Source: an uncultured Ruminiclostridium sp. (lineage in GTDB: Bacteria; Bacillota; Clostridia; Oscillospirales; Ruminococcaceae). Taken from it: DNA of 64,000 bases. A model generated the notes under the pieces. That model was not told the origin of the DNA. It saw only the letters and a list, made by a program, of their open reading frames with translations, and ran no database searches. Below are positions 1 to 64,000 of this stretch, piece after piece. The stretch covers positions 1-64,000 of the forward strand of contig CANRGJ010000005.1 of assembly GCA_947630175.1 (NCBI GenBank). The letters are read 5' to 3'. The position numbers were made by a program, and so were the translations under genes. The first letter of the stretch is position 1. The number at the start of each line of letters is the position of its first letter.

Positions 1-1092
1 AAAATGCACCAAAGAGCAGACTTTGGTGCAAATTTCAGAGGTTCGTGTAATTGTATCATTTTAGACACGGCAACCGACCCGTCGGCTGAAAAGGGAAACA
101 TTTTTAGGTATGCTATGAACAAATTGGGTATGCCGTGTGAGATTTTCTCTGAGTATAACTGCAGCAAAAAGTATGTCGCTCCGTTAGGCGACTTGAACAT
201 TCCGGAGCTGAAGACCGAGGAGCGCCTTCAGACAATAATAAACTGTGATCTGTTTATCACCGATTCGTTTCACGGCACGTGCTTTTCGATAATTATGGGA
301 AAGCCGTTTATCTCAATCATCAATAAAGCAAGAGGCGCTGACAGATTCAGGACGCTTCTCAAGACCTTCCATCTGGAAAACCGACTTATTGAATCTGAGC
401 GTGATATCAACAGACCCGGATTGTTTGACCCGATAGATTACAGCGAGGTTTACAGTATACTTGACAGCGAGAGGGGAAAATGTCTTAAATGGCTTTCTGA
501 CGCGATAAAAGCACCAAAAGAGGCTTTGTTCTCCGACTATGATATAATGCGCAAGCTTATAGATAAGCAAAAGGAGGAGATCTCACAGCTGAAGCTGCTT
601 GTGACCTACCTTATGGGTCGTTCGGGATTTCTGGCATATACCACAGAGCTCAGCACATATATCGACCTTTTGGCAAAGCAGAAGAAGGGAAAGCTGATAG
701 TTATATCGGTAAAAGATACTCCGGGGCTTCAGCTTAATTCGGAAATAGCCGATCAGCTCATGCAGATAGGGATAAAAACAAACCTGAGCAAAAAACACAG
801 CCGAAGCTACGTGGCGGTCATCGACAACGAAAAGGTAGTTTTTGAAAAGCTTGGGGAAGCGCTTAACTCTGTGATATACCAAGGAAAATCAGGCGATCAC
901 GAGCTGCACGTTGAAAGTATGGTTTACAAAAACGGAAATCTGTCTGTTATAAGGTTAGACGGAACAGATTATTCAGTAAACAGAAGAGGCCTGAACATAG
1001 CCGTTTTTGATTCCGAACAGGGTACGCTCATTGACTCCGTCGCTTTTGATACTCATGTTGCAAGCTTTGACTGTTACAGGGACGATGAATGA
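1..1092 (+). CDS. Polysaccharide pyruvyl transferase, C-terminal part, with ILEI/FAM3-like tail (partial)
   Basis: The left end is cut by the window. The first in-frame ATG is at 4, but the protein begins in the middle of a PPT domain (PF04230 type), so the true start lies upstream. The segment DLFITDSFHGTCFSIIMGKP (about residues 82-101 from the ATG at 4) is the conserved PPT C-terminal motif. This family transfers pyruvyl groups from PEP to form ketals on sugars of surface polymers. After a helical linker (about 175-205), residues about 225-362 form a second domain. Signatures such as VKDTPGLQLNSEIADQL and RGLNIAVFDSEQGTLIDSV resemble the ILEI/FAM3 (POMGnT1 stem-like) carbohydrate-binding fold; that assignment is from pattern memory only. 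The next gene follows after 29 nt, so it belongs to the same glycan operon. Confidence 0.8.
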   Translation, partial: KMHQRADFGANFRGSCNCIILDTATDPSAEKGNIFRYAMNKLGMPCEIFSEYNCSKKYVAPLGDLNIPELKTEERLQTIINCDLFITDSFHGTCFSIIMGKPFISIINKARGADRFRTLLKTFHLENRLIESERDINRPGLFDPIDYSEVYSILDSERGKCLKWLSDAIKAPKEALFSDYDIMRKLIDKQKEEISQLKLLVTYLMGRSGFLAYTTELSTYIDLLAKQKKGKLIVISVKDTPGLQLNSEIADQLMQIGIKTNLSKKHSRSYVAVIDNEKVVFEKLGEALNSVIYQGKSGDHELHVESMVYKNGNLSVIRLDGTDYSVNRRGLNIAVFDSEQGTLIDSVAFDTHVASFDCYRDDE

Positions 1093-1121
1093 TCTGCGGC
1101 TAAAATAAAGGAGAAATAAAG

Positions 1122-2354
1122 ATGAAAAAAAGAAAAAGCACAGTAAGCAGTTTTTCCGCCGATGATAAAGAAAAATCGTATATTGAACCCGACAAATTGC
1201 AAACCGTTGCCAAAGAAAAAACAGACGCCACAACGCCTTTGCAAAAAAACAAAACTGTTCCAGAAAACACCGCAGCCCTTTACACCCTCTGGTTCGGTTT
1301 GGACTACGGCAGCATACTGACCGCTTATGCGCTCTATAAGACTTTGGAGCAGCTCGGATTTAAAAGCTGTCTTATTCAAAAGGACCCTGCGCTGTGGAGC
1401 GAACACTATGCGGACAAGGATAACATTGCAGGGAAGTTTATTTATGAAAACTGTGACGTTCTTGAAGTATTTTCTGACGAAAAGGACAAGGAGCTTCTGG
1501 ACGGCATCTGTACTCGCATTGTCGGCTCTGACGTGATGTGGGACTGCGGAATCATAAACAACTATGAAGATATGTATTTTTGCCTGAAGGGCGTAAACAA
1601 GGAAAATGTGAAGAAAATAGCCTACGGTACGTCTTTTGGCGGCAACTGCGATATTCCCGTTATGAAAAGAAGCGAATATATGCAGCTTCTCCGCAAATTT
1701 AACGGGATATCCGTAAAATGCTTCCGTGAAGCTGTCGCAATGAGCGATATGTTCGGCATAGACCCTGAGATCGTGCTGGATCCCGTTTTCCTTTGCGATA
1801 AGCAGAAATATATTCAGTGCGCGGAAAGCTCCGCTGCCAATACAGCAGAGGAACAGAAAAGTTTTGTATTCTCATACATAAAAAACGGCGACGAAAGAAA
1901 AAGAGATCTTTTGACCCGCGGCTATGTTATACTTCTGGAGAAATACGCCTCTCCACTCAGAAATTTTGTCGATATCAACCGCTATCCCGAGTCAACGGCC
2001 GCGCTTGGGCTTGAGCCTGCATATCACATTCTGGTGAATGACTGGCTGCACTACATCATAAACAGCGATTTTGTCATCACAGACGATTATTACGGTATGT
2101 GCTTCGCCATTCTTTTCAGAAAAAATTTCGTTGTGGTATACGGCAGGGATATGAAGGACCTTTCACGGTATACGACGCTGCTCGACCAGCTCGGCCTTAC
2201 CGAAAGACTTGTGTACCTCGATGACGATTTCAAAACTAAGGAGTATCTTTTCAGGAAGCCTATAAAGTATGATAAGTGTTCAACTCTTTTGGAACAACTG
2301 AAAGACGCTTCTTTGAAGTGGCTTACAAACGTATTGAACGGGTCAGATAAGTGA
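1122..2354 (+). CDS. Polysaccharide pyruvyl transferase family protein
   Basis: A 410-residue protein of the PF04230 family. A charged, low-complexity N-terminus of about 45 residues precedes the fold, which opens with LWFGLDYGSILTAYALYKTL (cf. the GxxNxGSxLxxYAL start of PPTs). It has the central IVGSDVMWDCGI segment (the family's GSDQxW) and the C-terminal DFVITDDYYGMCFAILFRK motif. In that motif DSxHG is altered to DDYYG, so the usual His is Tyr here and activity may be altered. The predicted role is pyruvylation, or a related transfer, on a surface glycan. The RBS is aaaggag just upstream of ATG 1122. The stop at 2352-2354 abuts the next gene. Confidence 0.8.
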   Translation: MKKRKSTVSSFSADDKEKSYIEPDKLQTVAKEKTDATTPLQKNKTVPENTAALYTLWFGLDYGSILTAYALYKTLEQLGFKSCLIQKDPALWSEHYADKDNIAGKFIYENCDVLEVFSDEKDKELLDGICTRIVGSDVMWDCGIINNYEDMYFCLKGVNKENVKKIAYGTSFGGNCDIPVMKRSEYMQLLRKFNGISVKCFREAVAMSDMFGIDPEIVLDPVFLCDKQKYIQCAESSAANTAEEQKSFVFSYIKNGDERKRDLLTRGYVILLEKYASPLRNFVDINRYPESTAALGLEPAYHILVNDWLHYIINSDFVITDDYYGMCFAILFRKNFVVVYGRDMKDLSRYTTLLDQLGLTERLVYLDDDFKTKEYLFRKPIKYDKCSTLLEQLKDASLKWLTNVLNGSDK

Positions 2355-2369
2355 ATGAGGGAGCATATG

Positions 2370-4220
2370 ATGAAAAAATTTTTACGCTTTAAGCTGCAGA
2401 ACCTGATATTTCGCAGCAATAGCCTGCCCGACCAGCATTTTGCTATGATGTACAGAGGGGACAAGCTTACTTATGACCCTTTGCAGTCATCGTTTTCGCT
2501 GAAGGACGGGCAGTTTACGGAATTCTTTACGTATTTCAATTCTTTTTCATACGGAAAATGGACCAAATATACGAACGTCAGGTCAATAAGCCTGTGTATC
2601 AAAGCAAAAGGCAAGTTCACGATACAACTGTTCGGACATTACCGTCGGGGCGAGATCATCGAAAAGGAATTTTATCCCTCGCACATTTTTGATTTTCAGG
2701 AATTTGAAACGATAGAAATACCCGTTTCCGAGGACGCCAAAGGGACCGTCATAGGATTTCAGATACAAAGCATAAGGGATTTTGCAGTTTCGGAAGGCTG
2801 CTGGTGTACATATATCGATGAAAAAGATGTAAAAGACGTAAGAATATCTATCGTTACTACAACGTTCAAAAAAGAAAGCTATATAAAACGCAACGTTGAA
2901 ACGATAGAAAGGGAATTGTTCTACGGCTCTGAGTCATGCAGAGACCGCTTCCGTATGAATATCATTGATAACGGCAGGACTCTTGACCCTGACGATTTCA
3001 ATGATGAATACGTTACGCTTTTCCCTAATATCAATGCCGGAGGTGCAGGAGGATTTACGAGAGGTATCATTGAATCCTTACATTTGAAATGGGCTCCGAC
3101 TCATATCCTGCTTATGGACGACGACGTGACTATACTTCCTGAAGCCTTTGTTCGCACTTACGCTCTGCTCACCCTGATAAAGGACGAATATTCGGATTAT
3201 TTTATAAGCGGCGCAATGCTAAGAAATCAGCAGATGAACGAACAGCATGAGGATATCGGATATGTAGTGGACGACGGGTATTATCGTGCCGCAAAGCCCA
3301 CGATGTTCCTTCATTTATGGGATCAGGTATTTATCAATGAAGAAGAAAAACCTCAGAAGCCTGATTCTTATGCGGCGTGGTGGTACTGCTGCTTTCCTGT
3401 CACCCAGATAGAGGAAAACGACCTTCCCCTGCCGGTATTTATACGCTGCGACGACGTGGATTTCAGCATACGGCATAAAGCCCATATGATAACTATGAAC
3501 GGCATATTCGTATGGCATGACGATTTCAAGTACAAATTCAACGCCTCTATGGAATTTTATATGGTGGTCAGAAATTCACTTATCACTCAGGCGATAGACG
3601 GCATATATCCTAATGCGGATTTTATCGGCAATATCAACAGGCTGTTTATGGAAAGGATAAAAGCGTTCAGCTACTCTGACTGCGACCTGCTGCTTGATGC
3701 GATAGAGGATTATCTGAAAGGTCCGAGCTTTATTTCCGAGCCGCGCGGCGAACAGATCGTGAAAGAAAAGTCTGCGAAAAACGAAAAATTAAAAAACTTG
3801 TACGAAGTCCTTGACACAGTTAAAGACGTGTCGGCTGAGAATATCACCAGCGGCTTGTACGAGCCTGCGGAGCTTCACGGATTTAAAAAGTTCATCTATA
3901 ACGCTACTTACAACTTTCAGATCTTTCCTGCCAGACTTATGAAAAAGAAAACGGGCGTCATACCCTACGACTGGTTTGTGGCTCCGTCAAAAAATTATGG
4001 TTGTACGGCTCTTCTTGCAGTCAACGAATCAAATTATACGGGAAATCTGCGTATGCGTTCCGAAAGACGTTTTTTGGGGCTGATGAAAAGAAGAAAAAAG
4101 CTGATGCGCAGGTATAAACGCTGCAATAACGCGGTGACCGCCGAATATCGCGCGGCAGGAAACGTTTTCCGTTCTGAAACATTCTGGAGAAAATATTTGG
4201 GTATCAAGGAGGAAACATAA
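2370..4220 (+). CDS. GlfT2-like galactofuranosyltransferase (GT2 fold)
   Basis: A roughly 616-residue glycosyltransferase that resembles the polymerising galactofuranosyltransferase GlfT2. It has an N-terminal beta-sandwich-like region (about 1-155) and a GT-A domain starting at ISIVTTTFKKESYIKRN. The metal-binding DDD is at residues 250-252 (LLMDDDV), an acceptor-site WWYCCFP follows, then the catalytic pair CDDVDF at 361-362 and the metal-ligand His of VWHDDF at 383. Order and spacing match GlfT2. The C-terminal third (about 440-616) is helical and basic. An in-frame ATG at 2355 touches the upstream stop, but the gagggag at 2357-2363 fits the tandem ATGs at 2367 and 2370 better, so 2370 is preferred. 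The stop overlaps the next start (TAATG at 4218-4222). It probably adds galactofuranose-type sugars to the polymer of this cluster. Confidence 0.85.
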   Translation: MKKFLRFKLQNLIFRSNSLPDQHFAMMYRGDKLTYDPLQSSFSLKDGQFTEFFTYFNSFSYGKWTKYTNVRSISLCIKAKGKFTIQLFGHYRRGEIIEKEFYPSHIFDFQEFETIEIPVSEDAKGTVIGFQIQSIRDFAVSEGCWCTYIDEKDVKDVRISIVTTTFKKESYIKRNVETIERELFYGSESCRDRFRMNIIDNGRTLDPDDFNDEYVTLFPNINAGGAGGFTRGIIESLHLKWAPTHILLMDDDVTILPEAFVRTYALLTLIKDEYSDYFISGAMLRNQQMNEQHEDIGYVVDDGYYRAAKPTMFLHLWDQVFINEEEKPQKPDSYAAWWYCCFPVTQIEENDLPLPVFIRCDDVDFSIRHKAHMITMNGIFVWHDDFKYKFNASMEFYMVVRNSLITQAIDGIYPNADFIGNINRLFMERIKAFSYSDCDLLLDAIEDYLKGPSFISEPRGEQIVKEKSAKNEKLKNLYEVLDTVKDVSAENITSGLYEPAELHGFKKFIYNATYNFQIFPARLMKKKTGVIPYDWFVAPSKNYGCTALLAVNESNYTGNLRMRSERRFLGLMKRRKKLMRRYKRCNNAVTAEYRAAGNVFRSETFWRKYLGIKEET

Positions 4221-6985
4221 TGGAAAAAAAGCAATATGATGTTGGATTGGTAGGATGGTGGCATAATTCAAATTACGGCTCCATGCTTACGTATTATGCG
4301 CTTCATCAGACGTTAAAAAATCTCGGTTATTCTGTTCTGATGATACATGAAGCACTCGGTTATCCGAACAGGGTCAAATGGGATTACAACAATCCTCCGC
4401 ATAAATTTGCGAAGGAACACTACGATTTCAGAGAGCAAGTCAACTATGATGAATTAAGAAAATACAACGATGAATGCAATACATTTATTGTTGGAAGTGA
4501 TCAGCTTTGGAATCCTCATATTAAGCGTGTTAACAGCGACTGCTTTTTGGATTTTACAGCAGATGATAAAAAGCGAATATCATATGGAACTTCCTTTGGA
4601 AATGAAGGTGTTTTGGAATCCAGACCCGAATTTGTAAAAGCCAACTATGATAATTTAAGGCGTTTTGATGCCATTTCAGTACGTGAAGACTATGCTGTAA
4701 AAGTAGCTGAGGATAATTTTAATGTTAAAGCGGTAAGGGTTGTCGATCCTGTATTTTTACCGGATATATCCGAATATACTTCCCTTGCAGAACAAGCTTC
4801 CCATAAAATTGACGGCGAGTATATGCTTGCTTTTATCCTTGACCCTACTGAAGCTAAAAAGGATGTCGTTTTAAAACTTGCTGAGAAATTAGGCTATAAA
4901 AAAATATTTGTCCTTACCGATCCGTTCCAGTCTGCTATTACAAAGGCGGAGCAAATTTTTAATGCTTCGAATATGGAAATGTATAAACTGGAACAAATAT
5001 CTCCTGAAAATTTTTTGTGTGCATACCAGAATGCCGGATATGTTATAACTGACAGTTTACATGGCATGTGTTTTTCATATATTTTCCGAAAAAATTTCAA
5101 TGTATTTTATAATATTCTTCGGGGCGCAGGCAGATTTGCCAGTGTAGTGGGTCTGATGGGACTTGAAAGCAGAAGAATATATGAGGATTGGCGCACTGAG
5201 CCGGATACTTCTGCAATAGACTTTGCACAGGCAGAAAAAAGCGTGAACGAGCTGAGAGAGTATTCCTTAAACTGGTTGAAAACTGCGTTGGATACGCCCA
5301 AAGAACTCATGCCTAAAATAATTTTGAATAATTTAGAGAAAAAGCCTGAAGATGATGACAATGTTGCAGAATTGATAAAAAATATGCACATTGATGTAAA
5401 AAGATGTAAAATGGTAGCAACATTGTTAAGGGACTATGGCGTAAAGCATATTGTAATTTCATCAGGTTCAAGACATGCTGATCTTGTTAGATTTTTCGAA
5501 AACAACTCTTGCTTTATAACCCATAATGTTATTGATGAAAGAAGTGCCGGATTTTATGCACTCGGCTTAGCAACGAAAATGAGAGCACCCGTAGCCGTAT
5601 GCTGTACATCGGGGACAGCTTCCTCTAATTATCTTACAAGTATGAGTGAGGCGTTTTATCAGCATGTTCCGTTAATTTATATCACCGCAGACCGCTACCC
5701 GCATTTACTTAATCAGCGTGAAGATCAAATGGTTCCGCAAGACAATATGTACGGTAGGGTTTGCCTGAAATCTGTTACTTTGATTCCTAAAGATGATCCG
5801 AATACAACGGCTGCAATGCGTCGGGAAGTTTGTGAAACGATCCTTGAAGCAACTCATAATCAGTTTGGACCTGTTCACATAAATATTCCTGTGGCATTCG
5901 TGAATATTAAACCATTACCTGCTAAATGTTACGATTTAGAGCAATCGCATTTTCCGTTAATGCAAAGATATAAGTTTTTACCGGATCGTTCTTCGTGGAA
6001 TTCTGTTCTTGATACTATGAAAAAAAATAAAATTTTAATAATTTATGGGCAGAATTATAAGCTATCTCACGAAGATCATGACGCATTTGATAAATTCTGT
6101 AAAAGATTTAACTGTGCGTTTTATAGAGAAAATTTATCAAATTTTACCTGCACTAAATCCATTAACGGATATAACATGGTGAAGAAATCAGGCAACGTTA
6201 CTGATACAATGCTTAAGGAAATTAAACCTGATATTGTTATTACAATGTTTGGATCAACTGTTGCTATAACTCGGGACTTTTTGTATAAATTTAAAACTTT
6301 TGAGCATTGGGATATCGCTCCGAATGGTGCCGCGGCAGATCCGTATAAGAAATTAACAAAAATATTCGAATGTACTCCTATTCAATTTATAAAACGCCTG
6401 AATTTTATGGCTGGCGATGCATCATCTGTTGATTCATATTTTCAATCATGGAAAAAATATGAAATAATAAATGATATCATTCCGGAAAAATATTCACAAA
6501 GATATGCTACCTACCAGATTTTAGAAAAAATGCCTGAAAATGCTTTGCTTCATTTGGCTAACAGCAATACTGTAAGGTTTGCATGCTCATACAAAATCAA
6601 AGAAAATATAAGTGTTTATTGCAACCGGGGCACAAATGGTATAGACGGCTCTGCGTCTACATTTATCGGGCAGGCAGCATTAAGTAAAGAACCGTGTTAT
6701 TTGTTGATAGGTGATCTGAGCTTCTTTTATGATATGAATTCACTCTGGAATAAAAAATTAGGAGATAATATTAGAATTGTATTATTTAACAACTATGGAG
6801 CGGGTGCTTTGAGAGATAGGAAAGCAAAAGCGATAGTTCACTCACATCAGGCTACCGCAAGAGGCTGGGTTGAGTCTTTAGGCTTCACTTATCTCTCCTC
6901 AAGAAATATGGACGAATTCAATGCAAACATTGACAGATTTGTATCAAATGAAGATTCACCTATGTTTTTTGAGGTGTTTTGTTGA
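4220..6985 (+). CDS. Fusion: polysaccharide pyruvyl transferase + MenD-like thiamine diphosphate enzyme
   Basis: A single 921-residue ORF with two enzymes. Residues about 6-365 form a complete PPT domain (start VGLVGWWHNSNYGSMLTYYA, central FIVGSDQLWNP, C-terminal YVITDSLHGMCFSYIF). Residues about 385-921 form a ThDP enzyme closest to MenD (SEPHCHC synthase). It has the PYR-domain glutamate in DERSAGFYALGLA (E440), CCTSGTASSNYL, the RGTNGIDGSASTF motif and the Mg/ThDP motif GDLSFFYDMNSLW (D832) followed by LFNNYGAG. MenD adds a succinyl-semialdehyde unit to isochorismate. Here the partner domain and genes argue for a glycan-related carboligation or decarboxylation, with the substrate unknown. 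No frame break is visible, so the fusion looks real. Base composition is clearly more AT-rich than in the preceding genes. Start: gaggaaacataATG. Confidence 0.85.
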   Translation: MEKKQYDVGLVGWWHNSNYGSMLTYYALHQTLKNLGYSVLMIHEALGYPNRVKWDYNNPPHKFAKEHYDFREQVNYDELRKYNDECNTFIVGSDQLWNPHIKRVNSDCFLDFTADDKKRISYGTSFGNEGVLESRPEFVKANYDNLRRFDAISVREDYAVKVAEDNFNVKAVRVVDPVFLPDISEYTSLAEQASHKIDGEYMLAFILDPTEAKKDVVLKLAEKLGYKKIFVLTDPFQSAITKAEQIFNASNMEMYKLEQISPENFLCAYQNAGYVITDSLHGMCFSYIFRKNFNVFYNILRGAGRFASVVGLMGLESRRIYEDWRTEPDTSAIDFAQAEKSVNELREYSLNWLKTALDTPKELMPKIILNNLEKKPEDDDNVAELIKNMHIDVKRCKMVATLLRDYGVKHIVISSGSRHADLVRFFENNSCFITHNVIDERSAGFYALGLATKMRAPVAVCCTSGTASSNYLTSMSEAFYQHVPLIYITADRYPHLLNQREDQMVPQDNMYGRVCLKSVTLIPKDDPNTTAAMRREVCETILEATHNQFGPVHINIPVAFVNIKPLPAKCYDLEQSHFPLMQRYKFLPDRSSWNSVLDTMKKNKILIIYGQNYKLSHEDHDAFDKFCKRFNCAFYRENLSNFTCTKSINGYNMVKKSGNVTDTMLKEIKPDIVITMFGSTVAITRDFLYKFKTFEHWDIAPNGAAADPYKKLTKIFECTPIQFIKRLNFMAGDASSVDSYFQSWKKYEIINDIIPEKYSQRYATYQILEKMPENALLHLANSNTVRFACSYKIKENISVYCNRGTNGIDGSASTFIGQAALSKEPCYLLIGDLSFFYDMNSLWNKKLGDNIRIVLFNNYGAGALRDRKAKAIVHSHQATARGWVESLGFTYLSSRNMDEFNANIDRFVSNEDSPMFFEVFC

Positions 6986-7055
6986 GTGATTTATCGTTAA
7001 AAATTGTAATGACATAAAAATGATTTTCTTTTAAAATAAGAAGAAGGAGTTTAAT

Positions 7056-7574
7056 ATGATTTTGACTCAGCAGGCAGCAAACAATCCCTCGGGCTATAAA
7101 ATCGTATTTTCTGAATTAGGCAAGGCAGAACTCAAGCAGTATAGCGTTCCTGAGCCAACAGACAATCAGGTATTGGTCAAGGTGGCATATACCCTTATTT
7201 CAAACGGAACTGAAAAGGCATGCTTGCTCGGTTCGGAAAACACTATTCAAAAATTTCCTCAGTTTCCGGGCTATTCTTCCGTAGGAACGGTTATAAAAAC
7301 GGGAAAAAATGTAAAAACCGTAAGTGAGGGAGATCGAGTATTTGTTGAATATGGCGGACACGCTTCATACAACGTAAAATCTTCGCAATATGTGTATAAG
7401 ATACCTAACAATGTGGAGTTTACAGAAGCGGTATTTGTGAAGCTGGCAAGCTACCCGTTGCTTGCGTTGCGTCGTTCGCGTTTGGAAATGGGTGAATCCG
7501 TGGTTATTGTCGGATTGGGTATGCTTGGACTTTTCGGAGTTCAGCTTGCAAAAATCGGGGGGGGTATCCATTAA
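7056..7574 (+). pseudogene. MDR (zinc-type alcohol dehydrogenase-like) protein, N-terminal piece, frameshifted
   Basis: The N-terminal 172 residues of a medium-chain dehydrogenase/reductase. They cover the GroES-like domain (LVKVAYTLISNGTEKACL, then FPGYSSVGTVIKTGKNV) and the start of the Rossmann domain (VVIVGLGMLGLFGVQLAKIG). The typical GHE zinc motif is GYSSVG here, so this is a BchC-like, non-classical MDR. The frame breaks in a run of eight G at 7557-7564. Adding one G joins it to the ORF at 7601-8098 and restores PLIAVG, which aligns with PLIAIG in the intact paralogue at 8139. RBS aaggag before ATG 7056. In its current form the protein loses most of the cofactor domain. Confidence 0.75.
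7557..7564 (+). repeat. G8 homopolymer at the frameshift in the first MDR gene
   Basis: Eight consecutive G inside a coding region. Nine G would restore the frame to the downstream fragment. Such tracts are typical slipped-strand hot spots. Confidence 0.9.
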
Positions 7575-8098
7575 TAGCGGTTGGTAATCGTGAGATAAGA
7601 TTGGAAAAGGCAAAGCTATTCGGTGCGGATTATGTATTTCCTTCAGATGATGCCGACTTAATACGGAATATTTTAAGTATCACCAAGGATAACACGGCTT
7701 TTGAGGGAGCAAATGTTATCCTTGAAACATCAGGCTCTGAAAATGCTTTGCTTACCGCTCTCAAGTATTCCGCCAGACGTGGAAGAGTTATGATAAACGG
7801 TTGTAACAGAGTAATGACACAACCAATAGATATTTACAAATACGTTCACAGAAAAGGAGTATCACTTATAGGCGTTCATGAGTCTACCAGAATGGAAAAT
7901 GATTCGGCGCCGGGTAACTGGACATCTAAACGCGATTATCGCTTGCTGTTTCAGTTTATGGCTTCTCATCGCCTAAACACGAAGGAAATCATAAGCGAAA
8001 TACATTCCCCGTGGAATGCGCCTGATGTATACCAACGACTGGCTAACGACCATGATTTTCCTATGGGTGTAATTTTCGACTGGACAAAAATACACTGA
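7575..8098 (+). pseudogene. MDR dehydrogenase, C-terminal piece of the frameshifted gene
   Basis: Continues the upstream fragment in another frame: NREIRLEKAKLFGADYVFPS (Rossmann beta-alpha unit), ANVILETSGSENALLTALKY, and the C-terminus GVIFDWTKIH. The first ATG is at 7601, without a convincing RBS and in the middle of the fold, so independent translation is unlikely. The whole gene spans 7056-8098 (about 347 residues when restored), nearly the length of its neighbour (335). It is either a phase-OFF allele, a genuine pseudogene or a homopolymer sequencing error. Confidence 0.7.
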
Positions 8099-8138
8099 TT
8101 ATGTTGAGGTGTTTAGCTGATTTTTATGGAGGTTATTA

Positions 8139-9146
8139 ATGCGAGCAAATAGAATTACATTTTATGACCGAGATGTTAAACTGTCAGCCTTTGAATTGCC
8201 TTCCCCGAAAGAAAATGAAGTGGTTATAAAAGTCAAGTATTCTTTAATATCGAACGGAACGGAAAAGGCGTGCCTTTCAGGTGAGCCGAATAGTGTCAAT
8301 ATACCGATGAGGTACGGATATTCATCAGTAGGCTACGTTGTTGAAACAGGAAAAAAAGTTACGTCAGTGAAGGCAGGGGATCGTGTTTTCGCAACCTATA
8401 CGGGTCATGCGAACTATGGCGTGCGTCCTGTTTCTAATGTTACAAAAATACCGGACGAGGTATACTTTGAGGATGCCGTGTTCGTGAAGATTGCTTCTTT
8501 CCCGCTTTTGGCATTGAGAAAAAGTCAATATGTACTCGGTGAATTGGTAGTCGTAGTGGGGACGGGGCTATTAGGTTTATTAGGCGTGAGGTTCGCATAT
8601 CTGTCCGGGGCTATGCCGCTGATAGCTATTGGAGGGAGCAGACAGGACAGGCTTGATAAGGCGAGAGAGTTCGGCGCAGATTATGTATTTTCCGCAAACG
8701 AGCCCGATTTAGAAAAGAAGATAATCTCTATCACCCAGAAGAGTACATTTCATAAGGGTGCGGAGGTGGTAATCGAAACGACAGGGCAGGAAAGCGCATT
8801 ATTTACGGCATTTAAATATGTCGGCAAGAATGCGAGAATAGTTATCAACGGGTGCAACAGAAGATTAAGCAAGCCAATAGATTTATACAATTCAGTTCAT
8901 ATAAAAGGAACCAGTTTGATTGGTGCAAACAGCAGCAACAGACCGTCCGGCGGTTCTATGCCGTTTAATTGGACGACCGCACGAGATTATAAATTGATAT
9001 TGGAATATATGAAAAACGATAAGCTTAATGCAAAAAGCCTTATATCTGAATACGCTGACCCAAATGACTGTGTATTGGTGTTTGAGAGATTGCTTAACGA
9101 CCGAGATTTCCCACTTGGAGTGGTGTTTGATTGGGATAAATTATAA
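8139..9146 (+). CDS. MDR family dehydrogenase (intact paralogue)
   Basis: A 335-residue medium-chain dehydrogenase and clear paralogue of the broken gene just upstream (shared LISNGTEKACL, YSSVGYV, VFVKIASFPLLALRKSQY, PLIAIG, GADYVFSA, ARIVINGCNRR, GVVFDWDKL). The Rossmann motif is VVVGTGLLGLLGV. It lacks the canonical catalytic-zinc GHE motif and the structural-zinc Cys cluster, so it probably works with NAD(P)H but without the usual zinc chemistry. A glycan-precursor oxidoreductase is the likely role, but the substrate is unknown. ATG 8139 follows tggaggttatta. The two copies suggest a tandem duplication with divergence. Confidence 0.8.
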   Translation: MRANRITFYDRDVKLSAFELPSPKENEVVIKVKYSLISNGTEKACLSGEPNSVNIPMRYGYSSVGYVVETGKKVTSVKAGDRVFATYTGHANYGVRPVSNVTKIPDEVYFEDAVFVKIASFPLLALRKSQYVLGELVVVVGTGLLGLLGVRFAYLSGAMPLIAIGGSRQDRLDKAREFGADYVFSANEPDLEKKIISITQKSTFHKGAEVVIETTGQESALFTAFKYVGKNARIVINGCNRRLSKPIDLYNSVHIKGTSLIGANSSNRPSGGSMPFNWTTARDYKLILEYMKNDKLNAKSLISEYADPNDCVLVFERLLNDRDFPLGVVFDWDKL

Positions 9147-9159
9147 GGAGATGTTATCT

Positions 9160-10029
9160 ATGGAAAAAAAGATAATACATATTTTTTGGACAGGAGGCAT
9201 GGACAGTACGCTTACTATGATAAAATACAGTCAAATCGAAAATGTAAGCATACTGCCGATATATGTTTCCAACGCTAACAGACGAAAGACCGAAAATTAT
9301 GAACTGGCTACCATTGGAAAAATATATGAAATATTGAAAAAAGACCCGCGTACAAAGGCAGAACTTCTGCCTGTCCGCATAATAGCCGACAGTAAGGAGC
9401 AGATACAATTTCCTTCTGAATTTCCGTATGAATGGGAATATTACAAGCGCAAAAGATCATCTGAAACTTTATCAATTATGCGTAAAACACAGGGCAAAAT
9501 TTACGATTTGCAGAAAAATAAAGCAAGGGGAATATGGGATTTAAATATTATCCGAATAGCAAATCAGTATATGCCCGTAATGACTTATGTAAAAACGGAA
9601 AACGTGATAGCTGAATTGAGTTTAAATTATGACGAATCGATATTTAGATTCCCTGAGTTATACACTGCATACGAAAAACAGTATGACGGTTTTTCCAGAA
9701 CGCTTTTTGATGAAAACAACACGGATCCCGACATATATGCTGTATTTAAAAATATTTCTTTTCCCTTATATAAGATGAAAAAGGTGGATGTATATAATGC
9801 GTATGCCGATATGGGTTATCAGCATATCCGCAGTATGCTTTGGCATTGTTATGCGCCGATCAACGGCCGCCCCTGCGGACAGTGCATTACCTGTGTTCCT
9901 TATATTCGTGAAGGAATGTATGATATGTTTGATCGTGACGCGCTTATAAGATATATTAAATTCTGCGACAGGGAAAGAGAAATCATAAACAAACAGTATC
10001 AAGAGCTGATATCCAAGCGGGGGGGGTAA
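9160..10029 (+). CDS. QueC-like PP-loop ATPase with C-terminal zinc motif
   Basis: About 289 residues. The N-terminus IFWTGGMDSTL (residues 8-18) is a PP-loop (SGGxDS type) that binds ATP and adenylates a substrate. Near the C-terminus is a four-Cys set, C230-x8-C239-x2-C242-x2-C245, as in 7-cyano-7-deazaguanine synthase (QueC), which turns a carboxylate into a nitrile. At 289 residues it is longer than typical QueC (about 220-230), and the middle (YYKRKRSSETLSIM, VMTYVKTENVIAELSL) does not look like QueC. No queD, queE or queF is nearby, so a glycan-linked amidation or nitrile function is more likely than queuosine synthesis. ATG 9160 is chosen because aaggag (9145-9150) is 9 nt upstream; ATG 9151 is too close. 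The gene ends in a G8 tract (10019-10026) just before TAA. Confidence 0.75.
   Translation: MEKKIIHIFWTGGMDSTLTMIKYSQIENVSILPIYVSNANRRKTENYELATIGKIYEILKKDPRTKAELLPVRIIADSKEQIQFPSEFPYEWEYYKRKRSSETLSIMRKTQGKIYDLQKNKARGIWDLNIIRIANQYMPVMTYVKTENVIAELSLNYDESIFRFPELYTAYEKQYDGFSRTLFDENNTDPDIYAVFKNISFPLYKMKKVDVYNAYADMGYQHIRSMLWHCYAPINGRPCGQCITCVPYIREGMYDMFDRDALIRYIKFCDREREIINKQYQELISKRGG
10019..10026 (+). repeat. G8 homopolymer at the 3' end of the QueC-like gene
   Basis: Eight consecutive G encode the last Gly residues before TAA. With nine G the frame would read past the stop for about 30 more codons, ending at the TGA near 10121. Confidence 0.9.
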
Positions 10030-10126
10030 TCAAGAAACAGTACTTATATACTTACCTTTATTCGTTTGATTTTCTGCCGTTAATGCTGTTGTGCTATTAT
10101 ATAGGTTCAAAAAGTACAAGCTGACT

Positions 10127-10350
10127 TCACTTTAACATTGAGGGAGCTATGTTGTACAATTGAGTAAGCTTAAAGTATGAATGAAATGTATACTGAAAAC
10201 CTTGGTCGCTGTGGAGCGGTAACTCTGCGGCGATCTTTTCTTTTTTCTTGGCTGCACGAATAGTAAAAAATACAAGTTCAACGTTCTGCTCAGTCCCGGT
10301 CATGCAGACAGCTATACTGTTATCAAACAGATCCCGTATAACAGATATAT
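10127..10350 (-). pseudogene. IS3-family transposase (OrfB) remnant
   Basis: On the minus strand the reading frame gives LYISVIRDLFDNSIAVCMTG and, later, LPLHSDQGFQYTFHSYFKLT followed by NIAPSM. This is the classic rve/DDE core of IS3-family (IS150-like) OrfB, including the HSDQG motif with the second catalytic Asp. Only about 75 codons remain: the first catalytic Asp region, the final Glu region and OrfA are not seen, and no terminal repeats could be identified. It is a decayed mobile element at the junction between the glycan cluster and the invertible element. Confidence 0.75.
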
Positions 10351-10457
10351 ACAATGCCTGTCAAGCCGGATGTGTACTGCAAGGACATTGATGATCCGTC
10401 ATAGCAAATGCCTCCTGCCATACAGTCTGCATATATGGCAGAAAAATTAACCCCTTG

Positions 10458-10496
10458 ATGAAAAACGGAACAGTTTGATACTGTTCCGTTTTTCAT
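10458..10496. terminator. Bidirectional hairpin terminator
   Basis: A perfect 16-bp stem (10458-10473 with 10481-10496) around a 7-nt loop, with an A-run in the left arm and a T-run in the right arm. It sits just downstream of the minus-strand XRE gene and would also stop transcripts leaving the glycan cluster. Confidence 0.85.
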
Positions 10497-10506
10497 ATTC
10501 TGACGG

Positions 10507-10740
10507 TCATTTTACGTTATCGGGGTAAGGCTCTCGGCAGTCGGTAATGCCAAGCAGATAATCGGTGCTTGTGTGGTAGAATTCAGCAAGAAAAATCAGC
10601 TTTTGCAAGGGAATTTCAGTTGTTCGCAGCTCATAGCGTGAGTAAGTTTGCTGAGAGCAGCCAATATTTTTTGCCATTTCTTCCTGAGTTCTCTTGGATT
10701 CCTCGCGTAGCTCACGCAAGCGCAGCTTCAGTTCCTTCAC
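10507..10740 (-). CDS. XRE-family HTH regulator
   Basis: A 77-residue Cro/CI-type DNA-binding protein. The helix-turn-helix reads RTQEEMAKNIGCSQQTYSRY (residues about 18-37), followed by the typical IPLQKLIFLAEFYHTSTDYL and LLGIT ending of small XRE repressors. The GTG at 10740 is chosen because gaggtgat lies a few bases upstream; the longer ORF N-terminus has no RBS. Its leader region (10741-10887) carries a palindrome, TACTCAAT-A-ATTGAGTA, which may be its own operator. It is in the path of the outward promoter of the adjacent invertible segment in the present orientation. Confidence 0.85.
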   Translation of the reverse strand: MKELKLRLRELREESKRTQEEMAKNIGCSQQTYSRYELRTTEIPLQKLIFLAEFYHTSTDYLLGITDCREPYPDNVK

Positions 10741-10839
10741 TCTGATCACCTCAAAATGGTATATTGTACTCAATAACTGAACGCCAAGCCGTCCAACGGG
10801 CAATTTACGTTTTCATCTGCGAATATTTCTGTTGCAGCG

Positions 10840-10856
10840 TACTCAATAATTGAGTA
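10840..10856. promoter_or_regulatory. Putative XRE operator palindrome
   Basis: A perfect 17-bp palindrome, TACTCAAT-A-ATTGAGTA, about 100 bp upstream of the XRE start. A partial copy (TACTCAATAACTGA) is at 10767-10780, closer to the gene. Two similar sites in the leader of an XRE gene suggest autoregulation; this is inference. Confidence 0.5.
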
Positions 10857-10887
10857 AAATATAATATAGTGCAACCTAATTCAGTGT

Positions 10888-10918
10888 ATTTCGCAAAAGA
10901 GGAAATTTTGAGAAGCGC
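10888..10918 (+). repeat. Left inverted repeat (31 bp)
   Basis: Begins ATTTCGCAAAAGAGGAAATT and ends GAGAAGCGC. It is identical to the reverse complement of 12196-12226. Confidence 0.95.
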
Positions 10919-10968
10919 TATAAAAATCTCCTCAAAACATAGACACCTTTTTATACAGCCTTTGTATA

Positions 10969-10997
10969 ATCATAACACGCTGTTTTCGTATTGTCAA
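10969..10997 (-). promoter_or_regulatory. Outward-facing promoter inside the invertible segment
   Basis: On the minus strand the -35 box is TTGACA (10992-10997), the spacer 17 nt and the -10 box TATGAT (10969-10974). It is near-consensus for the housekeeping sigma factor. It reads leftward through the left repeat to the XRE gene as assembled. If the segment flips, it would read rightward into the adhesin operon. A + strand TATAAT at 10965-10970 overlaps it and may serve the recombinase, with a weak TAGACA 19 nt upstream. Confidence 0.75.
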
Positions 10998-11074
10998 GAG
11001 AAATTTCTAAAAAAAGAGAATTGGAAGTAAACTTTCTTGTTGAAAGTTGTGCAAAATATACAAGGAGGATTATT

Positions 11075-12157
11075 ATGTCGAGATCAAATGCTTATCACCG
11101 TAAGGACGGTCGCTGGGAGGGAAGGATCCCGCAGGGAAAAAGCGATGATGGTAAGCAAAAATTCCGGTATATATTCGCCCGGTCGAAAGAGGAAGTGCTG
11201 CAAAAAATGGAGGAAATCTACCTGCGTGACCGTTCCGCTGAAAGCTGCTGCAAGACGCTTCATACCGTTTTTTCGGAATGGTTTAATTTGACAAAACATC
11301 GTATCAAGGAGTCCACAGCCGCAAACTATGCCATGAAGGCGGACAAGCATATTCTCCCCGTTTTCGGAGAAAAGTCTATCAGTAGTATTACGCAGGACGA
11401 CGTCTGCGCTTTCATTGCCGACAAGCAGAAATCGGGCTTTTCTGAACGATATATTGCCGATATTGTTGTTCTGATGAAGAGCATTTTTAAATACGCCGTT
11501 GCTTCTTACCATATTTTTAACCCGCTGGACAGTCTGCGGCTGCCAAAGAAAAAAGGCGTGGAGATCCTGCTTCTTGACAAAGAGGAGCAGGAACAGCTGC
11601 AAGCCTATATTTCCAACAATTGGAATCACGGTACGCTCGGCACAGCTCTTTCCGTTTCAACAGGTATTCGTATCGGAGAGCTTTGCGCCCTGCAGTGGAA
11701 GGATATTGATCTTGAAAAACGGATTTTGACCGTCAGAAAAACGATGCAGCGTATCCAGACGTCCTCGGATACAGCAAAGACAAAACTCATCATAACCGAC
11801 CCGAAAAGCGAATCTTCACGCAGAAAGATTCCGATTCCTGACTGTATGATGAGTTTTTTGCTGAAATTCAAAGAAAACTCTGATGATTATGTGCTAACCG
11901 GATCAAGTAAACCTATTGAGCCGAGAACAATGCAGTATCGTTTCAGAACGATCCTGAAAAACGCAAATTTGCCGTCAGTTCATTTTCATGCTTTGCGGCA
12001 TATTTTTGCCACGACCTGTATCAGGCTCGGCTTTGACGTCAAATCCTTGAGTGAACTTTTGGGGCACAGCTCAGTTGAAATCACGCTGAATCGCTACGTT
12101 CATTCATCTTTTGAACAGAAGCAGGCGTATATGAAACAAATTGCCTTTCATTTTTAA
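11075..12157 (+). CDS. Tyrosine recombinase (Tn916 Int-like) inside the inverted repeats
   Basis: A 360-residue phage-type integrase. The N-terminal domain (SNAYHRKDGRWEGRIPQGKS, about 3-55) resembles the arm-type DNA-binding domain of Tn916-family integrases. It is followed by a SAM-like core-binding domain (about 60-160) and a catalytic domain with R199 (TGIRIGELCALQW), H305-x-x-R308 (HALRH), H331 (LGHSS) and nucleophile Y341 (NRYVHS). The full catalytic set is present, so the enzyme should be active. ATG 11075 is preceded by aaggagg. An upstream in-frame extension lacks an RBS. Its position inside the 31-bp repeats suggests that it inverts its own segment. No excisionase is seen. Confidence 0.9.
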   Translation: MSRSNAYHRKDGRWEGRIPQGKSDDGKQKFRYIFARSKEEVLQKMEEIYLRDRSAESCCKTLHTVFSEWFNLTKHRIKESTAANYAMKADKHILPVFGEKSISSITQDDVCAFIADKQKSGFSERYIADIVVLMKSIFKYAVASYHIFNPLDSLRLPKKKGVEILLLDKEEQEQLQAYISNNWNHGTLGTALSVSTGIRIGELCALQWKDIDLEKRILTVRKTMQRIQTSSDTAKTKLIITDPKSESSRRKIPIPDCMMSFLLKFKENSDDYVLTGSSKPIEPRTMQYRFRTILKNANLPSVHFHALRHIFATTCIRLGFDVKSLSELLGHSSVEITLNRYVHSSFEQKQAYMKQIAFHF

Positions 12158-12195
12158 AAAGTTGATAGCATGAAAAATGAATAAACACTGTACAG

Positions 12196-12226
12196 GCGCT
12201 TCTCAAAATTTCCTCTTTTGCGAAAT
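12196..12226 (-). repeat. Right inverted repeat (31 bp)
   Basis: Begins GCGCTTCTCAAAATTTCC on the + strand. It is the perfect reverse complement of the left repeat and lies 39 nt after the recombinase stop codon. Confidence 0.95.
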
Positions 12227-12357
12227 TGCATATAGAGCATGATTTACGCAAAGTAAATTGCGTTGCGCATATATAGCCTTATTGTACCCAATTCACGAGA
12301 TAAAATGCAACTTTTTCTGCAAGTATGTGCGGAAAGCTGTGAGGGAGCGTGCATATT

Positions 12358-15012
12358 ATGAAAGAAATTACGAAAAGATTTATCGCAGGAGTATCGGCGG
12401 CGGCACTGTTTGTGTCTGCGGTTGGTTCTGATGTGTTTACAAATTGGTTAGCAAGAACTGTATTTGCGGATTCTTCAACTGGTAAAAACGGCAGATCAAC
12501 GGGATTTTCCAACCTTGAACAGGATACAGATGGTGAATACTATAACACCGGCTACGGTCTGCACACGAACAAGACTGCCACGGCGCTGGACGACGGCAGA
12601 ACGTTTGACGTGAATCTGGAGTCCTGGTATGTGGGCGAGAACCCCGTGGACGTTGCAACGATCCTTGACGCTTCGGGTTCAATGGCTTGGACAGTGGATA
12701 CGCTTGAACCGTTGACGGTCAACATTGATCAAATTGAAGCAAAGAAATTAGACCCTATTGAAGAGAAATATGGCTTAGACGACGATGGTTTAAATAGTTT
12801 TGAGAAATTGCTTACATTCCAAGAAAGTCAAGGCGGCTACCTTCCCCAAGACCTTGTTGACCTGATACTTGACCCCGCCAAGACCGACAACAGTAAGCTG
12901 GGCTATGACAAATACATGTATTACGTCTACGAAGCACGCTCGTCCGTTTCTGAGTTTGTTCCACTGGGGTATTGGGACGGCGGTGCTGATCCGAAAACCG
13001 ATCTTTCTCTTATCGGTTACTATCCATTCAGCGGCACATTGGAGAATAAAGCGCCGAATGCGGAAGAAGACGCTGCGGGTAAACTGATAAATCACCCTGG
13101 AAGCGATGGGATTTATGACACGAGCAAAGAGGCAACAGAGCCATTAAAGGCTGTGTTTGTTACAGAAGAAGTGACACAAAAAGATGGAACAAAAAAGACA
13201 GTTGTTAAAGGCTTAAACATTGCCGATTCTTCTTCCAAAGGTGCAATTTTAGTTGCAAGCCCGACAACAAATAAATTCAGCATATCATTTGAATTGTCGG
13301 TGGATAATAGTAATAGTGGCTATGACGAGGCAACTATTCTTTATCTTACCGACGGTACAAATTATTATAAAATATTCCGTGGCGGAAATAGTTCCGGATC
13401 AAGATTGAAAATGTCAACAAATAAAGATTCACCATTGAATGCAAATAGTGCTGTGAATACAGAACCGAGAGAATGGAAATTTACCTTTGATTTTGATAAA
13501 AAAGAATTAACGATATATACGACTACAAAAAATGTAAAGTGGACAAATGATGATACCGGTAAAGACACATATACCGTTGATTTGTCCAAATATCCCGAAC
13601 TTGATGTAAGCAAACTTAAAATCTACATTGGCGGCGATACCACAGAACATAAAAATCAAAATACTATATATATAAAAAACTTAATCATTAATGATATAGA
13701 AGGTGAAACAGAAACAACGGTCGCAAATTATCCTCTTCAGACAGAGGAAAACGGTTTAAAAAATACCACAAATTCTGATAATCCTTCTATCTTTGTAGAA
13801 CAAGCCTATAATAGCGGCGGCAATTTTGGCACAAAAGAACTTTCTCTTAGAACACTTGACCCCGTATTTAAATCAGACAATAAGGCATTAGACGTAAAAA
13901 ATACCTCTCAAAATGGCGCAGTACTGCTTGACGCTGTGCCGGAGCTTGACGAAAACGGCTTTACTATCTCTATGAAATTGTATAGAACAGGAACTCTTAA
14001 AGAAAGCCAACAAAATATTTTTTACTTAGGTGATAAAGATAAAAGCAAAAACTATTATCAGTATTTCCGTTCAATGAATGCCGGAGGTTATTTAGGTATT
14101 TCTAAGAGTGAGCAAAAAGATTTGGACAAAACTCCTACTGGGACTGATATGGTTTACTATAAGGGCGGTATGGCTTCAGGTTTAGATGAAAATGAGGTAT
14201 GGTATACAAATACTCTTGTATTTAAACCTGATCCGGATAATGATGATAAATGGATAGTCACACCTTACATAAACGGTAAAGCAAAGTATCAAGACGGTGC
14301 TAAAAATTTTTCAATAGATAAAATAACTGTAAATAAAAGTAACCTTGTTCTTTTACTTTGCGCATTAAAGAAAAACGGCAGCGGCTCAGACCAATACCTC
14401 GACGACCTCTACATCTTCAACGATGCGCTCAATGCAACGCAGGTTGCGCAGTATTTTGGAGAAAAAGAGCTTTGTGACGGATCGACAAAAGATAAAGATG
14501 GCAATGTAACTAAAGCGCTTTACCATGCGACAACTATTGATGGCGAAGACATTGCACAAATCAGTGATAGTCTGGCAAATAACACTAAAAGTGATGAGCG
14601 CCGTGGTTGGTACTACGTCAATTCCCACTCCACATGGGCAGACATTGAAGGCTGCCTTGCAAGCGGCAAGCAGTATATTGGTATTAAAAAAGATGATGGC
14701 ACAGACTATTACAGCCCTGAGGATATTGTCACAAAACCGTCCGGAATGGACCCGAAACTTAAAGATGATATAGAAAATAATTATGAAAATAATACATCTA
14801 TTACTAAGCACGCAGATTATGTTGCGCCGACAACCGAGCGCAGTATACGCTTCTATGTCGACGGACAGAAACATTTGCGCTGCTTTGTATGGAGTGGAGC
14901 CGATTCAAAAGAAAACGACCCTCGCACATTCTGCTCGCTTGTGTACGAAAAGAGAGAAAAAATGACAAAACAATGCAAAAAACCAAATACGAAGAACTCA
15001 ACAGTGCGCTGA
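12358..15012 (+). CDS. Giant VWA surface adhesin, N-terminal part (frameshifted at 14955-14960)
   Basis: ATG 12358 (RBS gagggag, 10 nt) starts a signal peptide (MKEITKRFIAGVSAAALFVS, cleaved near VFADSS). Residues about 65-110 begin a von Willebrand A domain with the MIDAS motif DASGSM (104-109). The VWA fold is then interrupted by a long insert with two LamG/concanavalin-like beta-sandwiches: about 220-370 (LSLIGYYPFSGTLENKAPNA) and about 455-695 (TVANYPLQTEENGLKNTTNS). Such inserts occur in pilus-tip adhesins. The frame is lost in an A6 tract at 14955-14960. The last ~18 codons, up to 15012, are out of the true frame. One extra A joins it to the next ORF and gives a roughly 2240-residue protein. 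Confidence 0.8.
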   Translation: MKEITKRFIAGVSAAALFVSAVGSDVFTNWLARTVFADSSTGKNGRSTGFSNLEQDTDGEYYNTGYGLHTNKTATALDDGRTFDVNLESWYVGENPVDVATILDASGSMAWTVDTLEPLTVNIDQIEAKKLDPIEEKYGLDDDGLNSFEKLLTFQESQGGYLPQDLVDLILDPAKTDNSKLGYDKYMYYVYEARSSVSEFVPLGYWDGGADPKTDLSLIGYYPFSGTLENKAPNAEEDAAGKLINHPGSDGIYDTSKEATEPLKAVFVTEEVTQKDGTKKTVVKGLNIADSSSKGAILVASPTTNKFSISFELSVDNSNSGYDEATILYLTDGTNYYKIFRGGNSSGSRLKMSTNKDSPLNANSAVNTEPREWKFTFDFDKKELTIYTTTKNVKWTNDDTGKDTYTVDLSKYPELDVSKLKIYIGGDTTEHKNQNTIYIKNLIINDIEGETETTVANYPLQTEENGLKNTTNSDNPSIFVEQAYNSGGNFGTKELSLRTLDPVFKSDNKALDVKNTSQNGAVLLDAVPELDENGFTISMKLYRTGTLKESQQNIFYLGDKDKSKNYYQYFRSMNAGGYLGISKSEQKDLDKTPTGTDMVYYKGGMASGLDENEVWYTNTLVFKPDPDNDDKWIVTPYINGKAKYQDGAKNFSIDKITVNKSNLVLLLCALKKNGSGSDQYLDDLYIFNDALNATQVAQYFGEKELCDGSTKDKDGNVTKALYHATTIDGEDIAQISDSLANNTKSDERRGWYYVNSHSTWADIEGCLASGKQYIGIKKDDGTDYYSPEDIVTKPSGMDPKLKDDIENNYENNTSITKHADYVAPTTERSIRFYVDGQKHLRCFVWSGADSKENDPRTFCSLVYEKREKMTKQCKKPNTKNSTVR

Positions 15013-18000
15013 ATACGTTCTACAAAAATCTTGCAGATTACTCCGACCTTTCAAACACCTCGGTCGTTCGTTTCAGCACGATAAATGCGGTGGACAAAGA
15101 TAAAGAGGAGACTACAAATACAAATTTGCAAAAACTCATCATGAGAGACTGGACGAACTGGTCGGATTATTATCAGAAAGTGAAAACTGAGGATTCGTCG
15201 GCCACACCGAATACCGATAATTATTTGCACGATCTTCTTATACCGGAAACTGATGAAGAAAAGTCTACGGATACCATAGTTTCAACGGCGCGCGGTGACG
15301 AAATATTAGAATACCCCTATGTCATGACCGGCGGTACATATACATGGACGGGCTTGAAATCCTTCTATGATAATATGGTAGACAAGGACGGCTTGGAAAG
15401 CGGCGACAAGGTTTACGACATAGCCAACGACGCCCGTGATAAGTATCTTATCATCTTCACAGACGGTCGTGATAATACTGTTGGTACTACTGATACAAAA
15501 TATAACGAGAAATATTCTCCGGAAGATCATAAGGCTGATAATGACGCAGGGTTAGCAAAAGCATGGGCAGATCAGCTCAAAGACGAGGGCTACACGATTT
15601 ACTGCGTAATGTTGGCAACAGGTTCAATTTCAGAGGATACAAATGAAGACGAATTCAAAAGTGCAAAAAATTTCTTGTTGACTCTTGCCGGAACTTATAA
15701 TGCGGAAGAGCTGAAAGCTGATTATCAAAAGCAGTTGGCCGAAGAGGAGGCAAAGAAAGACGGAGGTGGAGAAAAACCAGATGAAAAATTAATGGAGTAT
15801 TTGACAGAGCAACTTGAAAAACTGGAAAATGATCCGGAAGATCACATCATTGTTGTTGACCCGTCAAAAACAAAAGACGGCGGCGTCACTGTTATAGACG
15901 CATTCCAGCAGATCCTTGATGATATTCAGCAGCCTCGTAATGATTACAATGTGCAGGACTATATTGACCCACGCTTTAACCTTGTTGACAAAAACGGAAA
16001 TTTGTATCAGCTTGGCGCAGGCGGAAAAATAACGATAAAAAATTCCGCTGGTGGTGTAAGCACAACAACTGTTGGAGATATCATTGACAATCCGAGTGCA
16101 TACGGTTATCCATACACACCGCAGGACAGCTATATGGTAAACCGCAAGACAACTTCAGATCCAAAATCTGAGGACGGTTATGACTGGGGCGACGGCTACG
16201 GCACAGGCTATATCTATTACGACGATGAAAAAGATATGTACTATCTGCGCTGGGAAGATCAGGTTATCCCAATGGAAGATGAAGCGTTTACCACAACTAA
16301 GGAAAATGAGCACTACCTTGACGTCTGGAGCGCAACCATTCGCCTGAAAGCAAAAGACGATTTCATTGGCGGCAACAACATCCTCACCAACGGAAACGAG
16401 GCAGGCGAAAACCTCGTTTACAGCGATGCGACTATTGAGAATATGGATAAGAACCCCGACTTGTATTTTGCGGATTATAAAACAGGAGATACGATTACAT
16501 ACCGCAAAAAGCTCGAAGTTCTCTCCGGCACAAACCGAAAGATCAATGCGGTTGATGCGAACGGCGTTTCGCAGGCGGTTTATGGTGATGGAATAGACAT
16601 TCCGTCATCGGGATTTCCAAGAGTAACTGTAAACGTCAGATTGAAGCCCCTTGATGCAAAAAATCTGAATGACGTGATCTATATGGGCGAAGTCGTGTCC
16701 CCGACTATGATGCTTGCCGATCTTGAAAACGGCTATATGGAAGGTTCATATTATTTGGAGTATCTAAGGCGATATGCTTATCGGCTTTATGGTTACGAAG
16801 CTGCACAAACTCCTCTCCTTGAACTTTTGAATCAGTGGCTGAAGATCAATGATAAAGAGGTGGCGAAAAAAACATTTACAATACCTTATATTTATCTGCC
16901 TGAACCAATTTATAAAGATGATGGTACACTTGAAACGGTTAACGTCGCTGGTAAACGAAAAGTTTCTGTAACAAACAGCACGGGTGTGAGTACCGAAGAA
17001 TCCGAAGGATTTATTATAACAGATTTTGATGACCTGAACTTGTGTGATATTACAGGCTTTATTACTTATACTTGGAAGCGTGAAGATAAACAAGAACCGC
17101 AGCAGGCAATAGAGGGTCAACCCGGTAAATATGACATCACCAAAGAATATGTTGTCAAGAATACGGAGCAGATCAAGTACAATCTGCAATTGAAGTTTAC
17201 TCCGCTGAAAGAAGATGATTTGCCTGAAGGTTTCAAGTTTGATGAAATTTTCATTAAATCGGATTCAACGGGCAAAGGCGGTGATAAATTCTTTAATATT
17301 GCAGATAATGAATTTGCTCCTGCTGATACATGGAGCATAGAATCTAACCGCACAGATTACCTTCAAGCAATGGTAAAGGAAGAAAAAACCTACACGCCGC
17401 ATGTTGAGTACAATAAAGATACTGAAAAGTGGCAATTATCGACTGAAACTACCGGCACTGAGAAAATCAACGAAGACACATACGATTGGGATACTTCTTA
17501 CAAGCCGGTTGTAGGCAAAGTGCAGATAGAAGGTGATAAGCTGGATGAATATTACACAGACACGCTTAATAATGTTGGTTTCGCTGACAAAGACGGCAAT
17601 ACGATTACCGATGAGACAGGTGCATTCATAACAGGTAAAAGTGATACAGATGTATGCTCACTCGTAGCCAACACCACCTACATTAAAGACGTTGTCAACG
17701 GTGCTCTTGTGCTGGAACTTGTGGTGGACGGAAAGTATCTTAAAGATGGTTCACCAATTGTTACAAACGGTACTTACACCTTTGAAGCCACACGTTACTA
17801 TGACGACCCGTATGACCCGTTACCGTATAGCGCTGATGAAAAGAATATGAGCGCAGATACAACACCAGACGGTAAAAAATATCAGCTGACATTCAAAGTT
17901 GATAGTAAAACCCTGCCAACATCTCCAGAGAATAATACGCTCTATACGGTCTGGGCGACATTGACTAAGGTTGAGGTGTTTGACGGTACAACATATAAGT

Positions 18001-19079
18001 CTATTACATCGGACGGCTACGCTGTTGAAAATGCTCTCCCAATTGGTACTTATGAGATTTCGGTAAATAAGACGGATATGAAAGCTTCTGGCTCTCAATA
18101 CTATCTCGGAAAAAATGATATCGGTGCAGATGTAAACTTCATCTACCTGAAAACCGACAACGCGCCTGCAAGCTACACCTACGACAAATTTCCCGACAGC
18201 GTTTACAATGCCAGTAAAACGGCGCCTGAAAGCACAGGCGACGGCGAGTATCTTATTAAGAACGGCGAAAATGACAATGCTCCGAAGAATATCGCTGACA
18301 GCAACAGAACAAATGTTTCCGAAACTCAAACATTGACATTTTATTTCGGTACTGTGGACAACAAAGAAATCAACGGAGAGACACTGAAAAACACAAAAGG
18401 CTATAGCAGATTTGACGATAAAAGTAAAGACTATGCCAAAGACCGTCTTGGAATTATACTGCTGTCCGTTGACCCAAACAGCCTTGCGATTTCAAAAATG
18501 GTGACGAATACTGACAAGAAAGAGAATTTTGAACATTCGTGGGAATTTACCATTATTTTCAAGCCGGATGATGGAGAAAATAAAGAAGAATTTGACACGC
18601 AAAATAAAGACGGCTTTACATTGACATGGTATAAACTTGAAGACGGCAACTGGACTTTAGATAAAAGCAGCGGTCACGAATCAATTATTAAATTTGATCC
18701 GGAAAGTGGCGCAACCGAATATAAAGCAACAATCAAATTGAAACACGGCGAAAAAGTCGTGATCAGCGGTCTGCAAGAGGGCAAATGGCAAGTAACCGAA
18801 AAAGACGAAAGAGGAACGATCTTTTATTCCGCCCACAACAACATGGACGAATTTGATGATTATGTATTTTCCAACGAGACAAACGAGGATATCGTATTAA
18901 ATCCCGCGTCTCACGTTGATTTCGTCAACGAATTTCCATACGAGCTCCCCTCCACAGGAAGCATTGGAATAAACCGATATATCTTCTTCGGCACAATGTT
19001 TGCAATTGCTTCTGCCATATTCGTTGCAATGCTATGGTACGATCGGAGAAAGCGCAGGACGACGAATGAACAGCCGTAA
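14889..19079 (+). CDS. Giant VWA surface adhesin, C-terminal part with LPSTG anchor
   Basis: The correct frame resumes near 14958. The first ATG of this frame, at 14889, has no RBS and precedes the break, so separate translation is doubtful. The sequence continues the VWA domain (KYEELNSALNTFYKNL, then YLIIFTDGRDNTV and YTIYCVMLATGS). Next come long beta-rich regions and Cna-B/DUF7601-like domains (for example ISKMVTNTDKKENFEHSWEF, near 1180-1330). It ends in a sortase signal: LPSTG (about 1353-1357), a 20-residue hydrophobic segment and a basic tail DRRKRR. The likely role is a wall-anchored tip adhesin assembled by the adjacent sortase. The sortase gene overlaps its end by 14 nt. Confidence 0.8.
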   Translation: MEWSRFKRKRPSHILLACVRKERKNDKTMQKTKYEELNSALNTFYKNLADYSDLSNTSVVRFSTINAVDKDKEETTNTNLQKLIMRDWTNWSDYYQKVKTEDSSATPNTDNYLHDLLIPETDEEKSTDTIVSTARGDEILEYPYVMTGGTYTWTGLKSFYDNMVDKDGLESGDKVYDIANDARDKYLIIFTDGRDNTVGTTDTKYNEKYSPEDHKADNDAGLAKAWADQLKDEGYTIYCVMLATGSISEDTNEDEFKSAKNFLLTLAGTYNAEELKADYQKQLAEEEAKKDGGGEKPDEKLMEYLTEQLEKLENDPEDHIIVVDPSKTKDGGVTVIDAFQQILDDIQQPRNDYNVQDYIDPRFNLVDKNGNLYQLGAGGKITIKNSAGGVSTTTVGDIIDNPSAYGYPYTPQDSYMVNRKTTSDPKSEDGYDWGDGYGTGYIYYDDEKDMYYLRWEDQVIPMEDEAFTTTKENEHYLDVWSATIRLKAKDDFIGGNNILTNGNEAGENLVYSDATIENMDKNPDLYFADYKTGDTITYRKKLEVLSGTNRKINAVDANGVSQAVYGDGIDIPSSGFPRVTVNVRLKPLDAKNLNDVIYMGEVVSPTMMLADLENGYMEGSYYLEYLRRYAYRLYGYEAAQTPLLELLNQWLKINDKEVAKKTFTIPYIYLPEPIYKDDGTLETVNVAGKRKVSVTNSTGVSTEESEGFIITDFDDLNLCDITGFITYTWKREDKQEPQQAIEGQPGKYDITKEYVVKNTEQIKYNLQLKFTPLKEDDLPEGFKFDEIFIKSDSTGKGGDKFFNIADNEFAPADTWSIESNRTDYLQAMVKEEKTYTPHVEYNKDTEKWQLSTETTGTEKINEDTYDWDTSYKPVVGKVQIEGDKLDEYYTDTLNNVGFADKDGNTITDETGAFITGKSDTDVCSLVANTTYIKDVVNGALVLELVVDGKYLKDGSPIVTNGTYTFEATRYYDDPYDPLPYSADEKNMSADTTPDGKKYQLTFKVDSKTLPTSPENNTLYTVWATLTKVEVFDGTTYKSITSDGYAVENALPIGTYEISVNKTDMKASGSQYYLGKNDIGADVNFIYLKTDNAPASYTYDKFPDSVYNASKTAPESTGDGEYLIKNGENDNAPKNIADSNRTNVSETQTLTFYFGTVDNKEINGETLKNTKGYSRFDDKSKDYAKDRLGIILLSVDPNSLAISKMVTNTDKKENFEHSWEFTIIFKPDDGENKEEFDTQNKDGFTLTWYKLEDGNWTLDKSSGHESIIKFDPESGATEYKATIKLKHGEKVVISGLQEGKWQVTEKDERGTIFYSAHNNMDEFDDYVFSNETNEDIVLNPASHVDFVNEFPYELPSTGSIGINRYIFFGTMFAIASAIFVAMLWYDRRKRRTTNEQP
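14955..14960 (+). repeat. A6 tract at the adhesin frameshift
   Basis: GAG AGA is followed by six A. Seven A would keep the upstream frame going into the downstream ORF. It is not a standard heptameric -1 slippery site, because the downstream codon in the upstream frame is ATG. Confidence 0.8.
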
Positions 19080-19953
19080 AATATTGCTGCAATGGGAGAG
19101 ATTTCATTGCGGCAATAGAGAAGAAAATACGAAGCAGCGAATTATTCTGCTTTCGGCGTTTTTATTTCTGATAATAGGCTTATCTCTCATTTTGATTTAT
19201 TCGATCACGTTCTGCCATAATGAAACCAAACAATATCAAGCGGTAAAAGAGTATATCGCTGCTGCGGAAAAAGTACCGAATACAGCGGATATGCTGAAAG
19301 AAGCAGAAAGCTTCAATTCCGGGTTAAGCAATATTGAACCAATGCCGACGTATCTTCCGAGGGAGCTGCTTCCTGAGTACAGCTCTTGTCTGGATATTTT
19401 GAATGGTATGATAGGTTATATCAGCGTCCCTGATGAAGGCATTTTACTGCCGATATATCACGGAGCAGATGAGAAAACTATGCAGAATGGCGCAGGACAC
19501 GTTGAGGGCAGTTCTTTCCCGATCAACGGCAGCTCCGTCCATTCTGTCATAATAGGACACAGAGCATTGCCCTCTGCAAGAATGTTTTGTGACCTTGGCC
19601 GAGTAGAAAAAGGTGAGAGATTTACGGTTTACGTTCTCAACAGTTCCTTTACATATCAGGTCTATGGTATTGAAACCGTACTGCCTAATGAAATACAATC
19701 CTTGTTGATTAAGGAAGGAAAAAACCGCTGTTCTCTTGTGACCTGCACGCCATACGGCAGCGAGTCTCATAGGCTTTTGATCCATGGTGAGCTTATCGAT
19801 ACGGCCGGATCGGACAGAGATTCGGCATTGAAAGCGGCAGAAACGCGCCTGTGGATCTATCGGGCAGTTATCGCCGTTGAGATTATTCTTATAGTAACTG
19901 TGGCTATCCTTGCATACAAGGTAATATTCAAATGCGAGAACGATAAAGGATAG
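19066..19953 (+). CDS. Class C sortase
   Basis: A 295-residue membrane sortase: N-terminal membrane segment about 25-48, catalytic domain with H165 (SVIIGHRALP), C227 in the VTC motif (CSLVTCTPYG) and the downstream Arg of SESHRLLIHG, then a second membrane segment about 262-285. Two flanking membrane segments plus an N-terminal lid-like stretch fit pilus-type class C sortases. These link LPxTG proteins to each other or to the wall. ATG 19066 overlaps the adhesin gene by 14 nt, so the two are translationally coupled, and the adhesin is the obvious substrate. Confidence 0.9.
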   Translation: MNSRKILLQWERFHCGNREENTKQRIILLSAFLFLIIGLSLILIYSITFCHNETKQYQAVKEYIAAAEKVPNTADMLKEAESFNSGLSNIEPMPTYLPRELLPEYSSCLDILNGMIGYISVPDEGILLPIYHGADEKTMQNGAGHVEGSSFPINGSSVHSVIIGHRALPSARMFCDLGRVEKGERFTVYVLNSSFTYQVYGIETVLPNEIQSLLIKEGKNRCSLVTCTPYGSESHRLLIHGELIDTAGSDRDSALKAAETRLWIYRAVIAVEIILIVTVAILAYKVIFKCENDKG

Positions 19954-19971
19954 ACTCTATAAGCAAACCGC

Positions 19972-20021
19972 AAGCCCTCATAAATGACATACAAGCGTTT
20001 ATGAGGGCTTATTTTTGTTTT
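19972..20021 (+). terminator. Rho-independent terminator after the sortase
   Basis: A perfect 13-bp stem, AAGCCCTCATAAA (19972-19984) with its complement at 19998-20010, followed by ATTTTTGTTTT. It closes the adhesin-sortase operon. Confidence 0.85.
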
Positions 20022-20301
20022 ACGCCTGTCAGGGAAAATGGCGCTGAGTGAAATTTCCGTTCGTTTGATAGCTTATCATAATTCAACTTTTAGGATATTT
20101 TCAGACAGAAAGAATATCCCTATAACAAATACACTCTGCCTGCTATTTTTTAAGGACTCGATAATATAGAATTTTTTCCGATACGATATTTCCGCCAAAA
20201 CCTCCGAAAAGCCAAAGGACAACGTATTTCGGTATCCTGCATAAGCGGACCGATAAACCATCCCGATTCATTTTTATACCCCACCCCTTGACGGTACTTT
20301 C
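20022..20301. other. Intergenic stretch with no supported gene
   Basis: No ORF with an RBS or recognisable motif was found. Near the right end GGTACTTT-ctc-AAAAGTACC (about 20294-20312) forms a small hairpin that overlaps the end of the minus-strand hydrolase gene. It is followed on the + strand by a T-rich run and may act as a weak terminator. Confidence 0.5.
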
Positions 20302-21702
20302 TCAAAAGTACCGCCCTTTTATTTTTCCCGCAATATTTTTAAAGAAAGGCGTTATCCTCTCATATACAGGTACGTATATATCGTCCACCTTTTCATTCAA
20401 AACGTTCAAAGCCTTAAGCGGCACAGACATATCTGTATTCAGCTTACGTGACAAGAAAGGAGAAAGAAACATAACAGCCGCCTGCGAAAAAATAGCCGCC
20501 GCAGCAGCATACGTCTCCCCCTGCTCCTTTTTTGCTTTATCAATAAAGCGTGTAACGTTGTCCGTGTAGATTCCAACCACATCTGCCGCCGCCTCGTTTC
20601 CGTCCTTTGTAAAGAGCAGACTGAGAAGCGTAGGCGCTGATGCGATTATCACACCCTTTATCGTGTCCTTTTTTGAAACAAGATCTCCGTTGACAGGCTC
20701 AGTCCCGCCGCCTAAAATATTTTGCAGTATGCTCATTATGCTCAGCGTTATGTACTGCCTTTCTGCGGGCTCAATCGCCATCACTGTGTCCGACAGGTTC
20801 TTAACATACTGCGATATATCCCCTTGCTCAGTCTGCCGATTCAGCTTGCCGTCAGCCCCTGCAAGCGTTTCCACGTAGTGATAAGCAAAAATATCGCCGC
20901 CGATATCTGAAGCATTTACAAAACAGACCTGTTCCTCAGGAGCAAGACGTTCGCCCAACACGTTTACAAAATCATTATCAGCGGAAAAGCTGTATATTTT
21001 CCTCCTGCACTCCTCAAAATCCCCGCCGAAATTCTTTCTGAACATTGCAATTGCCTCAGGCGAAAAGCCCTGACCGTCAAAGCTTATGCATATGTCTGCA
21101 AGCTCGGAATTTATCGTGACGAACTGCGCCTTGTTCCCGCCCTTGGAATGCCCCGAAACGATTATGCGGGTATTTTTGTCCCAACTGTTCTCCCCGCATA
21201 TCCGCCTGAACCAATTTAACGCCTCAACTTGCTGGTCGGTGGCATAGTCCTTTTCAACGGCGGACGAGTACAGCAGCCTGCCGATTTTGTCATATTTTTC
21301 GTACAGATTGTATTCGGGTATGCCAGACAAGCCCTCCCCGTTGTCTATCCATTCTCCTGCTCCCGTCCCCGCAAAAATCACGTAGACCGTCCCCGTTTCA
21401 TCGGTAAAGGTGCAGGACTTCATTCCGCCCTTTTTGTTGTTGTAATCAATTGTTATGTTTCCTATCACCGACCCCGCAAGCGCAGGGTCATTTGCACAGG
21501 CGTTCCGTATCAGCCTTACACGCCTTTCAAACTGAAGTTTTTCTTTTTCGCTTATGTAGCTTGTATCCGTGCTCAGCCTGTCTGCAATATCCGAAAATCT
21601 GTCTTTACCCTTTGCGTTTTCAGAGTTGAGCAGATACATAAAAATATTGTAGATGAGCGCCTTATCTGCGGCGTCCAAAACCGTTCTTTCAATATCCTTC
21701 AA
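20302..21702 (-). CDS. Mbeg1-like (DUF2974) alpha/beta hydrolase
   Basis: A 466-residue protein with a lipase-like core: TVYVIFAGTGAGEWIDNGEG (oxyanion-side strand and loop) and the nucleophile elbow VSGHSKGGNK (S186), then ISFDGQGFSPEAI. This arrangement is typical of the DUF2974/Mbeg1-like family in Clostridia, thought to be lipases or esterases of unknown substrate. There is no signal peptide, so it is cytoplasmic or peripheral. The C-terminal ~130 residues are helical and partly hydrophobic. The start is TTG at 21702, with ggtga 7 nt upstream. It stands alone, divergent from the ABC operon. Confidence 0.8.
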   Translation of the reverse strand: MKDIERTVLDAADKALIYNIFMYLLNSENAKGKDRFSDIADRLSTDTSYISEKEKLQFERRVRLIRNACANDPALAGSVIGNITIDYNNKKGGMKSCTFTDETGTVYVIFAGTGAGEWIDNGEGLSGIPEYNLYEKYDKIGRLLYSSAVEKDYATDQQVEALNWFRRICGENSWDKNTRIIVSGHSKGGNKAQFVTINSELADICISFDGQGFSPEAIAMFRKNFGGDFEECRRKIYSFSADNDFVNVLGERLAPEEQVCFVNASDIGGDIFAYHYVETLAGADGKLNRQTEQGDISQYVKNLSDTVMAIEPAERQYITLSIMSILQNILGGGTEPVNGDLVSKKDTIKGVIIASAPTLLSLLFTKDGNEAAADVVGIYTDNVTRFIDKAKKEQGETYAAAAAIFSQAAVMFLSPFLSRKLNTDMSVPLKALNVLNEKVDDIYVPVYERITPFFKNIAGKIKGRYF

Positions 21703-21776
21703 GTAAAATCACCCGCCTTTCGGCATATTATACGCAGCAGGGACACAAATAAATTCCTTTTATTTTTTATCGCAAC

Positions 21777-21841
21777 TTGACAAATCAAATTTTCGGTGTT
21801 ATACTATCTGTAATAACTGTATTATTTCAAATGATACAGTT
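21777..21841 (+). promoter_or_regulatory. Promoter and palindromic operator of the ABC transporter operon
   Basis: TTGACA (21777-21782), 17-nt spacer, TATACT (21800-21805). Just downstream AACTGTAT (21815-21822) is mirrored by ATACAGTT (21834-21841). The position at and after the transcription start suggests a repressor site. Confidence 0.7.
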
Positions 21842-21858
21842 GAAAAAGGAGAAATACC

Positions 21859-23007
21859 GTGTTCATAAAATATCTATTAAAAAATATCAAAATCGCTCCC
21901 ATTCAATACATTTTAGTCATCATATGTGAAATGGCTCTGTTTATTATCGCCCTTTCGGCAAACGGAATAATGCTGGACGCAATTACGGAAGGAACGCAGC
22001 CCCAGTGGACGTCAAGATTTTTTAGTTATACGTTTGAACACAGCATAAACACCTCCGACCCTTCCGACAAGGAAAAGCTGGACAGACTTCTTGCAGAATT
22101 TCCTGTTGACTATGAGTATATGCGTTTTAGTATTGCGGGCAGATCTGATGATCTTCGTAAGCAGTATTATACTGATTTTCCGTCTGTCTGTGTATTTCGT
22201 GATTATCAATCTATGAAGGATTATCTTAATAATAACTTTCAGGTCCGTGAAGTTCCGACAGAACAGGAGTACGAAAATCACGAAAAAGTCATTCTTACGT
22301 CTACAACGCCGGGTTACGTCGATGAAAACGACAAGATCGACCCGATACTGACAGAAGGCGAGGGCGGGACGTACGTTCCCATAGGCCCACAGGGAGAGCT
22401 GTACAAGGTCGTAGGAAAATGGCCAGGAGTGGGACCGCTTATCCTGTACGGAACCGAACCCGAGGACACTAAGCTGTTCGCTTTAGATATAAGAACAAAG
22501 AACTATATCACACAAAAACAGGCCGATGAAATACACGAGCTGATAATTGAGATTTTTAACGAAGAGCATATTACTCAATATACCGTTCCCAACGTCCAAG
22601 ATCTTCTGGATATGCGCAAGAATCAGACAAATATTGTGGTCACCGTACTTACGCTCATTCTGTCAGCTTTTAATATTATCCTTATATTCAAACAAATGAT
22701 CGAAAACAGAACAAAGAAATTTGCCGTATATAGTCTTTGCGGCTTCGGGCAGTTGACCTGTATTTCATACTGCCTTGTCGAACTGCTTTTGATCTCAGCA
22801 ATTTCTTCTGTCGGCGGCTGTCTTATATTTAATTTTTTGGTAAAGCCGATACTGGCGGATCATTATAGATCCTTTTCGGGAATGTTTACGATCGGATATT
22901 ACGGTATTCTGCTGCTTTTATATATCGTGATCTTTGCCCTGTTATTCTTTGCATTCATTGCGCCTGTATTCAGAAAAACAGTGGCAGAAAAATTGCGAAG
23001 TATATAA
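21859..23007 (+). CDS. ABC transporter permease (FtsX/MacB-like)
   Basis: A 382-residue permease with one N-terminal membrane segment (about 15-35), a large extracytoplasmic domain (about 45-255) and three C-terminal segments (about 262-282, 300-330, 345-370). This is the four-helix topology of FtsX/MacB permeases, which act in mechanotransmission, lipoprotein release or peptide export/resistance rather than classical import. The start is GTG 21859, with aaaggag 7 nt upstream. It is the first gene of a three-gene operon with a second permease and an ATPase. The substrate cannot be inferred. Confidence 0.85.
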   Translation: MFIKYLLKNIKIAPIQYILVIICEMALFIIALSANGIMLDAITEGTQPQWTSRFFSYTFEHSINTSDPSDKEKLDRLLAEFPVDYEYMRFSIAGRSDDLRKQYYTDFPSVCVFRDYQSMKDYLNNNFQVREVPTEQEYENHEKVILTSTTPGYVDENDKIDPILTEGEGGTYVPIGPQGELYKVVGKWPGVGPLILYGTEPEDTKLFALDIRTKNYITQKQADEIHELIIEIFNEEHITQYTVPNVQDLLDMRKNQTNIVVTVLTLILSAFNIILIFKQMIENRTKKFAVYSLCGFGQLTCISYCLVELLLISAISSVGGCLIFNFLVKPILADHYRSFSGMFTIGYYGILLLLYIVIFALLFFAFIAPVFRKTVAEKLRSI

Positions 23008-23021
23008 ACGGAGGCTTTGAT

Positions 23022-24158
23022 ATGGATTTATTGAAACTGGCAGTTTTATCTCTCAGCAAAAAAGCAGTAACTTTGATTTTGGTGATAATGGAGCTTGCAG
23101 TATTGTTTATTGCGGAAAATTATATGGTATCGGCGCTTAAAGAGCGTTCAATGCTTTATGCGCCTTATCGTCAGCTTTTAAATGAAAACAGCGCCTTTGT
23201 GATAGACACCGCTTATACCGACAAGCTGATGGAAGATTCGTATCTTACTGAAAAACAGTCGCGGGAACAGTTGTTGGACGGTATCAGCGGCGATTATACG
23301 GTTTATGACGTATGGGTTTATAATGACGGCGCTTATAGAATTTATTCGCTAAGCGACGAGATTTATGACAAACTTGCTCTTCCGTTGAGCGCAGGCAGTT
23401 ACAAAAGCGGACAGAATTGCGCCGTAGCCGCATACGGTATGAGAATGGGAGAATATGCAGTTGACGCGCAAAGCGGCTCTCTTCTTCTCAATATATGCGG
23501 CAATTTGACCGAAAGCACCTTTATCCCGCAAATGTCTTATTTCTCAAGCAGTGATATGACGGTGAAAGATTTTTACAACGCCTCTGTCAGCGAGAAAAAT
23601 TTTATCATCACAAACAGAAGCTCAATAAACGGATTTGAGGAACAATTTCGTTGCGAGGTGGGATTTTTGATACAGTTTGATACCGATGTTAATGAAAATA
23701 TAGCGCTGATGCGCTCCAAAGGAGAGGCGGCAGAGGGCACTCTTATCGCAGAAAACACAACGTCGGCATTGAACGAAGACTTGAAAAGCTTCATTCCTCT
23801 TTTAGGATGTATTCTGATGATCGTGCTTATCGGAATGGTATGCATTTCTATGACAATTTTTAATGAAAATCAATATCGTAACGGAATACTGTGGATATGC
23901 GGCTACTCCCGCTTTAAAATGCTCGTGATACACACATTGAGCGTATTTGTGCTTATAGCTTTGTCTTTGATTGCGGGAGTATTTCTGATTGTTTTATACA
24001 GCCTGCTTAACGGCTCCGCCATTAGTATATCATCAGGAGGCGAGAACGCCGCAGTATTGATATTGACCTGCATTTCTTTGATAATAGCCACAATTATAAT
24101 TCCGATTGTAAAAACCGCAAAAACCACACCTATTGAATACGTCGGGAGGTCAAAATGA
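23022..24158 (+). CDS. ABC transporter permease (FtsX/MacB-like), second subunit
   Basis: 378 residues with the same topology as its neighbour: N-terminal membrane helix (about 12-32), extracytoplasmic domain (about 40-245) and three C-terminal helices (about 252-275, 297-330, 343-365). It lies 14 nt after the first permease gene, with RBS ggagg before ATG 23022. Its stop overlaps the ATPase start (ATGA, 24155-24158). Two distinct permeases suggest a heterodimeric transporter. Confidence 0.85.
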   Translation: MDLLKLAVLSLSKKAVTLILVIMELAVLFIAENYMVSALKERSMLYAPYRQLLNENSAFVIDTAYTDKLMEDSYLTEKQSREQLLDGISGDYTVYDVWVYNDGAYRIYSLSDEIYDKLALPLSAGSYKSGQNCAVAAYGMRMGEYAVDAQSGSLLLNICGNLTESTFIPQMSYFSSSDMTVKDFYNASVSEKNFIITNRSSINGFEEQFRCEVGFLIQFDTDVNENIALMRSKGEAAEGTLIAENTTSALNEDLKSFIPLLGCILMIVLIGMVCISMTIFNENQYRNGILWICGYSRFKMLVIHTLSVFVLIALSLIAGVFLIVLYSLLNGSAISISSGGENAAVLILTCISLIIATIIIPIVKTAKTTPIEYVGRSK

Positions 24159-24811
24159 TAGAATTAAGAAATATAACAAAGGTTTATAACCCCAAAAAGC
24201 GCAATCAGTTCACCGCCCTCAGCGAAGTATCCGTTACAATAGAGGACGGTGAGTTTGTGGCAATTGTAGGGGAGTCAGGCTCAGGCAAGTCCACTCTCCT
24301 GCATATCATAGGCTTGCTGGACAGCTTCACCTCAGGTGAGTACCTGCTAAACGGACAAAGCACAGTGGGAGAAAAGGAGAGCGCTCTCGCCAGATTAAGG
24401 GCAAGCAAGATAGGTTTTGTAAAGCAGGATTTTGCGCTTATTGAAAATTATACTGTGCTTGACAACGTAATGCTGCCGCTTTATCCCATAAAAGCCTCAG
24501 ATAAGCGCAAAAAAGCGCTTAACGTTATAGAAAGGCTTGGCATAAAGTCTTTGGCTGACAAAGACGTTTCTCAGCTTTCAGGCGGCGAAAAGCAGCGTGT
24601 TGCTATCTCAAGAGCCATAGTCGCTCAGCCTGAAATAATTCTTGCCGACGAGCCGACGGGCTCCCTTGATTCAAAAACAGGCGATGAAATTTTTGAAATT
24701 TTCCGCGAGCTTAACTCCTCAGGCATTACGGTAATTATGGTAACTCACGATAACAGGCTTGCTGATCAGTGTGGGAGACAAATCGCCATTAAAGACGGAA
24801 GATTGATTTAA
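24155..24811 (+). CDS. ABC transporter ATPase (MacB/LolD type)
   Basis: 218 residues with Walker A GESGSGKST (about 39-47), Q-loop VKQDF, signature LSGGEKQR, Walker B ILADEPTGSLD and the H-switch VMVTHD. The length and the ADEPTGSLD form are typical of the LolD/MacB/SalX group that pairs with FtsX-like permeases. It is translationally coupled to the second permease by a 4-nt overlap. It powers the transporter from the cytoplasmic face. Confidence 0.92.
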   Translation: MIELRNITKVYNPKKRNQFTALSEVSVTIEDGEFVAIVGESGSGKSTLLHIIGLLDSFTSGEYLLNGQSTVGEKESALARLRASKIGFVKQDFALIENYTVLDNVMLPLYPIKASDKRKKALNVIERLGIKSLADKDVSQLSGGEKQRVAISRAIVAQPEIILADEPTGSLDSKTGDEIFEIFRELNSSGITVIMVTHDNRLADQCGRQIAIKDGRLI

Positions 24812-24831
24812 AAACATACGCTGACCAAAAC

Positions 24832-24880
24832 ACAGCTCCTGCGGCGGAATAAAGATACCGCTGCAGGAGCTGTTTAATTC
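24832..24880 (+). terminator. Terminator after the ABC operon
   Basis: Stem ACAGCTCCTGCGGCGG (24832-24847) pairs with 24858-24873 with one mismatch, followed by a short T-rich tail. Confidence 0.75.
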
Positions 24881-24915
24881 GTTTATATAAGTCCTATAAA
24901 ACATACATATAACCG

Positions 24916-24944
24916 TTGACAAATAAAATACAAAATGTTAGAAT
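24916..24944 (+). promoter_or_regulatory. Promoter of the cas operon
   Basis: TTGACA (24916-24921), 17-nt spacer, TAGAAT (24939-24944), about 73 nt upstream of the cas3 start. It is intact although the genes it drives are damaged. Confidence 0.7.
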
Positions 24945-25016
24945 TAAAAAATGATCATTGAGTGTTTAAGAATGTATAAGCAACGCCGAATAAAACGCAG
25001 AAAGGAACGAGATCCG

Positions 25017-25274
25017 ATGGAATATTATGCACACCAAATGGACGACAAAAAGCAGTATCTGAAAGACCACCTTGAACAAACAGCAGCTCTTGCAGAGGCA
25101 TTTTCGGTGGATTATATGAAAGCTATTGCCTGGGCGGCGGGGAAATATCACGATTTGGGAAAATACGGACTGACTTTCCAAAAGGAAATACTGGAAAACG
25201 ACCGCAGCGTAAAATATGAACATTCGTCGCCGGGCGCAATAGAACTGGGAAAAGCAGTTTTTACAGAAGAGTAA
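25017..25274 (+). pseudogene. cas3: Cas3 N-terminal HD piece, cut by an in-frame TAA
   Basis: ATG 25017 (RBS aaagga) begins the HD nuclease domain of a type I Cas3. H18 (KDHLEQT) and the H45-D46 pair (GKYHDLGKYG) are present. Codon 86 is TAA (25272-25274). The same frame continues with KAVLPMLQYCIMGHHTGLPD, which carries the next HD-domain histidines. The full gene would be 25017-27191, about 724 residues, a normal Cas3 length. The stop is a single substitution away from AAA, CAA or GAA. The nuclease residues are split across the stop, so it should be inactive unless read through. Confidence 0.85.
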
Positions 25275-25289
25275 AAAGCCGTTCTTCCC

Positions 25290-27191
25290 ATGTTGCAATA
25301 CTGTATTATGGGTCACCACACAGGTCTGCCCGACGGCGGAACAAACGGCGATATCGCAGGTGACGGCACTCTTCACGGGAGATTAAAGAGGAAGTATTTG
25401 GGCAGGAACGATTACAGTGCTTATAAAAATGAACTAAAAATTGAATTTCCCGAAATTGAAGAGCGCCTGAAAAAGCTTTTTCAAAACCATGATCGTGAGT
25501 CGATCGAAAAATATGCGTTTTTTACCCGATATATTTTTTCCTGCCTTACGGACGCAGATTATCTCGATACCGAAAAAGTGTATTCTCCCGATATTGACAG
25601 GGAATTAAAAAGCGATTTTGAAACGGCATATACTCTGCTTGACGAATGGCAGACAAATTTTCCCACCGACACCGAGCTTGAGCGCGCAAGACCACGCCTG
25701 CTGGAACAAGCGCTGCGCAATTCGGCAGACTCAAAGAGCATAAGTATACTCAATATGCCCACAGGAAGCGGAAAAACCTATTGCAGTCTTAAGCTTGCCT
25801 TTGAAAAGATAAGATCATCAGGGAAAAAGCGCATAATCTACGTCATTCCCTACACCAGCATAATCGAGCAGACTGCAAAATTTATCAACGATATTTTTGG
25901 CAATTTCGTCAATGTTCTTCAGCATCATTCAAATTACAGCTTTGAGCCTGATGAAAACGCCTCAGATGAGGAAGCGTCAACAGCGGAAAAGCTGCGCAGA
26001 TCCGCCGAGAACTGGGACGCTCCCATAATAGTTACCACAAGCGTACAGTTTTTTCAGTCCTTGTATCATTACAGAAGTTCTTCGTTAAGAAAGCTGCACA
26101 ATATGGCGGATTCCGTGATAATTTTTGACGAGGTACATCTGTTGCCCGTGAAGTTGCTTCAGCCCTGCCTGAGAGCTATCGGCTACGTAACAAAATATCT
26201 TAACAGCGAGGCGATATTTCTTTCAGCGACAATGCCTGATTATTCCGAATTGTTCAGAAGATATATGCCGGGCTGTGAATTTTCGGAGCTTATCTCTGAC
26301 AAGTCGGATTTTGCTTACTTTAAAAAATGTAAATACGCCTATTTAAAAGGCGCCGATTATGAAAGCGTTGCGGAAAAAGCTCAAGGCTTCAGATCAAGCC
26401 TGATAGTGGTCAATAAAAAAAAGACCGCCGCAGAGATATACAAATTGCTGTCGGGAAACCGTTTTCACCTGTCCGCATTTATGACTCCCAAACACCGTTC
26501 AGACGTTATTGAGAAGATCCGCACCTGCCTTAAAAACGAAGAGCAAGTCACCGTTGTTTCCACCTCCCTTATCGAAGCGGGCGTCGACCTGGATTTCGAG
26601 GCGGTTTTCAGAGAGGCGGCGGGACTTGACAGTATCCTCCAGTCAGGCGGTCGGTGCAACCGTGAGGGCAGGAACGAAAGCGGAAGCGTCTATATATTTG
26701 ATACAGGCGAGAAAATGAAAGGTGAATTTGAGATCCGCACCGAGATCGTGAGAGAACTGCTGGAGGAGGGCTATGATATTTCCTCCGACGCAGCTGTCAG
26801 AGAGTATTATGAAAGGCTTTTCAAAAATTACTATGACAGTATAGAAGATAATACCATATATACAGCAGGTATGGAGTTTGACAGAATCCCTTTCCGCAAA
26901 TACGCCGAAGACTTCCGTTTCATAAGTGAGGAGACCGTTAGCGTCGTGATAAATAACTGCGACGAAGCAAACAAAGCGCTGCAAAAAATACGTTCAGGCG
27001 GCTTGAAGTACAAGCGTGAATTGCAGCAATATTCCGTTTCGCTTCGTATTCGCGATGAATTTAAAACCGCAGCGGAAAAGGGTACCATAAGCGAGCTCTC
27101 AGATGGAGTATACGTTCTTGGCAACAACGATTATTATAATCCGGAAACGGGGCTTGATTCGTATGTGACAGATGACAAAATATTTGGCTGA
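25290..27191 (+). CDS. cas3: Cas3 remainder: end of HD domain plus helicase (broken gene)
   Basis: Same frame as the fragment before it. It contains the HH of the HD domain (MGHHTGL, codons 100-101 of the full gene) and an SF2 helicase: Walker A NMPTGSGKTYCS, motif II IIFDEVHLLP, motif III FLSATMPD, motif V STSLIEAGVDLDF and motif VI QSGGRCNREG. In type I interference Cas3 is recruited by Cascade to unwind and degrade target DNA. No RBS precedes ATG 25290 or 25308, so the helicase is probably poorly translated. Calling it a separate cas3' gene is unlikely, because the HD domain is cut in the middle. Confidence 0.85.
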   Translation: MLQYCIMGHHTGLPDGGTNGDIAGDGTLHGRLKRKYLGRNDYSAYKNELKIEFPEIEERLKKLFQNHDRESIEKYAFFTRYIFSCLTDADYLDTEKVYSPDIDRELKSDFETAYTLLDEWQTNFPTDTELERARPRLLEQALRNSADSKSISILNMPTGSGKTYCSLKLAFEKIRSSGKKRIIYVIPYTSIIEQTAKFINDIFGNFVNVLQHHSNYSFEPDENASDEEASTAEKLRRSAENWDAPIIVTTSVQFFQSLYHYRSSSLRKLHNMADSVIIFDEVHLLPVKLLQPCLRAIGYVTKYLNSEAIFLSATMPDYSELFRRYMPGCEFSELISDKSDFAYFKKCKYAYLKGADYESVAEKAQGFRSSLIVVNKKKTAAEIYKLLSGNRFHLSAFMTPKHRSDVIEKIRTCLKNEEQVTVVSTSLIEAGVDLDFEAVFREAAGLDSILQSGGRCNREGRNESGSVYIFDTGEKMKGEFEIRTEIVRELLEEGYDISSDAAVREYYERLFKNYYDSIEDNTIYTAGMEFDRIPFRKYAEDFRFISEETVSVVINNCDEANKALQKIRSGGLKYKRELQQYSVSLRIRDEFKTAAEKGTISELSDGVYVLGNNDYYNPETGLDSYVTDDKIFG

Positions 27192-27252
27192 ATTAAAATA
27201 AAAAAGAGAAGTACATTTTAAGCTTTGGGAAAATAAAAAAGTAGGTGATTAT

Positions 27253-27972
27253 ATGGGCTATGGATTTAAGATCGTTGTCGAAAGCGATTATGCCTTATTT
27301 ACCAGACCGTCTATGAAAACAGAGCGCGTCAGTTTTGACGTGCCCACCGTTTCAGCCCTTAAAGGTCTGATAGAATCTGTCTACTGGAAACCTCCGGTTC
27401 GCATTGTCATAGACAAGATCATTGTTTTCAATCCCATAAAATTCACAAACATCAGAAGAAACGAGGTAAAGAGCAAGGTCCCGCTTTCCGCTGTGAAAGG
27501 TCAGATGAAGGGCTCAGGTTCGCCGACAATATATACCTCGGAGGAACGCAGTCAGCGTTCGGCAATGATACTCAAAGACGTGAAGTACGGCATTGAGTTT
27601 CATTTTGAGCTTACGGGACTTAAATCCGACAGAGAGGACGAGTGCGAGGAAAAGCACTATAACATTATGCTCCGCAGATTGACGAACGGTCAGTTTTTCC
27701 GTCAGCCTTACTTTGGCTGTCGTGAATTTCCCGTAAAGCGGATAGAGCTTGTGGAGGAGTTTGACCTTTCGCAGGTGGACGATTCTCTCAAGGAAGATAT
27801 CGACCTGGGATATATGCTGTACGGTCTGAAATTTGAGGACAACGGTATTCCCGTAAACGGCGACTGGGAGTATCCGATATTTTCCGACAAAGCTGATGCG
27901 ATGTACTACCGTCCGCATATGATAGACGGTGTTATCGACGTTGCCCGTTACAGGGGAGGTATAGTATGCTGA
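27253..27972 (+). CDS. cas5c: Cas5c (type I-C)
   Basis: 239 residues of the Cas5d/Cas5c family: an N-terminal RAMP fold (GYGFKIVVESDYALFTRPSM) and SALKGLIESVYWKP, with the usual RNA-binding FTNIRRNEVKSKV segment. In type I-C, which lacks Cas6, Cas5c cuts pre-crRNA in the repeat stem and caps the 5' handle of the crRNA. The gene looks intact. ATG 27253 has gtaggtg upstream; the end overlaps cas8c by 7 nt. It is the only clearly undamaged processing gene besides cas7. Confidence 0.93.
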   Translation: MGYGFKIVVESDYALFTRPSMKTERVSFDVPTVSALKGLIESVYWKPPVRIVIDKIIVFNPIKFTNIRRNEVKSKVPLSAVKGQMKGSGSPTIYTSEERSQRSAMILKDVKYGIEFHFELTGLKSDREDECEEKHYNIMLRRLTNGQFFRQPYFGCREFPVKRIELVEEFDLSQVDDSLKEDIDLGYMLYGLKFEDNGIPVNGDWEYPIFSDKADAMYYRPHMIDGVIDVARYRGGIVC

Positions 27973-29549
27973 TAAACGCCTTATGCGAATACGAAAATTT
28001 AAGGGAAAAGACCGACTCCACGCCCGAGGGCTGGGAAAAGCAGTCTGTGCATTATCTGATAATTCTTTCCTCCGACGGCAGGATAGCGAACGTTCTTGAT
28101 ATTCGCACGCCTTACAAAGCCCATGATAAAAAGGGCAGGGAAAAGACGGCTTACAAGCCGAAAGACGTTCTGCTTCCAAAGCGCACGCAAAAGTCCGGCA
28201 TTGGTTCCAATTACGTTGAACACCGCGCTCTTTACATATTCGGGCTGAATTATGATAAGGAAAGCGGAAAATTTACTCCCGAAGACAAAACCGACAAAGC
28301 AAAGAAATCTCACAGCGCTTTTGTAAAGCACGAGCTTGAATTTATGAACGGGCTTGATTCTCCTGTTTGCAACGCTTACAGGAGCTTTATTGAAAGCTGG
28401 GTCCCTGAAAATGAGACCGAGAATCCTGCGCTTATGAAGCTCGGCAAAAACGTTGAAAATGCGTATTTCGCATTTTCACTCGGCGTCGGCAAGCCTTATC
28501 TTCAGGAGGACGCTCAGCTTAAGGAAAAATACAATGCGATCCTGTCCACTGAAACAAAGCGGCAAAGCGAAAGCGCCAACACTGCCGTATGCGGGATCTT
28601 AGGACAAAGGCTTCCTATTGCCAGACTTCACGATAAGGTGACGTTTCCGTTCGGACAACCCTCAGGAAGTCAGCTTGTCAGTATGAATGATACCGCTTTT
28701 GAGTCCTACGGCAAAACCCAGTCCTATAACAGCAACGTTTCCGAGCTTGCTATGAAAAAGTATACTTCTGCGCTGAAGTATCTTCTCAGCGACTCGGCTC
28801 ACCATTTTATTATAGGAAAAATGACCGTCATTTTATTTGCTATGAAAGAAAATGATACATCAGAATGTAATATGATACGAAAATTGACATCAGGGGCACA
28901 AAGCGCCGTTGACAGCGTAGCGGAAGGAGATATTAAAAGCGCAGGAGAACACATAAGATCAGGCGTTGCCCCGGATACGGAGCAGTTAGAGAGCGTTGAT
29001 AAAAACGCCGTTTTTTATATTGCGGGATTTACTCCCAACGGTCCTCGCATAAGTCAGAAATTTATCCTGAAAGACAGCTTCGGAAACATTGTGAAGAACC
29101 TGCAGAAGCATCAGGACGACCTTCGTATCAGAGAAGACTCCGACCGTCAGATATATTTCAGCGGAATAAAAAAAGAGCTTCTTCAGCCCAAAAAGGGCGG
29201 CAAAAGCGACAAGTCTTCAAATGATGACGTTCCGCCGCCCGTTATGTCAAGCATAATGCACGCTGCGTTTACAGGCTCAAAATACCCCGACGGTATGCTG
29301 GCGACCGTCATTGAAAGGATAAAAAGGGACAGCGACGACGATAAAAACAAATTCATAAAACTCAACGACACAAGAGTGGGAATGATAAAAGCCTGCCTTG
29401 TTCGTAAACATCGGGAGGAGGTGATCACTATGTCATGGAATACGGAAAATAAAAATCCTGCTTATCTCTGCGGAGGACTGTTTGCGATCTATGAAAAGAT
29501 ACAGCGTGATTCTGCCGAAAACACGCTTAACACCACCATCAAGGATTAA
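27966..29549 (+). CDS. cas8c: Cas8c (Csd1), truncated by an in-frame TAA
   Basis: The large subunit of type I-C Cascade (Csd1). It starts MLINALCEYENLREKTDSTP with DIRTPYKAHDKKGREK near the N-terminus. As read it ends at residue 527 with a TAA at 29547-29549. The next codons in the same frame read FFSSACSRPYVVFPRLAMLS and carry on to 29804 with text typical of the Csd1 C-terminus. The complete gene would be 27966-29804, about 612 residues, the usual length. Cas8c recognises the PAM; losing its C-terminal ~85 residues should damage Cascade. Confidence 0.9.
   Translation: MLINALCEYENLREKTDSTPEGWEKQSVHYLIILSSDGRIANVLDIRTPYKAHDKKGREKTAYKPKDVLLPKRTQKSGIGSNYVEHRALYIFGLNYDKESGKFTPEDKTDKAKKSHSAFVKHELEFMNGLDSPVCNAYRSFIESWVPENETENPALMKLGKNVENAYFAFSLGVGKPYLQEDAQLKEKYNAILSTETKRQSESANTAVCGILGQRLPIARLHDKVTFPFGQPSGSQLVSMNDTAFESYGKTQSYNSNVSELAMKKYTSALKYLLSDSAHHFIIGKMTVILFAMKENDTSECNMIRKLTSGAQSAVDSVAEGDIKSAGEHIRSGVAPDTEQLESVDKNAVFYIAGFTPNGPRISQKFILKDSFGNIVKNLQKHQDDLRIREDSDRQIYFSGIKKELLQPKKGGKSDKSSNDDVPPPVMSSIMHAAFTGSKYPDGMLATVIERIKRDSDDDKNKFIKLNDTRVGMIKACLVRKHREEVITMSWNTENKNPAYLCGGLFAIYEKIQRDSAENTLNTTIKD
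29430..29549 (+). CDS. cas11c: Internal Cas11c start within cas8c (truncated product)
   Basis: Inside cas8c, in frame, an unusually strong Shine-Dalgarno GGAGGTGATC precedes ATG 29430 (MSWNTENKNPAYLCGG). Type I-C is known to make its small subunit Cas11c from such an internal start. The intended product would run to 29804 (124 residues), but the in-frame TAA at 29547 cuts it to 39 residues. One mutation therefore hits two subunits. Confidence 0.7.
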   Translation: MSWNTENKNPAYLCGGLFAIYEKIQRDSAENTLNTTIKD

Positions 29550-29600
29550 TTTTTTTCATCTGCATGCTCAAGACCTTATGTTGTATTCCCCAGGCTTGCA

Positions 29601-29804
29601 ATGCTGTCAAACAATCATATGAGAAAGCTGGAGACAAATGCAACTGTTTTTTATTCAAAAATGATACAGGAAATTGTTGACGGACTGGATGGAGAATTTC
29701 CCAAAACTCTCAGTCTTGACGACCAGGGACGTTTTATCATCGGATATTACCAGATGAACCAAAAGCTTTATACTTCAAACAAAAAAGACGAAAGGACAGA
29801 ATGA
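29601..29804 (+). pseudogene. cas8c: Detached C-terminus of Cas8c/Cas11c
   Basis: Same frame as cas8c, 67 codons from the first ATG after the stop: HMRKLETNATVFYSKMIQEI, then LSLDDQGRFIIGYYQMNQ, a typical Csd1 C-terminal signature. No good RBS is present, and the ORF ends 1 nt before cas7. It is best read as the 3' end of the interrupted cas8c gene rather than a gene of its own. Confidence 0.8.
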
Positions 29805-29805
29805 T

Positions 29806-30669
29806 ATGGATAACGCTATCAAAAATAGATACGAATTTGTAATGCTCTTTGATGTGGAGAACGGAAATCCCAACGGGGACCCTGATGCGGGCAATATGCC
29901 CAGGACCGACCCTGAAACCTCAGTAGGCATTATTACCGACGTCTGCCTTAAAAGGAAGATAAGAAATTTTGTAGAGCTTTGCAAGGAGGGTGAACCCGGA
30001 TATAATATCCTCGTCAAAGCGGACCGTTCCCTCAATTCAAAATTCACCGAGGCGTATGACGCCTACGAGCTTGAAAAAGGTGTGAAAGGAAAAAAGACGG
30101 ATGACGTTAAAGCTGCGCAGGAGTATATGTGCAGGAACTATTACGACGTCCGCACCTTCGGCGCTTTAATGAGCACGGGCGATGACCAGTGCGGTGTTGT
30201 TAGAGGTCCTGTTCAGATAACTTTTGCAAAGAGTCTTGACCCTGTGTATGTTCAAGATCTTACAATTACACGTCAGGCGGTGACCACTGAAAAGGACTTT
30301 GAGGAAAAGAAGTCGGAAATGGGCAAAAAGAGCATAGTTTCCTACGGACTTTACCGTGCGGAGGGATATATTTCCGCAAAGCTTGCTCAAAAGGTAACAG
30401 GTTTTTCCGAAGACGACCTTGAACTGCTCTGGACTGCGATAATCAATATGTTTGAATACGACAGGAGCGCCGCAAGGGGAAAAATGTGCATGAGAAAGTT
30501 ATACGTTTTCAAACATGATTCCGAATTGGGAAACGCCCCCGCGCAAGCTCTCTTTGACAAGATAAAGGTGGAGAGAACCTGCAGCTCTGTTCCGAGAAGC
30601 TTCACCGATTACACCGTAACCGTGGATTATGATATGCCTGCGGGAGTGGAGCTTATCGAGAAGATATGA
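29806..30669 (+). CDS. cas7c: Cas7c (Csd2), Cascade backbone subunit
   Basis: 287 residues with the Csd2/Cas7 start MLFDVENGNPNGDPDAGNMP, which belongs to the RNA-binding palm, then RGPVQITFAKSLDPV and the C-terminus PRSFTDYTVTVDY. Several copies coat the crRNA spacer. The gene appears intact. In complete I-C loci cas4-cas1-cas2 follow; here the stop is only 11 nt from a truncated CRISPR repeat. Confidence 0.93.
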   Translation: MDNAIKNRYEFVMLFDVENGNPNGDPDAGNMPRTDPETSVGIITDVCLKRKIRNFVELCKEGEPGYNILVKADRSLNSKFTEAYDAYELEKGVKGKKTDDVKAAQEYMCRNYYDVRTFGALMSTGDDQCGVVRGPVQITFAKSLDPVYVQDLTITRQAVTTEKDFEEKKSEMGKKSIVSYGLYRAEGYISAKLAQKVTGFSEDDLELLWTAIINMFEYDRSAARGKMCMRKLYVFKHDSELGNAPAQALFDKIKVERTCSSVPRSFTDYTVTVDYDMPAGVELIEKI

Positions 30670-30680
30670 ACAATCTGGCA

Positions 30681-30976
30681 GTCAATACGGGGCGTGTGAG
30701 TTGAAATACCAAAACCAGCTTTGGAGAACTATGCTCTGTTGGGTCACGCCCCACGCGGGGCGTGTGAGTTGAAATTTGCAGAAGATACTTCAAGCCCTCT
30801 GGCTGAAGCGTCACGCCCCACACGGGGCGTGTGAGTTGAAATCAACCTGCTTGCCGCCTACGAGGAACGGTGCATGTCACGCCCCACACGGGGCGTGTGA
30901 GTTGAAATCGATATTTTCTTTTTGTTGTTTCGCTTGAGCAAGGGTTACGCCCCACACGAGGAATGTGATTTGAAAT
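30681..30976 (+). CRISPR. Short type I-C CRISPR array: 5 repeats, 4 spacers
   Basis: The 33-nt repeat starts GTCACGCCCCACACGGGG and ends TGTGAGTTGAAAT. Copies: 30681-30707 (27 nt, 5' part lost), 30743-30775 (one change), 30810-30842, 30876-30908, and 30944-30976 (degenerate last repeat with several changes). Spacers are 35, 34, 33 and 35 nt: 30708-30742, 30776-30809, 30843-30875, 30909-30943. The palindromic CGCCCC/GGGGCG core is the hairpin cut by Cas5c. No AT-rich leader lies between cas7 and the array. Confidence 0.95.
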
Positions 30977-31042
30977 AACAAATTTATTATCACAGGCAAA
31001 AAGCAAGCGACGCCAATATTCTGTCAACATAAATAACCAAAT

Positions 31043-31077
31043 AAAAAACCACCGCCCCTCTCCACGAGAGGGGCGGT
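31043..31077 (-). terminator. Terminator of the S8 protease gene
   Basis: Perfect stem ACCGCCCCTCTC-cac-GAGAGGGGCGGT (31051-31077), followed in minus-strand direction by ggTTTTTTattt. Confidence 0.85.
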
Positions 31078-31101
31078 AATTCATATCCATTTATCCACTG
31101 T

Positions 31102-34100
31102 TTACTTTTTTGAACGTTTCTTCATCTTAGGAGAAAGAACAAACATACCCACAGCGGAAGCGGCCATAGCCGATGCCCAGAACACAGGAAGCCCGTTTGC
31201 GGTATTGGGATTGTCGTCGGGCTCATCAGGAGCAGGAGGCTCAGGCTCAGGCTCACTGGGCGTAGGAGGCGTGGGCGGATTGGGAGTAGGCTCGACAGGC
31301 TTTTTCCAGTCGGGCATAATAGGCTCCTCAACAGGCTCACGAACGAACACGCCGTTGTAATAAGCGTCACCCATAGCATAAACCGTCGTAAGACTTGCGT
31401 CGTTTACGTCAAAGAGGTACAGGTAAGGCTCAGGCGTATCGCCGTTGCCGTAAATTCCGCCGCCCGCAAAGTCACGCACAGCGTATATCAGACCTGTCAT
31501 CTCGTCCACGAAGAAGCTGCGGCTGCTTGAAGGCTCGCTCCAGTAGCCCTGTACCAGTGCGACGGAAGTAAGCTCGCCTGTTTCAACGTCGATAGCGGTG
31601 AACATACCGGTATCAAAAGCGTTTACAGCATAAAGCTGACCGTCTATAACCACCAGGTTGCTGAACGCAAGCTCTTCGGACTCAGTTATTACGGTAAGCT
31701 CGCCAGTTGTAACGTCCACCTCATAGAGGAAGGAGTATGCGCAGTAGAATCCGTATTCTGAAACCGTCATTGCGTTTGCGGCAAGATACATCTTTCCGTT
31801 TTCAGCGTTATACGCCATATCCACGGGAGTAACAGGATAGCTTTCGCCGTCCCAGCTTTCATATGCGCCGAATTCGACCTGACCCAGCTTTGTTCTCTCA
31901 AAGGTGTACGGGTCGATAGAGTAGAATCCGCCGTCAACGCCGTAAGCGTAGATAACGTCCTCGCTCTGAACGTAGTAGGAAGCCTTCAGCAGCTCTTCGC
32001 CCTCTGCGTCCTTGCGTACAGTGGTAGGAACGCCGCTTTCGTCAAAGCTTACCCACTGTGCGTTAGTCTCGTCATAAGCAAATACCTTGCGTTTAACGGA
32101 GGGAACGATAATAGTTATCGTTGCGGTGTGACCCTTGCTGTCTGTTACCGTTACGGTAGCAACGCCGGGTGCAACGCCCGTAACAACGCCGTTTTCGTTC
32201 ACGGTGACGATAGAGGTATCGCTTGACGTCCACACGAGAGTGTCGTCAACGCTGCTTACGCTGACAGGCAGTACGGTGGCATTAAGCTCAGCCTTTTCGC
32301 CCACGGGAACGACCTCGGTATCCTTATCAAATACAACGCCTTCGGGTTCAACGTTTTCGGGAATAACAGGAGCTTCACCGGGAACTGTGTACAGCGAGGT
32401 AACAATAGAGCCGCCTGCAACCATACCAAGCTCGGTAGCAGTACCTGTTTCAAGGTCTACCAGATACAGACCGCCCGTCACGCTGTCAACGTCGGTATAA
32501 GTCCAGTAGGTGTTTCCTGTATTGGTATCAAAGTGCATACTCTGCAAGCCCGTGCAGTTAGTAAGACCTGTCGGACCTACTTCCTCAGCGTCGGCAGTAT
32601 CACTGCTCAGCTTGTAAAGCGTGCCTTCCTCGCTTACTGCGTACAGCTGACCCTTATCGTCGCAGGCAACTGCCACCAGCGTAAGGTCAGTGTCGCCGAC
32701 TACTGTAACGTCGCCTGTTTCAGTGTCTATTTCGAGGAGCTTTCCGCCTGATTCAACTGCAAAGAGAGTTCCTCTTGTGTAGTCAAACGCCATATCACGG
32801 ATAGAGTATGTGATACGTCCCAGCGTTTCAGCGGTAAAGTCCGCCTCGGTATCAAACGTCATCAGGTAGGTGTAGTATTCCTCGTTTTCATCTGCGTCCT
32901 GAACGTATGCATAGATCTTTCCGTCATAATATGCGCCTGCGAAAACGGAAGTCTCCGTCTCAAAGAGATCCTGATTAACAACATCTGCCATCATAGGATC
33001 GATATCGCTGAAGCTTATCCACAATCCGTAAGGAGAACCTGAATAATCCTGGAGTATATTTCCGTAAAGATTTCCTGCGGGAGGAAGTACCTTTACTTCA
33101 GCAGTCAGGGTTATATCGCCCACCTTGACCGTCAGTGTGGTCTTGCCGGGCTTCAGACCGCTGATAACGCCGTCCTCGCTTACGGTAGCAAGAGAAGTGT
33201 CTGCTATCTCATAGGTTATTGTGCTGCTGGAGTTCCAGGGCTCAACGTCCACGCTTACAGCGGCTTTTCCGCCTGCAAGAACTTGTATAAGCTCAGGCAT
33301 TGAAGCGTCGGTCGCCTTTACGTCGGGAACGTCGGGTTCGTTTTCAACGATCTCCAGCAGACCCATATTCATAGCCATTCCTTCAAGCTCCATCTGCAGG
33401 ATACCGCCGATATATACGCTGTCAAAGGTCTCGGCGTCTATCCATACCAGCTGACCCCAGTCGTTAGCCCAGAACAAAGCGTCGTTTGCGTCTGAGTAAA
33501 CCAGAGAAGCGTAGCCCGCAGGACCTATCTCCACAGGTATGGGAGCAGAGTCGGTTACGTTGAATTCGCCGTCATTCAGCTCAGCCTTTACCATCTGGAG
33601 CTCGTAGAAATCATTGATAGAAACGAAGTAGAAATTGCCAGAATAGTCTATCGCCATTCCGTAAGAGGGCTGACCTATGACAGAGGTGTCGATCTGCGAA
33701 ACTGTCTGTGTTTTGCCGTTATTTACGTTTATCTTCACCAACTCATATGTGGTGATTCTCTCCCACATTGAGCCGACAGTGGTCTCCTTTATACCGTACA
33801 TAAATCCGTCGGCATAGTTAAAGGCCATTGCGGTTATCATCGGTTCGGCGTTACCCACCTTTACGCCATTCATCGTATCAGCGTCCAGCTTGTAGTAGCT
33901 GCCGCCTGCGTCATATGCGTAAACCTTTCCGTCACGGTAAGCGGCGGCGGTTATCGCATAGCTCGGGCTGATACTGTCAAACATCACGCTTGCGGAAGCG
34001 TCAGAAGCGTCCACCTTGATGAACTGATAGTAACCTGATGCGTCAAAGAGCCTCAGATCGCCCTTGGGGTCGATAACACGGAAGTAGCATTCAGCGGTGA

Positions 34101-37100
34101 GATTGCCCAGCTTTGCCGTAACAACTGCGTAGCCTTCCGCCTTTGCGGTAACAAGTCCTTTTTCAACGGTAACAACGCTTGTATCGGAGCTGCTCCACTG
34201 AACGTCTGAAATATCTGCAAATACAGGATCGGGTATAACGTTCAGTATCGCTTCCTGACCCGCCAGCATAATGATATTTTCTTCCGACAGGGTTATAAAT
34301 TCGGCGTCAACGTCCTTTATAACGTCGGGACATTCGCTGCTGGGCTTGAACAGTGCGGTAAGCTCCGCATAGTCCATCACGTCTGATACCTTTTCAGCCT
34401 TGCCGCTGTCGGTATTTACCTTGTAGAAGCCTGCCATGGGATTTTCGGCATAGGTCATCGGGTCAGTCTCGGAACGATATGTCGCCCAGTAAAGCTGTTT
34501 TTCCTTATGGTCAAAGCCCATAGACTGATAGAAGCCCTGGAGAGCTTCAACCATTACCCAGTCGCCGATCTCCTCATCATATTCGCTGTCCTCAACGATA
34601 ACGCCGGTAGCGACGCCTGTATCTCCTACTTTGGTAACAGCGCCCGTTTCAGCGTCCAGCTTGTACAGCGAAGCGTTTTCTGCGTCGGTGTCCACGGTGT
34701 AAAGATTTCCGCTTTCATCGGCGGCAAGAGCCAGCAGTTCTGTTTCTGCTCCTGTTATCTCAACAGCGTCTGTTATCTCGCCGCTGTTGGGATCCATAGT
34801 CAGCAGCAGCTGAGCTCCCGTATCAGTTGAAGCCAGCAGATAAAGCGTCTTGTTCTGATAATCCAGAGTCATATCCAGAGCTGTCAGATAATAATCTTCG
34901 TAAGTAAGCCAGCCAAGGTCAAGTCTTTCCCAGCTTCCGGGACGAATTGCAAACACATCGCCCATTTCGTCAACGCCGATTATAAATCCGTCAACGTATT
35001 CAGCGGCATTCACGATAGGCTGATCCGCATAGCGCCAGGTCATATCCTCGGCAGTGTCCTTGAATGTCCACCAGCCGTTGTAAACGTCGGTGTTTACAAG
35101 ATATCCGTATCCGGGATCGCCCCAGCTTATCTGCCTGAAAGCGTACCAGGAGTTTTCGTCAAACGTTGCGGGGCGGTTGAGAGCAACTGTATAGTATTTC
35201 TCGTTGCACCCGTAGTCGCATACCGCTACCTGGAATACGGAGTCAAAGCCGGTAGTGTCGATAACTACCTGTGCTGAACCGTTAGGTTCATTTTCAACCG
35301 TGTAGTATTCCAGCGCATTGCCGTCTTTTGTTATGGGAATAACTGCGGCAATATACTGATTATCGCTTACGGTGAGAGTCAGCGTGTTGCCATCCTGCAC
35401 CGCTTCGATAATGCTTGGCTTTTCAGTATCAACGGTTATGGGAACCTCAAAGGAATCGTCAACCACCTCGTCCCCGTCGTCCAGCTTTGCTGAAACCGTC
35501 AATGTTACCTTGTCGTTGTTCTTAAGACCTGAGAAATCATACATCTCGCCAAGTCCATAGTATTCAATACTGCTGAACTGGAACGGCATGCAAATGCCGT
35601 ATGCTTCTGAATAGTATGATTTTACCGCATGAGGATAATCTACCTTATACAAAACCTTTCCGCTTGCGTCCGTCCATGTGAAGGACAGCTCCTTAGCGTT
35701 GCGCATAAGGGAAGCGTAGATATCCGAAAGACCGTCAATATAGCCGTCTCCGTTAGGAGAAACAACGTTGTGCGCAGGGTCGTATTCAGTATCGGTATAA
35801 GGGTTGATACCCAGGAGAGAAACGTCGGTAAATACAACGTTGGGATATCTGTTGTATTCCATCGTTTCTTCATCTTCATACCACCAGCCTGTATCGAATA
35901 CAGGCGCTTCGCTCCAGTCGCCGTAGAAGCCCGCCATAGGAAGACCCAGATCAACGCCGTCCTTATCGGAGGATTTCAGGCTTACAAAGCCGTCAACGTA
36001 TATACCGTTCTCATAGTTGTCTTCCATATAGGCTTTGTCGTTTGCGCCCAGTGTAATTGTAACGTCAACGCTTACGCTTCCGTTTGCGGGAACCGTAACG
36101 CTGTCCTTGCTGAACTTCACTTCGCTGTCTGTGAGCAGACGGCTTGTTTCACCCATATACTTCTTGCCGTCAACAGTGATATACTGGTCGGTGAGCAGGG
36201 TGGAACCAAGCGTGTAGGTGTGTTCTTCTGCTGTAAGGTTGTTCAGCGTGAAGGTAAAGCTGTAAACGCCTGTTTCGCTGTCGCCCAGAGAAGCCTTTGG
36301 AGTAAGCTCATCGCCCTTCTTCACCGTCAGATAAACAGGGGAAGTAACAGCCTTGTAAACATTTGCAAGACCTGCGCCCTGCCAGCGTGGAGAATAGGGG
36401 ATATTGTTTTCATCGTCCTCAATAATAGGCGTTGCAGTGCTCATAAGCAGCGCCTCAGCCACAGTATGGATTTCGCTTTCCTTCATGGAAGGATATTTTT
36501 CCCTCAGATACTGTAATACCAGGGCGGACATACCCGCAATATGAGGAGAAGCCATTGAAGTACCACTCATATCGCCATAATTTCCGCCGTCAAGAGTTGA
36601 ATAGATATTTCCGCCCGGAGCTGTTATATCAGGAGTAAGAGTCAGATCGGGAGAAAGACCCCATGAAGAGAAGTCGCTCATCTTGCCTGCGTCAGCTGTA
36701 GGAACAAAGGTCTGATCGTCGGCAAGAACGGTTATCGTTCCGATTCCGTTTTCGTCAGCGGCAGCCTTCATTTTTTCGCCGCTTTCCAAAGAGATGAATA
36801 TGTTGGGTATCATTTCTGCGTCCATCATATTCATCAGTGCGCCTTCCACATTATCATAAACGATAATGCCGACAGCACCTGCGTTTGCGGCATTGGTCTG
36901 TTTGGTCACGAAGTCTGTTCCGCCGCCGCGCTGAACAAGAGCTATCTTGCCGTATATATCGCCCGCATCGGCAAAATCAGCTTCAGAGCCAGCTCCGGGG
37001 ATAACCGCATATTCAAGCTCTGCGCTTTCCTCACCGTAAGTAAGAGAGGAGAAAGGAATAGCCGAAACATCGGAAAATACTATCTTTTCTTTTCCCAGCA

Positions 37101-38463
37101 TAAAGTATGCGGCCGCCTGCATAGTGTTGTTGTTGCTGGCAACGGCAGTAGCGCCTGCGTAAGTGGCAGGAGAAGAGATAATGCTGTTGTCAGGGTCGCT
37201 GGTAAGGTTCTTGTTTGTGCCGCTTGCATTGTTGAGAGCAGCGGAGGTAGCATTTCCTGCCGCCACAGCAAGGATCATACCGTGTTCCGCGACCTTTGCG
37301 TAAATATCGTCCTCCCACTTGTTGCCTGCGGTGCTAAAGCCTGCGTTAGAGCCAAGGCTCATATTAACGGCGTCTGCGCCAAGACGGAAGCAGTCCTCAA
37401 GAGCAGCTGCGATATCGTCCTGATAAGCTCCGCCCTGATCTCCGAATACTTTCATTACAAGTATCTGAGCATTGGGAGCAACGCCTACGACGTTAGTGCC
37501 TTCGATCTCGTTTGCGGCGGTAATGCCCGCAACGTGAGTACCGTGGTCGCCCTGACCGTCCTGGTGAGTAACGTCGGTGTCGCCGTCAACGTAGCAGTAA
37601 GCATAAGGTATCTTTTCGCTGATATACAAATCGTCAGCGGTAAGACGTTTGTTTCCTTTTTTGCCCGCATAGCCGTTTGTAGCGTTAAGCTCGCCGCAAA
37701 CACTGCTTACTTCATCTTTTGTAAGATAGTTTTCGTTGTCGGGCAGATCGCCTGCGAACGAGGGGTGATCGATGTCAAGACCTGTGTCTATGATCGCTAT
37801 GCGCATACCGTCGCCCTTGTATCCAGCGTCCCAAGCTTCGTGGGAACCTATCATTCCGCCTGATGCATAGGTAAAGGGCTGTGCCGTGCCGCTTACGTCC
37901 TCGGGAACGTTATAGCGGCTAGCCACGAATGCGTCGGCAACTCCGTCCAGCTGTCTTATATCCGCAAGAGCGCCGTAAGGCACGTCCACGGAAAGACCGT
38001 TGAACAGCACGCTATATCGGTAGTTGACCTCAACAGGTGTTTGGGAGATCGTTGCAATGCCGTTTTTTGACATTGACTTGTTTACGGCGCTTGTGATCTT
38101 TCCTATCATATTGCTTTGCGCAATATCTATCGCATTGTATGCGGAGATCACCTTTTCGCCGTTTTCAGCGATATCGTCAGCGGTAAAGCCCTTGTCCAGC
38201 AGTGACTTTTCCTCAAAAACGATTATCGCTCTTACGATTGTGTCAGGATCTACCTGAGCGTCGGGCAGCAGCAGCGAATCGTCCGATCCGTGCGCCAGCA
38301 CCGTGTCGGGGTCCTCATTTTCCGTTACGGTAACACCGCCGGAAGTATGTACCGAGTTCCCCTTATTTGTCGGGCTGTAAATATCCGCTGCGGTTACGGG
38401 CACTGATGAAAGCGCCACGCACGCCGCCAGCAGAAGCGCCGACAAACGTTTAAGATTTTTCAA
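31102..38463 (-). CDS. Giant cell-surface subtilisin-like (S8) protease with BIG2 domains
   Basis: 2453 residues. The signal peptide is MKNLKRLSALLLAACVALSS, cleaved near TAA-DIYS, followed by a prodomain (about 40-190). The S8 triad is D226 (AIIDTGLD), H307 (GDHGTHVAG) and S636 (GTSMASPH), with a PA-like insert at about 470-600. The architecture resembles lactocepin/C5a peptidase. Downstream are a Fn3-like region (about 690-1040), beta-propeller-like repeats (LYWATYRSE, YTVDTDAENASLY) and three BIG2-type Ig domains near 1390, 1720 and 2040. The tail is a Pro-rich spacer, NPNTANG, a hydrophobic segment and KMKKRSKK, a sortase-like anchor of non-canonical form. It starts with TTG 38463 behind taggaggt. 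The role is degradation of external proteins. Confidence 0.9.
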   Translation of the reverse strand: MKNLKRLSALLLAACVALSSVPVTAADIYSPTNKGNSVHTSGGVTVTENEDPDTVLAHGSDDSLLLPDAQVDPDTIVRAIIVFEEKSLLDKGFTADDIAENGEKVISAYNAIDIAQSNMIGKITSAVNKSMSKNGIATISQTPVEVNYRYSVLFNGLSVDVPYGALADIRQLDGVADAFVASRYNVPEDVSGTAQPFTYASGGMIGSHEAWDAGYKGDGMRIAIIDTGLDIDHPSFAGDLPDNENYLTKDEVSSVCGELNATNGYAGKKGNKRLTADDLYISEKIPYAYCYVDGDTDVTHQDGQGDHGTHVAGITAANEIEGTNVVGVAPNAQILVMKVFGDQGGAYQDDIAAALEDCFRLGADAVNMSLGSNAGFSTAGNKWEDDIYAKVAEHGMILAVAAGNATSAALNNASGTNKNLTSDPDNSIISSPATYAGATAVASNNNTMQAAAYFMLGKEKIVFSDVSAIPFSSLTYGEESAELEYAVIPGAGSEADFADAGDIYGKIALVQRGGGTDFVTKQTNAANAGAVGIIVYDNVEGALMNMMDAEMIPNIFISLESGEKMKAAADENGIGTITVLADDQTFVPTADAGKMSDFSSWGLSPDLTLTPDITAPGGNIYSTLDGGNYGDMSGTSMASPHIAGMSALVLQYLREKYPSMKESEIHTVAEALLMSTATPIIEDDENNIPYSPRWQGAGLANVYKAVTSPVYLTVKKGDELTPKASLGDSETGVYSFTFTLNNLTAEEHTYTLGSTLLTDQYITVDGKKYMGETSRLLTDSEVKFSKDSVTVPANGSVSVDVTITLGANDKAYMEDNYENGIYVDGFVSLKSSDKDGVDLGLPMAGFYGDWSEAPVFDTGWWYEDEETMEYNRYPNVVFTDVSLLGINPYTDTEYDPAHNVVSPNGDGYIDGLSDIYASLMRNAKELSFTWTDASGKVLYKVDYPHAVKSYYSEAYGICMPFQFSSIEYYGLGEMYDFSGLKNNDKVTLTVSAKLDDGDEVVDDSFEVPITVDTEKPSIIEAVQDGNTLTLTVSDNQYIAAVIPITKDGNALEYYTVENEPNGSAQVVIDTTGFDSVFQVAVCDYGCNEKYYTVALNRPATFDENSWYAFRQISWGDPGYGYLVNTDVYNGWWTFKDTAEDMTWRYADQPIVNAAEYVDGFIIGVDEMGDVFAIRPGSWERLDLGWLTYEDYYLTALDMTLDYQNKTLYLLASTDTGAQLLLTMDPNSGEITDAVEITGAETELLALAADESGNLYTVDTDAENASLYKLDAETGAVTKVGDTGVATGVIVEDSEYDEEIGDWVMVEALQGFYQSMGFDHKEKQLYWATYRSETDPMTYAENPMAGFYKVNTDSGKAEKVSDVMDYAELTALFKPSSECPDVIKDVDAEFITLSEENIIMLAGQEAILNVIPDPVFADISDVQWSSSDTSVVTVEKGLVTAKAEGYAVVTAKLGNLTAECYFRVIDPKGDLRLFDASGYYQFIKVDASDASASVMFDSISPSYAITAAAYRDGKVYAYDAGGSYYKLDADTMNGVKVGNAEPMITAMAFNYADGFMYGIKETTVGSMWERITTYELVKINVNNGKTQTVSQIDTSVIGQPSYGMAIDYSGNFYFVSINDFYELQMVKAELNDGEFNVTDSAPIPVEIGPAGYASLVYSDANDALFWANDWGQLVWIDAETFDSVYIGGILQMELEGMAMNMGLLEIVENEPDVPDVKATDASMPELIQVLAGGKAAVSVDVEPWNSSSTITYEIADTSLATVSEDGVISGLKPGKTTLTVKVGDITLTAEVKVLPPAGNLYGNILQDYSGSPYGLWISFSDIDPMMADVVNQDLFETETSVFAGAYYDGKIYAYVQDADENEEYYTYLMTFDTEADFTAETLGRITYSIRDMAFDYTRGTLFAVESGGKLLEIDTETGDVTVVGDTDLTLVAVACDDKGQLYAVSEEGTLYKLSSDTADAEEVGPTGLTNCTGLQSMHFDTNTGNTYWTYTDVDSVTGGLYLVDLETGTATELGMVAGGSIVTSLYTVPGEAPVIPENVEPEGVVFDKDTEVVPVGEKAELNATVLPVSVSSVDDTLVWTSSDTSIVTVNENGVVTGVAPGVATVTVTDSKGHTATITIIVPSVKRKVFAYDETNAQWVSFDESGVPTTVRKDAEGEELLKASYYVQSEDVIYAYGVDGGFYSIDPYTFERTKLGQVEFGAYESWDGESYPVTPVDMAYNAENGKMYLAANAMTVSEYGFYCAYSFLYEVDVTTGELTVITESEELAFSNLVVIDGQLYAVNAFDTGMFTAIDVETGELTSVALVQGYWSEPSSSRSFFVDEMTGLIYAVRDFAGGGIYGNGDTPEPYLYLFDVNDASLTTVYAMGDAYYNGVFVREPVEEPIMPDWKKPVEPTPNPPTPPTPSEPEPEPPAPDEPDDNPNTANGLPVFWASAMAASAVGMFVLSPKMKKRSKK

Positions 38464-38578
38464 TACAGACTACCTCCTAAAAATTTTTTGACAGCAATTT
38501 TGGGCGGCTCATACCGCCAAGGCATAGTCTTACCTTTCTTTTGCGACCTGCAAACATCTTTGCAGATAACTGTATAAT

Positions 38579-38607
38579 ATTTTATCACAATATATATAAA
38601 AGGTCAA
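38579..38607 (-). promoter_or_regulatory. Promoter of the S8 protease gene
   Basis: On the minus strand TTGACC (38602-38607), 17-nt spacer, TAAAAT (38579-38584), about 115 nt upstream of the TTG start. Confidence 0.65.
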
Positions 38608-38639
38608 TCACCCGCAAAAAATTTTACCCTCTCAAAGTC

Positions 38640-38668
38640 TTTACATTTATTCCCAAAAGAGTTATAAT
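38640..38668 (+). promoter_or_regulatory. Promoter of the flavodiiron protein gene
   Basis: TTTACA (38640-38645), 17-nt spacer, TATAAT (38663-38668), 35 nt before the ATG at 38704. It is divergent from the protease promoter. Confidence 0.75.
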
Positions 38669-38703
38669 AAATCGAAATATATTCATACCCAAGGAGGAAA
38701 AAA

Positions 38704-39867
38704 ATGGATAAAAACATAACGCAGGATATAAAATACATCGGTGTGAACGACCACGATATCGACTTATTCGAGGGACAGTACATCGTTCCCAACGGAATGG
38801 CGTACAATTCATACGTTATTCTTGACGAAAAGACCGCTGTTATCGACACGGTTGACGTCCGCTTTGCCGACGAGTGGCTGAATAACGTTTCTGTCGCCCT
38901 TAATGGCAGAAATCCCGATTATCTCATCGTTCAGCATATGGAGCCCGACCATGCAGGCTGTATCGACGGCTTTATGAAAGCTTACCCCGAAGCAAAAATA
39001 GCAGCTTCCGCCAAAGCGTTCGCTATGATAGAGCAGTTTTACGGAGAAACGTACGCCGACCGCCGCATAGTTGCGGGAGAGGGGGACACGCTTCCTCTCG
39101 GCAAGCACACTCTCACCTTTATCACCGCCCCTATGGTGCATTGGCCCGAGGTTATCGTAACGTACGATTCTTATGATAAAGTCCTTTTCTCCGCCGACGC
39201 TTTCGGAAAATTCGGCGCTCTTGATACCGAGGAGGAATGGGACTGCGAGGCTCGCCGCTATTATATAGGAATAGTGGGAAAATACGGCGCGCAAGTCCAG
39301 CGCCTGCTTCAAAAGGCAACACAGCTTGACATACAGAAGATCTGCCCCACTCACGGACCGATCCTTACCGAAAACCTTGAGCATTATATAAATCTCTACG
39401 ACATTTGGTCCTCCTACCGCCCCGAAAGCGAGGGGGTAATGATAGCCTACACCTCCGTTTACGGACATACAAAAGCGGCAGTAGAGCTTCTTGCAAGCAA
39501 GCTCACCGCCAAGGGCTGTCCCAAGGTAGTAGTCACCGACCTTGCGAGGGAGGATATGGCGGAGGCTGTTGAGGACGCTTTCAGATACGGAAAGTTAGTG
39601 CTTGCCACCACCACCTACAACGCCGATATTTTCCCCTTTATGAGAGCGTTTATCGAGCACCTCACCGAGCGCGGCTATCAGAACCGCACGGTAGCGTTTA
39701 TTGAAAACGGCTCCTGGGCTCCCGTAGCCGCCAAGACGATGGCGGGAATGCTGGCAAACAGCAAGAACATCACCTACGCCAATACCACTGTAAAGCTGCT
39801 TTCCGCCCTGAACGACGAGAGCCGCAGACAGATAGAGGAGCTTGCCGACGAGCTGACCGCTGTGTAA
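38704..39867 (+). CDS. fprA: A-type flavodiiron protein (O2/NO reductase)
   Basis: 387 residues. The N-terminal metallo-beta-lactamase-like domain carries the diiron ligands: H78-x-E80-x-D82-H83 (QHMEPDHAG), APMVHWPEV, SADAFGKFG and CPTHGPI. The C-terminal flavodoxin domain (from about 250) starts IAYTSVYGHTKAAVEL, the FMN phosphate loop. These cytoplasmic enzymes reduce O2 to water (or NO) and protect strict anaerobes. No rubredoxin domain is fused, so a separate electron donor is needed. RBS aaggagg. It is a single-gene unit with its own promoter and terminator. Confidence 0.95.
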   Translation: MDKNITQDIKYIGVNDHDIDLFEGQYIVPNGMAYNSYVILDEKTAVIDTVDVRFADEWLNNVSVALNGRNPDYLIVQHMEPDHAGCIDGFMKAYPEAKIAASAKAFAMIEQFYGETYADRRIVAGEGDTLPLGKHTLTFITAPMVHWPEVIVTYDSYDKVLFSADAFGKFGALDTEEEWDCEARRYYIGIVGKYGAQVQRLLQKATQLDIQKICPTHGPILTENLEHYINLYDIWSSYRPESEGVMIAYTSVYGHTKAAVELLASKLTAKGCPKVVVTDLAREDMAEAVEDAFRYGKLVLATTTYNADIFPFMRAFIEHLTERGYQNRTVAFIENGSWAPVAAKTMAGMLANSKNITYANTTVKLLSALNDESRRQIEELADELTAV

Positions 39868-39886
39868 GCCGCAATTTCAGCGATTT

Positions 39887-39917
39887 GCCCCGCCTGTCGC
39901 AGGCAGGGCATTTTTCG
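39887..39917 (+). terminator. Terminator after fprA
   Basis: GCCCCGCCTG-tcg-CAGGCAGGGC (39887-39909), one mismatch, followed by ATTTTT. Confidence 0.8.
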
Positions 39918-39927
39918 AGGTACAAAA

Positions 39928-40506
39928 ATGCTTGATAAAAAAATAAAGAGCAGTGGCGATTACGGCTTTGTAAACCTTTCCGCTATGCCGAAAGGGAATT
40001 ACACCGAGGGAAATCTTCCCTTTGACGGAATAAACTGGGCTGTCACCAAAGAATTTTCCTCTTTGGCAAAAAACCACTGCGCCGCCGTCTGTGTTATGAA
40101 TCTTGTCCTTTTCTTTGCAAATTCTGGCTATAAGGAGCTGACCGAGCGCGGCAGGGAAAATGTTTTCAAATCTATACACAAGTTAGCTGGAAACGGACCT
40201 GTCCCTTTCACCGCAGGAAAGGCAAAAAAATATTTTTCCTCCTGCGGGATAAAGCTAAAATCAAACACGTTCGGCTCAAATTTCACAAAGATACAAAAAT
40301 CTGTACAAGCGGGAAATCCCTGTATAATCCTTCTCAGCAGCAATTTGACAAACTGGCACTGGGTAATGTGCATAGGTTGGAGGGAATATGAACAAGGTGA
40401 AAAGTACCTTCGCATAGTTGACGGCTGGAACAGCACACCAGACAGATTTTATCCCGTAAACAAAATATCCCGCTGGATCACCTCCACGCAGTATAGGATA
40501 GTATGA
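39928..40506 (+). CDS. C39-like (papain-fold) cysteine peptidase family protein
   Basis: 192 residues. The pattern fits a C39-like domain: nucleophile C51 in KNHCAAVCVMNL, His in NWHWVMCIGW (H144) and Asp in RIVDGWN. No signal peptide or membrane segment is seen, and no ABC module is attached, so a bacteriocin leader peptidase role is not supported. A cytoplasmic peptidase or a catalytically repurposed member is possible. RBS gaggt is close to ATG 39928, which follows the fprA terminator. Confidence 0.65.
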   Translation: MLDKKIKSSGDYGFVNLSAMPKGNYTEGNLPFDGINWAVTKEFSSLAKNHCAAVCVMNLVLFFANSGYKELTERGRENVFKSIHKLAGNGPVPFTAGKAKKYFSSCGIKLKSNTFGSNFTKIQKSVQAGNPCIILLSSNLTNWHWVMCIGWREYEQGEKYLRIVDGWNSTPDRFYPVNKISRWITSTQYRIV

Positions 40507-40514
40507 CAATACAA

Positions 40515-40550
40515 AAACCGCCTTTCATTGTGAAAGACGGTTTAATTTTA
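40515..40550. terminator. Bidirectional terminator between C39-like gene and ispF
   Basis: AAACCGCCTTTCA-ttg-TGAAAGACGGTTT (40515-40543), one mismatch, followed by AATTTTATT. The two genes converge here. Confidence 0.75.
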
Positions 40551-40563
40551 TTATCTTACGATA

Positions 40564-41061
40564 TTACGCCCCAAACAGCGCCCCGAACAGCATATCTCCT
40601 CCGTTCAGCAAGCAAACGGCGTGAGCTCCCGCCGCCTTTTCTCCAAGACCGACCCCTTCCTCGGTGGTAGCCTTGACATTCACCTGCCGCAGGTCAATTT
40701 TGCAATGCTTTGCGATATTTTCTTCCATCTGAGGGATATACTCCGCTATCTTCGGCTTCAGCATAACAACGGTGCAGTCTATGTTTGAAACGGTATACCC
40801 CGCTTTTCCTATCATATCAATAACCCTGTCCAACAACTCCAGACTGGAAATATCCCTGTACTGCTGGTCATTGTCAGGGAAATGCCTGCCAATATCTCCC
40901 AATCCCGCCGCACCCAGCAGTGCGTCCATAACAGCGTGTATCAGCACGTCTGCGTCTGAATGACCCAGCAGACCCTTTTCAGAAGGGATTTCCACCCCGC
41001 CTAAAATCAGCTTTCTGTTTTCCGCAAAAAGATGTACGTCGTACCCGTGACCTATTTTCAT
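40564..41061 (-). CDS. ispF: 2-C-methyl-D-erythritol 2,4-cyclodiphosphate synthase
   Basis: 165 residues of IspF, the MEP-pathway enzyme that cyclises CDP-ME 2-phosphate, releasing CMP. Metal ligands are in GHGYDVH (D8, H10) and in the LLGHSDADVLIHAVMDALLG segment. DIGRHFPD and the C-terminal VNVKATTEEGVGLGEKAAGA are also typical. Trimeric, cytoplasmic. ATG 41061 is chosen over an in-frame TTG at 41076 because aaagga lies 8 nt before the ATG. ispD is not adjacent. Confidence 0.95.
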   Translation of the reverse strand: MKIGHGYDVHLFAENRKLILGGVEIPSEKGLLGHSDADVLIHAVMDALLGAAGLGDIGRHFPDNDQQYRDISSLELLDRVIDMIGKAGYTVSNIDCTVVMLKPKIAEYIPQMEENIAKHCKIDLRQVNVKATTEEGVGLGEKAAGAHAVCLLNGGDMLFGALFGA

Positions 41062-41116
41062 AGCCTGTCCTTTCAAAACAAGGGACAGTTGACCTGCCCC
41101 TTGTTTATTTGTTTAT

Positions 41117-42253
41117 TTATTTTCCCTTATCCATATCCTTATAGTTTCCCAAAAACCTGTAATACCCGCAATCCCTCTCCAGATTGCACATCAGCTTTGT
41201 CACCGAGGGATTTTTCACACTGCCCTCAAAATCAAGGTAGAAGATGAACTCAAACCCCTCCGTCCCCGTTTTCTTTTTTATTCTCGGCGGCATTGGTCTG
41301 CTCTCTATCTTCGTCAGGTTCAGCCCGCTGTAAGAAAATCTTGTGAGCAGTCTGTACAGCGACCCGCTGTGGTGCGGCAGGGACAGGCAAATACTTACAA
41401 TATCCGCATTTTCGCTTATCTGCAAGGTCTTTGAGATAACGATGAACCTTGTGAAATTTTCATCGCTGTCCGCAATGCCCTCTTTAACCGTTTCCAGTCC
41501 GTAAAGCTCGGCGCAGTGAGCAGAGCATATGCAGGCGGTATCGTCGCCGCCGTTCGCCACCTGCCTTGCGGCAAGGGAGGTATTGGGAGCAGTCAGCGTT
41601 TCGTATCCGTTTTCCCTGATAAACGCCGAGCATTGGTGCAGCGCCTGTTCGTGGGACATTACCCTTTTTATTTCCGTATTTTTGCTTTTTGCGGCAAGTA
41701 TATGCCTTACGGGAATGGAAAGCCTGCCGCATACGAACATATCGTACTGCTCCAGCAGGTCGTAAGTTCCGTCAACTCCGCCTGCGGTGGAATTTTCGAT
41801 AGGAACGACGCCGTAGTCCGCCTCATTCCCGTCCACAGCACGGAAAACCTGTTCAAACGTATCGTAAAACCTTATCTCCCTAGGATTTCTGAAAGCCTTT
41901 ATGCAGGCCTCCTCCGAATAGCTCCCCGCAATTCCGGGGCAGGCTACCACAGGCTCCTCCACCGCTTTTTCGGATATGACCTCTTTGTATTCTGTAAGCT
42001 GTTCCTGCTGAAGACATTTTGAAATATCCATTATCTGGGAAAACAACAGCCTTGACGCCGCCTCCAGCCCTTTGGGAGCATTTTCCTCCGCCTTGTCCAG
42101 AACCTGCTGTTCTCTTCCTCCCTGAAATACGGGAAGACCGTTTTTCGCCTTGTATTCCGCTACCAGCCCGCAAAGCTCCATTCTTTTTGCAAATATATCC
42201 AGCAGCTCGCTGTCCAGCTTGTCTATATCCGTTCTCAGTTGTTCAAGGTCCAT
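41117..42253 (-). CDS. pheA: Bifunctional chorismate mutase / prephenate dehydratase
   Basis: About 378 residues, the first steps to phenylalanine. The chorismate mutase type II domain is at about 1-90 (LEQLRTDIDKLDSELLDIFA, R-x-x-ID-x-x-D pattern). The prephenate dehydratase domain is at about 105-285 (GIAGSYSEEACIKAF, VVPIENSTAGGVDGTYDLL, FTRFIVIS). The ACT regulatory domain is at about 290-375, with the Phe-binding ESRP motif (TKIESRPMP). ATG 42253 lies 9 nt from aaggg and is preferred to ATG 42259; longer upstream ORF text has no RBS. It lies 25 nt downstream of the pseudokinase gene and may be co-transcribed with it. Feedback inhibition by Phe is expected from the ACT domain. Confidence 0.93.
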   Translation of the reverse strand: MDLEQLRTDIDKLDSELLDIFAKRMELCGLVAEYKAKNGLPVFQGGREQQVLDKAEENAPKGLEAASRLLFSQIMDISKCLQQEQLTEYKEVISEKAVEEPVVACPGIAGSYSEEACIKAFRNPREIRFYDTFEQVFRAVDGNEADYGVVPIENSTAGGVDGTYDLLEQYDMFVCGRLSIPVRHILAAKSKNTEIKRVMSHEQALHQCSAFIRENGYETLTAPNTSLAARQVANGGDDTACICSAHCAELYGLETVKEGIADSDENFTRFIVISKTLQISENADIVSICLSLPHHSGSLYRLLTRFSYSGLNLTKIESRPMPPRIKKKTGTEGFEFIFYLDFEGSVKNPSVTKLMCNLERDCGYYRFLGNYKDMDKGK

Positions 42254-42278
42254 CTGCATTTTCCCTTCGTGAAGTAAA

Positions 42279-44102
42279 TTACGGCTGCTCTTCTGTTTCT
42301 GTGGTATTGCTTGTTTCTTCCTCAGCAGGCTGGGTCTCGGATTGCGAGCTTTCCTCAGGCGTGGTCTGGGTCGTAGTTTCTTCAGGCTTAACCGCAACGT
42401 AGACTACTATCTCCTCGCTTCCCGCAACGTCCACGCTTTCGCCCTCATTCTTGCTGCACCTTACGACACAGCCCTCCTCCACTTCGGAGCTTTCCTCTTC
42501 CTCAGTTCTGTACTTTATGCCAAGCTCTGACAGCTTTGCGGCATACTCCTCGGCGGTCATTCCGCTGTATGACGGCAAAGGCACCTTTTCGGGACCCTTG
42601 CTTACCGTCACGTTTATCTCCGTTCCTGAGAAAACAGGCGTCTGCGGCTCTATATCCTGGTCGATTATCTGCCCTGCGACATATTCCGAGTTGAAAACGT
42701 ACGTGGGATTGAAAATAAGATAAGCATACTGTGGGCTCGTGCTTACGGTAGTGAAAAATCCACCCCTGAAATCAGGCAGTATATACCCGTCCCCCACGTT
42801 AGAGGAATCAGTCTCACTGCTTTCGGAGGCAGAGGGAGTGGTGCTCACCGTTACGCTCGGGGTAGTAGTCACAGGCGCAGGCTTTTGCGTAGTGCTTTGC
42901 TCAGGCTCGCTCCCGTTTGATGCGGGAATAAGTATCGCCAGCAGGAAAATAATAATTATCACGCCGAATATGGACGCGCCCACGATAAATTTTATCTTGT
43001 CCTTTTCCGCCTTGCTTTTTTTGGATTTTTTCTTTGCGGAGGAGGAATGACTTCCGCTGTGGTTTGCAGCGGGTGCTTTTTTGGGAACAGGCGGAACGCT
43101 CTGCCGTTCAACTGGGAGCGTCATCTCGTTTGAAATATCCGAGGGCTTCGGCTGTTCAAACAGCCTGTCCACTAGCTCTGTAACGGTGGATATCCTGTCC
43201 TCCGCCTCAAGGCTCATACCCTTCATTATAACGTTTGAAACGTTCTTTGGAATATTTCTGTTTATCAGCATCGGGTCGGTGAGGGTATCGTCCTCAAGCC
43301 TTTCCACCGCCGAAGGAGGAGTTATCCCCGTAAGACAGCGGTAAAGCACTGCGGAAATGCCGAACACGTCCGTCCAGCTCCCGTTTCTCCTCGTGCTGGA
43401 ATACTGTTCGGGGGGAGCGTACCCGCTGAACACCTCATAGCCTATCTCGCTGTCCGCCGTTCTTGCGGCGCTTATGGAAAAGCCTATTAGCCTCAGTTCA
43501 TTTTTCTCACTTATAACAATAGTAGATGTACTTATACCTCTATGGATTATACCCATTTCATGAAGCTGGCTCAGCGCCGTCAAAGCGGGAGGGAACAGCT
43601 CTTTAACTCTTTCCCAGCTCATCGCTCCGCCGCAGCTGTCCAGATACGCTCTGAGAGTTATCCCGCCGATATAGTCCATAACGGCGTAAGCGGTGCCGTT
43701 TTCCGTGAACACGTCGAGAACGGTCTGCACGCAGCTTATCCCAGGCGAATGCATCAGCGTGCTGTGCAGCTCGATAAATTCCGCCAGATACGTTTTGTAA
43801 AGGGGCATCTTGTCGTTTCTTACCATAACGGCGGTATCGCCCTTTTCTCTGACGCACAGCGTGTCGGGCATATACTCCCTTATGGTGACCTTGCGGTCCG
43901 CCAGCAGGTCATAGCCGATATACAGTGCGGATTCTCCGCAACAGCTCATCAGCTTTCCCACCACGTAATGTTCGGCCAGCTTGGTAGCGGGTTTGAGATA
44001 AGCGCCGGTGTACGTGTCAGCGTCAAAGTGACCGCAGTTAGGACAGTTTCCGTTTTCGTCCAGCTTGCTCATACACCCCATACAAAGGTCAAGTTCTGTC
44101 AT
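42279..44102 (-). CDS. Zinc-ribbon pseudokinase with PASTA-like repeats
   Basis: 607 residues. The N-terminal zinc ribbon is C7-x2-C10...C20-x2-C23. The Hanks-type kinase fold is at about 45-320, but the catalytic residues are lost: the beta3 Lys segment reads VTIREY, HRD is HRG (IIHRGISTSTIVI, no Asp and no Asn) and DFG is replaced (RLIGFSI). APE-like APPEQY and the C-lobe are kept. After a basic, Ser/Lys-rich linker comes one membrane segment (about 373-396). Then there are two PASTA-like repeats (about 435-600) and an acidic Thr/Glu-rich tail. It is therefore probably a membrane-bound sensor or scaffold, not an active kinase. Starts ATG 44102. Confidence 0.8.
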   Translation of the reverse strand: MTELDLCMGCMSKLDENGNCPNCGHFDADTYTGAYLKPATKLAEHYVVGKLMSCCGESALYIGYDLLADRKVTIREYMPDTLCVREKGDTAVMVRNDKMPLYKTYLAEFIELHSTLMHSPGISCVQTVLDVFTENGTAYAVMDYIGGITLRAYLDSCGGAMSWERVKELFPPALTALSQLHEMGIIHRGISTSTIVISEKNELRLIGFSISAARTADSEIGYEVFSGYAPPEQYSSTRRNGSWTDVFGISAVLYRCLTGITPPSAVERLEDDTLTDPMLINRNIPKNVSNVIMKGMSLEAEDRISTVTELVDRLFEQPKPSDISNEMTLPVERQSVPPVPKKAPAANHSGSHSSSAKKKSKKSKAEKDKIKFIVGASIFGVIIIIFLLAILIPASNGSEPEQSTTQKPAPVTTTPSVTVSTTPSASESSETDSSNVGDGYILPDFRGGFFTTVSTSPQYAYLIFNPTYVFNSEYVAGQIIDQDIEPQTPVFSGTEINVTVSKGPEKVPLPSYSGMTAEEYAAKLSELGIKYRTEEEESSEVEEGCVVRCSKNEGESVDVAGSEEIVVYVAVKPEETTTQTTPEESSQSETQPAEEETSNTTETEEQP

Positions 44103-44305
44103 AAAAAATCTCTTTTCGGTTTAAGTATAAACAGCCTTTAAACGGCTGAAAATTTCATAATAAATATGTACAGCAGACGTACATACATATTTATTTTACT
44201 ATAAAAGATAAAATATGTCAAGTGCTGTCTGCTTTGCCGAATATTGACATTTTCCGCCGCAGGTGATATATTTTTATCATACTCTTTTTTCAGGAGGAAC
44301 AAAAA

Positions 44306-44635
44306 TTGCTTTTCAAAAAGAAGAACAAAGGCTGTATGACTGTGGAGCAGCTGAGAAAGCTGGACAAGACCGCTTTGAAATACGTCACCCGCCGTGACCC
44401 CGAAACTGCCGCCGAGATAAAATTAGGCGACAACGGCGCAGTAAACGTAATAGGCGACGACTTCACAATAGTTTGCTTCGGAAAGACCGTTTTTTCAGCT
44501 CCCCTGTCCGAAGTGAGAGCAGGCGAGCTTATGGATATGTCGGGCTTTACCGCCTCATACACCGACAAAAACGGCGAGCATATCAGCATTGTTGCCAAAT
44601 ACACCGACGGCACTGTTGCACTTTCCCGCAGATAA
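44306..44635 (+). CDS. Small conserved-looking protein of unknown function
   Basis: 109 residues, start TTG 44306 with aggagg (44292-44297) 8 nt upstream. The N-terminus is basic (LFKKKNKGCMTVEQLRKL), followed by a beta-rich region (VNVIGDDFTIVCFGKTVFSA, then GEHISIVAKYTDGTVALSRR). There is no signal peptide, no membrane segment and no motif that I recognise. It is divergent from the pseudokinase gene and 78 nt from the next gene. Confidence 0.65.
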   Translation: MLFKKKNKGCMTVEQLRKLDKTALKYVTRRDPETAAEIKLGDNGAVNVIGDDFTIVCFGKTVFSAPLSEVRAGELMDMSGFTASYTDKNGEHISIVAKYTDGTVALSRR

Positions 44636-44649
44636 TTTTGTGAAAAATG

Positions 44650-44679
44650 TTGACATTTGTCATATTGTTATGCTAAAAT
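44650..44679 (+). promoter_or_regulatory. Promoter of the SCP2-domain gene
   Basis: TTGACA (44650-44655), 18-nt spacer, TAAAAT (44674-44679) with TG two bases before it. Confidence 0.65.
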
Positions 44680-44713
44680 TAGCGTGAAATAAAAAGAAAA
44701 GGACGAAAAAACA

Positions 44714-45055
44714 ATGACCTTTGACGAAATGGTAGGAAAAATAAGATCCCTCTGCGACGGCGTAGAGCTTAAGGATTACAAAAAGCACCTTGCGGTGGAA
44801 GTCGCAGTTAAAGGCGACGCCGAGGGCGTATTTTACATTGAAGTAAAGGACGGCAAGGTTGACGTTCAGCCCTACGCCTACAACGACCGCGACATACGCT
44901 TTACCGCCACCGCCGAGAATTTCATCAAGCTGGCAAGCGGAAAGCTCGACCCCGTTCTTGCCTTCACCACAGGAAAATTAAAGGTAGAGGGCGGTATCGA
45001 CAAGGCTTTCGAGTTCAAAAAAGTGGTGGAAGCAATAAAAGCGCAAAAAGGATAA
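44714..45055 (+). CDS. SCP2 sterol-binding-domain protein
   Basis: 113 residues that look like a lone SCP2 domain: LAVEVAVKGDAEGVFYIEVK, then the typical DIRFTATAENFIKLASGKLD and the hydrophobic-pocket strand AFTTGKLKVEGGIDKAF. SCP2 domains bind lipids or hydrophobic ligands. In bacteria the single-domain form has no settled function. Cytoplasmic, with its own promoter. The T-box leader of the trp operon begins right after it. Confidence 0.8.
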   Translation: MTFDEMVGKIRSLCDGVELKDYKKHLAVEVAVKGDAEGVFYIEVKDGKVDVQPYAYNDRDIRFTATAENFIKLASGKLDPVLAFTTGKLKVEGGIDKAFEFKKVVEAIKAQKG

Positions 45056-45065
45056 AAAATACCTA

Positions 45066-45094
45066 TTGACAAAAATCAGAAATTGTGCTATATT
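45066..45094 (+). promoter_or_regulatory. trp operon promoter
   Basis: TTGACA (45066-45071), 17-nt spacer, TATATT (45089-45094), directly ahead of the T-box leader. Confidence 0.8.
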
Positions 45095-45099
45095 GTTTA

Positions 45100-45440
45100 T
45101 AACAATTGAAAAGTTTAAATCCGACGAGCAAAAGTAAGTAACCGACGCAAGGTTGTCCCAGAGAGTCCCCGTTTGCTGCGAGGGGATACAAACGGTATCG
45201 GCGAATGGATTTGTGAGGAGCAGGGTGAACGCTTGAAAAGCAAGTATCCCCCGCCGAGCTTCCTGCGTTAGTGTGAAAGAGTATTAAGGCGACCGCTGCG
45301 TACTTGCAGGATATATGATGATTGCCGCCTTTGTACTTGTGAAAGGCGGTTTTTGATTTATAAAAGCCGTGAAACGGGTGGCACCGCGGAATTTTCGCCC
45401 CGACAGAGCTTAAAGGCTTTGTCGGGGCTTATTGTTTTGA
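45100..45440 (+). promoter_or_regulatory. Tryptophan T-box riboswitch with terminator
   Basis: The antiterminator T-box GGGTGGCACCGCGG is at 45376-45389. A terminator hairpin GCCCCGACA...TGTCGGGGC (45397-45428) with TTATTGTTTT follows. In stem I the loop-E strands AGTA (5') and GAA (3', gcGAA) are visible, and the triplet after GAA is TGG (45206-45208) followed by A. This is the normal position of the specifier, so it reads Trp. Uncharged tRNA-Trp would bind and allow read-through into trpE. Specifier and operon content agree. Confidence 0.93.
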
Positions 45441-45454
45441 AAAAGGAGAACGCT

Positions 45455-46927
45455 ATGCAGATAAATCTTACGCTTGACGAGGCAAGGAAATACTGCGGGG
45501 ATTACCGCTGTATCCCCCTCAGCACCGAGATATATTCCGATATGAAGACCCCTGTTGAGGTCCTGACGATACTTCAGAACGTCAGCTCTCATTGCTATAT
45601 GCTGGAGAGCATAGAGGACAGGCAGAAGTGGGGAAGATACACCTTTCTGGGTTACGACCCGAAATCCGAGATAACCTGCCGCAGCGGGAAAATGAAAGTC
45701 ACCGTTGACGGCGTGACACAGACCTTTGAAGTGAACCACCCCGACGAAATTATCCGTCAGGTGATAAAAGACCACCTCAGCCCCTCCTTACCCTCTCTCC
45801 CCACCTTTACAGGCGGACTTGTGGGCTATTTCTCCTACGATTACATAAAATACAGCGAGCCTACCCTGAACCTTGACGCAAAGGACGAGGAAAACTTCAA
45901 CGACGTTGACCTTATGCTGTTTGACAAGGTGATAGCCTTTGACAACTTCCGCCAGAAAATCATTCTCATCTGCAACATTTCGGCGGACGATATAGAAAAT
46001 TCCTACCAAAGCGGCGTAAAAGCCCTTGAGGAATTAAAACAGCTTATTCTCCACGGCACGCCCAAGCCTCGCGTTTCAGGAAAGCTGAAATCGGATTTCC
46101 GCCCTCTTTTCAGCAAGGAGCAGTATTGCTCAATGGTTGAAAAGGCAAAGAGATACATTTACGAGGGCGACATTTTTCAGGTAGTCCTCAGCAACCGCCT
46201 TGAAGCTGACTACGAGGGCAGCCTGCTGGACACTTACCGTGTTCTTCGCACCTCCAACCCCTCCCCCTATATGTTTTACTTTTCAGGCGAGGACGTGGAG
46301 ATAGCGGGCGCTTCCCCCGAAACTCTGGTAAAGCTGGAAAACGGCGTTCTCCACACCTTCCCCCTTGCGGGAACACGCCCGAGAGGAGCAACCTCCGAGC
46401 AGGACGAGGCCTTGGAAAAGGAACTTCTTGCCGACGAAAAGGAAAGAGCCGAGCATAATATGCTCGTTGACTTAGGCAGGAACGACCTGGGCAAGATAAG
46501 CAAATTCGGCACCGTAGAAGTGGAAAAATATATGTCCATTGAGCGCTACTCCCATGTAATGCACATCGGCTCCACCGTCAGGGGAACGATACGGGAGGAC
46601 AAGACCGCTGCCGACGCAGTTAACGCCGTTCTCCCTGCAGGAACACTTTCTGGAGCGCCGAAGATAAGAGCCTGCGAGATAATAAACGAGCTTGAAAACA
46701 ACAAGCGGGGCATTTACGGCGGAGCTATCGGCTACCTTGATTTTACAGGGAACCTTGACACCTGTATTGCCATAAGGATAGCCTTCAAGAAGAACGGAAA
46801 AGTTTTCGTCCGTTCGGGCGCTGGCATAGTTGCGGACAGCGTTCCCGAAAACGAATACAACGAGTGCATAAACAAAGCCAAAGCCGTGCTGAAAGCCCTT
46901 GAAACAGCAGGCGAAGGCTTGGAATAA
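45455..46927 (+). CDS. trpE: Anthranilate synthase component I
   Basis: 490 residues. It converts chorismate and ammonia from TrpG into anthranilate. The Trp-feedback site LLES-like segment is YMLESIEDRQKWGRYTF. The chorismate-binding core has the typical SPYMFYF, IAGASPETLVKL, PLAGTRPRG, DLGRNDLGK and GTLSGAPKIRA motifs. The ATG at 45455 is preceded by aaaaggag; the open frame extends into the T-box terminator, but that part is not coding. It is the first gene of the operon, 12 nt before trpG. Confidence 0.96.
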   Translation: MQINLTLDEARKYCGDYRCIPLSTEIYSDMKTPVEVLTILQNVSSHCYMLESIEDRQKWGRYTFLGYDPKSEITCRSGKMKVTVDGVTQTFEVNHPDEIIRQVIKDHLSPSLPSLPTFTGGLVGYFSYDYIKYSEPTLNLDAKDEENFNDVDLMLFDKVIAFDNFRQKIILICNISADDIENSYQSGVKALEELKQLILHGTPKPRVSGKLKSDFRPLFSKEQYCSMVEKAKRYIYEGDIFQVVLSNRLEADYEGSLLDTYRVLRTSNPSPYMFYFSGEDVEIAGASPETLVKLENGVLHTFPLAGTRPRGATSEQDEALEKELLADEKERAEHNMLVDLGRNDLGKISKFGTVEVEKYMSIERYSHVMHIGSTVRGTIREDKTAADAVNAVLPAGTLSGAPKIRACEIINELENNKRGIYGGAIGYLDFTGNLDTCIAIRIAFKKNGKVFVRSGAGIVADSVPENEYNECINKAKAVLKALETAGEGLE

Positions 46928-46939
46928 GGCGGTGAAGAT

Positions 46940-47509
46940 ATGATCTTGCTGATAGACAATTACGACAGCTTTTCCTACAATCTTTATCAGCTTGTAGGTT
47001 CGGTAGATCCCGACATAAAGGTGATAAGAAACGACGATATGACCGCCGGGGAAATAAAAACGCTTTCCCCCGAAAGAATAATCCTTTCCCCAGGTCCCGG
47101 AAAGCCCTCCGACGCAGGCGTCTGCATTGACGTTGTGAAAAAATGCGGCGGCAGTATCCCTATCTTGGGCGTATGCTTAGGACATCAGGCGATATGCGAA
47201 GCCTTCGGCGCCACCGTTTCCTATGCAAAACAGCTTATGCACGGTAAAATGTCCAAAGTTGAAATAGATACCGCGGTCCCGCTTTTCAAAGGACTTCCCA
47301 AAGTGATAGACGCCGCCCGTTATCACTCCCTTGCGGCGATAGAGGAAACGGTACAGTCCCCGCTGAAAGTCACCGCCCGCACCGTGGACGGCGAAATAAT
47401 GGCAGTACAGCACGAACAGTACCCCATTTACGGCGTACAGTTCCATCCCGAGTCAATACTTACACCAATGGGTAAAAAAATACTGGAAAATTTTCTTGCA
47501 AATGATTGA
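46940..47509 (+). CDS. trpG: Anthranilate synthase component II (glutamine amidotransferase)
   Basis: 189 residues of a class I GATase that feeds ammonia to TrpE. The nucleophile is C79 (GVCLGHQAI), with the oxyanion motif SPGPGKP and the His-Glu pair in VQFHPESI. It is a stand-alone subunit, not fused to TrpD, as usual in Firmicutes. Its C-terminus is close to the trpD start (14 nt). Confidence 0.95.
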   Translation: MILLIDNYDSFSYNLYQLVGSVDPDIKVIRNDDMTAGEIKTLSPERIILSPGPGKPSDAGVCIDVVKKCGGSIPILGVCLGHQAICEAFGATVSYAKQLMHGKMSKVEIDTAVPLFKGLPKVIDAARYHSLAAIEETVQSPLKVTARTVDGEIMAVQHEQYPIYGVQFHPESILTPMGKKILENFLAND

Positions 47510-47523
47510 AAGGAGAAACCACA

Positions 47524-48537
47524 ATGATAAAAGATGCAATAGTAAAGCTGATAAACAAGGAGGACCTTCCCGCCTCAACAGTGGAGCAGGTAATGGACGA
47601 GATAATGACGGGTCAGGCGAGCCAGATACTTATGGCGTCCTACCTCACCGCCCTTGAAGCAAAGGGCACAACGGTAGAGGAGATAACCGCCTCCGCCAAG
47701 GGAATGAGAAAAGCGGGAACTCTTTTAAAGCACAAGGACGTTGTTTTTGAGATAGTGGGAACAGGCGGCGACCGTTCCAATTCCTTCAACATCTCCACCA
47801 CCTCTTCCATAGTGATAGCCTCCGCAGGCGTAAAGGTAGCAAAGCACGGCAACCGCGCCGCCTCCAGCAAATCAGGCGCAGCCGACTGCTTTGAGGCTCT
47901 GGGCGTTAAGATAGCCCTTGAAGTTGAGCAGATGGAGCAGGTGCTTGAAGAATGTGGAATGTGCTTCCTTTTCGCTCAGAAATACCATTCGGCTATGAAA
48001 TACGTAGGACCCGTGAGAAAAGAGCTGGGCATAAAGACCGTTTTCAACATCTTAGGACCTCTCACCAACCCTGCCGCCGCCGAAAGGGAAGTTATGGGCG
48101 TTTATGATGAGAGCCTTGTAGAACCCCTCGCTCACGTTCTCTCAAATCTGGGCGTAAAAAGAGGAATGACCGTTTACGGCACAGACCGTCTTGACGAGGT
48201 TTCTATAAGCGCACCTACGAAAGTGTGTGAATTTGAGGACAATAATTTCAAGACCTACACCATAAAGCCTGAGGACTTCGGTCTTGCCACCGCCGATAAA
48301 TCCGAGATAACAGGCGGCAGCGGCGAAGACAACGCCAAAATAACCTTGGGAATACTTAAAGGCGAGATAAAAGGCGCAAAGCGCGACGTGGTACTGCTTA
48401 ACTCCGCCTGCGGACTTTACGCCGCAGGAAAAGCGGACAGTATCGCCGAGGGCGTAAAGCAGGCGGCAGAGCTTATCGACAGCGGAAAAGCCCTGCAAAA
48501 GCTGAACGACTTTATCGCCGCCACAAATAAATTCTGA
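47524..48537 (+). CDS. trpD: Anthranilate phosphoribosyltransferase
   Basis: 337 residues. It attaches anthranilate to PRPP. Shows the PRPP-binding loop EIVGTGGDRSNSFNIST, VAKHGNRAASSKSGAAD and the KYVGPVRKELGIKTVFNILG segment. ATG 47524 with aaaggag 9 nt upstream. Confidence 0.95.
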   Translation: MIKDAIVKLINKEDLPASTVEQVMDEIMTGQASQILMASYLTALEAKGTTVEEITASAKGMRKAGTLLKHKDVVFEIVGTGGDRSNSFNISTTSSIVIASAGVKVAKHGNRAASSKSGAADCFEALGVKIALEVEQMEQVLEECGMCFLFAQKYHSAMKYVGPVRKELGIKTVFNILGPLTNPAAAEREVMGVYDESLVEPLAHVLSNLGVKRGMTVYGTDRLDEVSISAPTKVCEFEDNNFKTYTIKPEDFGLATADKSEITGGSGEDNAKITLGILKGEIKGAKRDVVLLNSACGLYAAGKADSIAEGVKQAAELIDSGKALQKLNDFIAATNKF

Positions 48538-48551
48538 TAACGGAGCAAACA

Positions 48552-49334
48552 ATGATACTTGACGATATAGCGGTATACCGCCGTCAGCAGCTTGAACGGG
48601 AAAAATCCGCCTGCCCTCCCGAGGAGATGAAAAAATCCGCCGAAAAGCTGTCAGCCCCCTGCAAGGACTTTGCGGGAGCGCTGAAAGCGCAGGGGCTTTC
48701 GGTGATAGCCGAGGTGAAAAAAGCCTCCCCCTCAAAAGGCGTGATACAGCCGAACTTCGACCCCGTTTCCACAGCGGTGCAGTACGAGCAGGCAGGCGCA
48801 AGAGCAGTTTCCTGCCTTACCGAGGAGCATTACTTTCAGGGCAGCTCGAAATATCTGCGAATGATACGGAAAAAAATATCTCTCCCCATTCTCCGCAAGG
48901 ATTTCATCATCGACCCTTATCAGATATACGAGGCAAAAGTGATAGGAGCAGACGCGATACTCCTCATTTCCGCAATGCTTGACACGAAAACCATAAGGGA
49001 ATATAATAAGATAGCGTCTTCACTGGGACTTTCCGTCCTTGCGGAAAGCCACAACGAGGAGGAGCTTGACAGCGTTCTTGAGGCGGGTTGTGATATAATA
49101 GGCATAAACAACCGCAACCTGAAAACCTTTGAGGTGAGCCTTGAAACCACCGTTCGCCTTGCTGAAAAAGTCCCGAAAGGCTATACGATAGTTTCCGAAA
49201 GCGGAATAAAGGACAGCGAGGATATAAAGCTGCTCCTTTCCTGCGGCGCAGACGCCGTGCTGATAGGCGAAACGCTTATGCGAAGCGGCAATATCGCCGA
49301 AACCTTGAAAACTTTGGGTGATACCCGATGGTGA
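48552..49334 (+). CDS. trpC: Indole-3-glycerol phosphate synthase
   Basis: 260 residues of a (beta/alpha)8 enzyme that closes the indole ring from CdRP. Characteristic segments are VIAEVKKASPSKG (catalytic Lys), LTEEHYFQGS, LRKDFIIDPYQIYEAK, GINNRNL and VSESGI. It is not fused to TrpF. The end overlaps trpF by 7 nt, so the two are translationally coupled. Confidence 0.95.
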   Translation: MILDDIAVYRRQQLEREKSACPPEEMKKSAEKLSAPCKDFAGALKAQGLSVIAEVKKASPSKGVIQPNFDPVSTAVQYEQAGARAVSCLTEEHYFQGSSKYLRMIRKKISLPILRKDFIIDPYQIYEAKVIGADAILLISAMLDTKTIREYNKIASSLGLSVLAESHNEEELDSVLEAGCDIIGINNRNLKTFEVSLETTVRLAEKVPKGYTIVSESGIKDSEDIKLLLSCGADAVLIGETLMRSGNIAETLKTLGDTRW

Positions 49335-49945
49335 AGATAAAAATATGCGGTATGCGCCGTCCCGACGATATAGAATACGTCAACAGATATTCCCCCGATT
49401 ATGCAGGCTTTATCCTGTCAGCGGGCTTTAAAAGGAGCATTGAATATCAGACCTTTCTGACCCTCTCCGCAAGCCTTGACAGCGGGATAAAAAAGGTGGG
49501 CGTATTCGTAAACGAGCCTTTGGAAAATATTTTGGAGCATTACGCCGAAAAACTTGACGTGATACAGCTCCACGGCGACGAGGACTCAGATTTTGTGAAC
49601 TCCCTGCGGAAAAATTTCAGCGGCGAGATATGGAAAGCGGTTCGTGCCTCATCACCAGATGTTATTGAGAAAGCCGACAGCTTGAACTGCGATAAGCTGC
49701 TCATCGACAGCTATGTCAAGGGACTTGTAGGTGGTACAGGAAAGACCGCCGACCTTGACGTTATCAAAAAAGCGGTTTTTCACAAGAAATTTTTCCTTGC
49801 AGGCGGACTTGACAGCAAAAACGTCATCGCCGCAATAAAAGCGGTTAACCCTTACGGCGTTGATTTTTCAGGCTCGGTGGAGACCGACGGCTGCAAAGAC
49901 GAAGAAAAGATAAAAGAGATTATCGAAACTATCAGGAGGAACTGA
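49328..49945 (+). CDS. trpF: Phosphoribosylanthranilate isomerase
   Basis: 205 residues. The barrel starts VKIKICGMRRPDD with the catalytic Cys of KICG, then VIQLHGDED, LLIDSYVKGLVGGTGKT (catalytic Asp) and the phosphate-binding LAGGLDSKNV and GVDFSGSVE. It has an ATG start inside the end of trpC. Confidence 0.95.
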   Translation: MVKIKICGMRRPDDIEYVNRYSPDYAGFILSAGFKRSIEYQTFLTLSASLDSGIKKVGVFVNEPLENILEHYAEKLDVIQLHGDEDSDFVNSLRKNFSGEIWKAVRASSPDVIEKADSLNCDKLLIDSYVKGLVGGTGKTADLDVIKKAVFHKKFFLAGGLDSKNVIAAIKAVNPYGVDFSGSVETDGCKDEEKIKEIIETIRRN

Positions 49946-49946
49946 T

Positions 49947-50735
49947 ATGGAAGTCAGGGAATACCTTGCGGAATATTACACCTCCCATGACGAACACAGC
50001 CGCCTTGCCTCAAAGAGTGGAAACGTGGAATTTTTCACCACCATGACCTATATCGAAAAATATCTTAAACAGGGAATGAGGATAATCGAAATAGGCGCAG
50101 GCACGGGAAGATACAGCCACGCCCTCGCCCGAAAGGGCTTTCAGGTGGACGCTGTGGAGCTTATGGAGCATAATATTGAGATATTTAAGGAAAACACTGT
50201 TCAAAACGAGCCTGTCACCATAACCCAGGGCAACGCCACCCACCTTTCTGCCTTTGAAAGCAACACATATGACGTCACCCTGCTGCTGGGACCTATGTAT
50301 CACCTGTTTACCGAGGAGGAAAAGCTGAAAGCCTTGTCCGAAGCGATACGGGTCACAAAAAAGGGCGGAACGGTTTTCGCAGCCTACGTTATGGGCGACG
50401 CCGCAATACTGTCTTACGGCTTTATAAGAGGAGCGATATGGGAGCTTATGGAAAAGCATATGATAGACCCCATAACCTTCGACACTTTTTCAGATCCGTG
50501 GGACATATTCGAGATGTACCGCAAAGAGGACATTGACAGGCTGATGTCTCGCTTTGACGTAAAGCGTCAGCATTTCATAACAACAGACGGTCAGACCTGC
50601 CTTATAAAAGATGTTGTGGATAAAATGGACGACAAGACCTATGAAATGTACTTAAAATATCATCTTGCCATCTGCGAAAGGCAGGATATGACAGGCTGTT
50701 CCAACCACACGCTTGACATATTCACAAAGGAATAA
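49947..50735 (+). CDS. Class I SAM-dependent methyltransferase inside the trp operon
   Basis: 262 residues with the SAM-binding motif [17 protein letters not shown], acidic motif II VDAVELM, and motif [21 protein letters not shown]. The substrate is not evident. It starts 1 nt after the trpF stop (RBS aggaggaac within trpF) and ends 31 nt before trpB, so it must be co-transcribed and T-box controlled. Related small methyltransferases of Clostridia are often of unknown target. Its position between trpF and trpB is unusual. Confidence 0.85.
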
Positions 50736-50766
50736 AAAATCAAATAAACACAATCGGAGGACAAAA

Positions 50767-51954
50767 ATGGGAAAAGTAGGAAGATACGGAGAATACGGCG
50801 GACAGTATATTCCCGAAACTGTAATGAACGCCGTTCACGAGCTTGAAGAAGCGTATGACAGATACAAGAACGACCCCGAATTTAAAGCGGAGCTTGCCGA
50901 GCTTTACCGCACCTATGCGGGCAGACCCTCTCTGCTTTACTACGCCGACAAAATGACAAAGGATCTGGGCGGCTGCAAGATATATCTGAAACGCGAGGAC
51001 CTGAACCACACAGGCGCACACAAGATAAACAACGTTCTGGGTCAGCTCCTTCTTGCAAAGAAAATGGGAAAGAAAAGGATAATCGCCGAAACAGGCGCAG
51101 GACAGCACGGCGTTGCAACAGCTACCGTCTGCGCTCTTATGGGGCTTCAGTGCTGTGTATATATGGGCAGCACCGACGTTGAAAGACAGTCCCTTAACGT
51201 GTACAGAATGAAGCTGTTAGGCTCCGAGGTAGTATCGGTGGACAGCGGCACAGCGACCCTTAAAGATGCAATAAATGAGGCTTTCCGTGATTGGACGACA
51301 AATATAGAAACCACCTTTTACTGCATAGGCTCCGCCGTAGGACCTCACCCCTACCCCGAAATGGTAAGGGACTTTCAGAAGGTCATCGGCGAGGAGATAA
51401 GAGCCCAGCTTATGGAGCGTGAGGGCAAATTGCCCGATTGCGTTGTAGCCTGCGTAGGCGGCGGCTCCAACTCGATAGGCACCTTCTACGATTTCATAAA
51501 TGAAAGCTCCGTCCGCCTTATAGGAGCAGAAGCGGCAGGGCTCGGCATAGATACCGACAAGCACGCCGCAACTATTTCAAAAGGCACCACAGGCATATTC
51601 CATGGAATGAAATCCGTATTTTTGCAGGACGAATTTGGTCAGATAGCTCCCGTTTACTCCATTTCCGCAGGGCTTGACTATCCCGGCATAGGACCCGAAC
51701 ACGCCCAGCTGTGGAAAACAGGCAGGGCTGAATACGTCGCGATAACCGACGAAGAGGCGGTACAAGCGTTTGAGTACCTCTCCCGCACCGAGGGGATAAT
51801 CCCCGCTATCGAGTCCTCCCACGCAGTTGCGGCGGCACTGAAAATTGCCCCCACTATGGGAAAGGATCAGATAATGGTGATAAACATTTCAGGACGCGGC
51901 GACAAGGACGTTTATTCCGTCGCCAGATACCGTGGAGTACATCTGGAGAACTGA
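50767..51954 (+). CDS. trpB: Tryptophan synthase beta chain
   Basis: 395 residues. PLP is held by K86 ([14 protein letters not shown]) and the phosphate by the [10 protein letters not shown] loop. The substrate-side [13 protein letters not shown] is typical of TrpB1. It makes Trp from indole and serine and pairs with TrpA encoded next. ATG 50767 with cggagg upstream; longer frame text starting inside the methyltransferase is not coding. Confidence 0.96.
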
Positions 51955-51970
51955 GAAAGGAAACAGTAAA

Positions 51971-52762
51971 ATGAACAGAATAGATAACTGCTTTGAACAG
52001 CTTAAAGCGCAGGGGAGGAAAGCCCTTATCGCCTTTATCACGGCGGGCGACCCCGACCTTGACACCACGGAAAAGACCGTGCTAAAAATGTACGACTGCG
52101 GCGCAGATATAATCGAGCTTGGCGTGCCCTTTTCCGACCCCGTCGCCGAGGGCGTAACGATACAGAAAGCCTCTATCCGTTCCCTCAAAGGCGGAACTAA
52201 CCTGAACAAGATATTCGACACCGTGGTAAAAATAAGAGAGCAGACCGACAAGCCTCTTATGCTGATGATGTACATAAACACCATATTCGGCTACGGAACC
52301 GAGAGATTTTTCAGAAATTGTCAGATAGCGGGTATCGACGGCGTTATCGTCCCCGACGTTCCCTACGAGGAGCGTGATGAAACTCAGGAGTACGCCGAAA
52401 AATACGGCATAATCACCGTGAATCTTGTCGCCCCCACCTCTCACGACAGAATAAAGGAAATAGCTTCTCACAGCAAGGGCTTCCTCTACTGCGTTTCCTC
52501 CACAGGCGTAACAGGCGTTCGCAGCGATTACAGCACCGACTTTGACGAATTTTTCGGCTTGATAAAGGAAAACGCCTCCTGCCCCTACGCCGTTGGCTTT
52601 GGTATCTCAGGTCCCGAGCAGGCGAAGAAAATGTCCTCCTACTGCGACGGCGTAATAATCGGCTCCGCCATAGTTGGAATAATGGAAGAACACGGTGCAA
52701 ATTCCGAAAAGCCTGTCGGCGAGTTTATCACGTCAGTAAGAACCGCATTGGACAGCGATTGA
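51971..52762 (+). CDS. trpA: Tryptophan synthase alpha chain
   Basis: 263 residues. It cleaves indole-3-glycerol phosphate and channels indole to TrpB. E49 (IIELGVPFSDPVAEG) is in place. The second acidic residue, Asp60 in E. coli, is Glu60 here, a conservative change that I recall in other Firmicutes. The DGVIVPDVPYEE loop is present. ATG 51971 has aaagga upstream. Confidence 0.94.
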   Translation: MNRIDNCFEQLKAQGRKALIAFITAGDPDLDTTEKTVLKMYDCGADIIELGVPFSDPVAEGVTIQKASIRSLKGGTNLNKIFDTVVKIREQTDKPLMLMMYINTIFGYGTERFFRNCQIAGIDGVIVPDVPYEERDETQEYAEKYGIITVNLVAPTSHDRIKEIASHSKGFLYCVSSTGVTGVRSDYSTDFDEFFGLIKENASCPYAVGFGISGPEQAKKMSSYCDGVIIGSAIVGIMEEHGANSEKPVGEFITSVRTALDSD

Positions 52763-52764
52763 AC

Positions 52765-53430
52765 ATGGTAAACGTTCTTCTTGAAGGCTATGACATAGAC
52801 GCCCCTTGGCTTTATTCCCACCTGAAAAAATATATAAAGCAGGGTCTTTCAGTAACGGTTATCGCCTTTTCCTTCCGTGACAGTCAAGTGCAGTCCCTGT
52901 CCGACTGGAACGGACTTTACAGCAAGGAAACAGGCAAATATTACGGCGGGATAACTGGAGCATTTTCCTCCTACGGGATTTCCGAGGAAAAGATAAACTT
53001 TATCAACTATTACACCGACACAAAGGAAACAGCGGCTCAGAAGCTCAGCTCCGCCGATATAATATACTTTCCCGGAGGACTTCCTCATAAGATAATGGAG
53101 CGTATAGAGGAATTCGGACTGTATGACGTTCTGGCAAATTTCGACGGCATAGTTATGGGCTGCAGTGCGGGAGCAGTGATACAGCTAAGCGAATATCATC
53201 TTTCCCCCGACTCCGATTATCCCGAATTTGTGTATTACAACGGTCTGCCGTATCTGAGCGATTTTTATCTTGAAGTCCACTACGAAAACGCCCCTCAGCA
53301 AAACGCCGCCATACGGCGTGTACTGAAGGAGCGTGGCAAGACCGTATACGCCACCTCTGCGGGAAAAGGCGCAATTCTTGCTCACAACGGCAAGATACGA
53401 CTTTTAGGCGACGTAAAAATCTTCAACTAA
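52765..53430 (+). CDS. Peptidase S51 (dipeptidase E-like) family protein
   Basis: 221 residues with a class I GATase-like fold. IIYFPGGLPHKIMERI is followed by the nucleophile elbow GCSAGAVIQLS (S134) and by YLEVHYENAP with a candidate catalytic His. S51 members cleave Asp-X dipeptides or cyanophycin. ATG 52765 lies 2 nt after the trpA stop, so it is the last gene of the trp operon transcript. A metabolic link to tryptophan is not obvious. Confidence 0.8.
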   Translation: MVNVLLEGYDIDAPWLYSHLKKYIKQGLSVTVIAFSFRDSQVQSLSDWNGLYSKETGKYYGGITGAFSSYGISEEKINFINYYTDTKETAAQKLSSADIIYFPGGLPHKIMERIEEFGLYDVLANFDGIVMGCSAGAVIQLSEYHLSPDSDYPEFVYYNGLPYLSDFYLEVHYENAPQQNAAIRRVLKERGKTVYATSAGKGAILAHNGKIRLLGDVKIFN

Positions 53431-53462
53431 AAACAGGAGCGAATGTTTCGCTCCTGTTTTAT
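53431..53462. terminator. Terminator at the end of the trp operon
   Basis: AAACAGGAGCGAA-tg-TTTCGCTCCTGTTTT (53431-53460), near-perfect stem with T-run; it also serves the converging CMD-cupin gene. Confidence 0.85.
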
Positions 53463-53486
53463 TTCTCTCCTGTTTTATTTTACAGC

Positions 53487-54242
53487 TTATTTCAACTTCC
53501 CATACTCCTCATCGCTAACAGGCTCCAGCCACTCATTCGACCCCTCTTCACTGGGAACTTCAACTGCCAGATGAGAGAACCAACTGTCAGGAGCAGCTCC
53601 ATGCCAGTGCTTTACTCCTGCGGGAATATTTATAACGTCCCCCGGCTTCATCTCGATCGCTTCCTTGCCCCATTCCTGATAATATCCTCTTCCCGCCACG
53701 CAGATAAGAATTTGTCCTCCTCCGCTTTTTGCGTGATGAATATGCCAGTTGTTGCGGCAGGCAGGCTCGAACGTCACATTGAATATCCCCACCTGCTCCT
53801 TTGAAACAGGCGCAAGATAGCTCTGCCCCGAAAAATATTGTGCGAAAGCGTCATTGGGAGCGCCGACAGGGAACACCATCTCAGCGGCGTGAGCAGACTT
53901 TCCGTCCTTTGCGGGAGCGTTTTCGTTCCACACCTCTTTCGCCAGCCTGAACGCCGCCCAGCCCTTAGGCCAGCCTGCGTAAAAAGCGGTGTGCGTTATT
54001 GCGGCGACGATCTCCTCCCTTGTTACCCCGTGATTTTTAGCGTTCTGCAAATGATGTATAAGCGAGCTGTCGGTTATCCCCGACGCCACCAGCGCTACCA
54101 CGGTGATAATGCACCTTGTTTTCAGGTCGATATCCGTGTTGTTCCAGTTTTCCCCGAACAAAACGTCGTCGTTGTAGTGAGCAAAATCTGGCGCAAATTC
54201 GCCCAGCTGCTCTCTTCCTGCAGTTTGTACTATCTTTTCCAT
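53487..54242 (-). CDS. Carboxymuconolactone decarboxylase-cupin fusion protein
   Basis: 251 residues. The N-terminal half (about 1-110) is a CMD/AhpD-like helical domain (LKTRCIITVVALVASGITDS, then EEIVAAITHTAFYAGWPKGW). It lacks the CxxC of AhpD peroxidase-like members. The C-terminal half (about 130-235) is a cupin with WHIHHAKSGGGQILICVAG and PAGVKHWHGAAPDSWFSHLA, whose His residues form a metal site. Such fusions are common in gut Firmicutes, with no proven substrate. A small-molecule or redox detoxification role is guessed. RBS aaaggag before ATG 54242. Confidence 0.85.
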   Translation of the reverse strand: MEKIVQTAGREQLGEFAPDFAHYNDDVLFGENWNNTDIDLKTRCIITVVALVASGITDSSLIHHLQNAKNHGVTREEIVAAITHTAFYAGWPKGWAAFRLAKEVWNENAPAKDGKSAHAAEMVFPVGAPNDAFAQYFSGQSYLAPVSKEQVGIFNVTFEPACRNNWHIHHAKSGGGQILICVAGRGYYQEWGKEAIEMKPGDVINIPAGVKHWHGAAPDSWFSHLAVEVPSEEGSNEWLEPVSDEEYGKLK

Positions 54243-54295
54243 ACCAATTCTCCTTTTTTATTAAATTATACATCTTTTTAAAGACAAATGCAACC

Positions 54296-55141
54296 TTAGC
54301 CTTCAAGCAGTCTGCTCAGCACTTCGCCGATATCCGCATTTATACAAACCGAGCGATCTTTTATCTCTTTGGGACTTTCCGCCTGCCCCATATTGACGCA
54401 GGCGTAAACCGCATTGGGATTTTTCCAGGTCATTCGTATAAACGGATATTTTATTATAACAGGCGTATTGTACCCCACGCCAAGCTCTAAAAACAGTATC
54501 TTCCGCCCCTCATTTGCTTTCAGAAACTCGGAGTACCTCTGCGACGCCAGCACCCAGCCCTCGTCCTCGATAAACTTGTCGTCGCTCCTTAAATTCATCA
54601 CCATCGGCTTTCCGCAATTAGGACAGCGTGGAATAAGCTCCGACGGTATCCTCATATCTCTTTGCTCCTCCACCATTTTGAGCACAGCTTCCTCATTGTC
54701 AAACGTCTCGTTACAGCAGGGCACACTGCATTGAAACAGCCCGTAATCCCCCTGAGTATAAAACAGCCTGTTTTTATCAAATCCCGCCTTCTGAAAGCAG
54801 TGATCCACGTTTGTCGTTATCACAAAATAGTCTTTTCCGTCCACCAGCTTTAAAACGTCGCTGTAAACAGGCTTAGGAGCGTCCGTATATCTGTTTATGA
54901 AAATATATCTGCTCCAGTAAGCCCAGAATTCCTCCAAGGTCTTGTACGGATAAAAGCCCCCGCTGTACATATCCTTAAAGCCGTACTTTTCCCCGAAATC
55001 GGAGAAGTATTTTTCAAATCTCTCCCCCGAATAGGTAAAGCCCGCCGACGTGGAAAGCCCTGCTCCGGCTCCTATAACAACGGCGTCCGCGCTGTCAAGC
55101 GCCTCTTTCAGCCTTTTTATCTCATCTGAGCAGTCTTTCAT
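54296..55141 (-). CDS. SirTM-type sirtuin (protein ADP-ribosyltransferase class)
   Basis: 281 residues with a sirtuin Rossmann core: IGAGAGLSTSAGF (24-35) and ITTNVDHCFQKAG. The catalytic His of the HG motif is replaced: TQGDYG, with Q130 at that place. That change marks class M sirtuins (SirTM), which ADP-ribosylate a lipoyl carrier (GcvH-L) instead of deacetylating. Zinc-ribbon cysteines are CSVPCC and PRCPNCG. ATG 55141 overlaps the end of the macrodomain gene by 20 nt, so the pair is translationally coupled. In known loci lplA2 and gcvH-L sit nearby; they are not in this window. Confidence 0.85.
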   Translation of the reverse strand: MKDCSDEIKRLKEALDSADAVVIGAGAGLSTSAGFTYSGERFEKYFSDFGEKYGFKDMYSGGFYPYKTLEEFWAYWSRYIFINRYTDAPKPVYSDVLKLVDGKDYFVITTNVDHCFQKAGFDKNRLFYTQGDYGLFQCSVPCCNETFDNEEAVLKMVEEQRDMRIPSELIPRCPNCGKPMVMNLRSDDKFIEDEGWVLASQRYSEFLKANEGRKILFLELGVGYNTPVIIKYPFIRMTWKNPNAVYACVNMGQAESPKEIKDRSVCINADIGEVLSRLLEG

Positions 55142-55883
55142 ACAGTTCTCTGTCGATGTCCTTGAAAACATTGAATATCACCTTCGTTTCACCCTTATAT
55201 TTTTCAACCGTTTTTACAGCGATTTTTGCCGCCTGCTCGTTGGGAAAATGAAATTCTCCCGTTGAGATACAGCAAAAAGCTATCGAGCTTACGTTGTTTT
55301 CCTGCGCAATTTCAAGGCAGGAGCGATAGCATGATGAAAGCAGCTCCTTGTCCTTTTCTGTCACGCTACCCGAAATGACAGGTCCCACCGTGTGTATAAC
55401 GTATTCGCAGGGCAGATTGTACGCCTTTGTTATCTTCGCCTTTCCCATTTCCTCATAATGCCCCTGCTTTTTCATCATCTCACTGCATTCCAGCCTCAGC
55501 TGAACTCCCGCAAAAGTGTGTATACAGTTGTCTATGCATTTGTGACAGGGAACGTAGCACCCTGTCATTCCGCTGTTTGCGGCATTAACCACAGCCCCGC
55601 ATTTCAGCGTCGTTATATCTCCCTGCCATATATACATTCCGTCCCTTACAGGGGACATATCTTTTATATCTGCAATTCCCCTGCGTTTCAGTTCCTCCTG
55701 CAAATATTCGTCCTGCACCCGCAGAAATTCCTCATTTACAGCCTTTGGAGGGCGCACGTTCATCAACGAACGGAGGAGTATTTTTCTCTCCTCCTCTCCG
55801 TCCGGTATTTTTATCTCGCTGTATCTTTCCTTCTCGCTCAGAAGCTGTCCTATCAGAAACAGCCGCCGTTCTTGCTGGGTCAT
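55122..55883 (-). CDS. Zinc-dependent macrodomain ADP-ribosylhydrolase
   Basis: 253 residues. A helical N-terminus (about 1-75) precedes a macrodomain with IWQGDITTLKCGAVVNAANS (ADP-ribose pocket) and the Cys/His cluster GCYVPCHKCIDNCIH that binds zinc in Zn-macro enzymes linked to SirTM. The C-terminus contains CCISTGEFHFPNEQAA. It removes ADP-ribose that the SirTM partner puts on. ATG 55883 is chosen for the gggag 6 nt upstream and the conserved MTQQERR start; longer ORF text is non-coding. Confidence 0.88.
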   Translation of the reverse strand: MTQQERRLFLIGQLLSEKERYSEIKIPDGEEERKILLRSLMNVRPPKAVNEEFLRVQDEYLQEELKRRGIADIKDMSPVRDGMYIWQGDITTLKCGAVVNAANSGMTGCYVPCHKCIDNCIHTFAGVQLRLECSEMMKKQGHYEEMGKAKITKAYNLPCEYVIHTVGPVISGSVTEKDKELLSSCYRSCLEIAQENNVSSIAFCCISTGEFHFPNEQAAKIAVKTVEKYKGETKVIFNVFKDIDRELYERLLR

Positions 55884-56042
55884 TTCAACTCCCGCCCCTC
55901 CCAAGATTTTATTTTCCCTTTGATGAATTTTTCGTGTGCGCTCAGCTAATTTTAATGGTATTATATCACACCCGCTTACAGAAATCAACCTTTATGCTTT
56001 TCCCTTATTTTAAAAAATTGTAAATAAATTTATATAAAACAC

Positions 56043-56071
56043 TTGACAAATTATTAAAACGTTGCTATAAT
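56043..56071 (+). promoter_or_regulatory. Consensus promoter ahead of the RHH-clpB pair
   Basis: TTGACA (56043-56048), exactly 17 nt, TATAAT (56066-56071), with an extended -10 TGC. No CIRCE-like heat-shock palindrome was seen around it. Confidence 0.85.
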
Positions 56072-56115
56072 TATTACAGAAATTCAAAAAAGTAAACACG
56101 AACAGGAGCAAGAAT

Positions 56116-56781
56116 ATGAGCAAAAGCGTATACAGTCTTGTCCTCACCGATCAGGTGGTGGACGCGATAGACGCCCTCGCCTACACGATGGGCGTCAGCC
56201 GTTCCGCCCTTATCGACCGCATTTTAGCGGGACACGTCAGCTACACCACCCCCGAAATGCGCATAAACAGCATATTCGACAGCGTCAGCCGACTTATGGG
56301 ACAGCGGGGCGGATTTATTGTGCAGAATATGCAGGCGGGGGATCAGATGATGTCTATTCGCTCCTCCCTGAAATATAAATACAAGCCCACCGTCCGTTAC
56401 AGCTTACAGCTTTTCCGTGACGGGGAAAAGACCGAGGGGGAACTGAAGGTCAGCTTCCGCACCCAGTCTGCCGAGCTTAAAGCCCGCATGGAGGATTTTC
56501 TCAGGATATGGGCGGCGCTGGAAAACAAATATATTGCGGAAAAGCTCCCCGCCGACATTCATTACGTCATTGAGGACGGAAGATTTACCCGTTCCTTCAC
56601 CCTCCCCGAAAGCTACAAAACCAAGACTGACGAAGAAACAGCCGCCGCCATAACTTCATATATCCATATGTTTGACGACGTGCTGAAAGTATACTTTGCA
56701 AATCTTGACGGCGGGAACGCTACGGGAGCAGTAGTCGAGCGTTACGGCGAATATCTGAAAAAAGGAATACCAATATTATAG
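56116..56781 (+). CDS. RHH (CopG/Arc-like) DNA-binding protein
   Basis: 221 residues. The N-terminus (about 1-45) fits a ribbon-helix-helix fold: a beta strand KSVYSLVLTDQVVDAIDALA followed by TMGVSRSALIDRIL. The rest (about 60-221) is of unknown fold, with alternating beta and helix. It starts behind the strong promoter at 56043 and lies 40 nt before clpB, so it shares the transcript. A role in controlling clpB, or itself, is a plausible inference. Antitoxin function is not supported, as no toxin-like partner is next to it. Confidence 0.7.
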   Translation: MSKSVYSLVLTDQVVDAIDALAYTMGVSRSALIDRILAGHVSYTTPEMRINSIFDSVSRLMGQRGGFIVQNMQAGDQMMSIRSSLKYKYKPTVRYSLQLFRDGEKTEGELKVSFRTQSAELKARMEDFLRIWAALENKYIAEKLPADIHYVIEDGRFTRSFTLPESYKTKTDEETAAAITSYIHMFDDVLKVYFANLDGGNATGAVVERYGEYLKKGIPIL

Positions 56782-56821
56782 AGAAATTTCCTAACAACGA
56801 AAGCAGGAAAGGAGAACACCT

Positions 56822-59428
56822 ATGAATACTCAGAAATTGACCAAAAAATCCCTTGAAATTTTGCAGGAGGCGCAGACCATAGCCACGCAGAACAGCAATC
56901 AGCAGATAGGTCAGTGCCACCTGCTCCTTGCCCTTTTACAGCAGGAGGAGGGGCTTATCCCTCAGCTTTTGCAGTCCATGAACAAGGACGTTCCCGCAAT
57001 AACGAGCGCCGCCGCCCGCATAGTTGACGGCGAGCCGAAAGTAACAGGCAGCGGCGCAAGGGAACTGAACAGCCTTTACATCACCTCCGAGCTTGACAAA
57101 GCCCTTACTGCCGCCGAGGAGGAGGCAGGGCGAATGAACGACGAATTTACCAGCGTCGAGCATTTGTTCTTAGGACTTCTTGACAAAGCGGCAGGCAGAG
57201 TAAATGACCTGTTCAAGACCTACGGTATAGATAAAAACGCCTTCCTCGCCGCACTGAAAACGGTGAGAGGGAACACCAGAGTCACCACCGACAGCCCCGA
57301 GGACACCTACGACGTGCTGAAAAAATACGGTCAGGACCTTGTAGAGCTTGCCCGTCAGAACAAGCTGGACCCCGTTATCGGCAGGGACAGCGAGATAAGG
57401 AGCGTTATCCGTATTCTCAGCCGCAAGACCAAGAACAACCCTGTCCTGATAGGCGAGCCCGGCGTGGGCAAGACCGCCATAGCCGAGGGACTTGCTCTGC
57501 GTATCGTCCGTGGGGACGTTCCCGTGGGACTTAAAGACCGTCAGCTTTTCAGTCTTGATATGGGAGCATTGGTAGCAGGCGCAAAATACAGAGGCGAGTT
57601 TGAGGAACGTCTTAAAGCAGTCTTGCAGGAGATAAAGAAAAGCGAGGGCAAAATAATCCTCTTTATCGACGAGCTCCACCTGATAGTCGGCGCAGGAAAG
57701 ACCGACGGCGCTATGGACGCAGGCAATATCTTAAAGCCAATGCTTGCCCGCGGCGAGCTTCACTGCATAGGTGCCACGACCCTTGACGAATACCGCAAGT
57801 ACATTGAAAAGGACGCCGCCCTCGAGCGCCGTTTCCAGCCCGTTCAGGTGGACGAACCCACCGTTGAGGACACTGTTTCCATACTTCGTGGGCTTAAAGA
57901 GCGCTACGAAGTTTATCACGGCGTAAAGATACAGGATCAGGCGCTTATCTCCGCCGCAGTCCTCTCCAACCGTTATATCAGCGACCGTTTCCTCCCCGAC
58001 AAGGCGATAGACCTTGTGGACGAAGCCTGCGCCTTGATAAAGACGGAAATGGAGTCTATGCCCACCGAGCTTGACGAGCTTTCCCGCCGCATAATGCAGC
58101 ACGAGATAGAGGAAGCCGCCTTGAAAAAGGAGGACGACAAGCTGTCACAGGAGCATCTTGCCGAGATACAGCAGGAGCTTTCCGAAATGCGCGAGCAGTT
58201 CAGCCAGATGAAAGCCAAGTGGGAAAACGAAAAGAACGGCATAAACCGTGTTCAGTCTCTCCGCAAGGAGATAGAGCAGTTAGGCGGCGAGATCGAGCAG
58301 GCAAAGCGTGAATACAATCTGAACAAAGCCGCCGAATTGCAGTACGGCAAGCTGCCGAAGCTGCAAGCAGAGCTGAAGGAGCAGGAAAAGCTGGCGGAGG
58401 AACAAAAAAGCTCCTCACTTCTCCGTGACAAGGTGACTGAGGAGGAGATAGCCCGCATAATCTCCCGCTGGACGGGAATACCCGTTTCAAAGCTGATGGA
58501 GGGCGAGCGCGCCAAACTGCTTGGAATGGAGGACATTCTTCATCAGCGTGTTATCGGACAAAACGAGGCGGTGGAAAAGGTGAGCGAGGCTATCCTCCGT
58601 TCAAGGGCTGGAATACAGGACCCCAACCGCCCCATAGGCTCATTCCTGTTTCTCGGACCCACAGGCGTGGGCAAGACCGAGCTTGCCAAAGCCCTTGCGC
58701 AGGCATTGTTTGACGACGAACGGAGCATAGTGCGCATAGATATGACTGAGTATATGGAAAAGTACAGCGTAAGCCGTCTTATCGGCGCACCTCCGGGATA
58801 CGTGGGCTATGAGGAGGGCGGACAGCTTACCGAGGCGGTACGCCGCAAGCCCTATTCGGTAGTGCTTTTTGATGAGATAGAAAAGGCTCACCCCGACGTG
58901 TTCAACATTCTCCTGCAAGTCCTTGACGATGGCAGGATAACCGACAGTCAGGGCAGAACGGTGGATTTCAAGAACACCATAATAATCCTTACCAGCAACT
59001 TAGGCTCAAGCCTTATCCTTGACGGCATAACCGAGAACAACGAGATATCCCCCGACGCCAAAGAGCAGGTGGAGCAGCTTTTAAAATCTCAGTTCCGTCC
59101 CGAATTTCTCAACCGCCTTGACGAGATAGTGTTCTACAAGCCTCTCGCCAAGTCCGAGATAGGCAGCATAGTCGATCTGATGATAAAGGACCTCTCCCGC
59201 CGCCTTGAGGACAAACGCCTTGAAGTAACGGTGACCGAAGCGGCAAAGGACTTCATAATCGAAAACGGCTACGACCCCGTATACGGCGCAAGACCGCTGA
59301 AACGCTTCATTCAGAGCAAGGTGGAGACCCTTATCGCAAGAGCCATAATCGCCGACAGATTAAAAGAAGGCGACAAGCTGATGATAGACTGCGACGAAAG
59401 CGGATTGACCCTTTCGGAAAATAAGTAA
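56822..59428 (+). CDS. clpB: ATP-dependent disaggregase ClpB
   Basis: 868 residues, the full ClpB length. The N-domain has two Clp_N repeats (about 1-145). AAA1 has Walker [10 protein letters not shown] (211-219) and [12 protein letters not shown]. The middle coiled-coil domain is at about 400-530 ([20 protein letters not shown]). AAA2 has Walker [10 protein letters not shown] (612-620), Walker [10 protein letters not shown] and [14 protein letters not shown]. The long middle domain separates it from ClpA/ClpC, and no ClpP-binding loop is seen. It rescues aggregated proteins with DnaK. RBS aaaggag before ATG 56822. Confidence 0.96.
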
Positions 59429-59431
59429 AAT

Positions 59432-59466
59432 AAAAAAACCGAGGTAAATTTTACCTCGGTTTTTGT
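59432..59466. terminator. Bidirectional terminator between clpB and the flotillin gene
   Basis: AAAACCGAGGTAAA pairs with TTTACCTCGGTTTT around 59449-59450, with A- and T-runs at either side; the genes converge. Confidence 0.85.
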
Positions 59467-59479
59467 TGTTAAAGATTGT

Positions 59480-60871
59480 TTATTCAGCCTTTTCCTCTGT
59501 TTCCTTGCTTTCATTGTCCGCAGGCGTTCCCAGGAACGCAGGCAAGTCCATACCCGCCTGTTTGAACACCTCGCCCAAAGGAGGAACAGACTTCATCAGC
59601 CCCGAAATAAAGTTCGCGGTGGAGCTTTTTCCGTCTGACGCGCCGCTGTCCCAGACAGTGACCTTGTCTATCTTGATATTCTTGATAGCGTCTACCTGTA
59701 TCCTCATCAGCTCTTCCAGCTTGTCGGAAACTATCAGCTTAACCGCGTCATCGGCATTTCCGCCTGCCGCATTTACTATCTCGCGCAAACCTTCCGCCTG
59801 CTTTTGCAGTATCTCCTTAGCACCGTTCGCCTGCGCCTCCATTTTAGCGAAAATAGCGTCAGCCTCACCCTTTGCCTTGCGGCGCATAACTTCAGCCTCT
59901 GCGTCGGCGGCTATCTGAGCCTGCTCCTTAGCGATCTGAGCCTTTACGATAACGTCCGCCTGCTGAGTAGCTCTCTCCAGTTCCGCACGGGTCTGCTCCG
60001 CTTCTCTCTGAGCAATATAGGCTTCTTCCTTTGCCTTAGCCTCCTGAACAGCTTCTGCGGCGGTAGCCAGCTTCAGCGCTTCCGCTTCCTTTTCACGCCT
60101 GTTTGCCTCGGATTGAGCAACTTCTATCTTAGCGTCGTTTTCACCCTTGATAGCAAGAGCGTTAGCGGCTGAAACCTGGATACGCTGATCTCTCAGTGCG
60201 TTTGCACAACCGATCTCACCGTCTCTTTCCTTTTCGGCTACGCTCTTTTTAGCGTCGTTGATAGCTTTTGCGGCGGCTTCTTTACCAAGTGCTTCGATAT
60301 ATCCGCTCTCGTCGTTTATATCGGTTACGTTTACGTTGATAAGCCTCAGACCTATCTTCTTCAGCTCTATCTCCACATTGTTTGAAACAGCCAGCAGGAA
60401 CTTATCACGGTCGGTGTTTATCTCTTCGATGTCCATGGTAGCTACTATCAGACGAAGCTGACCGAAGATTATGTCCTTTGCAAGCTCCTGTATCTCATTC
60501 ATACGCAGACCCAGCAGACGTTCTGCGGCGTTCTGCATAATGCCGGGTTCGGTGGATATACCTACCGTGAAACGGGAGGGAACGTCGATACGGATATTCT
60601 GCTTAGACAGCGCATTTTTCAGATCCACGTTTATTGAGATAGGAGTAAGGTCCAGATACTGAAAAGACTGAAGCACAGGGAAAATGAATGCGGCGCCGCC
60701 GTGGATACATTTTGCGGAACGCGCCTGACCGTTTTTCTCTGAGCCGACCTTACCGTAAATTACCAGCACCTTGTCGGAAGGGCACTTGCGGTAACGTGAA
60801 AGTATTGCGATCACCAGCGCTACAAGTATCAGCACGCCTACGCCGATCGCTACGATGATTGTTTCGGGCAT
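59480..60871 (-). CDS. Flotillin-like SPFH protein
   Basis: 463 residues. An N-terminal membrane anchor (about 4-24) is followed by an SPFH/band-7 domain (about 28-200: AFIFPVLQSFQYLDLTPISI, DVPSRFTVGISTEP). Then comes a long Ala/Glu-rich coiled coil (about 205-380: EAQANGAKEILQKQ) and a C-terminal tail. It is the FloT/YuaG type, organising membrane microdomains. It sits 51 nt downstream of an NfeD gene, the usual partner, so both are one operon on the minus strand. Confidence 0.92.
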   Translation of the reverse strand: MPETIIVAIGVGVLILVALVIAILSRYRKCPSDKVLVIYGKVGSEKNGQARSAKCIHGGAAFIFPVLQSFQYLDLTPISINVDLKNALSKQNIRIDVPSRFTVGISTEPGIMQNAAERLLGLRMNEIQELAKDIIFGQLRLIVATMDIEEINTDRDKFLLAVSNNVEIELKKIGLRLINVNVTDINDESGYIEALGKEAAAKAINDAKKSVAEKERDGEIGCANALRDQRIQVSAANALAIKGENDAKIEVAQSEANRREKEAEALKLATAAEAVQEAKAKEEAYIAQREAEQTRAELERATQQADVIVKAQIAKEQAQIAADAEAEVMRRKAKGEADAIFAKMEAQANGAKEILQKQAEGLREIVNAAGGNADDAVKLIVSDKLEELMRIQVDAIKNIKIDKVTVWDSGASDGKSSTANFISGLMKSVPPLGEVFKQAGMDLPAFLGTPADNESKETEEKAE

Positions 60872-60922
60872 TGTAAATTTCCTCCGTCATTTTATATATT
60901 GCGCAGTATTATTTTCTGCGTT

Positions 60923-61585
60923 TCAAACCTTTTCCACCACCACAGTGGAGCCTGAGATTATATCCACCACCCTGACCGTCACGCCTGTGGGAATGGAATT
61001 TTCTCCCTCGCACACTGCGTCAAATTCCATAAATCTTTCGCCGCAGCTTATGTTTATCTTTCCCATACCTTTTCCCTGCGGGGGAATGGGAATGTACACC
61101 GTGCCGGTTTCGCCCAGCAGATTTTTTATATTGAAGTTTCCGTTTTGCGCCAGCTTTGACGACCATTGGATTATCTTCGCCACCAGTATCATAGCGCCAA
61201 AGCCCAGCACCGCCGCCAGAAGCATTGCCGCAAACGCAGGAACTCCGCAGGAGATAGCCGCTATGCCACTCCAGCCGAAAATGCAGAGAAAAGCGATGAC
61301 GCTCTGCACCGACAGCAGTCTGAAATCCGCAATATCAGCGGGACTGCTTATATCGTGCTGGGAAATATCTCCCACGTTCGTGTCAAAGCTGTCCGCGCCG
61401 TCAAATCCGTCAGGCATATCAAGCCCCGAGGTGTCGCTGGGATTTATCCCTCCTCCGCCGTCGCCAAGTCCCACCAGCAGCAGGATAGTCTGTATTATCA
61501 GAACAAGTGTCGCGGGAACGGCTATACAATAAAGTATCTGTTCAGTGAGCTGAAGTCCGTCCCACCATGCGCTGAACCATTCCAT
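60923..61585 (-). CDS. NfeD-like membrane protein (YuaF type)
   Basis: 220 residues. Membrane helices are at about 15-37, 95-120 and 125-145. Between the first and second is a loop rich in Asp and Gly. The C-terminal soluble domain (about 150-220) is an OB-like fold of NfeD (LLGETGTVYIPIPPQGKGMG, then VRVVDIISGSTVVV). YuaF/FloT pairs act together in membrane organisation. RBS aaaggaag before ATG 61585. Its promoter is on the minus strand at 61720-61747. Confidence 0.88.
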   Translation of the reverse strand: MEWFSAWWDGLQLTEQILYCIAVPATLVLIIQTILLLVGLGDGGGGINPSDTSGLDMPDGFDGADSFDTNVGDISQHDISSPADIADFRLLSVQSVIAFLCIFGWSGIAAISCGVPAFAAMLLAAVLGFGAMILVAKIIQWSSKLAQNGNFNIKNLLGETGTVYIPIPPQGKGMGKINISCGERFMEFDAVCEGENSIPTGVTVRVVDIISGSTVVVEKV

Positions 61586-61719
61586 AGTCCTCTTCCTTTC
61601 AAAGCATTACTGTTATTTGTCTTTTTTTCGTGTTTATCCCACATTTTTCGCCGCAAGCGGCAGGGAAAAATTAAGTTTTATGGTATTTCATCACCTGATT
61701 GTAAATTTTATTTACATAC

Positions 61720-61747
61720 ATTATATCATAATATATTTTCTTGTCAA
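61720..61747 (-). promoter_or_regulatory. Promoter of the nfeD-flotillin operon
   Basis: On the minus strand TTGACA (61742-61747), 16-nt spacer, TATAAT (61720-61725), about 135 nt upstream of the NfeD ATG. Confidence 0.75.
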
Positions 61748-61902
61748 TACAAAAATTGCACTTCCCGTCAAAATCGTCCCTTTGCATAAAACGGTAAAAT
61801 TCTTTTGTGCAAAACGTAGAAAAGGCAAAATGCCTATTGCTATTATTATAAAAAGGTGCTATCATATAGGTAATTCAGATTTACCTAAAAGGAGGGAGCA
61901 GT

Positions 61903-62427
61903 ATGGACCGTGCAGAACTGGGGAAGAAGATAAAGGAAGCCCGCCTTGCGAAGAAAATGACCCAGACCGAGGTGGTGGGCAATTTCATAACTCGCAATAT
62001 GCTCAGCCAGATAGAAAGCGGCGTAGCCACCCCCTCCCTTAACACTCTTGAATACCTTGCGGGAGTGCTTGACATTCCCGTGCAGACCCTTATCCCCGAC
62101 AGCAGGGAAACGCAGGCGGAGACCGAGACCGACGCCGACAAGCTCCAGGAGGCAAAGCAGCTTTTCCGCAGCGGGGAATACGACCTTTGCTCTCAGATAG
62201 TGAAAACTCTTGAAGAAAGCCGATTTAGCGATGAGGCGGGAGCGCTCAACGCCCGCTGTCATTTTAAAATGGCGGTACAGGCGGAGAAGGACGGCGATTA
62301 CGGAAAAGCCGCCTATCTTGCCCAACAGGCTGACGAGCTTGCCGATCTTGGAATTTACGCCTCGCGGGACATCAAGACCGCCAGCGCTCTTTTGCTGAAC
62401 AGAGTAGCTGAAAAGCTCACCAAGTGA
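61903..62427 (+). CDS. XRE-family regulator with TPR-like C-terminus
   Basis: 174 residues. The helix-turn-helix domain covers about 1-65 (LGKKIKEARLAKKMTQTEVV, then MLSQIESGVATPSLNTLEYL). An acidic linker is followed by a helical, TPR-like region (about 85-172: DKLQEAKQLFRSGEYDLCSQ, AEKDGDYGKAAYLAQQADEL). This layout is seen in Rgg-like and other peptide-sensing regulators, but no peptide gene was found. It is 21 nt before the SdpI-like gene, so co-expression is likely. ATG 61903 has aaaggaggg upstream. Confidence 0.85.
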   Translation: MDRAELGKKIKEARLAKKMTQTEVVGNFITRNMLSQIESGVATPSLNTLEYLAGVLDIPVQTLIPDSRETQAETETDADKLQEAKQLFRSGEYDLCSQIVKTLEESRFSDEAGALNARCHFKMAVQAEKDGDYGKAAYLAQQADELADLGIYASRDIKTASALLLNRVAEKLTK

Positions 62428-62448
62428 TTTTATCCGGAGGAAATAAAA

Positions 62449-62814
62449 ATGAACGGTTTCTGGCTTTTTATGCTTATCTGCTCGCTTTTGACTCCGTTGA
62501 CAATGCTGTTTATCGGCCGCAGCTTTAAAAATAATCCTCCAAAGGAAATAAACGGCATATACGGCTACCGCACCAAGCGTTCCCGTCAAAGCAAGGAAGC
62601 GTGGGAGTTGGCTCACATATACTGCGGTAAGATCTGGCAGACAGCGGGAATGATAATGCTCCCTCTTTCCGCCGCCGCAATGCTTCCTTTTTTCGGCAGC
62701 AGCGTAAACACGACAGCAATTGCAGTACTTATTATAGTAACTTTGCAAACGCTTGTTATGTGCCTTACCATAATTCCCGTTGAAACCGCCTTGAAGAAAA
62801 AATTCGGCAAATAA
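62449..62814 (+). CDS. SdpI-family membrane protein
   Basis: 121 residues with three membrane segments (about 4-22, 64-82, 88-108). The conserved NGIYGYRTKRSRQSKEAWEL segment between the first and second is the SdpI (DUF3784-like) signature. In Bacillus SdpI gives immunity to the SDP toxin. Here it is a lone family member behind an XRE regulator, with no sdpC-like toxin visible. The role may be self-protection or stress response. RBS ggagg before ATG 62449. Confidence 0.82.
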   Translation: MNGFWLFMLICSLLTPLTMLFIGRSFKNNPPKEINGIYGYRTKRSRQSKEAWELAHIYCGKIWQTAGMIMLPLSAAAMLPFFGSSVNTTAIAVLIIVTLQTLVMCLTIIPVETALKKKFGK

Positions 62815-62850
62815 AAGAACGTCTTCCATTTTGGAAGACGTTCTTTTTTT
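62815..62850. terminator. Bidirectional terminator between the SdpI-like and FtsH-like genes
   Basis: AAGAACGTCTTCC-atttt-GGAAGACGTTCTT (about 62817-62845), perfect stem followed by a T-run; both genes end here. Confidence 0.9.
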
Positions 62851-64000
62851 ATTTCGCTCTTTCCTTAGCACAGGCGCTGAATATAGCGTCTATCTCTTTT
62901 CCCGAAAGATGATTTTTTGAAAACAGCTCGTTTACCAGCGCGTCGATGGAAGCTTTGTTTTCTTTTATTAACTCCACCGCCTTTTCAAGCTGTTCTGCGA
63001 GTATTTTTCCCGCCTGCGGATTTATTCTTACGGACATTTCTCCGCTTTCCGCCATTCGCTGATTTATGGCGGTAAGACCGAATTCCTCGTCCATTCCGTA
63101 TGAGCATATCATCTGATAAGCCATATCCGTAGCGGAAGAAAGGTCGCCTGACGCTCCTGTTGAGATACCGTCCTGCTCCCCGTAATAAACTATCTCCGCC
63201 GCGCGTCCTCCCAGAGAGGTGCGTATCTTCGCCAGAAGCTCCTCCTTGGTGAATATCGCCTTGCCCTCGTTGTCGTCGTGCTGCATATATCCGCCGTGAT
63301 TTGCCCTTGCCGTGATAGTGACGTAGGAGGGAATTTCACCGCTTTGCCAGCAGAGAAAGGCGTGTCCCGCCTCGTGCCGTGCAACTCTTTCAAGCTGAGA
63401 AACGTCCCACTTCTTGCTTTCTCCGCTGAAATAAGTTTCAAACGCCTCCTCGAACACCTCGTCGGTGACCTTCAGACCTCCGTCCCGTATTGCGGAGCGC
63501 AAAGCAAGCTCAAACACCGATTCCAGCTCCGCAAGGCTTCTTCCCGTGGAGCGCACGGCGATGTTTTCCAGCTTTTCCTCACTTAAACAAAGTGCGCTGT
63601 TTTCAGCTATTTTCATGCGCATATATTTCATTCGGTCGTTTCGTCCGGGCAGGTCTATATACACCTTTCGGTCAAACCTGCGTACAAGCGCAGGATCCAG
63701 CGACCTTCCCCCGTGCCCCTCCGCATTGAAGTTGGTAGCGGCAAGCACGAACACGGGCTTTGCGGGATCGCTGTTGAAACCGTCCATTTCCGTAAGGAAC
63801 GATGTGAGTATCTCTTCACTTGCGTTAGTGAATTCACTGCCCGTGCGCTCCTTTGCGATAGCGTCTATCTCGTCTACGAACAGTATTGCTGGAGCATATT
63901 TTCGTGCGGTTTTAAACAGCTCGTGGACCTTTGCAGGACCCTCGCCCACGTATTTTTTCAAAAACTGATTTCCCTCTGCGGTGATAAAGGTCACGTCAGA
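62849..64000 (-). CDS. FtsH-like AAA metalloprotease, C-terminal part (cut by window edge)
   Basis: 384 codons are seen; the reading frame is open to the right edge (minus-strand codon at 64000), so the start lies outside. The AAA region shows pore-loop text near FLKKYVGEG, Walker B ILFVDEIDAIA, AATNF and the Arg-finger region DPALVRRFDRKVYIDLPGRND. The zinc protease motif is HEAGHAF, with SLGGRAAEIVYYG and SSATDMAYQMICSYGM further on. These are FtsH family marks. The right end of the window hides the N-terminal membrane segments and Walker A. FtsH is a membrane-bound quality-control protease; a paralogue specialised from the main FtsH is possible. Confidence 0.9.
   Translation of the reverse strand, partial: SDVTFITAEGNQFLKKYVGEGPAKVHELFKTARKYAPAILFVDEIDAIAKERTGSEFTNASEEILTSFLTEMDGFNSDPAKPVFVLAATNFNAEGHGGRSLDPALVRRFDRKVYIDLPGRNDRMKYMRMKIAENSALCLSEEKLENIAVRSTGRSLAELESVFELALRSAIRDGGLKVTDEVFEEAFETYFSGESKKWDVSQLERVARHEAGHAFLCWQSGEIPSYVTITARANHGGYMQHDDNEGKAIFTKEELLAKIRTSLGGRAAEIVYYGEQDGISTGASGDLSSATDMAYQMICSYGMDEEFGLTAINQRMAESGEMSVRINPQAGKILAEQLEKAVELIKENKASIDALVNELFSKNHLSGKEIDAIFSACAKERAK

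What the first reader, a model, noticed from the sequence alone, without database searches (positions are those of the whole stretch)
10888..12357. Putative Hin-like invertible promoter switch driven by a tyrosine recombinase, aimed at a giant adhesin
Seen: perfect 31-bp inverted repeats at 10888-10918 and 12196-12226 enclose a complete tyrosine recombinase gene, and just inside the left repeat a near-consensus promoter (TTGACA-17-TATGAT, minus strand, 10969-10997) faces outward. Now it points to the XRE gene at 10740. If inverted it would point at the adhesin-sortase operon whose start is 12358. No comparable promoter is visible between 12227 and 12357. Known: Salmonella hin-fljBA and many gut invertons use this plan. 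Inference: the window shows the adhesin-OFF state, and the XRE regulator is expressed in that state, giving two-way control.
Basis: partly seen in the sequence, partly recalled or inferred. Interest (0 to 1): 0.85.

Follow-up and report, generated by a model that had tools for sequence, protein, structure and literature searches.

The report
Self-flipping promoter cassette controlling an adhesin
A gut bacterium carries a 1.3-kb DNA segment that holds both a promoter and the enzyme predicted to flip it, which would switch a giant surface protein on or off; relatives carry similar segments in both orientations and beside different kinds of genes.

Summary
Perfect 31-bp inverted repeats enclose an intact Tn916/Tn1549-type tyrosine recombinase and a strong extended -10 promoter pointing outward, now at a small XRE gene. 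Relatives turn the guess into a well-supported switch. In L050 the homologous cassette lies reversed between homologous flanks, with breakpoints at the repeats; in L051 the adhesin flank shows the same. Two contigs of one MAG (L064/L065) show one locus both ways round. Each repeat holds a core site, TTTCGCAAAA-N7-TTTTGCGAAA. Of 70 non-identical recombinase loci tested, 47 have a recognisable site on both sides when only half-sites are scored. Spacers match left to right in 42 of 47 (6/7 in 4, 2/7 in 1) but average 2.3/7 between loci, as expected of tyrosine-recombinase overlap sequences. An outward promoter of at least 10/12 lies inside 44 of those 47. Related cassettes in Oscillospiraceae and a few Lachnospiraceae adjoin adhesins, capsule or glycosyltransferase operons, a BREX locus, a type VII-like locus and others. 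The enzyme class is not Hin's. XRE as a second output is plausible but unproven. The adhesin reading frame is broken in this window. No reads were available, so flipping within one strain is not shown.

The parts
10888..10918 (+). left inverted repeat (recombination site; core 10889-10915 = TTTCGCAAAA-GAGGAAA-TTTTGAGAAG)
12196..12226 (-). right inverted repeat (recombination site; core 12199-12225, same 7-bp spacer)
10969..10997 (-). outward extended -10 promoter TTGACA-17-tgtTATGAT, now facing XRE
   Evidence: conserved in relatives
11075..12157 (+). tyrosine recombinase (Tn916/Tn1549-type integrase family), 360 aa, inside the invertible segment
10507..10743 (-). XRE/HTH_3 regulator, 78 aa, on the promoter-facing side in this orientation
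   Evidence: homologues of at least 65% identity beside 7 of 30 cassette loci
10840..10856 (.). palindrome TACTCAATAATTGAGTA, probable XRE operator between the left repeat and XRE; the only exact copy in the genome
10458..10496 (-). 17-bp-arm hairpin just beyond the XRE stop, probable terminator of the XRE-side transcript
12227..12357 (+). adhesin leader with ribosome site, no promoter found; sequence conserved in relatives of both orientations
12358..15012 (+). first part of the giant LPXTG surface protein (signal-like N-terminus; DASGS motif of a VWA-like domain, read by eye; no Pfam match)
14889..19079 (+). second part of the same surface protein in another frame, ending in an LPSTG sorting signal (read by eye; no Pfam match)
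19057..19953 (+). class C (pilus-type) sortase

Best explanation
10888-12226 is a self-contained invertible promoter cassette. The tyrosine recombinase encoded inside it binds the half-sites TTTCGCAAAA/TTTTGAGAAG in each repeat and exchanges strands across the identical 7-bp spacer GAGGAAA, inverting the whole 1.3-kb segment (inferred from family knowledge and comparative evidence). The strong outward promoter then faces either the XRE gene (the orientation in the window, adhesin OFF) or the adhesin-sortase operon (ON). Shown here: the anatomy, the existence of both orientations among relatives with breakpoints at the sites, and conservation of sites and promoter. Inferred: that this copy still flips, that transcription follows orientation, and that the XRE transcript matters.
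For: (1) L050 carries the cassette (79.8% identical in the same orientation, 43.2% reversed as control) between swapped flanks: the window's XRE side matches L050's other side at 77.9% (46.3% on the same side as control) and the adhesin side at 73.3%. L051 is flipped on the adhesin side (63.2%); on its other side only a short stretch next to the site aligns and no XRE was found. L049, L052 and L074 lie as in the window. (2) L064 and L065, two contigs of one MAG, are the same locus at 94-96% identity in opposite orientations, alignment blocks switching within the sites. (3) Half-site-only scan: 47 of 70 non-identical loci have both sites at 14/20 or better; spacer identity 7/7 in 42, 6/7 in 4, 2/7 in 1; between loci mean 2.30/7, 7/7 in 7 of 1081 pairs. 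After removing copies at least 90% alike: 41 of 64, 7/7 in 36, 6/7 in 4, 2/7 in 1; between loci 2.27/7, 7/7 in 2 of 820. (4) Outward promoter of at least 10/12 in 44 of those 47 and at least 11/12 in 34; inward at least 11/12 in 1; mean of letter-shuffled sequence 8.2; 38, 29 and 1 of 41 without near-copies. (5) R199, K244, H305, R308, H331 and Y341, which fit the recalled catalytic set, are invariant in 28 aligned recombinases. (6) In the same genome three related cassettes sit beside glycosyltransferase/GLF operons, one facing the operon and two facing strong hairpins.
Against: No read data: inversion within one strain was not seen, and the flipped copies are from other species or from a MAG bin that may mix strains. 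The adhesin frame is broken in the window, so flipping ON would not give the full-length protein from this assembly. No clear promoter for the recombinase itself was found (best inward match 7/12). 23 of 70 loci did not reach the site threshold on both sides; 5 of these 23 still have 7/7 spacers, 15 are distant relatives (36-44% identity), but 8 are 48-56% identical and still fail, the own-genome cassettes L004-L006 among them. Among the 47 that pass, L059, L119 and L123 lack an outward promoter of 10/12, and L055's 10/12 match is not convincing. L052, an adhesin locus, lacks the promoter and the left site in the 149 bases its contig holds before the recombinase; its homology to L074 breaks off there, perhaps a contig-end artefact.
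Confidence: 0.92

Rival explanations
1. The repeats are the ends of a small transposon or integrated element whose integrase moves it; orientation differences reflect independent insertions.
For: The recombinase is closest in solved structures to 'Int protein' chains 6en0/6emy/6emz, recalled as the Tn1549 integrase, and related cassettes sit beside many different genes.
Against: No target duplication at the ends. Adhesin leader and XRE flank are the same DNA on the two sides of the flipped L050 and the unflipped copies, which independent insertion would not readily give. Inverted, not direct, sites predict inversion and not excision. Spacers match within a locus but not between loci. Empty sites in relatives were not searched for.
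Confidence: 0.04
2. The segment once inverted but this copy is frozen or decayed.
For: The target reading frame is broken here. A second cassette in the same genome next to an intact 2253-aa paralogue has a recombinase split into two ORFs and only a weak outward promoter (read by eye).
Against: The window's recombinase, both sites (31/31 identical) and promoter (11/12) are intact, and the nearest relative L049 differs from the window's repeat by one base, carried on both of its arms alike.
Confidence: 0.12
3. The switch is two-way: in the OFF orientation the promoter expresses XRE, which then represses the target, the recombinase or its own gene.
For: XRE homologues of at least 65% identity lie beside 7 of the 30 loci L049-L078, in all 7 transcribed away from the cassette; with the window the promoter faces XRE in 5 of 8 and faces away in 3. 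Palindromes near XRE are exact in the window and L049 and present with 2-3 mismatches in L050, L056, L064 and L065.
Against: XRE seems to have its own promoter overlapping an operator in L050, L064 and L065 (read by eye). The only exact operator copy in the genome is the one upstream of XRE, so no site at the adhesin leader was shown. No palindrome at that threshold in L063 and L066, while L077 has a 3-mismatch match away from XRE that looks like chance. L051 and L053 have other genes on that side. The weak homologue in L077 lies on the same side as its capsule operon.
Confidence: 0.4

Closest known systems
Salmonella hin-fljBA flagellar switch
   Same: recombinase gene inside the invertible segment (PMC5903667 passage) and an outward promoter in it (recalled); alternative transcription depending on orientation
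   Different: Hin is a serine recombinase acting at hix, with Fis contributing (PMC11868660 passage); here a tyrosine recombinase with 10-7-10 core sites; no Fis-type enhancer was looked for
Providencia stuartii fimbrial invertible segment (PMC5903667, section 13 read)
   Same: putative invertible segment of 844 bp that encloses a recombinase ORF, beside surface-structure genes
   Different: 14-bp imperfect repeats, Gammaproteobacteria; the recombinase was not compared here
Streptococcus zooepidemicus SZO08560 invertible promoter (PMC2654543, passages read)
   Same: Gram-positive LPXTG surface protein under an invertible promoter with a recombinase gene adjacent
   Different: about 115-bp segment with 10-bp repeats; the recombinase gene lies outside it
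Clostridioides difficile RecV / cwpV switch (PMC2784873, abstract and passages read)
   Same: Clostridial surface protein, tyrosine recombinase
   Different: 195-bp segment without promoter or recombinase; recV is elsewhere; model based on a terminator in the OFF transcript
Gut inverton group 139 with invertase group 35 (PMC11892184, section 8 and passages read)
   Same: invertons mostly of Clostridia with nearby tyrosine-type recombinases
   Different: repeat motif and enclosure of the recombinase not stated in what I read; could be the same or another family (not tested)
Tn1549/Tn916-type integrases
   Same: same integrase domains; best PDB match 6en0 at 7e-16 (transposon name recalled)
   Different: no conjugative or other transposon genes inside the 1.3-kb cassette; sites are inverted

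Membership tests
invertible promoter switch (inverton) | promoter between two inverted repeats | tested here: met
invertible promoter switch (inverton) | both orientations exist between the same flanks | tested here: met
   between species: L050 (both flanks) and L051 (adhesin flank) versus window; and L064 versus L065 in one MAG; not within one strain
invertible promoter switch (inverton) | reads or PCR showing inversion in one population | not testable with these tools
   no reads available
invertible promoter switch (inverton) | target expression depends on orientation | not testable with these tools
   needs RNA or reporters
tyrosine recombinase | integrase domain and catalytic residues R-K-H-R-H-Y (set recalled) | tested here: met
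   Pfam; R199, K244, H305, R308, H331, Y341 invariant in 28
tyrosine recombinase | inverted half-sites around a 6-8 bp overlap that must match between partner sites (rule recalled) | tested here: met
Hin/Gin-type serine DNA invertase | serine recombinase catalytic domain | tested here: not met
   the three Pfam matches are all phage-integrase-type domains
Hin-type layout | recombinase gene and outward promoter inside the invertible segment | tested here: met
transposon | target-site duplication at the ends | tested here: not met
sortase-assembled pilus/adhesin operon | LPXTG protein next to a class C sortase | tested here: met
   class C sortase above cut-off; LPSTG read by eye
sortase-assembled pilus/adhesin operon | shown polymerisation or adhesion | not testable with these tools

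The most novel reading that the evidence does not exclude
The cassette is one copy of a portable phase-variation module that has been coupled, in Oscillospiraceae and Lachnospiraceae, to many kinds of target (pilus-type adhesins, capsule and glycosyltransferase operons, LytTR regulators, a type VII-like locus, BREX). It often has two outputs: target on one side and an autoregulated XRE, a terminator or a second target on the other. The XRE, with operators next to the recombination site, feeds back on the switch as a directionality or bias factor.
Probability: 0.25. Interest if true: 0.78.

Novelty: new variant of a known kind. Interest (0 to 1): 0.6.

Why it matters
In Bacteroides fragilis one master recombinase inverts many regions (PMC5903667 passage), and in C. 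difficile RecV acts from a distance (PMC2784873 passage). Here the promoter, the recombinase and both sites travel as one 1.3-kb unit, and most copies have their own 7-bp spacer. That would let several switches in one genome flip independently, and it makes the partner of each site predictable from sequence. It gives a ready search rule for phase-variable loci in uncultured Clostridia, including a BREX defence locus, and a compact natural part whose recombination can be tested in a laboratory strain.

Tried and rejected
Rfam over 9000-20000: no match at gathering thresholds. RNAalifold on the adhesin leader from 8 sequences: no pairs, although the leader sequence is conserved. XRE operator as a genome-wide regulon: one exact copy; the 5 others have 3 mismatches, as many as the reversed control pattern gives (5). 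Transposon reading: rejected, see rivals.

The spacer comparison is not affected by a swap, the promoter test is; re-orient them. In one search L006 and L022 found another position on one side; L006 has 7/7 spacers. The promoter pattern had a spacer one base too long; one search is the right one. The terminator scan missed the C4 hairpin and picked a different C6 one; both are seen in the folds.

Rows used and left out: one search took 73 fetched loci and dropped 3 duplicates, leaving 70 (the window; 27 of the 49; 17 of the unnamed-genome loci; 25 of 28). Left out beforehand as partial, duplicate or more distant: L052, L060, L076 and L079-L097, L020 and L035-L048, L003 (the window itself) and L007-L019; matches listed without a locus were not examined. 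So the 70 are a hand-picked set of closer relatives. One search repeats the count without near-copies (64). In one search, 28 recombinases entered the tree: L063 was dropped because my coordinates were out of frame; L066 was not included (its recombinase is split into two ORFs). Of that tree's labels, 'T7SSlike' for L054 and L061 was a guess that Pfam did not bear out and 'XREpair' is not a target class, so I use only the adhesin and capsule rows.

Literature: nine searches in the held open library; I saw the listings (some cut: 20 of 24, 15 of 16, 20 of 71) and passages or sections of five papers. Nothing I saw describes this cassette family in Ruminococcus or relatives, but subscription papers are mostly not held, so novelty is judged on that library only.

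Full report
What is there. The window belongs to a 2.70-Mb genome in 46 contigs. A search of 71 genomes of its genus found the recombinase at 95% identity in one other genome, the next best match in another genome being 53-54%; that copy is identical over 4080 bases to L049, from a MAG titled uncultured Ruminiclostridium sp.. Repeats of 31 bp, identical and inverted, stand at 10888-10918 and 12196-12226. Between them lie an intact 360-aa tyrosine recombinase at 11075-12157 and, 50 bp inside the left repeat, a minus-strand promoter TTGACA-17-tgtTATGAT. Outside on the left is a 78-aa XRE gene (10507-10743, minus strand) followed by a strong hairpin at 10458-10496. Outside on the right, after a 131-bp leader without a recognisable promoter, comes the large LPXTG protein and a class C sortase.

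Natural inversion. A scan of the collection of 84,980 species genomes with six peptide patterns gave 49 relatives of the recombinase. The adhesin homologue was placed beside the cassette in six of the 30 loci L049-L078: L049, L050, L051, L052, L053, L074 (which also showed L020, the same DNA as L049). With the window and the own-genome paralogue L101 that makes eight adhesin loci. In four the adhesin lies beyond the recombinase stop, away from the promoter end (window, L049, L052, L074; in L052 promoter and left site were not found in the 149 bases before the recombinase that its contig holds). In three it lies on the promoter side (L050, L051, L101). In L053 an adhesin lies on both sides, and the repeats extend to 181 bp, into both leaders. 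For L050 the cassette aligns at 79.8% in the same orientation (43.2% reversed), while the window's XRE flank aligns with L050's opposite flank at 77.9% (46.3% on the same side) and the adhesin flank at 73.3%. The blocks change over at the repeats. For L051 the adhesin flank aligns at 63.2% on the swapped side. L064 and L065 are two contigs of one MAG; cassette and both flanks are 94-96% identical with the flanks exchanged at the sites. This may be two strains or two copies, not necessarily one clone.

The recombination site. Reading each repeat from outside to inside, the consensus over 32 of 34 cassettes is TTTCGCAAAA-N7-TTTTGCGAAA (L033 and L068 did not fit a 7-bp spacer). Because repeats found by left-right identity are biased towards identical spacers, I repeated the search by scoring only the two half-sites on each side separately. 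In one search, 32 of 44 loci had 14/20 or better on both sides, with spacers 7/7 in 28, 6/7 in 3 and 2/7 in 1. In the larger, re-oriented set, 47 of 70 passed, with 7/7 in 42, 6/7 in 4 (one of them because of an N) and 2/7 in 1 (L068), against a mean of 2.30 between loci. Without copies at least 90% alike it is 41 of 64: 36, 4 and 1, against 2.27. L064 and L065 differ by one spacer base and each carries its own version on both sides. Identical overlaps within a pair and free overlaps between pairs is what strand exchange by a tyrosine recombinase demands (general rule, recalled). The 23 loci that failed include 15 distant relatives (36-44%) and 8 closer ones; this is not a claim that every homologue is a switch.

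The promoter. In an alignment of nine upstream regions, TTGTCAAGA (the reverse of the -35) and the -10 are among the best-conserved stretches outside the site and the ribosome site; L052 lacks them. In the 47 loci with both sites the best outward match is at least 10/12 in 44 and at least 11/12 in 34, mean 10.8; the best inward match averages 8.5 and letter-shuffled sequence 8.2. Those below 10 are L059, L119 and L123. L055 and L059, beside LytTR response regulators, have only 72 and 32 bp between site and recombinase and are probably built differently.

What else the family is attached to. Genes next to cassettes include CpsB/CapC capsule operons (L077, L078, on opposite sides), a Wzz-type protein (L066), glycosyltransferase and nucleotidyltransferase operons on the two sides of L067, YukD and ThiF genes of a type VII-like locus (L070), dockerin proteins (L051, L056), a DegT-type aminotransferase (L064/L065), and a BREX locus with BrxA, BrxB and a fragmented BrxC (L063). 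For some neighbours (L054, L061) no family was established. In the recombinase tree of 28 rows the seven adhesin cassettes form one clade (98/93) and the six capsule or glycosyltransferase rows need at least two changes; two of these six (L077, L078) sit on long branches, so target exchange is likely but not firmly shown. In a sample of 247 genomes of the window's family, 35 have a match at 1e-70 or better. In this genome three more cassettes (contigs 6, 9, 4) have the outward promoter TTGACA-17 with extended -10; their sites fall just below my threshold but have 7/7 spacers. One (contig 6) reads into a second recombinase gene and a UDP-galactopyranose mutase gene. The other two read into strong hairpins within about 50 bp of the site while the operon lies on the other side.

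The XRE gene. Homologues of at least 65% identity lie beside 7 of the 30 loci L049-L078 (L049, L050, L056, L063, L064, L065, L066), in all seven transcribed away from the cassette; two weaker ones lie at L073 (36%) and L077 (28%, on the same side as the capsule operon). Several of the 30 have short flanks, so absence is not always informative. With the window, the promoter faces XRE in five and faces away in three. A palindrome TACTCAATnATTGAGTA stands between site and XRE; exact in the window and L049, with 2-3 mismatches in L050, L056, L064 and L065, and not found at that threshold in L063 and L066. It occurs exactly only once in the genome. So XRE probably controls itself; whether it also acts on the switch is open.

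State of this copy. Recombinase, sites and promoter are intact and the orientation is OFF for the adhesin. The adhesin frame is interrupted, whereas relatives and the paralogue have an open frame there; assembly error, a mixed population or true loss cannot be told apart here. The paralogue on the same contig (L101) has the opposite constellation: an intact 2253-aa protein on the promoter side, sites with identical spacers (TAAGGTA, 16/20 each), but a recombinase split into two ORFs and a weak promoter (read by eye). It looks locked ON unless another recombinase serves it.

Relation to what is known. The layout is that of hin; the enzyme is not. Segments that enclose a recombinase are known or predicted elsewhere: the Providencia stuartii 844-bp segment (PMC5903667, section 13 read) and Hin itself (passage). 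Promoter inversion before an LPXTG protein with an adjacent recombinase is described in S. zooepidemicus (PMC2654543, passages). C. difficile RecV works from a distance (PMC2784873, passages). The gut survey PMC11892184 links an inverton group of mostly Clostridia to a tyrosine-type recombinase group (section 8), which may overlap with this family. I therefore file it as a new variant of a known kind: a tyrosine-recombinase inverton that carries its own recombinase and recurs as a family with locus-specific spacers.

Noticed in passing
window 12358-15012 and 14889-19079: The giant surface protein is split between two reading frames, while L049, L051, L052, L053, L074 and the own paralogue L101 have an uninterrupted frame over that stretch.
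   Followed up: partly
L101:8973-17143 (own genome contig 5): A second giant surface protein (2253 aa, Laminin_G_3) beside a related cassette, on the promoter side, with the recombinase split into two ORFs and matching spacers: possibly locked ON.
   Followed up: partly
L098, L099, L100 (own genome contigs 6, 9, 4): Three cassettes beside glycosyltransferase/UDP-galactopyranose mutase operons; a second tyrosine recombinase gene lies first beyond the site on the operon side, so it might be expressed mainly in the ON state. One copy is ON, two OFF against hairpins.
   Followed up: partly
L004 and L005 (contigs 6 and 9): Two of these loci share the same 7-bp spacer TTTATTC, so recombination between loci, with large rearrangement, is conceivable.
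   Followed up: no
L063:2857-7516: A cassette whose promoter side faces BrxA-BrxB-BrxC of a BREX defence locus, with the XRE gene on the other side; BrxC is in fragments.
   Followed up: partly
L053: Surface-protein genes on both sides of one cassette with nearly identical leaders: a possible either/or switch between two surface proteins.
   Followed up: partly
L067: Glycosyltransferase- and nucleotidyltransferase-type operons lie outward on the two sides of the cassette, another possible either/or switch.
   Followed up: no
L055 and L059: Cassettes beside LytTR response regulators with almost no room for an internal promoter; promoter-like sequence lies outside the site and points in (read by eye), so these may work differently.
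   Followed up: no
window 12281-12312: A conserved stretch (ATTGTACCC.ATTCACGAGATA.AATGCAAC) in the adhesin leader of both orientations, with no RNA family match and no predicted consensus fold; function unknown.
   Followed up: partly
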